Assembly (NCBI GenBank): GCA_946411215.1
Contig: CAMKDH010000006.1
Location: forward strand, 1-33,501
Direction of reading: 5' to 3'
Source: an uncultured Treponema sp.
GTDB taxonomy: Bacteria; Spirochaetota; Spirochaetia; Treponematales; Treponemataceae
Length of the DNA: 33,501 nt
The translations under genes were made by a program, and so were the position numbers. The notes below the pieces were generated by a model. It was not told the origin of the DNA. It searched no databases and worked only from the letters and a program-made list of their open reading frames with translations. This document shows positions 1-33,501 of the stretch, piece by piece. The stretch's first letter is position 1. Every line of letters starts with the position of its first letter.

Positions 1-747
1 CGCTATATCACTATCGAAGAGATTTGCAATGCCTCTGTAAAATTTGTTTCTCCTTGTAAAAAGCCGATTTCTTCTTCTGAGCAGGTAAAAAAGGCAGCCC
101 TGAAGCTTCGCGATTTCTGGAATATTGGAAGCGATGGAATTATAAATGTAATTGATCTCCTTGAAGAACATGGCATTAAGGTTATGGAAATTGATGCTCC
201 AGAATCTTTTGACGGTTTGAGTTCTATGGTTAATAATATGTACCCTGTTATTGTTCTGAACAAGGATTTTCCTTCTGAACGCAAACGCTTTACTGCTCTA
301 CATGAACTTGGACATCTTATTCTTAATTTTAATGACTCAATTTCTGAAAAAAACGAAGAGACTCTTTGTAATCTTTTTGCAAATGAAATGCTTGTTCTGG
401 AATCTATCTTCAGACGAATTATTGGTGATTCCCGCCGCGAAATTACTTACCCTGAACTCCGTGCTGTTCAGATTCATTTTGGTATTTCCTGCGATGCCTT
501 AATGTATAAAGCTAAAACTTGTGGAATCATTTCTGAGCCCCGTTACAAATCTTATTGTATTCAAAAGAACAGAAATCCCGCATTCAAAGAACGAATTGAA
601 CAGTCTTATTATCCGCAGGAAGAGTCAAACCGTTTTAATCGTCTTGTTTATAATGCACTTAGTCACGAACTAATTACTATCTCTAAAGCTGCAAGTCTGC
701 TTCATACAAGTGTCGAACAGGTTCGTGGAGACTTAATGCCTGTATGA
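1..747 (+). CDS. ImmA/IrrE-family metallopeptidase domain protein, 5' truncated by the window edge
   Basis: Frame 1 is open from base 1 (RYITIEEICNASVKF...), so the listed ATG at 184 is probably internal. HELGH zinc-binding motif (FTALHELGHLILNF) at 301-315. An N-terminal XRE HTH may lie outside the window. Confidence 0.85.
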   Translation, partial: RYITIEEICNASVKFVSPCKKPISSSEQVKKAALKLRDFWNIGSDGIINVIDLLEEHGIKVMEIDAPESFDGLSSMVNNMYPVIVLNKDFPSERKRFTALHELGHLILNFNDSISEKNEETLCNLFANEMLVLESIFRRIIGDSRREITYPELRAVQIHFGISCDALMYKAKTCGIISEPRYKSYCIQKNRNPAFKERIEQSYYPQEESNRFNRLVYNALSHELITISKAASLLHTSVEQVRGDLMPV

Positions 748-1322
748 TAACAGAGAGAATAGTTATCAGCGATACAAATATTATTCTCGATTTATTGTTT
801 TTAAATATGCTTGATGACTTTTTTTCTTTACCCTGTGATATCTGTACTACTGATTTAGTAATTGATGAAATAGTTCAGCCAGCTCAGCAAAAGATACTTG
901 ATTCATTTGTTAAGTCTCGAAAGCTGGAAGTTGTACAGTTTTCTCCTTCCGAATTTTCTAATATCACTAATCTTTTTGTAATGAATCCTAATAATGCTTC
1001 TCTTACAGATTGTTCTGTCTGGTATTATGCAAAACAGACAAACGGAAGATTATTAACTGGTGATGGAAAACTCAGAAAAGCAGCAGAAAATGACAATGTA
1101 AAAGTTTCTGGTATCTTGTATGTTTTCGATAATCTTATTGAATATGAAATTCTTTCTAGAAACAAAGCTGCTGATTTACTTGAAAATCTAATAAAAGTAA
1201 ATATGCGTCTGCCAAAAGACGAATGTGAAAAACGTATTTTGACTTGGAGAAATATTTCTTTACAATCCAATTCCCCTAATGTAAAATTAACTATTACCTC
1301 AAACAATCGGAGTCAAAAATGA
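744..1322 (+). CDS. PIN-domain protein, putative toxin nuclease
   Basis: N-terminal ISDTNIILDLL, then VIDEI, LTDCS and LLTGDGKLRKAA, in the order of PIN acidic residues. Overlaps the upstream gene by 4 nt (ATGA). Confidence 0.8.
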   Translation: MITERIVISDTNIILDLLFLNMLDDFFSLPCDICTTDLVIDEIVQPAQQKILDSFVKSRKLEVVQFSPSEFSNITNLFVMNPNNASLTDCSVWYYAKQTNGRLLTGDGKLRKAAENDNVKVSGILYVFDNLIEYEILSRNKAADLLENLIKVNMRLPKDECEKRILTWRNISLQSNSPNVKLTITSNNRSQK

Positions 1323-4300
1323 AACACCGTAACTCTTTATTAAAAACTACTATACTTTTGTTAGGGGGGGGGCTGCTCGCGTTAACTAGTCTTACCTCCT
1401 GTGAAAATTTTATGAAGAGCGGGCAGGTGCGCGATGAAATTGTAGACGCAATTGCTTACAATAATGCTCCGTCTTGTACTGTTAATTTTTCTGGTGAAGG
1501 AATGGGCGAATTCCTTGGAAACAAAAAAGAAACCTTTAAAGTAGGTTACGCCGCACAGATTCAGTTTGAAGTAAATCAGGATGATTATTATTTTACAGGC
1601 TTCGAAGCAGTAACAAACGACAGCGAAAAAACTCCGCTCTCAGATTCTGTAAAGTTTGAAAATGCCGATGATGACAACCGCAATGCTTCAAAAGGTATTT
1701 ACAAATATAACGTTACAATCTTGAAACAAAGCAAAAACATTTTAATCCGCCCGGTGTGCAAGCTGCTTCCAAAAATCACCCAGATAACTCCAAAGTTTGA
1801 GTCCAGCGGCTGTGATCAGGATACACCAATTCAAATTACATTTAATAAGGCTGTTAATTCCGAAACCTTTGATCCTGCCAGTATTTCTATTTTTGCAGAT
1901 GAAGATCTTGCCCAATATTTCAACACACCGCAATTAACAAGCGATAAAAAAACAATTTATATTTCTCAAAAAGAACTTATCCTCAAACCAAATGACACAA
2001 AGAATTTTCTTAACATAGAAGTAGACTACAATTTCACTAGTCTTAAAGACGCAGATGGTCTCACTCTCACTGCACAGGGAACTCATTCATACAAAATTAA
2101 CAAAAGCTTTGGCGAGCAGAAATTTGTTAAGGTGCAGCCACAGACAGACGATGCATACGGAAAATTTCTTTCAACCGAAGAAAAAGACTGTACCGTCGGC
2201 TATACAATAGACATTCAGTTTACACTTAAAAAGCAGGATTACAAGTTTGTAAAGTTTGTTCCAGTAATTTCCAACGGTACCACAGAAACTTCAGCCGACT
2301 GCGTAATTTTTGAAAACGAAGAATACGACGACCAGACTGGAATTTACAAAGCAAGTGTAAAAGTAACAAAAGCTCTCAACGACAATGAAAAGATTATCAT
2401 CCGTCCTGAATGTATGCTTATTCCAAAAATCACTTCTGTTTATCCGCCAAAAGATAATACAAGTTACCCACAGGATACTTCCATAAAAATCTATTTTAAC
2501 AAAGCAATTAAGCTTTCTGATTTTGCTGACCAGAACGGTTTTCTTAAAAACATAATAATTACAACCGGTTCGCAGGATTTGCTCGATAATCAGAATGGAA
2601 AGACTCCATATTATAAATCTCCATATCTTGAAGATGAAGGAAAAACTCTTGTTATTCCGTTTGTTAGTGGTAACTATCTTATCAGTGATAATCAATCAAA
2701 AGATATAAAGGTAACGTTACAGCTTGAAGGTCTAAAAGACGCAGTAGAAGGTGAGAATGTTTTATTTGCACAAAATGAATATTCCTTCACTTATAAAATC
2801 AATGGCGAAAAAGATTCAACACCACCTGTTCTCAAAACTCTTAATATAGCCCGTACCCAGCAGGACGCTGTAAACGGGACAAATCTAATTACACTGGATC
2901 AATTTACCCATTATGCAACTAAGATAAATTATGGTGATGACAGCAGTCAGGTTGCAGCAAATATCCAGAATCATCATGTGAACAAGGTCTGGGTTTATTT
3001 TGAGGCAGAAGATGCAGATAGTGGGGCATCGTATCTGGAGATAAAAGAACAACTCATAAGAGATACAAGCGCAGTTGAAAAAGAGGGAATAGTTTTTGAT
3101 AAGGCCAATAGTGATTCTAATTGCATAAACAATCAAAGTGGAAGAAAAATTTTTAAAGGTTCTTTTGAATATGATTTTAAAAGCTTTGAAGATGGAGTAG
3201 TAAAACTTGAGTTTTGCCTTTTTGATTATGCAGGAAAATCAGTCTCAAAGACTGTGGATTTAGTAAAGGATACTGTTTGTGCACTAACTTCATTAACTTT
3301 CAATGATGTTGGCGAATTTCAGGATGATTCAGAAAACCAGCCATATACAATTACGATAGTTCCTTTGTTAAATGATTCGCCTTACCTAAGAGACTTGGAT
3401 GGTAATGAGTATTGCGACACAGTTCTCACTGCAAATGAAAATGATTTTTCTGGTTGTTCAAAAATAATTGGTTTTGAATACGGATATGATGAAAAAAACT
3501 TGTCTTACATCGATTTAAGCGAGCAGGAAGGCGAAAGTGTATACGCACAAAATTACGAAAAATACTATAAAAGAAAGAGTGTAGATTTTTTTGCGAATCC
3601 TTATAAAAAAATCATTATACATACAATAATGCAGGATACTGCAGGAAATATGACGACAATTTCAGATGTTATTCCTGCAACGCCAGAGGTTATTTTTTCT
3701 GATATAAAAATTGATGATTTTAGGTTTGTATTGAACAATATATCAGGATATTCACAGAATCAGATTGTATGCAATTTAATCAAAGATGGAAGTTTTATAG
3801 CTACAATTGCACCATCTTTGATTGATAATTCGACGGTTTCATTAACAACGTTAGGTGGTACTTATGTTTCAGTGGATAATCTTCCAGACGGAGATTATTC
3901 TGTTCGATTCTTTGTGAGAAGTGAATATAATAACGGTAAACAACGATATTCATACAGAAGTAAAAATAGCGTCATAGTCCGAAAATCAGGCAGCTCAGTT
4001 TCTCTTCTTACAGATACAGGTACAGCCACTGTTACAGAAAACGATATTCCTGATTTTTCTGTCACTGTAGAAAATCCTGTAATTAATTCCTCTAATAGAA
4101 TTGTGCATATAAAATATAATAATTTTGAACCTAATCCGGAATTCAATTATCTGATTTATTATGAGGGAATTAATTCAAAAGGATATTCTGTAAATAAAGA
4201 TTTTACAGTTCCTTCAGAATATGGAAGTTATTCTTTTAAAATTCTTGTGTTTGATAAACAGAATAATTCAGTTGAATCTCAGCCTAAAACTCTTGATTTG

Positions 4301-5203
4301 AGTTATGATAATGTTCCGCCGGTTATTCCAAAAATTTTTAGAAGCAACTACCTTGAATATGAACAGGTTATGTTCAATAAAAGTACACTTCGCATTAAAA
4401 TTGAAGATAAGAATCTTGGAAGCGAAAACCTTAGTATAAAATATATTATTAGCAATGATAGTTTAAAAAATATCGATTGGAAAAACGACAACAGAGTACA
4501 AATAAGCAAGCTTACCAAAAGTGAAGAACATGAAAATGAGTGGCTCTTTGATATTTTGTATTATGAAAAATCTTGTCCATATCATTGTTATGTTTATGTT
4601 CAGGATGCTGCAGGAAATTATGCAGAACAGCAGAGTAATTTGTTGATATCCAAATCAAATACAAGACTTTCGATTGCTTATCTAAACTCTGCCTTTTATT
4701 TATCAGGCAGCGGTGGTACAAAAATCATAAAATACATTAGTGATAATGAATGGAAAAATTGCGCAGACTCAAATATGACATTCACTGAAAGTGAGAAAAG
4801 TTCATTTATTTCGGCACAAAATTATAGTCATATTGATGTAGGTGCTGATGGTTATAAATATAGCTGTTCTGCTCCAATCTATTTCTATCCACCATATTTT
4901 ATAGCAAAAAACACTGAAACCCCTCTTGTTTGTGATTTAAAAGATATTTGTGTCGGGCAGTCAGGATTAAATGTCCTGGTAGATCAGCCGTGCTTTGTGC
5001 ATACAATGTATTGTCCTCGTAATCTTGGAAATAATCCAGAAACTTGGCTTGATGGCGGTATTGAAACAGGCCTTGTGATGAAACAAAAATCATTCACATA
5101 TACCTGGGACAACACCAGTCAGGTTCCCGATGACTACTACTACGCCATCATAGTCCACTTTGCCGACGGCACCACCGCCATGAGTGAGGTTATGCAATAC
5201 TAG
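1319..5203 (+). CDS. Large Ig-like repeat lipoprotein (1294 aa)
   Basis: Signal peptide plus lipobox-like LTSC (MKHRNSLLKTTILLLGGGLLALTSLTSC). Two copies of a VNFSGEGMGEFL/VQPQTDDAYGKFL...GY.. IQF module, each followed by a PKIT...P...F(N)KA Ig-like module. The N-terminus resembles the 4227-aa protein (CENFMKSG... vs CQNWMSSD...). Confidence 0.85.
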   Translation: MKHRNSLLKTTILLLGGGLLALTSLTSCENFMKSGQVRDEIVDAIAYNNAPSCTVNFSGEGMGEFLGNKKETFKVGYAAQIQFEVNQDDYYFTGFEAVTNDSEKTPLSDSVKFENADDDNRNASKGIYKYNVTILKQSKNILIRPVCKLLPKITQITPKFESSGCDQDTPIQITFNKAVNSETFDPASISIFADEDLAQYFNTPQLTSDKKTIYISQKELILKPNDTKNFLNIEVDYNFTSLKDADGLTLTAQGTHSYKINKSFGEQKFVKVQPQTDDAYGKFLSTEEKDCTVGYTIDIQFTLKKQDYKFVKFVPVISNGTTETSADCVIFENEEYDDQTGIYKASVKVTKALNDNEKIIIRPECMLIPKITSVYPPKDNTSYPQDTSIKIYFNKAIKLSDFADQNGFLKNIIITTGSQDLLDNQNGKTPYYKSPYLEDEGKTLVIPFVSGNYLISDNQSKDIKVTLQLEGLKDAVEGENVLFAQNEYSFTYKINGEKDSTPPVLKTLNIARTQQDAVNGTNLITLDQFTHYATKINYGDDSSQVAANIQNHHVNKVWVYFEAEDADSGASYLEIKEQLIRDTSAVEKEGIVFDKANSDSNCINNQSGRKIFKGSFEYDFKSFEDGVVKLEFCLFDYAGKSVSKTVDLVKDTVCALTSLTFNDVGEFQDDSENQPYTITIVPLLNDSPYLRDLDGNEYCDTVLTANENDFSGCSKIIGFEYGYDEKNLSYIDLSEQEGESVYAQNYEKYYKRKSVDFFANPYKKIIIHTIMQDTAGNMTTISDVIPATPEVIFSDIKIDDFRFVLNNISGYSQNQIVCNLIKDGSFIATIAPSLIDNSTVSLTTLGGTYVSVDNLPDGDYSVRFFVRSEYNNGKQRYSYRSKNSVIVRKSGSSVSLLTDTGTATVTENDIPDFSVTVENPVINSSNRIVHIKYNNFEPNPEFNYLIYYEGINSKGYSVNKDFTVPSEYGSYSFKILVFDKQNNSVESQPKTLDLSYDNVPPVIPKIFRSNYLEYEQVMFNKSTLRIKIEDKNLGSENLSIKYIISNDSLKNIDWKNDNRVQISKLTKSEEHENEWLFDILYYEKSCPYHCYVYVQDAAGNYAEQQSNLLISKSNTRLSIAYLNSAFYLSGSGGTKIIKYISDNEWKNCADSNMTFTESEKSSFISAQNYSHIDVGADGYKYSCSAPIYFYPPYFIAKNTETPLVCDLKDICVGQSGLNVLVDQPCFVHTMYCPRNLGNNPETWLDGGIETGLVMKQKSFTYTWDNTSQVPDDYYYAIIVHFADGTTAMSEVMQY
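1364..1372 (+). repeat. G9 homopolymer in the signal-peptide coding region
   Basis: ttgttaGGGGGGGGGctgctcgcg read directly. Confidence 0.95.
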
Positions 5204-5208
5204 GGAGT

Positions 5209-5240
5209 GGATTGCCACGGCCTGCGGCCTCGCAATGACG
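5209..5240. repeat. Dispersed-type palindromic repeat between convergent genes
   Basis: GGATTGCCACGGCCTGCGGCCTCGCAATGACG, with an internal GGCC-TGC-GGCC hairpin. The reverse complement begins CGTCATTGCGAG, a core also present at 11564-11575. Confidence 0.7.
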
Positions 5241-5242
5241 TG

Positions 5243-8200
5243 TCATAATTTTACCGCTTTCTTATGCTTTAAGAAGAACAACCAGCATTCAATCTTATCT
5301 TCAGAAATCTTTAGCATGCGACTGGCAGCCTTGCGATAACATTCCTGCTGGGCGCGGTATTTTTCGGTGTCTATTTCTTTATCGGATTTGTAATCTACAA
5401 TTGTGTAGGTGGCGTCGGGGTTTTCAAAAATCAAATCTATGGAGCCGGTGAAAATGTTTCCGTCGAGCATCATGCGGAAGGCCCATTCGGCGCGGTAGAA
5501 ACGGTTGGCAGTTTTGCATTGTTCGAGTGCTTTTCCTAAATCGCTTTGGGCAAACCATTCACATAAAGTTTTGCAGGAATCAAGAATCTGAGTCAAAATA
5601 TTTTCATTATCCGGGAGATTTTTTAGAAGCTTTGGGTCCGGCTGATATTTATCGCAAGGGGTACCGTTGGCCTGGGCTTCCAAAAATGCGTGCACGAGAG
5701 TTCCAAAATCGGCAGCAGTAAAATTTGGTGCTTCAAGATTGTCTTCTGGTGAATCAAAATTTTTACCGCTGTCTCCGTCCTGGGCTTTGGCAGCAAGATA
5801 ATCTTTTTCAAGTGATGAAGGAGTTTTTCTCTTAGACTCAGGCCATTCGTATTTTACAGCAGGCTCCTGACCAAACAATTTCTCTGCGGCCAGAACGTGG
5901 GTCTTTTCTGCTTCAAAAGAATCGGCATTAAAAAGTACCTTCTGCATGTCTTCACGTTTTACAGGCTCAAGTGCAAAAAGTCTGAAGGGGCGAGTGTTAA
6001 TTCTTTCTTCTGTAGAATAATAACGTACAAGATTTTCAATAAGTCTCAGGGACTCTTCTTTTGTTGCAGCTTCTGTTGCTTCGCGGTTCCAGCTGCCCAC
6101 AATTTCTACATAATTTTCGGCACGGGTAATTGCTACATAAAGCAACCTGCGGAACTCTGCAAGCTCTTCCAAAGCGGCTTCTTTTTCCTGGCGTGCAAAG
6201 AAATAATTTTTGGTCCCATTGCAGGGTTTAATTGTTAATCCATATTTAGGGTCAAAGAAAAACTGAGAGTTTGATGAACGGCTTGTAACATTTGTACAGC
6301 CATAAACAAAAACAAATCCAAACTGCAGGCCTTTGCTTTTGTGAATTGTCATAATGTTTACCGCATCGCCTTTTTCGAGAGGGTAGGTAAGTTCGTCAAC
6401 ATTAATTTCAACATCTTCTCCAAAAGAAGAAATTTCTTTATCTTTAATCTGACTCAGCTGATCTGCAAACCAGGCAATGCCTTTATCCTTCATGTCTGTC
6501 TGGCGGGCAAGTTCAAAGAGCATATCAAACTGTTCTGCATAAAGTGATTTTTTATAGCTGAACATTGTTTCGTATCGGTAGCCGCAGTCGTTCCACAAAA
6601 CTTCGAGCGTTTTTGTTAAAGGCCTGCTCAAAGTTAAAAGCTTCTGTTCTTCGTAAAAGTCCATGGCAGCAATATATTTTGCCCTTTCATTTTCATCCGG
6701 AATATCTTCCGCCTTATCTCCTGCAAGCACAGCTTCAACAGTTTCTTCCTTAAGATTTGCAAAAGGCGAAGCCAGATATCCCGCAAGCGAAATTCTATCC
6801 TGAGGATAAACACACAACTGGATGAAATTATAAATATCATTAATCGGCCCGTCAGAGAAAATCGAAGTATTCATGTCCAGCGTGTAAGGAATATTAAAAG
6901 CGTTAAGCCATTTTATAAGGTAGCGGCGGTCTGTTCGTCCCCTGTCAAGAATTGCAAATTCCGAATAAGGATAATTAATTCCTCTTTCTGCTGCTGCCTG
7001 TCTGAATTTAAGAATCTCTTGTGCTATGTGAATTGCCAGCTGATCCTTTTCTCCAAAGCAAACTTTTTTATCAAGATCTTTTGATTCCAGAAGCCTTATA
7101 TCAAAATGTTTGTTTTCTGTCTGACTTACCAGAGGCTGAGGAAGTTCTGTTTGACTAACAGGATCAAATTTAATTGCAGGTACTGTGTAATGTGCTTCGT
7201 ACAAGGCATCTGTCGTGCTGTCAAAAATCTCATCGTTTTCTCCAAAGATGCGGTTGAAGGTGGCAAGCAGCTCGTTGTCAGAACGGTAGTTGTAGTTCAT
7301 CTGCAAAAAGCATTCAGGCCCTAAATCTGATTTTAACTTATTAAAGACAGAAACATCTGCACCGCGGAATTTATAAATTGACTGTTTTTCATCTCCTACA
7401 AAAAAGAGCTTCTGTCCGTCTTCGGAATCAACTCCCTCTGTTTTGTTAAGCAGGAATAACAAGTCTCTGTTTTTTGCATTGTTATCCTGAAACTCATCAA
7501 TCATTATTTTTTCATATGCATTTTGTTCCTGAAGAAGAATGTCTTCCTGCTCCTTCAAAATTTTCAAGGCAAGCTCAGAGATATCTGCAAAAGTGAGATT
7601 TCCTCTTGTACGTTTTGAGTCATTTACAAGTGCAGTGAAATCATCAAACATCTTGTACAAATCAATCGTTTCATCAATCTGGGCCATGTAGGCACACAAA
7701 GGCATTATTGGTTCAATAAATTCTTCACGAAGAATTTTCTTTGACCCCTGAAGATTTTTTGTATAACCGCCTTTAGGAAATTTCATTTTGCTGATTTTTT
7801 TAAGACACTCATAAAGTTCGCCGGCGCACATTTTTGCAATGTCAAAACTTTCGGTTTGGAATGTGCTGACTTTTGAAAGCATATCAAAAACTGCAAAAGA
7901 CATTGCTATGTATTCATTTTGTCCTTTTGCCGCCAGCGCCTGTTTGCAATCGTTACCAAAGACATCAAGAAGCTCACCAAGATTTACAATCTTCACATTC
8001 CAGTCTTCAAGAAGTTTTTCTTTCTGCGCATCAATTTTGGAAACAAAAAAATCCTCTGGGTCTGCAAGCGTTGTATAATCATTTACTGCCTGGGCAAGAA
8101 TTGAATAAGCAAACGCTTCAAGCTGACCCGCCTGCGTGTATTTTTGAACACAAGGTCTGTCTTTGTTTTTAAGCACATAAGGAAGTGCAAGCTTTTTTAT

Positions 8201-8641
8201 ATCTTCAAGGGAGTCACTGCCTCCTGAGGTAAAATCTGGCCTTATTCCATAACGGTTGGCAGCCTGTTTTACAATGGAGTTACAGTATGAGTCCAGCGTT
8301 TGAATATGTGTATCGGAAAATTCTTCAAGCGCAAGCTGTGCCCGTTTTTTTTCTAAAGCGGGAGTTTCGGGATTTTGCGCAAAGAAAGAAAGTGTTTTAT
8401 AAATGCGCTCGTACATTTCTCCCGCTGCTTTTTTTGTAAAGGTCAAAGTGAGGATTTCCGGCGCCCTGATATTTTGAGACATAACAAGCCATGCAAAGCG
8501 CGTTGCAAGAACCTGGGTTTTTCCAGAACCCGCACCCGCTGCTACAATTGTGTTGTCTGTTCTGCAGCAAACCGCTCTTTGTTTTTCATCGAGCTTTTTC
8601 TTTATCTGTTCAAGAAGGTCAAGATATTTGTAGTCGCTCAT
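5243..8641 (-). CDS. addA: ATP-dependent helicase/nuclease, AddA (UvrD/RecB-like) type
   Basis: Walker A AAGAGSGKTQVLATRFAWLV, IMIDEFQDNN, FVGDEKQSIYKFRGAD, TIHKSKGLQF, LLYVAITRAE, and C-terminal nuclease motif GSIDLIFENPDATYTIVDYKSDKE. Confidence 0.92.
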   Translation of the reverse strand: MSDYKYLDLLEQIKKKLDEKQRAVCCRTDNTIVAAGAGSGKTQVLATRFAWLVMSQNIRAPEILTLTFTKKAAGEMYERIYKTLSFFAQNPETPALEKKRAQLALEEFSDTHIQTLDSYCNSIVKQAANRYGIRPDFTSGGSDSLEDIKKLALPYVLKNKDRPCVQKYTQAGQLEAFAYSILAQAVNDYTTLADPEDFFVSKIDAQKEKLLEDWNVKIVNLGELLDVFGNDCKQALAAKGQNEYIAMSFAVFDMLSKVSTFQTESFDIAKMCAGELYECLKKISKMKFPKGGYTKNLQGSKKILREEFIEPIMPLCAYMAQIDETIDLYKMFDDFTALVNDSKRTRGNLTFADISELALKILKEQEDILLQEQNAYEKIMIDEFQDNNAKNRDLLFLLNKTEGVDSEDGQKLFFVGDEKQSIYKFRGADVSVFNKLKSDLGPECFLQMNYNYRSDNELLATFNRIFGENDEIFDSTTDALYEAHYTVPAIKFDPVSQTELPQPLVSQTENKHFDIRLLESKDLDKKVCFGEKDQLAIHIAQEILKFRQAAAERGINYPYSEFAILDRGRTDRRYLIKWLNAFNIPYTLDMNTSIFSDGPINDIYNFIQLCVYPQDRISLAGYLASPFANLKEETVEAVLAGDKAEDIPDENERAKYIAAMDFYEEQKLLTLSRPLTKTLEVLWNDCGYRYETMFSYKKSLYAEQFDMLFELARQTDMKDKGIAWFADQLSQIKDKEISSFGEDVEINVDELTYPLEKGDAVNIMTIHKSKGLQFGFVFVYGCTNVTSRSSNSQFFFDPKYGLTIKPCNGTKNYFFARQEKEAALEELAEFRRLLYVAITRAENYVEIVGSWNREATEAATKEESLRLIENLVRYYSTEERINTRPFRLFALEPVKREDMQKVLFNADSFEAEKTHVLAAEKLFGQEPAVKYEWPESKRKTPSSLEKDYLAAKAQDGDSGKNFDSPEDNLEAPNFTAADFGTLVHAFLEAQANGTPCDKYQPDPKLLKNLPDNENILTQILDSCKTLCEWFAQSDLGKALEQCKTANRFYRAEWAFRMMLDGNIFTGSIDLIFENPDATYTIVDYKSDKEIDTEKYRAQQECYRKAASRMLKISEDKIECWLFFLKHKKAVKL

Positions 8642-11538
8642 TTTGCCCTCCCTGCAATTGTATAATTTGTTCGGCAGATTGATTTATAAGAACAACCGTT
8701 GCAATCGTCAAAGGTATCTACGGCTTCAAGCGGATAATCAGCATTCTTTACACATTCAGCAAAGTGCTCTGCATATTCATTAAAAGCTTCAAGCGTAGAT
8801 TCGTAGTTTTCAATTTTTTTTGCGTCTTTTGTAGCATCAACAACAATTGTGTTTTTTTGTGTGCCGCTTGGTTTTATTGCAAAAAATCCCGCAAGGCTGA
8901 TGTCCTGAACGTTTTCATTTTCGCGGATAAGTGTGATGTACATTGGAATCTGGAAATCGGCCAGCGTTCCGTCTTCCTGTACATTTGCCTGATATTGCTT
9001 TGGCATAGCACCGCTTGTATTTTTGTAATCAACAATAGTCCAGCCTAAGTCGTCGGAGTTTGCGTTACCTCCGTTAAGAATGCAGTCTATTTTTCCGGTG
9101 TAGTTCCATTCGCGGTCTGTGTCGTTTCCGCTGTACCATTTTTCTACGCCCTTTACTTTGTAGCCGCCAAACTTGTTGCAAAAATCCTTTAAGAAATCAA
9201 TTATTGTTTCGGTGATTGTTGAGGTTTGTGATTCAAGCATTTGAACAGTAAGAGGGCTGTCGACAAAGCCTTGCTCCGGATCCTGGATTGCCTGTAGTGC
9301 AAGCTCTTTAATTAAAGGAACGAGCTCATCCTGATTTTCTATAATTCCATTTTGAATATCAAACATTGGAAGCGTAAGATTATTTTCCATAAGGTAGCTT
9401 CCGTACAACTCAAGGATTTTGTGATGGATATTTCCAATGTCGTAAGTGCCGATGAGTGAAGTAGAAAGACTGTCTGGTTCAAGCTTGAGTACTGTAGAAA
9501 AAATCCATTGGCGCGGACACGGAAAAAACTTTTTCATATCTGACTGCGACAGCGTGATTTTTTTGCTGCCATCTTTTTCTGTTGTGTTGTGTCTGTTTCT
9601 GTTTTCTATAAGATGATGTTCAATTTTTTTCTGGAGCGAAGATGGAGTTGTGTAAGGTACCGGTTCTTCATAGCGGTTTTTGTTAAAGTAGTTCCAATGC
9701 AGGAACTGGTCTTTTTGCTGTTGGGAAAAATGACGAAGCCCTTCGACAGACTCAGGGCCCCCAGAAAGAAACCACTTTTTTTCTTGTTGAATAAAATCCT
9801 CTTTTTCAAGCTCATTCAAAACACCTGCGTAATCTTTTGGCTCGTGAGTATCAAGATAAGTGTGCGCAATTGCAAAGCCCGCAAAGGTGTCTTCGGCACA
9901 GGAGAATAACGGAAGCTCGCCCTGACCTGATTTTGCATAAAGCCGTATAAAAGTTTTTGATGCATTAAATCTTTTATCTTCTTCTGTTAGTTGCAACAAA
10001 CTTCGCTTGCCCGCATTTAAGAACGAAAGACGTTTAAAAGGAAGCTCAAGATTTTTCTGACTCGCATCAATTACAAACTGATGTTTATACGCACTTGCTG
10101 CTGAAAGCTTATATGGGAATACAGAAATTCCAGTTGCACTGTTTTGCGGTGTATATGTTTTTTTGCTAAGTTCGTTTAAGAAAAAATCATAAGGAGCATC
10201 AACGCTAAGCCCCATCGGCTCGCAATAATTTTTTTCAATTGAAATCAGGGTGTTTAATTCCGAAATACAGCGGCTTATAATTTTATCTGCAGTTTCAGAA
10301 AATTCAGAAGATTCAAGGTAGCGTGTTTTAAAAGCCATCCACGCAATATGAATTGCTGCAAAAGTATTGCTCTTGCAAATGGCATTAATATCTTTTTTGA
10401 GGCTTTTATAAAAATTAAGTTCGCGTTCATCCCGACTTATTTTAGAAAGCGCTTCCTTCCAGATATCAATTTGTTTGCCTTCAACAGTTTCATAGCTGCA
10501 GATACAATGCATTCGCTGGCCTTCGCGGATAAGCTGTTCTTTTACAGAATCAAATTCTTTTTTCCACGGAATGTAATTATCAAGCAGAAGCGCCCTTACA
10601 CTTACATACGAAAAATTAGAATTGTAACAATCAAGAATCTCATTGAAAATTTTACCAGCGCAGTTTGATGTTAGAGGAAAGCCCGCGCGAATTACAAAAG
10701 GCACGCAGTAAGTTTTAAGTTCCCGTTCAAGATAAGGACGATAAGTTTCAAGATCAGGCACGTTCAGAGTGATGTCTGTCCATTGTGCTTTTCCTTCTGC
10801 CACAAGCTTTCTCATTGCAAGAATTGTCATGCGAAGTTCTGTTCTCGAATCACGATATTTTATACAGGCAGGGTGGGGCGCTTCTTCTGCAGGCATTGTC
10901 ACAAGTGTGATTGCAGGACACTTATCAAAAACTTCAATGTAATCTGCAAAGTCTTCAAGAGTTTCGGGATAAATAATCAGAACCTTTTTTTGTGTAGCCG
11001 AAAAATCTGGAACAGTCCACGCCGGTTCAAAAAAGTTGTTTGCTTCAAGGAATGAATTGTATTCTTTGTAAAGAGTTTCAAAATCAGAATCTTCTTCGTC
11101 CTCATCGTCGTAGCCCAAAGCCGCTGCCTTTTCCTTAAGGTCGTGCCACAGTTTTAGTGAAGGAAGAATTTTCGAAATCCAGTCTGTAAAAGAATCTGCA
11201 GTATCAGCAAAATCCGGATTTATGATTTTCTGAAAAAACTTTTCTTCCGCATTCCGTCTGATTAAATTGCTTACAAAAATCTTTCGCAAAAGTGAAGGAA
11301 TAACATTTTTATCTTTCTGTTCCGCCGAAGCATACTGCCCCTTAAACTTATCCCAGGAAACAAACCTCTCCAGCGGCACCGCAGTAACCCCCGATTCCTC
11401 TTCATGACAAACGCACCAGTCCACCCAGGAGTTCATCACAACATCCGTAGAAAAAACAAAAAGCACGTTTTCATCTTTGAGATATTCCGCAAAAAGCGCC
11501 GCTAAATTTTCCGGGGAAATAGAAAGAGTGTTATTCAT
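8638..11538 (-). CDS. addB: AddB-like PD-(D/E)XK nuclease-family subunit
   Basis: Overlaps addA by 4 nt (ATGA). C-terminal GKIDCILNGG...WTIVDYKNTSG nuclease motif; cysteines FPCPRQW and DDCNGCSYKSICR fit an AddB-type Fe-S cluster. Confidence 0.8.
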   Translation of the reverse strand: MNNTLSISPENLAALFAEYLKDENVLFVFSTDVVMNSWVDWCVCHEEESGVTAVPLERFVSWDKFKGQYASAEQKDKNVIPSLLRKIFVSNLIRRNAEEKFFQKIINPDFADTADSFTDWISKILPSLKLWHDLKEKAAALGYDDEDEEDSDFETLYKEYNSFLEANNFFEPAWTVPDFSATQKKVLIIYPETLEDFADYIEVFDKCPAITLVTMPAEEAPHPACIKYRDSRTELRMTILAMRKLVAEGKAQWTDITLNVPDLETYRPYLERELKTYCVPFVIRAGFPLTSNCAGKIFNEILDCYNSNFSYVSVRALLLDNYIPWKKEFDSVKEQLIREGQRMHCICSYETVEGKQIDIWKEALSKISRDERELNFYKSLKKDINAICKSNTFAAIHIAWMAFKTRYLESSEFSETADKIISRCISELNTLISIEKNYCEPMGLSVDAPYDFFLNELSKKTYTPQNSATGISVFPYKLSAASAYKHQFVIDASQKNLELPFKRLSFLNAGKRSLLQLTEEDKRFNASKTFIRLYAKSGQGELPLFSCAEDTFAGFAIAHTYLDTHEPKDYAGVLNELEKEDFIQQEKKWFLSGGPESVEGLRHFSQQQKDQFLHWNYFNKNRYEEPVPYTTPSSLQKKIEHHLIENRNRHNTTEKDGSKKITLSQSDMKKFFPCPRQWIFSTVLKLEPDSLSTSLIGTYDIGNIHHKILELYGSYLMENNLTLPMFDIQNGIIENQDELVPLIKELALQAIQDPEQGFVDSPLTVQMLESQTSTITETIIDFLKDFCNKFGGYKVKGVEKWYSGNDTDREWNYTGKIDCILNGGNANSDDLGWTIVDYKNTSGAMPKQYQANVQEDGTLADFQIPMYITLIRENENVQDISLAGFFAIKPSGTQKNTIVVDATKDAKKIENYESTLEAFNEYAEHFAECVKNADYPLEAVDTFDDCNGCSYKSICRTNYTIAGRAK
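9739..9757. repeat. REP-like element inside the addB coding sequence
   Basis: CCCTTCGACAGACTCAGGG, an imperfect palindrome, translated in frame on the minus strand as GPESVEGLRHF. Confidence 0.6.
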
Positions 11539-11564
11539 ATAAAAAATTATAACACAACTTTAAC

Positions 11565-11581
11565 GTCATTGCGAGAATGAC
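11565..11581. repeat. Short perfect inverted repeat upstream of addB
   Basis: GTCATT-gcgag-AATGAC, carrying the CGTCATTGCGAG core. Confidence 0.65.
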
Positions 11582-11590
11582 AAGTCGATT

Positions 11591-13291
11591 TTAATTCTTA
11601 CACCTTTCCAGTGCCTGATTTATGTTCTCAAAAATGTTTTCGCGGCCGAGCTTGTCTGCCATGCCTGTTTTTTCGAGCAAAAGGTATGGCTGAGTGTGAA
11701 TTCCGCTTATTACAATGGTAATTCCTTTGCGGTCACAGGCAGCTTTACACTGTTCAAGGGCACGAATTCCACCTGCATCAAGGTAAATTGTGTTTCTCAT
11801 GCGCAAAACAAGAAATTTACAGTCTGTTCCGGCTCGTTCTGTGGCAAGTTCAAACTTTCGGACTGTACCAAAGAAGAGCGGACCTTCAATTTCGTATACA
11901 AAAGTCTGTGGTGGAATATCAAGATTTTCGGCTGGCTGGTCTTTTTTAATACCACCAGTGATAATTTCGCGTTCATTCTGTACTTCAGAAAGGTCAATCA
12001 TCTTTTTAATGAAGAAGAATGCAGCAAAACCAAGGCCAACTTCAATTGCAACAGTAAGATCAACGAATACTGTGATGAGGAAAGTCACCGCAAATACTGT
12101 AATATCTGATTTCTGACCTTTCAAAAGCGAGCGGATAGCTGGGAAACCTGCCATATTCCATGCAACATTTATTAAAACAGCGGCAAGAGCGGCCATTGGA
12201 ATGTATGCGGCATATTTTCCTGCAAAAAGAAGGATTAAAAGCAGTGTGATTGCGTGAATTATACCTGCAATTGGTGTGCGGCCACCGTTTTTGATGTTTG
12301 TGGCGGTACGTGCAATGGCTCCTGTAGCGGGAATTCCACCAAAAAGTGGGCTTGCAATGTTAGCAACACCCTGTGCAATAAGCTCTGTATTTGAATCATG
12401 CTTTGTACCAATCATACCGTCGGCAACAACAGCACTGAGCAAAGACTCTATAGCGGCTAAAACTGCAATAGAAATTGATGTTGGGAACAAAGTTGTGATT
12501 GTTTTTATGCTGAGACTCGGCAACTGAGGTTTTGGAAGTGTATTTGGAATTACAAAATGAGGACTTCCGTCTGCAAAAGTTCCGATTGTGTCGGTGCGGA
12601 GACCTGTTGTTTTTTCCAAAATGATGCTTACAACTGTAGCCGCAATGATAACTACAAAGCTTCCCGGGATTTTTTTAATGAATTTAGACCATATGAAGAT
12701 AAACGCAAGGCAAACTGCAGCCATAATTGTTGAATACCAGTTTACTGTTGCAGCCGATTTTATATAAACGATGATTTTTGGAAGGAAATCTCCCGGCATT
12801 TTTGAATATTCTTCTCCAAGAATTGTCATTGGAATTGTAAAATCAGGGCGAAGTCCAAAAAAGTCTCCAAGCTGACCTGCGGCAATAGTTACTGCAATAC
12901 CTGCGGTAAAGCCTGTTACAATTGTATATGGGATAAACTTTACAAGGCCACCCATCTTAAATGCGCCAAGAAGGATGAGGATAATTCCAGCCATCATTGT
13001 TGCGGTAGCAAGTCCGCCAAGTCCGTACTGGGCAACTACACCATAAACAATTACTGCAAAAGCACCGGTTGGGCCACCAATCTGAACGCGGCTGCCACCA
13101 AGGGCCGAAATACAAAAGCCGGCGATTATAGCGGTAAAAAGTCCTGCTGCAGGATTCACGCCCGAAGCAATAGCAAAAGCAATAGCCAGTGGAAGAGCAA
13201 CAATTCCAACAATCACACCGGCGATAAGATCGCTCACAAATGTCTTTGAATTATAAGTTTTGAGCGAATTAATGAGTTCTGGTTTAAACAT
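11591..13291 (-). CDS. SulP/SLC26-family anion transporter with C-terminal STAS domain
   Basis: IAGVIVGIVALPLAIAFAIASGVNPAAGLFTAIIAGF, SALGGSRVQIGGPTGAFAVIV, and STAS-like C-terminus (FLVLRMRNTIYLDAGGIRALEQ). Start set at MFKPELINS; the ORF-track extension to 13363 runs through promoter and repeat DNA. Confidence 0.92.
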   Translation of the reverse strand: MFKPELINSLKTYNSKTFVSDLIAGVIVGIVALPLAIAFAIASGVNPAAGLFTAIIAGFCISALGGSRVQIGGPTGAFAVIVYGVVAQYGLGGLATATMMAGIILILLGAFKMGGLVKFIPYTIVTGFTAGIAVTIAAGQLGDFFGLRPDFTIPMTILGEEYSKMPGDFLPKIIVYIKSAATVNWYSTIMAAVCLAFIFIWSKFIKKIPGSFVVIIAATVVSIILEKTTGLRTDTIGTFADGSPHFVIPNTLPKPQLPSLSIKTITTLFPTSISIAVLAAIESLLSAVVADGMIGTKHDSNTELIAQGVANIASPLFGGIPATGAIARTATNIKNGGRTPIAGIIHAITLLLILLFAGKYAAYIPMAALAAVLINVAWNMAGFPAIRSLLKGQKSDITVFAVTFLITVFVDLTVAIEVGLGFAAFFFIKKMIDLSEVQNEREIITGGIKKDQPAENLDIPPQTFVYEIEGPLFFGTVRKFELATERAGTDCKFLVLRMRNTIYLDAGGIRALEQCKAACDRKGITIVISGIHTQPYLLLEKTGMADKLGRENIFENINQALERCKN

Positions 13292-13300
13292 AATGGTGTG

Positions 13301-13329
13301 ATTATAACGAATTCTATAAAGAGTGTCAT
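13301..13329 (-). promoter_or_regulatory. Sigma70-like promoter for the SulP gene
   Basis: Minus strand ATGACA (13329-13324), 17-nt spacer, TATAAT (13306-13301). Confidence 0.6.
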
Positions 13330-13365
13330 TCCTGTTACGAGATTGTCGGGTCAAGCACAACAATA
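13324..13365. repeat. Degenerate dispersed-type repeat
   Basis: TGTCATTCCTGTTACGAGATTGTCGGGTCAAGCACAACAATA resembles GTCATT.../TTGTCGGGTCAAG...CAA intergenic repeats. Partial palindrome. Confidence 0.35.
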
Positions 13366-13390
13366 GCGCAGATATTTATTTCTCTATATC

Positions 13391-13419
13391 TTGCAATACC
13401 CTCAAAAAAACACTATAAT
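13391..13419 (+). promoter_or_regulatory. Sigma70-like promoter for the 13.5-31.7 kb operon
   Basis: TTGCAA (13391-13396), 17-nt spacer, TATAAT (13414-13419), about 80 nt before the first ATG. Confidence 0.65.
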
Positions 13420-13497
13420 AGAAAAGTTGTGATTATTTTCGGGTAAACAGGGGAATTTACCGATAATTACAATATACGGTGAGATTAGTTAATTATC

Positions 13498-15444
13498 ATG
13501 AAAAAAGTTAGAAAATTAATTGTTACTTTAATCATTTTACTATCATTGTGTCTACCTGCTTCGGCGTTAGAACTTGTTTTCTCATTAACTCCAGATTTAG
13601 TTTTTCCATTTTTAACCGATGGAACTACAAAATATGAAACTCTTGGTTATGGTGGAATGCTCGATACAGGTGTTTCGCTATTTAATTACTGGAACGTTGG
13701 AACAACTGCAGGATTTTATGCAGTACCAAAACTGTCTTCTTCAAAATTCGCAGAAAATCAGCCAAAAAATTTATTCCTTGTTCCAGTTGGACTTAAAACA
13801 GGAATATCTGTTTATCCGTTTTCACGACTGATGCTTGGAGCAGGTGTTTCTGGTGGTTTTAGTATTGCAATTTCTGGTGACAGCATGCACTATCAGCCTT
13901 GGTATAAAGGCGAAGTATCTGCTGCCTTCCGAATTAATCCTTCTTTTTCTGTAGGACTTACAGGTTCCTGGGTAGATTATCAGTTTGATTCCTGGTGGGG
14001 TAATTCTTTAATGCAGGGACTTACAGCTGGAGTTTCATTAACTTATCGTTTTGATACAAACAGAACTTCTGGAAGCGTAAGTGCTACTGCAGAATTTGAT
14101 GATTATGTATTCCCATTGCTTTATACAATTTACAAAGAAAACAGCTTTGGAACAGTTTATATTACAAACGAAGAAACTGCTGAAATAAGAAACATTCATG
14201 TATCTCTCCGTTCAAAAGGTTATACAGCTTCACAAATGGAATGTGGAGTAATTTCAAGTCTTGGAAAGCATAAAACTCAGGAGCTTGCTCTTACTGCAGA
14301 CTTCTCTGAAGCAATCTTGAACTTTACAGAAAACGGACAGATTCCTGCCGAAGTCGTAATGGAATACGAACTTTTAGGTCAGAAGAGAACTGCCGTTTCT
14401 CAGATTATTATTCCTGTTTATAACCGTAACCAGATGCGTTGGGCAGACCCTGCAGTTCTTGCAAGTTATGTTTCTACATCTGCACAGGAAGTTCTTGAGT
14501 TCTCTAAATATCTTGTAGGAATTTCAAGAAGATCTCTTCGTACAGGTCTTAACCGCAACATGCAGTTTGCAATGTATGTATTTGAAGGAATGCGCCTTGC
14601 AGGAATTCAGCTCGACTCAGATCCTTCTACACCTTATGATTCTTATCACCTTGATCCTTCAATCCTTGATTATATTCAGTATCCATATCAGACAATGCTT
14701 TATAAGTCTGGCGACAAGGATGATTTGGGAATCCTGTTTATGTCATTACTCCAGTCTGTAGGTATTGAAACTTCATTCATCGCTACAAATGATGATTTTA
14801 TTGTTCTGTTCAATACAGAAGTTACTTCAGAAAGAGCAAACACATTATTCTACGGAACAGACCGCATTATGATTCTTGAAGATGATAATGTATGGATTCC
14901 AATTTCTATGAAAGCTTTGAGTGAAGGCTTTATTAACAGCTGGTACAAGGCTATTGAAGAAATTGATTATATAAACGAAACCGAAGAAGATTATTACTTT
15001 GTAGGAATTTCTGATGCCTGGACATATTATCCTCCAGCAGGTTTTGCGAGCGGTGAAAATATTTCTCTTGAAAGCTCTGAGCAGACAATTACTGATACTG
15101 TAGAAACCGACCTTGTGCGCTATATTACTGCAGAATTTGGCCCACAGATTACTGCAATCCTTACTAAGATTAAAAAAGAAGGCGCATCAATTACTCTGTA
15201 TAATCAACTTGGTATGCTTTATGTTCGTGCCGGTATGTATTCAAATGCTATTCCTGTATATCAGTTGGCTGCAAAAATGGGTTCTATCCCTGCTATGAAT
15301 AACCTTGGAAATATTGCTTCTCTTCAGAATAATCTGGAAGAAGCTGTTAAATGGTATAGAAAAGTTCTGGATCTTGATTCGGAAAATGCTACTGCAAAAG
15401 CTAACTTAAGACGAATCGAAAGTGAGCTTGAAGAGCAGCAGTAA
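13498..15444 (+). CDS. Predicted exported protein: barrel-like N-terminus, degenerate transglutaminase-like domain, TPR C-terminus
   Basis: Signal peptide (MKKVRKLIVTLIILLSLCLPASA), Gly/aromatic beta-rich N-terminal part, colinear similarity to the next gene through the transglutaminase-like region, and TPR-like C-terminus (NNLGNIASLQNNLEEAVKWYRKVLDLDSENATAKANL). Confidence 0.8.
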   Translation: MKKVRKLIVTLIILLSLCLPASALELVFSLTPDLVFPFLTDGTTKYETLGYGGMLDTGVSLFNYWNVGTTAGFYAVPKLSSSKFAENQPKNLFLVPVGLKTGISVYPFSRLMLGAGVSGGFSIAISGDSMHYQPWYKGEVSAAFRINPSFSVGLTGSWVDYQFDSWWGNSLMQGLTAGVSLTYRFDTNRTSGSVSATAEFDDYVFPLLYTIYKENSFGTVYITNEETAEIRNIHVSLRSKGYTASQMECGVISSLGKHKTQELALTADFSEAILNFTENGQIPAEVVMEYELLGQKRTAVSQIIIPVYNRNQMRWADPAVLASYVSTSAQEVLEFSKYLVGISRRSLRTGLNRNMQFAMYVFEGMRLAGIQLDSDPSTPYDSYHLDPSILDYIQYPYQTMLYKSGDKDDLGILFMSLLQSVGIETSFIATNDDFIVLFNTEVTSERANTLFYGTDRIMILEDDNVWIPISMKALSEGFINSWYKAIEEIDYINETEEDYYFVGISDAWTYYPPAGFASGENISLESSEQTITDTVETDLVRYITAEFGPQITAILTKIKKEGASITLYNQLGMLYVRAGMYSNAIPVYQLAAKMGSIPAMNNLGNIASLQNNLEEAVKWYRKVLDLDSENATAKANLRRIESELEEQQ

Positions 15445-15463
15445 GGGTGAGTTATAAAAGTTT

Positions 15464-18400
15464 ATGTCAGGCAAGCAATCAAAAAAGATAAGAAAAACAA
15501 GAAAAATCTCTAAGAAGGCAGTTGCAGGGGCGGCTGCTGCAGTTCTTTGTGCGGCTCCACTTGCTGCAGAAGGCGGAGATTTTCTTGTAAGTTTATATCC
15601 TCATTTTTCTTTTCCTGTTATAAAGTTTGATGATTCTCTTAGCACAGGCTTTGGCGGCGGATTAAAGTTAACTTATCGTCCTACAGATTATTTTGGAATA
15701 TTCCTTCAGGGTGACTACAAGCAGTTCTCATTTGATACAAAACAAAGTATTGGAAGCCTTTCTGTTTTTGATGGAATGGTTGGTGCCGGTTATCACCTTT
15801 CATTCACTGACCGACTTGGTCTTGATATTGATGGTGGGGTCGGATTCTACTCATCAAACTATTCAACAGGTTCTGGTTCTCAGAAAAACACTGTTACACT
15901 TACAGGCTTTAATGTAGGCGGTTCAATTTCTGTTTCGTATAAAATCGGACCAACAATTTCGGTTTATGCAGCCGGTGGTCCTCAGCATTATGCATACAAA
16001 AATTCAAAATTTCTTACCACTGTAGATGCAAATCCTGGTGTTACATTTAATATTACAAAGGCTTTCTCAAATAAAAATAACGTAAGTCTTGGCGATCAGG
16101 AACTCAAGCCTGTTTTCCCGGTATTCTATTCGTGGTATAACGACAACTCTTTTGGTTCCGTAGAAATCTGCAACGAAGAAGATGCTTCTATTACCGATGT
16201 AACTGTATATTTTTATCAGCAGCAGTATATGGGTCAGCCTCGTGATTGCGGAAAAACTGCAATCCTTAAGAAAGGCGAAAAGTTTACAGTAGATCTTAAA
16301 GCATTCTTTAACGAGAACATGCTTAATTTGAACGAAAAGAGCGATACCCTTGCAAATATCATTGTAGAATATAAATACCTTGGTGCGAAACGTACCGAAA
16401 CCTTCCCAATGATTGTTCCTGTTTACGGACGGAACAATATGTCTTGGGAAGATGACCGTTGTGCCTCTGCCTTCGTTTCTTCAAAAGACCCTGCGGCTAT
16501 GTGGTTTGCAAAATATGTAACTTCTATAGTTCGCGAAGATATCCGCAGTGGTGTTCCTCAGAATTTTCAGTATGCAATGGCTGTTTTTGAAGCGCTGGAT
16601 CAGTTTGGTATAAACTATGTAAAAGACCCAACCTCTGCATTCGAAGATAACGTTGGTACAGCATCTATAGACTTCCTTCAGTTCCCTTACCAGACCCTGA
16701 TGTATCGTGGTGGTGACTGTGACGACCTTTCTATTCTAACATGTTCTTTGCTTGAATCAATTGGAATTAAAACAGCATTCATTACAATTCCGGGGCATAT
16801 TTTTATGGCCTTTGATTCCGGTCTTTCTGTTGCCGAAGCTAAAGAATATTTTGATACACTTGATAATCTTATTGTAAACGAAAATAAAGTCTGGGTACCT
16901 CTTGAAATTACACTTAGTGATGAAGGTTTTAATAAGGCATGGCATAAAGGTGCATGGGAATGGAATACAGCAAACCGTTCCGGCGATGCAATGATTTATC
17001 CAATGGAAGCTTCATGGAAAATTTATAAGCCTGTAAGCGTTCCTGGTGCCGCTGCAAAGTTTACAATGCCTGGTGATTCAGCAGTTGCAGAAGGATTTTC
17101 TTATATTGTTGATGAGTTCGTTCTTAATCAGATTACTCCTCAAATTGCAAGCTATGAAAACCTTCTTGCTAAAGCTCCTACCGCACAGAATTATAATGAT
17201 TTTGGTATTTTGTATGCCCGCTACGGACTTTTTGAACTTGCTGATGAACAGTTCCAGAAGGCTAGAACTGTAAATTATCTTCCATCTATTTTGAATACAG
17301 CAAACCTTTGTTATTCTAAAAAGGATTATGCTCAGGCTACAAGCTGGTATAAAAAAGTTCTTGCTGTTGATTCTGAAAATAATTTTGCAATGCTTGGTCT
17401 TGCGCGCTGTGCTTATGAAACAGGCGATTATAACGAATGCGATAAATGGTATGGTATTGTTTATAAAAACGACAGAAAGCTTGCACGTCAGTATTCATAC
17501 CTTGGAGCTTTTGAATCAACTTCTGGACGAAGCTTTAGTCTTGCAGACAGATTGGAAAACACAGTCTGGTTACGCAGTCAGGATTTTGATCCGGCATTAC
17601 CAGAACAAATAATCCAGAGAATTGAACCAAAGGTAGAATTAGCAGTTGCTTCAAATGTTGTACTTCAAACAAGTGAACCTGTAAAAGAAAAAACTCAAAT
17701 AGAAAATCCTAATGCTTCAGTTGCTGTTGTTCCAGATACAGTAACAGAGGAAGAAGAAAAAGTCGAAGAAGAGCAGACTACTTCTTCAGGCTCTGGCGAC
17801 GGTGATAACAATGATGCAGTGATCACAGAAAATGATATTGTAACCACTGAAAATGATTCTGTGCTTACAGAGATCGATACAGTGATTACTGAGAACGAAA
17901 CTGTAGTTTCTGATACTGATACTTTGGCCTTTGACAGCAATACGGTGGTCTCTGAACTTGTTGAAGAACAAGAGGAAGATGATGCCGAAGAAGAATACAA
18001 AGGTATTTCTTCTCAGCTTGATTTTGATTTCCTTTCTGTACAGGAACTTGCCGAATTAGCCGAAGAAGCAATTATTGAAAACGGCGAAACACTTGATGAT
18101 TTTGATACTTCAATTGAGATGGTTTCGGTACGAGAAGATAAAATTGTTGATACAACTTTTGATCCTCCTCTCGTAACAAAAGCTCCGGAAAATCCTCCGG
18201 CACCTGAAACTCCTTCTTCTTCAGAAGTTGATGCAGCTGCTAGTGTTGCTGCCGCAGTCACTGTAACTGGTGCAGCTACTACAGGTGCAGCCGAAACAGC
18301 CGCTGGAACTCTTACCGGAGTTACTGAAGCTGCAGTTGCAACCGTCACAGCAACAGAAGCCACAACTGCATTCTACGACACAACTCCAGAATCTTCTGAA

Positions 18401-19060
18401 CCTGCTGAACTTTCAACTACACCACAAGTTCTTGATATTGCAGATTTTATTCCAGATGTACGCGATGCTCTTCCTGATCTTTTTGGTGATGAGCCACAAA
18501 CAGTTACATTTGAAAAAGAAGATCCAAGAGCCGCAAGAAGAGCTGGTCATAATTCTTCTAAAACAACACAGACAACTTCTAAGACTACTTCAACTGTTCC
18601 TGCATCAAAGACTACTACAACTACAACAACAACTACTACTACAAGTCCTTCAACATCAAATCCAATTAAGGGCGAATTAAAGATTGATGATATTCCATCT
18701 TTCACAGACTGGGTCCCAGAATTGGTAGAAGGTCTTAAAGATTTAGATAATAAGATAGATGAGGTTGTTTCAACAAATACAACCACTACAACCACTACAA
18801 CTAACAATTCAACTACTCAGAATAGTAGTTCAACAAGTGTTACCTCTGAAGCAAAAACAGAGGTAACTGAGCTTGTCAAAGGGGCTCAAGAAAAAACAAT
18901 CGAAGTGGTTGAGCCAGTAGAAACCACCCCAACCAACGAATCCCTCGCAAAAGAACACAAAAAATCTTTTGCACCAATATATGCCGGATTTGCAGTGCTT
19001 GCGGCAGCACTCACTGCTTTATTTATAGCCAAACGTAAAAAGGATAAGAAAGATGAGTAA
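15464..19060 (+). CDS. Predicted exported protein: barrel-like N-terminus, transglutaminase-like domain, TPR, low-complexity linker, C-terminal TM segment
   Basis: Signal peptide; GGDCDDLSIL (Cys), PGHIFMAF (His), VWVPLE (acidic); TPR-like repeats; Thr-rich tracts; C-terminal YAGFAVLAAALTALFIAKRKKDKKDE. Confidence 0.82.
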   Translation: MSGKQSKKIRKTRKISKKAVAGAAAAVLCAAPLAAEGGDFLVSLYPHFSFPVIKFDDSLSTGFGGGLKLTYRPTDYFGIFLQGDYKQFSFDTKQSIGSLSVFDGMVGAGYHLSFTDRLGLDIDGGVGFYSSNYSTGSGSQKNTVTLTGFNVGGSISVSYKIGPTISVYAAGGPQHYAYKNSKFLTTVDANPGVTFNITKAFSNKNNVSLGDQELKPVFPVFYSWYNDNSFGSVEICNEEDASITDVTVYFYQQQYMGQPRDCGKTAILKKGEKFTVDLKAFFNENMLNLNEKSDTLANIIVEYKYLGAKRTETFPMIVPVYGRNNMSWEDDRCASAFVSSKDPAAMWFAKYVTSIVREDIRSGVPQNFQYAMAVFEALDQFGINYVKDPTSAFEDNVGTASIDFLQFPYQTLMYRGGDCDDLSILTCSLLESIGIKTAFITIPGHIFMAFDSGLSVAEAKEYFDTLDNLIVNENKVWVPLEITLSDEGFNKAWHKGAWEWNTANRSGDAMIYPMEASWKIYKPVSVPGAAAKFTMPGDSAVAEGFSYIVDEFVLNQITPQIASYENLLAKAPTAQNYNDFGILYARYGLFELADEQFQKARTVNYLPSILNTANLCYSKKDYAQATSWYKKVLAVDSENNFAMLGLARCAYETGDYNECDKWYGIVYKNDRKLARQYSYLGAFESTSGRSFSLADRLENTVWLRSQDFDPALPEQIIQRIEPKVELAVASNVVLQTSEPVKEKTQIENPNASVAVVPDTVTEEEEKVEEEQTTSSGSGDGDNNDAVITENDIVTTENDSVLTEIDTVITENETVVSDTDTLAFDSNTVVSELVEEQEEDDAEEEYKGISSQLDFDFLSVQELAELAEEAIIENGETLDDFDTSIEMVSVREDKIVDTTFDPPLVTKAPENPPAPETPSSSEVDAAASVAAAVTVTGAATTGAAETAAGTLTGVTEAAVATVTATEATTAFYDTTPESSEPAELSTTPQVLDIADFIPDVRDALPDLFGDEPQTVTFEKEDPRAARRAGHNSSKTTQTTSKTTSTVPASKTTTTTTTTTTTSPSTSNPIKGELKIDDIPSFTDWVPELVEGLKDLDNKIDEVVSTNTTTTTTTTNNSTTQNSSSTSVTSEAKTEVTELVKGAQEKTIEVVEPVETTPTNESLAKEHKKSFAPIYAGFAVLAAALTALFIAKRKKDKKDE
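17819..17944 (+). repeat. Six tandem degenerate 21-bp (7-aa) repeats
   Basis: VITENDI/VTTENDS/VLTEIDT/VITENET/VVSDTDT/LAFDSNT in exact 21-nt register. Confidence 0.85.
18611..18643 (+). repeat. ACN triplet tract (11 Thr codons)
   Basis: actactacaactacaacaacaactactactaca. Confidence 0.9.
18779..18802 (+). repeat. ACN triplet tract (8 Thr codons)
   Basis: acaaccactacaaccactacaact. Confidence 0.9.
18867..18884. repeat. REP-like element inside the coding sequence
   Basis: CTGAGCTTGTCAAAGGGG, near match to the CTGAGCNTGTCGAAGGG-type core; encodes TELVKGA. Confidence 0.55.
18905..18927. repeat. REP-like palindrome inside the coding sequence
   Basis: GTGGTT-gagccagtaga-AACCAC; encodes VVEPVETT. 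Confidence 0.55.
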
Positions 19061-22000
19061 ATCAAACAAGAACGTATCAAAACTTTTATTTTCAGTTATT
19101 ATCACAGCAATTTTACTTCTTGCAGGTTCCTGCCAAAACTGGATGTCAAGTGATGACTTTATGTCCAAAATCGAAAACGAAGTTCACGATGCCAATGCAC
19201 CTGAAGTAAAGGTTTACGTGCGCTATGCAAACTCACCTGCTATGGGTACAACCGAACCTTCCGGTAATACTACTATGAAGGTAGATGTAGTTTCAAAAGT
19301 AACTGCCGTTACAAGCGATGACTACGGTTTTGTAAAATGGGCAGCTTTTTCTACAAGCGACTTTGCCACAAATAAAAACCATTCAAACCTTACATTCATC
19401 AGTCAGGAAGACTATGACAATAATATTAAAGACAAAGAGCTTACCTCCGAAGATATTGTTTTCTCTAATCCAACCGACCCGGTAACCGAAGTAAAAATCT
19501 TAAAACAAAGAGATGATATTTTCATTATTCCAATTGTCGCCGCCCGCCCAACTTATGTTCAGTCAGTTCCAGCTGGTGGTGACTATGGTGTTGTAAAAAA
19601 TACATCAATCCGAATCCTTTTCTCAAAGGCAATCGATAAATCTACTCTCTACGATTCAGAAGGCAATCTTAATTATTCCATTACTTCAAGTGCTGCCGTT
19701 CTTGTAGATGACAGTCAGGATATTGAAGCCAAAGATATCACAGATTACTTTGATGCAAATCTTAGTGAATCTGGTAAAATGCTTACACTCAAACTTAAGG
19801 TTGATGCTAAGGGTGAAATTGTACATCTTCTTGATAACCGTGCTCGAATTACAATAACACTTTTCGAAGGCTTGTGTGACCGAGATGGGTTCTCAATGAG
19901 TAAGAACTATTCCTTCAATTTCCAGACAGGTACTAACACCGATAGTCTTGCTCCAATGATTGAAGTTATCTTTGGTGGTACAGGCGAGAAGTGTGATGTA
20001 TTTGTTTCTTATCACAACGTTGATGAAGATGGAGTAGCAACAATCAACGGTGTTGCAACAGATGCCGCAAAGAAAGCTCCACAGGATATTAACAGTACAG
20101 AATATACAGATGCTCTTGTGGCACAGCGTATTTACGATAAATTAAATCTTTATATAAAAGCAACAGACGTTATTGCTTCTGGTAACGCAGATATCAACCC
20201 TGCAAAGGACTTGAACGAAGACAACGTTGCTTTTGTTGCAATTGCCGCAAGCCTTTATGTAGATAAGGATGGAAAACCTGTAGAAATTAATGAAACAAAT
20301 TCTATTGCTAAGGAAAACTTCGTTTACATTTCTGGTGAAATGGATTCTACATCTCAGATGACATCACTCTTTAATGATGTTGTTCCAAAAGATAAGGATG
20401 GAGTAAAATATACAGGTGGTTCTATTTATACATACGATGTAAGTAACCTTCCTGACGGTCTTATTAAGCTCGATATCTGGGGTATTGATATGACCGGTAA
20501 CAGTGGTGGTCCAAACGATGCCGGTTCTCCATATTACACAAAGCATGATAACGGATATAAGTCAATCTTTGTAGTAAAAGATACAACTGCTCCAGACAGT
20601 GCAACAGAATCTAAAAAGTTAAAGTCTAATTCTGCTGCAGCTCCATACTACTGGTACAACAGCGAAACCCTTTCAACAATGGAATTGTTCGACCTTGATA
20701 ATAATCAGATTGTAGACCGCGGCCACGCAAAACTCCGCTCTCTTGCAAAAAATCTTCAGTGGAATTTTGTAGTAGGAAAATCAACAGAAGCTCCTGCTGC
20801 TAGCGATGCCGGCTGGAAAAATATTCACAACGCAGAAACAGGTGCAAGTATTAAATACACTCTTGCCAGCGCCAAAGCTCCAGCTCAAGACGGTCCAATC
20901 GATATTACCCTTTACATCCGCGACGATTTAGGCAACGTTTCTGATCCAGTTCTTCTTAATTCGCTTATGTATGATAATACTAAGCCAACGGTAACTCTCT
21001 TAGACAACTATGGTGACTTTGTAAATGAAGATGGCGGAAAGGAACTTCACAGTTCAAAAGAAGCCGTAATTAATCAGATTCTTAAAGTTTCATTTACAGA
21101 ACCAAACGTAAACAATGCTGGTAGTGGTATTCGCCGCGTAGAAATTCACGTAAAGAAAGGTGATGCCGAAGTAGCAGTTCCTCTTGATTCAACTAAGTTC
21201 AAGGTTAAGTGGTCTGCTGCCGCAGATGCAACTCCAAAAACTGCAAGTGAAATTGCAATGGCTGCAGATGATACAGCAACAACAGATAAACTCAAAGTAT
21301 TCAATGTAAACGATTCTTCAAAAATCACAACTGGAACTCTCTTTATTTATGGTCTTACCCTTGGCGATGAAGACGGTGACTATACAGTAACAGTAGATCT
21401 TTTTGACTCTGCTATGAACAAAACAACCGCTTCTGCTAAAACAAAGATTTCACGCGATAAGACATCTCCTGTAATTAATTCTGTAAATGTTCAGGGTGCT
21501 CTTGTTCGTACAGTTTATGGTGACACCGCAGGAACAAAAACCTGGTGGATGCCAAAAGATAAATATGAATCTGGAAACCTTACAAAAGTTGTATTGAAGG
21601 TATCTGCTGTAGAAGCAGGTTCCGGACTCGAAGCAATTAAAGTTGGAAATGATGTAGAGTTTACATCAGCCACAATTCTTAAGAAGGGTGATACAGAACT
21701 TGTTAAGGGAACAGACTATAAGTTTGACGAAAGTGATCCAACTCACAAAATCGTATTGCTCAACAATTATGATGTTTTGCTTAAGGGAACTCCAATTGAG
21801 TTCACACTCGAAAATGTTAAGTTTAACACAATCAACAATGCTGCTGGTAATAAGATTAATGTTGAAGTTCAGGACTTTGTAGGAACAACTCCTGATTCTA
21901 ACCAGATTGGTGATACTGAAAATTATCAGATTACTTATCCTGATAATACAACAGGAACTCTTGTTTATGCAGATAACACTCCTCCTCAGATTAGTACTTT

Positions 22001-25000
22001 GCATGTAGAAGATACAATTCAGAAAAACGCTACAAACCCAGATCACGTAGCATATAATAAAGATGATTTTACAGATGATCAGATTGTAATTCTTACACTC
22101 AAACTCTATCCGGAAAATTCAAGCAATGGTAGTGGTGTAAAGATTGTTCACCTTTCAGATAACGCAGAATTTACATCATCAACTGCTATTTATGTTGATA
22201 TTAATACAACTCCACTTTCAAACAATGTTGATTATACAATTGCCGGAGATAACAAGTCGGTTGAATTTACAAAAGTATTTACAGGTGAAGAAACACTCAA
22301 ATTCACAAATGTTAAGATTATTTCTGAAGTTGACGGTAATCAGATTATTAAAGCAGATTTGACAGACTTTGTAGGACTTGAAACAACTGCAAGTACTGCT
22401 ACAAATACAATAATTTTGGATAAAGTTTCTCCAGTAGTTTCAAATAGAGCCTGGGTAACAACAGACTCAACAGTAACAACTGGTACCGCTGGTGAAATGA
22501 CAATTGATAATCAGTCACTCAAAATTGATTTCACAGAAAACACAGCTGGTGTTAAGGTAATTAAGTTTAATATTTATCATTCTTCAAATCCTTCTGTAGT
22601 ATTTGATAATCCTTTTGATGCTGTTGATTTCTATTATAATGACACCTTGCTTACAAAAGACACAGATTATACTATTGATACTTCAAACAAACAGTATATC
22701 ATTTTGACAACTCCAAGAAAGACTGGTTCTTTCATGTTTAAAAATGTAAAACTTACAAATACAAATACACAGGGTAATTACGTTATTGATGTTGTATTGC
22801 TTGATGCTGCTGAAAACCGTCCTGTAGATGATTGTAAAATTACAATTGCAATTGATAAGGATGCTCCTGTAATTAAAGATAAGCTTGATATTCCTAATTT
22901 GCTTCATGCCGTTGAATTGACGACAAACGGTGGCCAGAAAGTTATTGCCGATGATACTGACGGAAACGGTACATGGTGGCTTAAGAAAGATTATGTAGGT
23001 GCTGAAACAAATCAGGTTCCTGGTGCTATCCCTGTATATATCAAAGTAGAAGAAAAAGGTTCCGGAGTTAAGTTTATTACCCTTGGTGGTGATGCAACAA
23101 TTTCTGATTCTACAAAACTTCACAAAATCGCTTCAAATGGATCAACTACAGATCTTGTTGTAAATTCTGATTACACTGTTGTAAATAAAACAATTACAAT
23201 TATAAATTCTTTGAATGCATTTAGTGATGATTCCGACTTCCAGATTTATCTTGAAAATGTTGGCTTTGCAAACCTTGATTCAGGAACCGTATCTCAAAAT
23301 ACAATCACTGCAAAAGTAACTGATGTCGCTTTGCATGAATCTAATGTTATGGATCAGGATGAAAAGCATATCTATTCCGATAGCCAGCTCCCTTCAACTC
23401 CTGCAAACTTTAAACTCTTAGACCGTGCTTTTGATGCATCTGCTTCAACACCAACAATTGCCGCTTCCGAAGATTATACAAACGATTCAATTGTAGATAT
23501 GGAATTCGAACTTGATGATTCAGAACAGTTTGGTTCAGGTTATCATAAGTTTGAAATTACTGGTGCAACATTCCGAGACGATTCTGTTATAACAATGACA
23601 ACTCTTGATGGAACTCCGATTGTTTGTAATGGTCAGGCCGCTCTTACAAGAACATTGTCAGGCAGCAATAAAGTTCTTACTCTTAAATCAAGCGGTTCAA
23701 TTTCTTACAACTATGTAATCCGCCAGGCTGCAAAAGTAAAGATTACAAATGTTCAGTTAGACAATGCAGTTGATGGCCAACAAAGTACTGTAACTCTCAC
23801 CGCATACGATCTTGTTGGTAGAACAAATACAGCCGCCAGCGATTCAATCTGGTATGATGTTTCAAAACCAGAATTAGAAAAACTCTTTACTGCAAATTAT
23901 GTTCCTTCAAATGCAACATATTACCAGCCAAGCATCAATGTTTACCCACATGCAAACAGTGAGTTGGCAACAGGTGTATCTATTGATTATGGTACACAAG
24001 AAAGACAGAAGGGTATTCCAACATTCTATACTGCAACAACATATGAAACAGGAAAATCAATTTCAGCAGGAAAGGTTGTTACAGATTCTTATGGTGCCGT
24101 TCTTGGAGTTAGAGGTAAAGATAATGTTATGTTGTGTGGCTGGAGTAGAGCAAAGACATTTATCTACTATTATAAATACTCAGACACAGACACACCTTTC
24201 TCAAAATCAAAAACTGCTATCATTGAAAATAATAATAATCCTCTCGTAGATATTAACAATGCATGTAAACCTAACGGAAATAATACTGCACAGAGTACAT
24301 CTCTCTGGTTAGGCTTCTCTGAAGGAAAGTATTCTGCTGTAATCGTTGACGAAGCTGGTAACGTTAGTGAACCGTTCGATTTTGCAGTTGTGAAGGATAT
24401 TACAAAGCCTGCAAAAGAATGGGGCAGTGGAAACGACGCAGACAGCCTCAATGCCCGTGTACTTTTACAGAAACCAGATGCATCTGCAAACATATTTACA
24501 AATTCTGCTGTTTCTACAATCAGTACCTCTGACGGTTTCCCTAGATTCTGGGGATGCGGTAGTGATCAGGACACCATGAGTGCTAATAGCAGCATGAAAA
24601 CAAAAAAATATGTAACAAAGAAATCTAGTAATAAGTATAAGATTCAATTAAATCTTGGTGGAACAGTAAGTAATTCAACATTAAGTTCAAAAATTAATGG
24701 CGGTGCAGCAAGTGATGTAACTCCATACTCTGATCTTACACCAACAGATACTTCTTCTCCTATTGAAATGTATGCTGTTAGTACATTATATGGTTCATGG
24801 CCTGATGCTGATCATCCTTCATACAAATATTGTCCAGTTGTTCCTAGTGGAACATCATTCCCTAGTGGACAAACTTATTCAAATTCTAGTTCTATATGTA
24901 AAGATTACTTTGGATATACTAATGGTTTTAGCGACTATTGGTATATATACAATAGTTCTAGTGCTAACTGGCATCCTTATAAAACAAGTACAAGTAGTAA

Positions 25001-28000
25001 TACTGATTCTTACTCATACTCAAGCCTTTCAGTTTCAATTACTAGTTATGTAGATTCAAATAATAACCTTATAATCGAAATTCCAAATACTAAAAGTACA
25101 GTACCAATTTCCGTATTCTTAAAAGACGGTTGTGGTAATATGGAGTATGTTGTATGTGGTCTCTATAAGGAAAACGGTTATGATGTTGCCATAAGCTTTG
25201 TTATTGATGACAAGCTTGGTTCGGCCCCAACATCAGATGGTATTGTAACAACTCCTTTCATTATTCAGTTCCCATATTCTTATTACGATTCTACAAGTGA
25301 CGTTCAGTGGGGCGATTATAACTTCCATGTTGGAACTCAGGCTGGAAACTCAGAAGCTCCTTCAAGTCAGTATGGTACTGGAGCAAAGCGCGGATTTATA
25401 AAAGACTTTGTAAAACATGCAACTTATTATAACCCTGCTTTAACAGATACAGTTGAAGCAAGACAAATTAAACATTGTTTTGCTTTGCATTTCTTCCCAA
25501 ATGGTGTTGATAGAAATGAAGCATTAAATATTACAGGAAAAGAATCTATTACCTTTAGTGATGCGGATTGGACAGACACAGAAAAAGCAAAGGGTGTCAG
25601 AAAGGCAAGTGCAGAGGATATTTTAGCCGGTAACTACACCTGCCGTGCTTTGCTGTATTGTACTAATACTACCGATGTACCAACTTATGCCCAGATAAAA
25701 GCTTGCCACGATGAAGAAATGGCGGCTACAGCAGCTAATAAAACAGGTCAGGTTACAGACTGGTCTTATGTACAGGTTTCTTCTGCTGCAATCGAAGCAA
25801 TCCTTTTTGTAGACTATCCAAAGCCAAATTATACTAAGCTTAATTGGGATGTTAATGAAAATAATGGCGAACCAAAGCCATTCTATATGTGGTACATCTT
25901 TGAAGATGCCGTTGGTAACTACGAATTGGCAAAGGTTGTAAATGACGCCACAAGTGGAAACTATTTAAAGACAATAAATAGTTCTCATTTTGATAAATGG
26001 CTCTATGATGCTGAAGCTCCAAAACTTACTATCCGTGGTTCTAAGACAACAGAAAATCCTACTGGTACAAGTCCTGATACTATTACAGCAGCAAATATCA
26101 GTCAGTTAGTTCCGACAAACAATGGATTTGTTCCTTATGTAAATGGTAATAACATTTATGTGCATGCATCGAATACTCATACTTCATTACAAAGTGGAGC
26201 ATCACTTAATAATCCTTCAACACCTGGAATAACACAAACAGCAGATAATAATGCTTATTCAAAATATAATTCTTTTGTTGACTTAGAGGTTTCTGAGCGT
26301 ACTGGTGTTCGTATGTATGCATGGACTACTTCGGCAAATAGTACTTTTGATTATCCAACGAGTTCATCTAATTATGGATGGCGCGATTATTGGTTATCTT
26401 CATCGACTCCATATTGGTATGTTGGTTATGGAGGAATTTCCCCTGTTGATAAAGATATAGGTGATGGTTCGTATAATTATGATAATTGTCCTCAGAGTGC
26501 ATATTATTATGGAAATACAAATACTGCATATACTGGAGTTTATGCCGGTGTAAAGATTTGTACGACAATTCCTTATGGTAAACTTTCTACTTCTACTGCA
26601 ACCGAACTCTGGCTCCACGTAATGGACTGGACAGGTAATATTTCTCACTACAGAATGGGTGCGGAAGGTGTTAAGTTTATTAATGACTCAACAGCTCCAA
26701 CTTATTCTTCAAATGCATTCGATGGTATAACAGAACCAGATCAATATTATATTTCAAAAGCATCAAGTTCTAATCCTGTAGTCAGAATTGCCGGTAATGG
26801 TCCTACTGCAAAAGCGGGTTCTGACATTAAACTATATATTCCAAGAACTTGGATTGAAGAAGCAGGATCAGGTATCAAAGGTTATTCTTTCTCTAATACA
26901 GGTATAGCAAATGCAACCTATGATGAAAATGGTGATCCATATTTAAATCTTACATACAGCGATTATCATTACACTGATACAGATTCACATGAGAAGACAT
27001 TCTATGTATATGATAATGTAGGAAATATGTCTGAACGAAAAATCAATCTTGTCTTTGATGATAAGCCTCCAAAGATTACAACGGTTGCCTTTGTAACTAA
27101 GCTTGATTCTTCAGACCAGGGTAAATTCTGCGATGCCGACGGAGTTGCAGAACAAGATGGCTATGATGCATTTGGTTCTGTAAGATTCTATGACCATAAA
27201 GATAAGAATGATGATAATGAAGACATCAATTTGTATTATGATGATATAGATGGTATAAGTCATTTCAAAGATGGCGAAGTTCAGGAAATTTATATCAGTA
27301 AAGCGGGTGCTGTAAAATTCCAGGTTAATTTTGCTTCAGAAATCCTAACCGAAACTGATTATCTTGATGATATTAAGATTAACAGATGGAATACTACAAC
27401 AAGTAAATGGGAAACAGTAACTTCATGGAAATCAAACAATTCTGATTGGTGGGTAGGAGCTGCTGATACAGGTATCCGTGCAATGGGTACCTCAGATTCT
27501 ACCGGCTACAACACACTTACATATACAGCCACCGGTACCTACTACCAGATTCTCGCAACTGATATTTCCGGTAACGCAAACTGTCAGTACTTTAAGTTGT
27601 ATCTCGATAACCAGGGACCTGAATTAACCAAAGATGAACATGGGGCTACAATAAAACCTCAGGTTACAGTTGGAAAAGGTTCTATAAATACAGTTAGCGG
27701 TGTTACTTACTATACTGCTGGATCAACTGATGCAGAAGCTTTGAAAATTAATTTTGCAGTACAAGATGGTGGTCTTCCTGGACAAACACTCAAGTATAGT
27801 CTTGATGGAACTACTTGGGCTGATGTTCCGGCAAATGGACAAGTAGAATTACTGTTTGATTCTGATGCAACAGGCACTATCCAAGAAATTTATTTGAAAG
27901 ATATCTTTGAAAATCCGACCACATATACAGGTGGTTATGCTTATGCGGACAGAACTCTTTCAAGTCTTACAAAATATGCTGGCAGTGCCCCTGCTGCATT

Positions 28001-31000
28001 GACTATTACAACTGAAAAAAGTGGTGGTGTTAATGATACTATAAAGCAAATCAAAACTGCTAAAGTTGACAACAACGGAACTCCTTCCGACTGGCAGCAA
28101 AAATATACTCAGCTGTTGGCAAATAACCAGGTTCTTATATCAAATTCAAGTCGAAAGTTATTAAGAATAACTTTCAAAAAACCTTCAAGTAACGATATGA
28201 TAATGGGTTATATCAGATGTTATGGAAATGAGGAACCTAGTCAGACAAAGGAAACTTATAACTTTATGACTAAACCTACCAGCGATGTTACATTTGATGA
28301 AGGTTTACCATTTGAAACCTATCCAACAACTGTTAAGTATTATAAGGTTGACGTAGTTGGTAATATAAGCCCTGCGCTTACATTAACATATACCAATGAA
28401 AACCCTCATAAGGCAAAGGATATCACCTTAATTAAAACAATAGATGACGTTAAGACAAAGGACGGTGTTGTTGATTCGGATGTAGTATCTGCTATGAATA
28501 CAGCTGGTATTGTATTTGCGAAATATCTTGATGTCCCTGATACTGCCAAAAAATATAAGGATTATGAAAAAACAGGATTAAGATATTTCAACGGAGATTA
28601 TATTGTTTTACGTTGTACTTTACAGGCAAAAGCCGCTCCAGATATTACAGATGTAAATGATGATAATTATTATGCCGAAACACCTTCTTTAGTTGAATTG
28701 TGGGATATTTATTCTACTGGTAAAACAAAACGAGGTGAAGCTGATAAAACATCTGCAACTAACTTTAAAGTATTCCCTTCTTCATTAAAAGATGGTGAGC
28801 GTTTCTATTGTTATATTGCAATAAAGGATCCTGATTTCGATAACAATGATAGCAGTACTGATTATGGTGGAAGTGTAATCCATGCAATGATTAAAGGTTC
28901 CGATGCAGAGTCAACTCTCCAGGCATTGAATACATCCGATGTAGAAAAGTATGGATGGAAGATGGATAATGAAGCTCCGTTTATTCATAGTCATTATGCT
29001 GCAACTGTAGAAGGTCATAAAGTATTATATAATTATGCAATTAAAGATTCTGAAGGAACAGATTATACAGGTTCACAGCAAATAGCATACGATAATAATG
29101 GTGGTTCAAATCCTACCAACTTGTATTCTGCTGGTTCAAAGCTTTATTGTTATATTAATGTAACACTTAGTGGCACTAAAACAACCTGTATTAAAGATAA
29201 TTATACAAACTGGCAGCAGATGAAATATAAGTGGGTTATTACAGAAGGTTATAATGCAACTGCTTCTGCAGATGATACTGATTGGATAGATATGACTCCA
29301 GCTAATGCTAATTACGTTTATGAATTACCAGAAGTAAAATCACCTCATCAGCGTATTGCACTCTTCCTTATGGATAACCTTGGTAATATCACAGAACCTC
29401 ATTATATAGGAAAGTCCAATGTCGATGATACAAGTGTTCAGTATTGGCTTATAGACAGAAGTCCTGCTGCAGCCGATATTTCAATCAAGAAGAATACAGG
29501 AACAGAATCTGCTCCTGTATGGTCAGACCCTGAATATAGTGCCTCTGCACAAGAGTTTACAGTAAGCTTTGGTGATAACGGACCAGGTGTAGTTATTCAT
29601 TCTGTTACTGCAGAAAATGCAACAATTTCAAATGTAACATTTAATGATTACAATACACAGCCTGAATCTATTGCAAACCAGGCCTGGGTAAATGTTTCAA
29701 GCATTAAGGTAACTCTTACTCCATTTGAAAAAATATGGACTCCACAGCCTGTTACACTTAAGATTAATGGTGTTTCAAAAGATGTATTCGAAATTCCGGT
29801 AAGATCATTTACTTCAGATGATATCACATTAACAGATCAAACCTGGACTTCTGGCGATACTGTATACGTTCCAATTTCATTCCCAACTGGCGCAGGTGTT
29901 GGAAAGATTACAAGTTATACGGCAAATAATGACGTAACTGTTACTTTGGATACATCAGAAGCTGATAATCCAAGATTTAAATTAACAAGTCTCCCTTCAC
30001 AGGGCTGGAGCGATACGGTTATTAACATAACTATTAATGGAAGCATCGAAAAGAAAGCACTTACAATTCCTGCAAAGGCTCTTGGAAGTGGTGATATTAC
30101 TGTTGCTACTGCAGATTATGACGGAACTAAAACAAGTTATGATTTGGCAATAACTTTGAATAATAATGCTCCTGCCAGTGCATTAACAAAGATTACTGCA
30201 GATAACGAAGTTTCTGCACAGTTAAGTAATGATAAGACAAAAGTTACTCTTTCAAATATTCCTGCAAAGGGATGGACTGAAAAGAAAATTAAGCTCACAG
30301 CAAACGATACAATTGATCTTGGAATTGTTTTGACTGTTCCTGTAAAGGCTCTTGCTGCTACAGATATTGTAAGCATAGGTGATGCTGTAACTGAAAACAA
30401 TACAACAACTGTAACAATCAATTTGAAAGAAGGAGTTCCAGATTCTGCTCTTGAAACTGCAGGTGTAACCGTAACTCCAAGTTCAGTTCATGCAAATTTG
30501 GCAGGTCATGTAGTTACCTTAACTGATATTCCAGATGCTGGATGGGATGAGCAGAAGATTAAACTCACTGTTGGTTCTGATCTTATGTCTAAGGATGTTT
30601 TGACAATTGCTCCTAAGAATCTTGCCGCTACAGATATTGCAAGCATAGGTGATGCTGTAACTGAAAACAATACAACAACTGTAACAATCAATTTGAAAGA
30701 AGGAGTTCCAGAATCAGCTCTTTCTAGAGCAGGTGTAAGTGCAGACCACAATGTATCAACCAGCCTTTCAGGTACCACAGTTACTTTGAGTAATTTCCCA
30801 GCTGCTACATGGACTGCACAGGATATTACACTCACTATTGGTAGCAGTCTTGCCTCTCATGTAGTTTATACAGTTCCTGCTAAGACTTATGATTCTAATT
30901 GTATTACGATAGATCTTAAATCAAATACTTGGCCTGCAGATGGTAACTGGAGTCAGGCTACAATAGAAGTAACTTCAGAACTTCCAATTGATAATATAGA

Positions 31001-31736
31001 GACAACAAATGCTGATATGTTTACTGTTACAGTAAACAATAAGTGGAATGACGATAAGACTGCTTCTGTAAATCTTGCAAAAGCTACAGGTGATAATGCT
31101 GTAACTCCAACAGAAGCTGGTATTGTCATCAAAGTTATAACAAAAAGTAGCGCTTCTGCAAACAAAGGGGTTTATAAAGAGATATCAAGCAATCCAAACC
31201 GCTTCTTCGGTCGCTTAATTTCTGGCAAAGGTGATCAGGATGTTTACACCTTCGGTGATTCACCAAAGACAGCAGGTGCTTTGCAGACTCATGTTGTTGA
31301 AGTTCCAAAGTTCATCCAGAAGTTCTGGCAGAACGATGAAACTGCTGCAGACGAAGTTGCATCAACTGTAACTAAAGAAGCTAAGAAAGCAGAAAAGAAA
31401 TCTTCAAAGAAGTCTACCAAGAAAGCTGCTAAGAAAGCAGTCGAAACTGTAACAGAAACAGCTGCCGCTATTGCAGTTACAGAGCTTCCATCAGAACTTC
31501 TTGAAGAACCTGTTGCCGACGATCAGCTTGCAATGATTCTTCCTAAGACTGCAAATACTGAAGAAGTTGTAGAAGTTGAAGCAACACTCCAGACTGCTCC
31601 GCCAGAAACTGTAATGCCTGCCGAAGATACTTCTTCAGAAAAGCATTCTTCTGCCGCAATTTGGGTTGTGCTCATTGCTGTGTTGGCTTCTGTTTGTGGA
31701 TTGAGATTTATTAAGAGACGTAAGGTTTCTGCATAG
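19053..31736 (+). CDS. Giant repeat lipoprotein (4227 aa) with C-terminal TM segment and basic tail
   Basis: Uninterrupted 12.7-kb ORF overlapping the upstream gene by 8 nt; lipobox-like LAGSC; N-terminal similarity to the 1294-aa lipoprotein; many D(K/N)xxPxI Ig-like modules; about 90-aa C-terminal repeats; terminal IWVVLIAVLASVCGLRFIKRRKVSA. Confidence 0.92.
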   Translation: MSKSNKNVSKLLFSVIITAILLLAGSCQNWMSSDDFMSKIENEVHDANAPEVKVYVRYANSPAMGTTEPSGNTTMKVDVVSKVTAVTSDDYGFVKWAAFSTSDFATNKNHSNLTFISQEDYDNNIKDKELTSEDIVFSNPTDPVTEVKILKQRDDIFIIPIVAARPTYVQSVPAGGDYGVVKNTSIRILFSKAIDKSTLYDSEGNLNYSITSSAAVLVDDSQDIEAKDITDYFDANLSESGKMLTLKLKVDAKGEIVHLLDNRARITITLFEGLCDRDGFSMSKNYSFNFQTGTNTDSLAPMIEVIFGGTGEKCDVFVSYHNVDEDGVATINGVATDAAKKAPQDINSTEYTDALVAQRIYDKLNLYIKATDVIASGNADINPAKDLNEDNVAFVAIAASLYVDKDGKPVEINETNSIAKENFVYISGEMDSTSQMTSLFNDVVPKDKDGVKYTGGSIYTYDVSNLPDGLIKLDIWGIDMTGNSGGPNDAGSPYYTKHDNGYKSIFVVKDTTAPDSATESKKLKSNSAAAPYYWYNSETLSTMELFDLDNNQIVDRGHAKLRSLAKNLQWNFVVGKSTEAPAASDAGWKNIHNAETGASIKYTLASAKAPAQDGPIDITLYIRDDLGNVSDPVLLNSLMYDNTKPTVTLLDNYGDFVNEDGGKELHSSKEAVINQILKVSFTEPNVNNAGSGIRRVEIHVKKGDAEVAVPLDSTKFKVKWSAAADATPKTASEIAMAADDTATTDKLKVFNVNDSSKITTGTLFIYGLTLGDEDGDYTVTVDLFDSAMNKTTASAKTKISRDKTSPVINSVNVQGALVRTVYGDTAGTKTWWMPKDKYESGNLTKVVLKVSAVEAGSGLEAIKVGNDVEFTSATILKKGDTELVKGTDYKFDESDPTHKIVLLNNYDVLLKGTPIEFTLENVKFNTINNAAGNKINVEVQDFVGTTPDSNQIGDTENYQITYPDNTTGTLVYADNTPPQISTLHVEDTIQKNATNPDHVAYNKDDFTDDQIVILTLKLYPENSSNGSGVKIVHLSDNAEFTSSTAIYVDINTTPLSNNVDYTIAGDNKSVEFTKVFTGEETLKFTNVKIISEVDGNQIIKADLTDFVGLETTASTATNTIILDKVSPVVSNRAWVTTDSTVTTGTAGEMTIDNQSLKIDFTENTAGVKVIKFNIYHSSNPSVVFDNPFDAVDFYYNDTLLTKDTDYTIDTSNKQYIILTTPRKTGSFMFKNVKLTNTNTQGNYVIDVVLLDAAENRPVDDCKITIAIDKDAPVIKDKLDIPNLLHAVELTTNGGQKVIADDTDGNGTWWLKKDYVGAETNQVPGAIPVYIKVEEKGSGVKFITLGGDATISDSTKLHKIASNGSTTDLVVNSDYTVVNKTITIINSLNAFSDDSDFQIYLENVGFANLDSGTVSQNTITAKVTDVALHESNVMDQDEKHIYSDSQLPSTPANFKLLDRAFDASASTPTIAASEDYTNDSIVDMEFELDDSEQFGSGYHKFEITGATFRDDSVITMTTLDGTPIVCNGQAALTRTLSGSNKVLTLKSSGSISYNYVIRQAAKVKITNVQLDNAVDGQQSTVTLTAYDLVGRTNTAASDSIWYDVSKPELEKLFTANYVPSNATYYQPSINVYPHANSELATGVSIDYGTQERQKGIPTFYTATTYETGKSISAGKVVTDSYGAVLGVRGKDNVMLCGWSRAKTFIYYYKYSDTDTPFSKSKTAIIENNNNPLVDINNACKPNGNNTAQSTSLWLGFSEGKYSAVIVDEAGNVSEPFDFAVVKDITKPAKEWGSGNDADSLNARVLLQKPDASANIFTNSAVSTISTSDGFPRFWGCGSDQDTMSANSSMKTKKYVTKKSSNKYKIQLNLGGTVSNSTLSSKINGGAASDVTPYSDLTPTDTSSPIEMYAVSTLYGSWPDADHPSYKYCPVVPSGTSFPSGQTYSNSSSICKDYFGYTNGFSDYWYIYNSSSANWHPYKTSTSSNTDSYSYSSLSVSITSYVDSNNNLIIEIPNTKSTVPISVFLKDGCGNMEYVVCGLYKENGYDVAISFVIDDKLGSAPTSDGIVTTPFIIQFPYSYYDSTSDVQWGDYNFHVGTQAGNSEAPSSQYGTGAKRGFIKDFVKHATYYNPALTDTVEARQIKHCFALHFFPNGVDRNEALNITGKESITFSDADWTDTEKAKGVRKASAEDILAGNYTCRALLYCTNTTDVPTYAQIKACHDEEMAATAANKTGQVTDWSYVQVSSAAIEAILFVDYPKPNYTKLNWDVNENNGEPKPFYMWYIFEDAVGNYELAKVVNDATSGNYLKTINSSHFDKWLYDAEAPKLTIRGSKTTENPTGTSPDTITAANISQLVPTNNGFVPYVNGNNIYVHASNTHTSLQSGASLNNPSTPGITQTADNNAYSKYNSFVDLEVSERTGVRMYAWTTSANSTFDYPTSSSNYGWRDYWLSSSTPYWYVGYGGISPVDKDIGDGSYNYDNCPQSAYYYGNTNTAYTGVYAGVKICTTIPYGKLSTSTATELWLHVMDWTGNISHYRMGAEGVKFINDSTAPTYSSNAFDGITEPDQYYISKASSSNPVVRIAGNGPTAKAGSDIKLYIPRTWIEEAGSGIKGYSFSNTGIANATYDENGDPYLNLTYSDYHYTDTDSHEKTFYVYDNVGNMSERKINLVFDDKPPKITTVAFVTKLDSSDQGKFCDADGVAEQDGYDAFGSVRFYDHKDKNDDNEDINLYYDDIDGISHFKDGEVQEIYISKAGAVKFQVNFASEILTETDYLDDIKINRWNTTTSKWETVTSWKSNNSDWWVGAADTGIRAMGTSDSTGYNTLTYTATGTYYQILATDISGNANCQYFKLYLDNQGPELTKDEHGATIKPQVTVGKGSINTVSGVTYYTAGSTDAEALKINFAVQDGGLPGQTLKYSLDGTTWADVPANGQVELLFDSDATGTIQEIYLKDIFENPTTYTGGYAYADRTLSSLTKYAGSAPAALTITTEKSGGVNDTIKQIKTAKVDNNGTPSDWQQKYTQLLANNQVLISNSSRKLLRITFKKPSSNDMIMGYIRCYGNEEPSQTKETYNFMTKPTSDVTFDEGLPFETYPTTVKYYKVDVVGNISPALTLTYTNENPHKAKDITLIKTIDDVKTKDGVVDSDVVSAMNTAGIVFAKYLDVPDTAKKYKDYEKTGLRYFNGDYIVLRCTLQAKAAPDITDVNDDNYYAETPSLVELWDIYSTGKTKRGEADKTSATNFKVFPSSLKDGERFYCYIAIKDPDFDNNDSSTDYGGSVIHAMIKGSDAESTLQALNTSDVEKYGWKMDNEAPFIHSHYAATVEGHKVLYNYAIKDSEGTDYTGSQQIAYDNNGGSNPTNLYSAGSKLYCYINVTLSGTKTTCIKDNYTNWQQMKYKWVITEGYNATASADDTDWIDMTPANANYVYELPEVKSPHQRIALFLMDNLGNITEPHYIGKSNVDDTSVQYWLIDRSPAAADISIKKNTGTESAPVWSDPEYSASAQEFTVSFGDNGPGVVIHSVTAENATISNVTFNDYNTQPESIANQAWVNVSSIKVTLTPFEKIWTPQPVTLKINGVSKDVFEIPVRSFTSDDITLTDQTWTSGDTVYVPISFPTGAGVGKITSYTANNDVTVTLDTSEADNPRFKLTSLPSQGWSDTVINITINGSIEKKALTIPAKALGSGDITVATADYDGTKTSYDLAITLNNNAPASALTKITADNEVSAQLSNDKTKVTLSNIPAKGWTEKKIKLTANDTIDLGIVLTVPVKALAATDIVSIGDAVTENNTTTVTINLKEGVPDSALETAGVTVTPSSVHANLAGHVVTLTDIPDAGWDEQKIKLTVGSDLMSKDVLTIAPKNLAATDIASIGDAVTENNTTTVTINLKEGVPESALSRAGVSADHNVSTSLSGTTVTLSNFPAATWTAQDITLTIGSSLASHVVYTVPAKTYDSNCITIDLKSNTWPADGNWSQATIEVTSELPIDNIETTNADMFTVTVNNKWNDDKTASVNLAKATGDNAVTPTEAGIVIKVITKSSASANKGVYKEISSNPNRFFGRLISGKGDQDVYTFGDSPKTAGALQTHVVEVPKFIQKFWQNDETAADEVASTVTKEAKKAEKKSSKKSTKKAAKKAVETVTETAAAIAVTELPSELLEEPVADDQLAMILPKTANTEEVVEVEATLQTAPPETVMPAEDTSSEKHSSAAIWVVLIAVLASVCGLRFIKRRKVSA
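29814..30893 (+). repeat. Four tandem modules of 91, 90, 90 and 89 aa in the giant lipoprotein
   Basis: Modules begin SDDITL (29814), SGDITV (30087), ATDIVS (30357), ATDIAS (30627). Conserved (L/V)(P/S)xxGW...I.(I/L)T(I/V) core; next unit starts at 30894 (SNCITI). Confidence 0.85.
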
Positions 31737-31743
31737 AAATTGA

Positions 31744-31811
31744 ATTACCTGATAGGTAATATAATATTTGACATTAAAATTGTCTTGTATTATAATTACC
31801 TAAAAGGTAAT
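31744..31811 (+). promoter_or_regulatory. TA promoter flanked by two 17-bp palindromic operators
   Basis: ATTACCT-GAT-AGGTAAT (31744-31760), TTGACA (31768-31773), 17-nt spacer, TATAAT (31791-31796), ATTACCT-AAA-AGGTAAT (31795-31811). Confidence 0.9.
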
Positions 31812-31814
31812 TTA

Positions 31815-32183
31815 ATGGAATTGCAATACATAAATAAATCAATTCAAGAATATTTCTCAGATTTATGCGATGTTGCCAATTCTAAAAATTTACTTCAAAA
31901 AAAGATTGGTCAAATACTTGCGAAAAATTCCAAAAGAAGAATAGATCATCTTAAAATTACACAGACGTTTCAAAAGTATCTGGACTTTCATATTGGTAAT
32001 CCACATAGTCTTACAGGTTCCCTGTCAGGATTTTATGGTGTGGATTTAGATTCTCACACAAGATTAATAATTCAACCAATTCCTCCGGATTTGTCTTCCG
32101 AAGCATTAAAAATCTGTGAAAAGGTAATGATTATTGGAATTGTAGATTATCATGGAGATAAAAATGAGTGGCTTATCGCGTGA
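31815..32183 (+). CDS. HigB-like (RelE/ParE-fold) toxin
   Basis: About 122 aa; ends ALKICEKVMIIGIVDYHGDKNEWLIA; immediately followed by a HigA-type gene. The ORF-track start at 31740 lies within the operator/promoter region, so MELQY at 31815 is preferred. Confidence 0.75.
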   Translation: MELQYINKSIQEYFSDLCDVANSKNLLQKKIGQILAKNSKRRIDHLKITQTFQKYLDFHIGNPHSLTGSLSGFYGVDLDSHTRLIIQPIPPDLSSEALKICEKVMIIGIVDYHGDKNEWLIA

Positions 32184-33261
32184 AATGATTATACATCCTG
32201 GCGAAACGTTAAGAGAAGTTTTGGTCGAAAGAGATATGTCTCAGCAAGAGCTTGCACTTCGAACAGGGATGACTCCAAAACACATAAGTACAGTTCTTAA
32301 TGGTGAAAAAAATATTTCTGTAAGTTTTGCAAAAAAACTTGAATATGCATTATCAATTGATGCGGAATTTTGGATTGGATTGCAAGCTTTATACGATAGA
32401 GAACTGTTGGATTTCAATGAGCTACATTCCATATCACAAGAAGAAATAAATATTTTTAAATCAATGAAAGAAGCTTTTTGTTTCATTGTAGATAATGCTT
32501 TTATTCCTGTTATCAAACAGACAGAACAGAATATTTTAGAATTACGAAAATACTTAAATGTATGTAATTTGGCCTGTATTCCTTCATTAATTTCTTCGGG
32601 GGCTTTTAGAGCACAAACAAAATCAGAGTGTAATCCTTATATTCTTTTTGCATGGCAAAGAATATGCGAATCATTGGCTGAAAATATTACCACTCCTATT
32701 CTTTCCTATGAAGAGCAATGTAAAAATCTTATCTCAATCTGTCCAAAAATAAAAGAGTTATCATTGTTATCACAAGAAAAATTCATTCCAAAGCTTCGTG
32801 AATATTTTTCATTATGTGGAATCTCATTTGTGCTTGCACCTTCATTTAAAGGGGCTCCTGTGCAGGGATTTATAAAAACGAATCCTGATGGAAAAACTAT
32901 AATAAGTCTTACATTTCGTCAAAAAAGAGCTGATGTTTTTTGGTTTACAATATTCCACGAAATTGCTCATTTCATTAACGGAGATTCAAAACAAAAGTTT
33001 CTAGATTTTGAATCAGTTGAAAATAATAAAGAAATAAAAGCTGATTATTTTGCTCAAAATGCTTTAATTGATAAAAATTCATATGAAGATTTCATCAAGT
33101 CAAATAATTTTTCATTGAATTCAATAAATACGTTTGCCAAGAGTCAGAAAATTTTACCTGCTATTCTTATAGGCCGCTTGCAAAAAGAAAAGTATCTTAA
33201 ATGGTCAGAATATTCAGAGCAACTTGAAAAGTATGAAAATATTTATAATTTCGTGAAATAA
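32164..33261 (+). CDS. HigA-type XRE antitoxin fused to an ImmA/IrrE-like domain
   Basis: MIIHPGETLREVLVERDMSQQELALRTGMTPKHISTVLNGEKNISVSFAKKLEYAL (HTH) plus FWFTIFHEIAHFINGDSKQ (HEXXH). GGAGA SD 5-6 nt before ATG 32164; ATG 32152 is the alternative start. Confidence 0.9.
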   Translation: MSGLSREMIIHPGETLREVLVERDMSQQELALRTGMTPKHISTVLNGEKNISVSFAKKLEYALSIDAEFWIGLQALYDRELLDFNELHSISQEEINIFKSMKEAFCFIVDNAFIPVIKQTEQNILELRKYLNVCNLACIPSLISSGAFRAQTKSECNPYILFAWQRICESLAENITTPILSYEEQCKNLISICPKIKELSLLSQEKFIPKLREYFSLCGISFVLAPSFKGAPVQGFIKTNPDGKTIISLTFRQKRADVFWFTIFHEIAHFINGDSKQKFLDFESVENNKEIKADYFAQNALIDKNSYEDFIKSNNFSLNSINTFAKSQKILPAILIGRLQKEKYLKWSEYSEQLEKYENIYNFVK

Positions 33262-33265
33262 TTTT

Positions 33266-33501
33266 TTATTCTGTCCAATCCTCAAGCATCAAATTAAACT
33301 CATCTGAAAAAATCTTAAAATCTTTTGTGTTGTTGGTAACTAAAATCAGGTTGTTGGCAATTGCAATTGAAGCGATTTGGGTGTCTAGAATTGGGGTAGG
33401 TTTTCCCTGAGGCAGGAGGCGGCTTGTTATGTCGCCATTTATTGTTGCGGCGTGGATGTCGTAGGGGATTACGGGAAAGGCGGGTTGTACATAATCAATC
33501 A
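33266..33501 (-). CDS. VapC-like PIN-domain protein, C-terminal fragment truncated by the window edge
   Basis: Minus-strand translation IDYVQPAFPVIPYDIHAATINGDITSRLLPQGKPTPILDTQIASIAIANNLILVTNNTKDFKIFSDEFNLMLEDWTE*; LD.QIASIAIANNLILVTNNTKDF is typical of VapC. Confidence 0.85.
   Translation of the reverse strand, partial: IDYVQPAFPVIPYDIHAATINGDITSRLLPQGKPTPILDTQIASIAIANNLILVTNNTKDFKIFSDEFNLMLEDWTE

Follow-up and report, generated by a model that had tools for sequence, protein, structure and literature searches.

What controls the two-gene module near the end of this Treponema contig, and are the two palindromes in front of it operators for one of the module's own products? The first-pass annotation had described twin identical palindromes around a consensus promoter, and we found both, together with the gene starts, exactly where it had placed them. 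Within the window, by which we mean the whole stretch of 33,501 nucleotides analysed here, the putative operator O1 (ATTACCTGATAGGTAAT; 31744-31760) has its core, TTACC-N5-GGTAA, at 31745-31759 and its centre at 31752 (about -51 relative to the predicted transcription start), and the putative operator O2 (ATTACCTAAAAGGTAAT; 31795-31811) is centred at 31803; neither site has a strand. The ATTACCT-N3-AGGTAAT arms of O1 and O2 are identical at 14/14 bases, and the two centres are 51 bp apart.

The promoter, the leader and the two genes

A promoter search located a plus-strand sigma-70 promoter, TTGACA-N17-TATAAT, between the palindromes. It agrees with the consensus at 12/12 bases, with a 17-bp spacer between the -35 (31768-31773) and the -10 (31791-31796), and no other part of the window matches exactly (0.49 expected at ≤1 mismatch); TTGACA or TTGACG is kept as the -35 in six clade relatives. 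Eight base pairs separate the end of the O1 core from the -35. O2 takes in the final two bases of the -10 and the expected transcription start (~31803, placed 7 bp after the -10), and these positions bear out the earlier proposal that O2 covers both elements. The leader that would result, AAAGGTAATTTA (31803-31814, plus strand), is predicted to be about 12 nt, in agreement with the very short leader anticipated by the annotation. The right arm of O2 contributes AAAGGT (31803-31808) just 5′ of the ATG at 31815, with 7 nt between AGG and ATG. Its proposed role as a Shine-Dalgarno sequence holds in the Treponema clade, which has AAAGG, but not as a family trait, since it is absent in Clostridial loci. 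ATG 31815 is taken as the right start because the ORFs of relatives begin at the equivalent ATG; a TTG-started 147-aa version of the first ORF (in-frame extension to 31740) is not conserved in relatives and was ruled out. A mirrored minus-strand promoter over O1 (AAGACA-N17-TATATT, 9/12) was rejected as being at chance level, with 7 such sites found and 8.3 expected. The spacer between O1 and O2 (31760-31794) has extra dyad symmetry (11/14; shuffle fraction 0.01), and this candidate, a large dyad or RNA hairpin, was rejected because the dyad is missing in relatives.

Scanning the window for the O1/O2 palindrome with up to 3 mismatches gave 4 matches (2.0 expected), and only O1 and O2, both exact, had fewer than 3. 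The core TTACC-N5-GGTAA occurs twice in the 2.52-Mb assembly (75% complete), at O1 and O2, and a reversed control pattern also occurs twice. The genome-wide count of cores is therefore at chance level, but their clustering within 66 bp around a 12/12 promoter is not. The genome search suggested by the annotation showed no further copy of the 17-mer at 0 or 1 mismatch in the same assembly. A regulon reading was ruled out by the absence of further core sites in the genome.

The first gene (31815-32183, plus strand) encodes a HigB-like protein of 122 aa with a RelE/HigB (BECR) fold. The window protein alone had no match to a Pfam or PADLOC family. A profile of 28 HigB-like relatives finds Proteus vulgaris HigB (4mct; E = 1.2e-11), PF05015 is matched by 8 of the 28, and the AlphaFold model (pLDDT 92) matches YoeB and HigB with a TM of ~0.7 by target length. 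His64 is invariant in a 24-sequence alignment and a C-terminal Asp-Tyr-His is widely kept, residues that appear to fit HigB chemistry; toxicity by mRNA cleavage is putative.

The second gene, higA-M78 (32164-33261, plus strand), overlaps the first by 20 bp, as it does in the Treponema clade. Its 365-aa product combines an N-terminal Xre/HigA helix-turn-helix (HTH) domain with a C-terminal M78 (ImmA/IrrE-type) metallopeptidase. HigA-M78 scores 53.3 bits with TIGR02607 (cut-off 47.7) and is the only protein found with this model in the genome; it also matches Pfam HTH_3 and Peptidase_M78. In a fold search the HTH domain matched HigA structures best, DNA-bound ones among them, and the nearest solved structure to the peptidase part is CapP. 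The HExxH zinc-peptidase motif, here HEIAH (residues 265-269; 32956-32970, plus strand), is found in every full-length relative examined. The best match of the protein is PADLOC PD-Lambda-2_B (residues 18-354; E = 7.8e-38). The earlier term HigBA-type is thus appropriate for the HigB fold and the HigA HTH but needs a qualifier: since the HigA protein carries a C-terminal M78 peptidase, the module is PD-lambda-2 AB-like and not plain HigBA. The labels toxin and antitoxin are assumed for this module.

Operator recurrence and the recognition helix

We compared the upstream DNA (130 bp 5′ of the HigB-like start) of 37 related modules, the window's included. TTACC-N5-GGTAA was present at ≤1 mismatch in 24/37 loci and exactly in 15/37, compared to 0.24 and 0.01 expected from shuffles, respectively. 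The motif-bearing loci belong to Spirochaetota, Clostridia, candidate phylum WS6, rhizobia and cyanobacteria, and the identity of their HigA proteins to that of the window goes down to 25-30%. In the alignment of the window clade, 32 columns are invariant in the 72 bp before the start versus 3 between -200 and -100. Many relatives have a single recognisable site near the start. The source genomes are mostly metagenome-assembled, and the automatic choice of start sites causes some of the apparent variation among loci. In the Treponema locus L012 (2878-3918), the HigB-like gene is internally deleted, its first ~40 codons running in frame into HigA-M78, and the HigA C-terminus is shortened too; both operators and the promoter are intact.

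The predicted recognition helix of the window's HigA-M78, TPKHISTVL (codons 37-45; 32272-32298, plus strand), contains Lys39 (32278-32280), and by alignment its positions match the base-contacting residues of Pseudomonas aeruginosa HigA (PMC6987408). In the 37-locus set, Lys39 was present in 24/24 motif-bearing loci compared to 3/13 loci without a good site. The association was first seen in this set and then checked in others. A second set comprised 62 non-redundant loci from other searches that had not been used to define the Lys39 rule; here a site was found in 35/51 Lys39 loci and in 1/11 others (one of these 11, L165, having been read on the wrong strand), with 0.37 expected in total. A third small set, which included L165 and minus-strand matches, agreed with the rule. 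When the loci were pooled and each HigA identity cluster was given one representative, a procedure that removes shared ancestry only partly, a site accompanied Lys39 in 54/73 clusters versus 1/20 others at <90% identity (p = 2e-8), 32/47 versus 1/18 at <60% (p = 4e-6), and 14/23 versus 0/12 at <45% (p = 6e-4). The motif was not found with five short HigA proteins that lack Lys39. Lys39 is not sufficient, as about a quarter of the Lys39 loci have no recognisable site; none was recognisable in the three KPEKTI-helix loci tested (L130, L158 and L160).

Other helices are accompanied by other half-sites. TTACC goes with the Lys helices, QAIN helices have TCACC...GGTGA in 3/3 cases, and TAACC...GGTTA accompanies several further helices; both arms therefore mostly change together. 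These pairings suggest a correlation in which the base at position 2 of the half-site changes with the recognition helix. Given the recurrence of the sites across phyla, their covariation with the helix, the absence of other sites in the genome and the retention of the operators in L012, HigA-M78 is the likely binder of O1 and O2. The first three of these also lend support to the annotation's proposal of autorepression, with the HigA-type protein acting at both palindromes.

Operator geometry and the proposed mode of repression

In two clades, the Treponema and the Firmicutes-type, a TTGACA-N17-TATAAT-like promoter has one of the twin operators on either side. Of the 22 twin loci compared, about 20 have a gap of 7-9 bp between the O1 core and the -35; for the window and L012 (8 bp each) the gap was read by hand. 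On the 3′ side, the distance from the -10 to O2 is 6-7 bp for Treponema-clade loci and 12-13 bp for those of the Firmicutes type. O1 and O2 are 50-51 bp apart in Treponema-clade loci (47 bp in L013), 56-57 bp in the Firmicutes-type clade, 65 bp in L034 and 29 bp in L063; in helical turns, 51 bp correspond to ~4.9, 47 bp to ~4.5 and 56-57 bp to ~5.4. O1 is thus apparently positioned relative to the polymerase and not to O2.

The best explanation overall, which we hold to be highly probable, is that O1 and O2 would be the operators of the module's own HigA-M78 and serve autorepression by occluding the promoter from both sides. A dimer of HigA-M78, alone or with the HigB-like protein, would use its N-terminal recognition helix, and prominently Lys39, to read TTACC-N5-GGTAA. 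Occupation of O2 would cover the -10 and the start site and so block RNA polymerase, and occupation of O1, 7-9 bp 5′ of the -35, would block the upstream edge of the polymerase footprint. With both sites occupied, a very strong promoter would be almost silent, and the operon would fire again when free HigA-M78 drops. The 20-bp gene overlap may couple the translation of both proteins. More speculatively, repression could be lifted when the M78 domain becomes active, for example on phage infection, much as in PprI/DdrO or CapP/CapH. From sequence we infer that HigA-M78 binds and represses, and likewise the stoichiometry, the coupling of translation and what each protein does.

An alternative, which we regard as unlikely, is a two-step response in place of plain double occlusion, with O2 as the repressing site and O1 (about -51) as a site of low occupancy that activates or modulates. 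Such an arrangement would be consistent with the placement of O1 by the -35 and not by O2, and also with the Firmicutes-type loci, where O1 more often has a GGTTA arm and O2 has both consensus arms, a difference that suggests unequal affinity of the two sites. Against it, both sites of the window are perfect, and a promoter that already matches the consensus makes an activator unnecessary.

Looped repression, in which HigA-M78 at O1 and at O2 would be joined over five helical turns and trap the promoter in a small loop, is in our judgement quite unlikely. The identical sites of the window, ~4.9 turns apart, and the similar spacing in most of its clade would favour a loop, but the wider spacings of the Firmicutes-type loci and L034, the shorter ones of L013 and L063, and the many relatives with a single recognisable site would not. 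Since spacing and helical phase vary while the O1-to-35 gap is near-constant, a loop is unsupported as a family feature, and so is any significance of the five helical turns mentioned in the annotation: across 47-57 bp the phases differ, and it is the O1-to-35 gap that is conserved instead. Independent occlusion at both polymerase edges appears to fit better than a loop; each site would exclude one edge, and looping would not be required.

Under control at the RNA level, read-through transcripts would carry the palindromes as hairpins that hide the Shine-Dalgarno sequence of the first gene. O2 RNA is predicted to form a 7-bp hairpin (-4.5 kcal/mol) that contains AGG, the folding energy of the full stretch from O1 to O2 is -34.8 kcal/mol (z = -7.4), and the upstream gene ends 7 bp from O1 with no terminator-like site found between them. 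We nevertheless judge this reading improbable: the promoter's predicted transcript starts inside O2, so the hairpin cannot form; relatives do not share the spacer dyad; Clostridial loci have no Shine-Dalgarno overlap; and the covariation with the HigA helix points to recognition of DNA by a protein. That an unrelated host regulator binds the palindromes and controls the module is highly improbable, because the sites recur with the module across phyla and vary with its own recognition helix, and the genome has no further copies of the core.

Comparison with known systems and genomic neighbourhood

One of the closest known systems is PD-lambda-2, an E. coli anti-phage system (PMC9519451), which likewise has a HigB-like first gene and a HigA-HTH/peptidase fusion as the second. 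The HigB-like protein encoded upstream in the window resembles component A by fold and profile, and no PADLOC model matches the A-like protein. PD-lambda-2 differs in that its defence requires a further component, C, which is a relative of a P4 phage antitoxin. No third co-directional gene of this kind lies in the 240 bp from higA to the contig end, and none is directly downstream in L008, L010, L011 or L013. In PD-lambda-2, the HigA-peptidase protein is toxic when expressed alone and the HigB-like protein rescues (PMC9519451). Similarity searches of E. coli genomes for the PD-lambda-2 locus returned an XRE-peptidase gene beside thymidylate synthase, without an annotated HigB-like gene before it, or nothing.

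The HigBA systems of P. vulgaris Rts1 and P. aeruginosa and the HigA3 system of Mycobacterium tuberculosis share the toxin-first order, the HigB fold and the HigA HTH, but their antitoxins lack the M78 domain that the window's HigA has, and their operators have other sequences. P. aeruginosa HigBA has two identical palindromes (PMC6987408), although its operator, TTAACGTTAA, differs in sequence and its sites lie together within 28 bp and not around the promoter. HigA3 of M. tuberculosis binds -10-box DNA with part of the palindrome TATAACCTAGAGGTTATA (PMC7340258). The layout itself is that of kis-kid (parD of R1), with a perfect palindrome on the -10 and another 5′ of the -35 (reviewed in PMC4803016); kis-kid differs in antitoxin fold and operator sequence, and its Kis-Kid complexes change with the toxin ratio. 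MqsRA is also toxin-first, and MqsA reads AACCT-N3-AGGTT (PMC4894380), which has the ACCT-N3-AGGT core in common with O1 and O2. MqsA, however, has an N-terminal zinc domain and a C-terminal HTH and regulates other genes, whereas the window core has no other site in the genome. PprI(IrrE)-DdrO and CapP-CapH likewise pair an M78 peptidase with an Xre repressor, and in the former, repression ends when PprI cleaves DdrO (PMC10904395). In contrast, peptidase and repressor form one polypeptide in the window, beside a HigB-like protein, and cleavage here is speculative. A short canonical HigBA module on an E. coli IncY plasmid (L172, 520-598) has a pair of palindromes of its own (GTTTC-N7-GAAAC, spaced 29 bp) in front of the toxin gene, the twin layout with a different sequence.

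HigBA autoregulation, the kis-kid-like two-site layout and PD-lambda-2-like proteins are thus already known in kind, and autorepression is ordinary. What is new is the putative operator shared across the family and the way in which it correlates with the recognition helix; we found neither described in the literature searched. Among the little-characterised Xre-peptidase fusions encoded beside HigB-like genes, one is a phage defence system that was discovered by experiment. From a shared operator that follows the helix one can predict, for each locus, which protein binds, where the promoter lies and which start codon is correct, and intact modules are easier to recognise; protease-triggered derepression also becomes testable with a simple reporter. 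It is conceivable, though we consider it doubtful, that HigB/HigA-M78 modules are protease-gated defence switches that cross phyla, in which one polypeptide would read a family-specific operator, its half-sites (TTACC, TAACC or TCACC) being set by the recognition helix, shut a consensus promoter from both sides and, on activation of its metallopeptidase, destroy its own repressor function and free the operon at once.

Downstream of higA, four Treponema-type relatives have convergent defence-type genes: a candidate pair that PADLOC lists as PDC-M02 (L008), an AbiL-like ATPase (L010), a Septu-like PtuA/HNH pair (L011, which on its other side has an AAA ATPase closely resembling the one in L010) and a type I restriction R subunit (L013). 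These neighbours make a defence role plausible, although the searches showed no PD-lambda-2C gene. On a Leptospira plasmid (L065), a Pantoea plasmid (L167) and an E. coli chromosome (L169), HigA-M78 is followed by a convergent uncharacterised gene and thymidylate synthase, and no HigB-like gene is annotated directly upstream of it in L167 and L169. In the human-gut phage NatCom_34192 (L061, 3968-5023), a HigA-M78-like gene without an annotated HigB-like partner lies between the terminase and the portal genes. In the window itself, the contig end cuts a minus-strand gene (33266-33499), convergent with higA, that encodes the C-terminal part of a VapC-like PIN toxin (NF047863; E = 1.9e-13). Directly 5′ of O1, a plus-strand ORF of 4227 aa (19053-31736) has a lipoprotein-like start (LLLAGSC), repeated modules and, at its C-terminus, a membrane segment with a KRR tail that is preceded by ILPKTAN.
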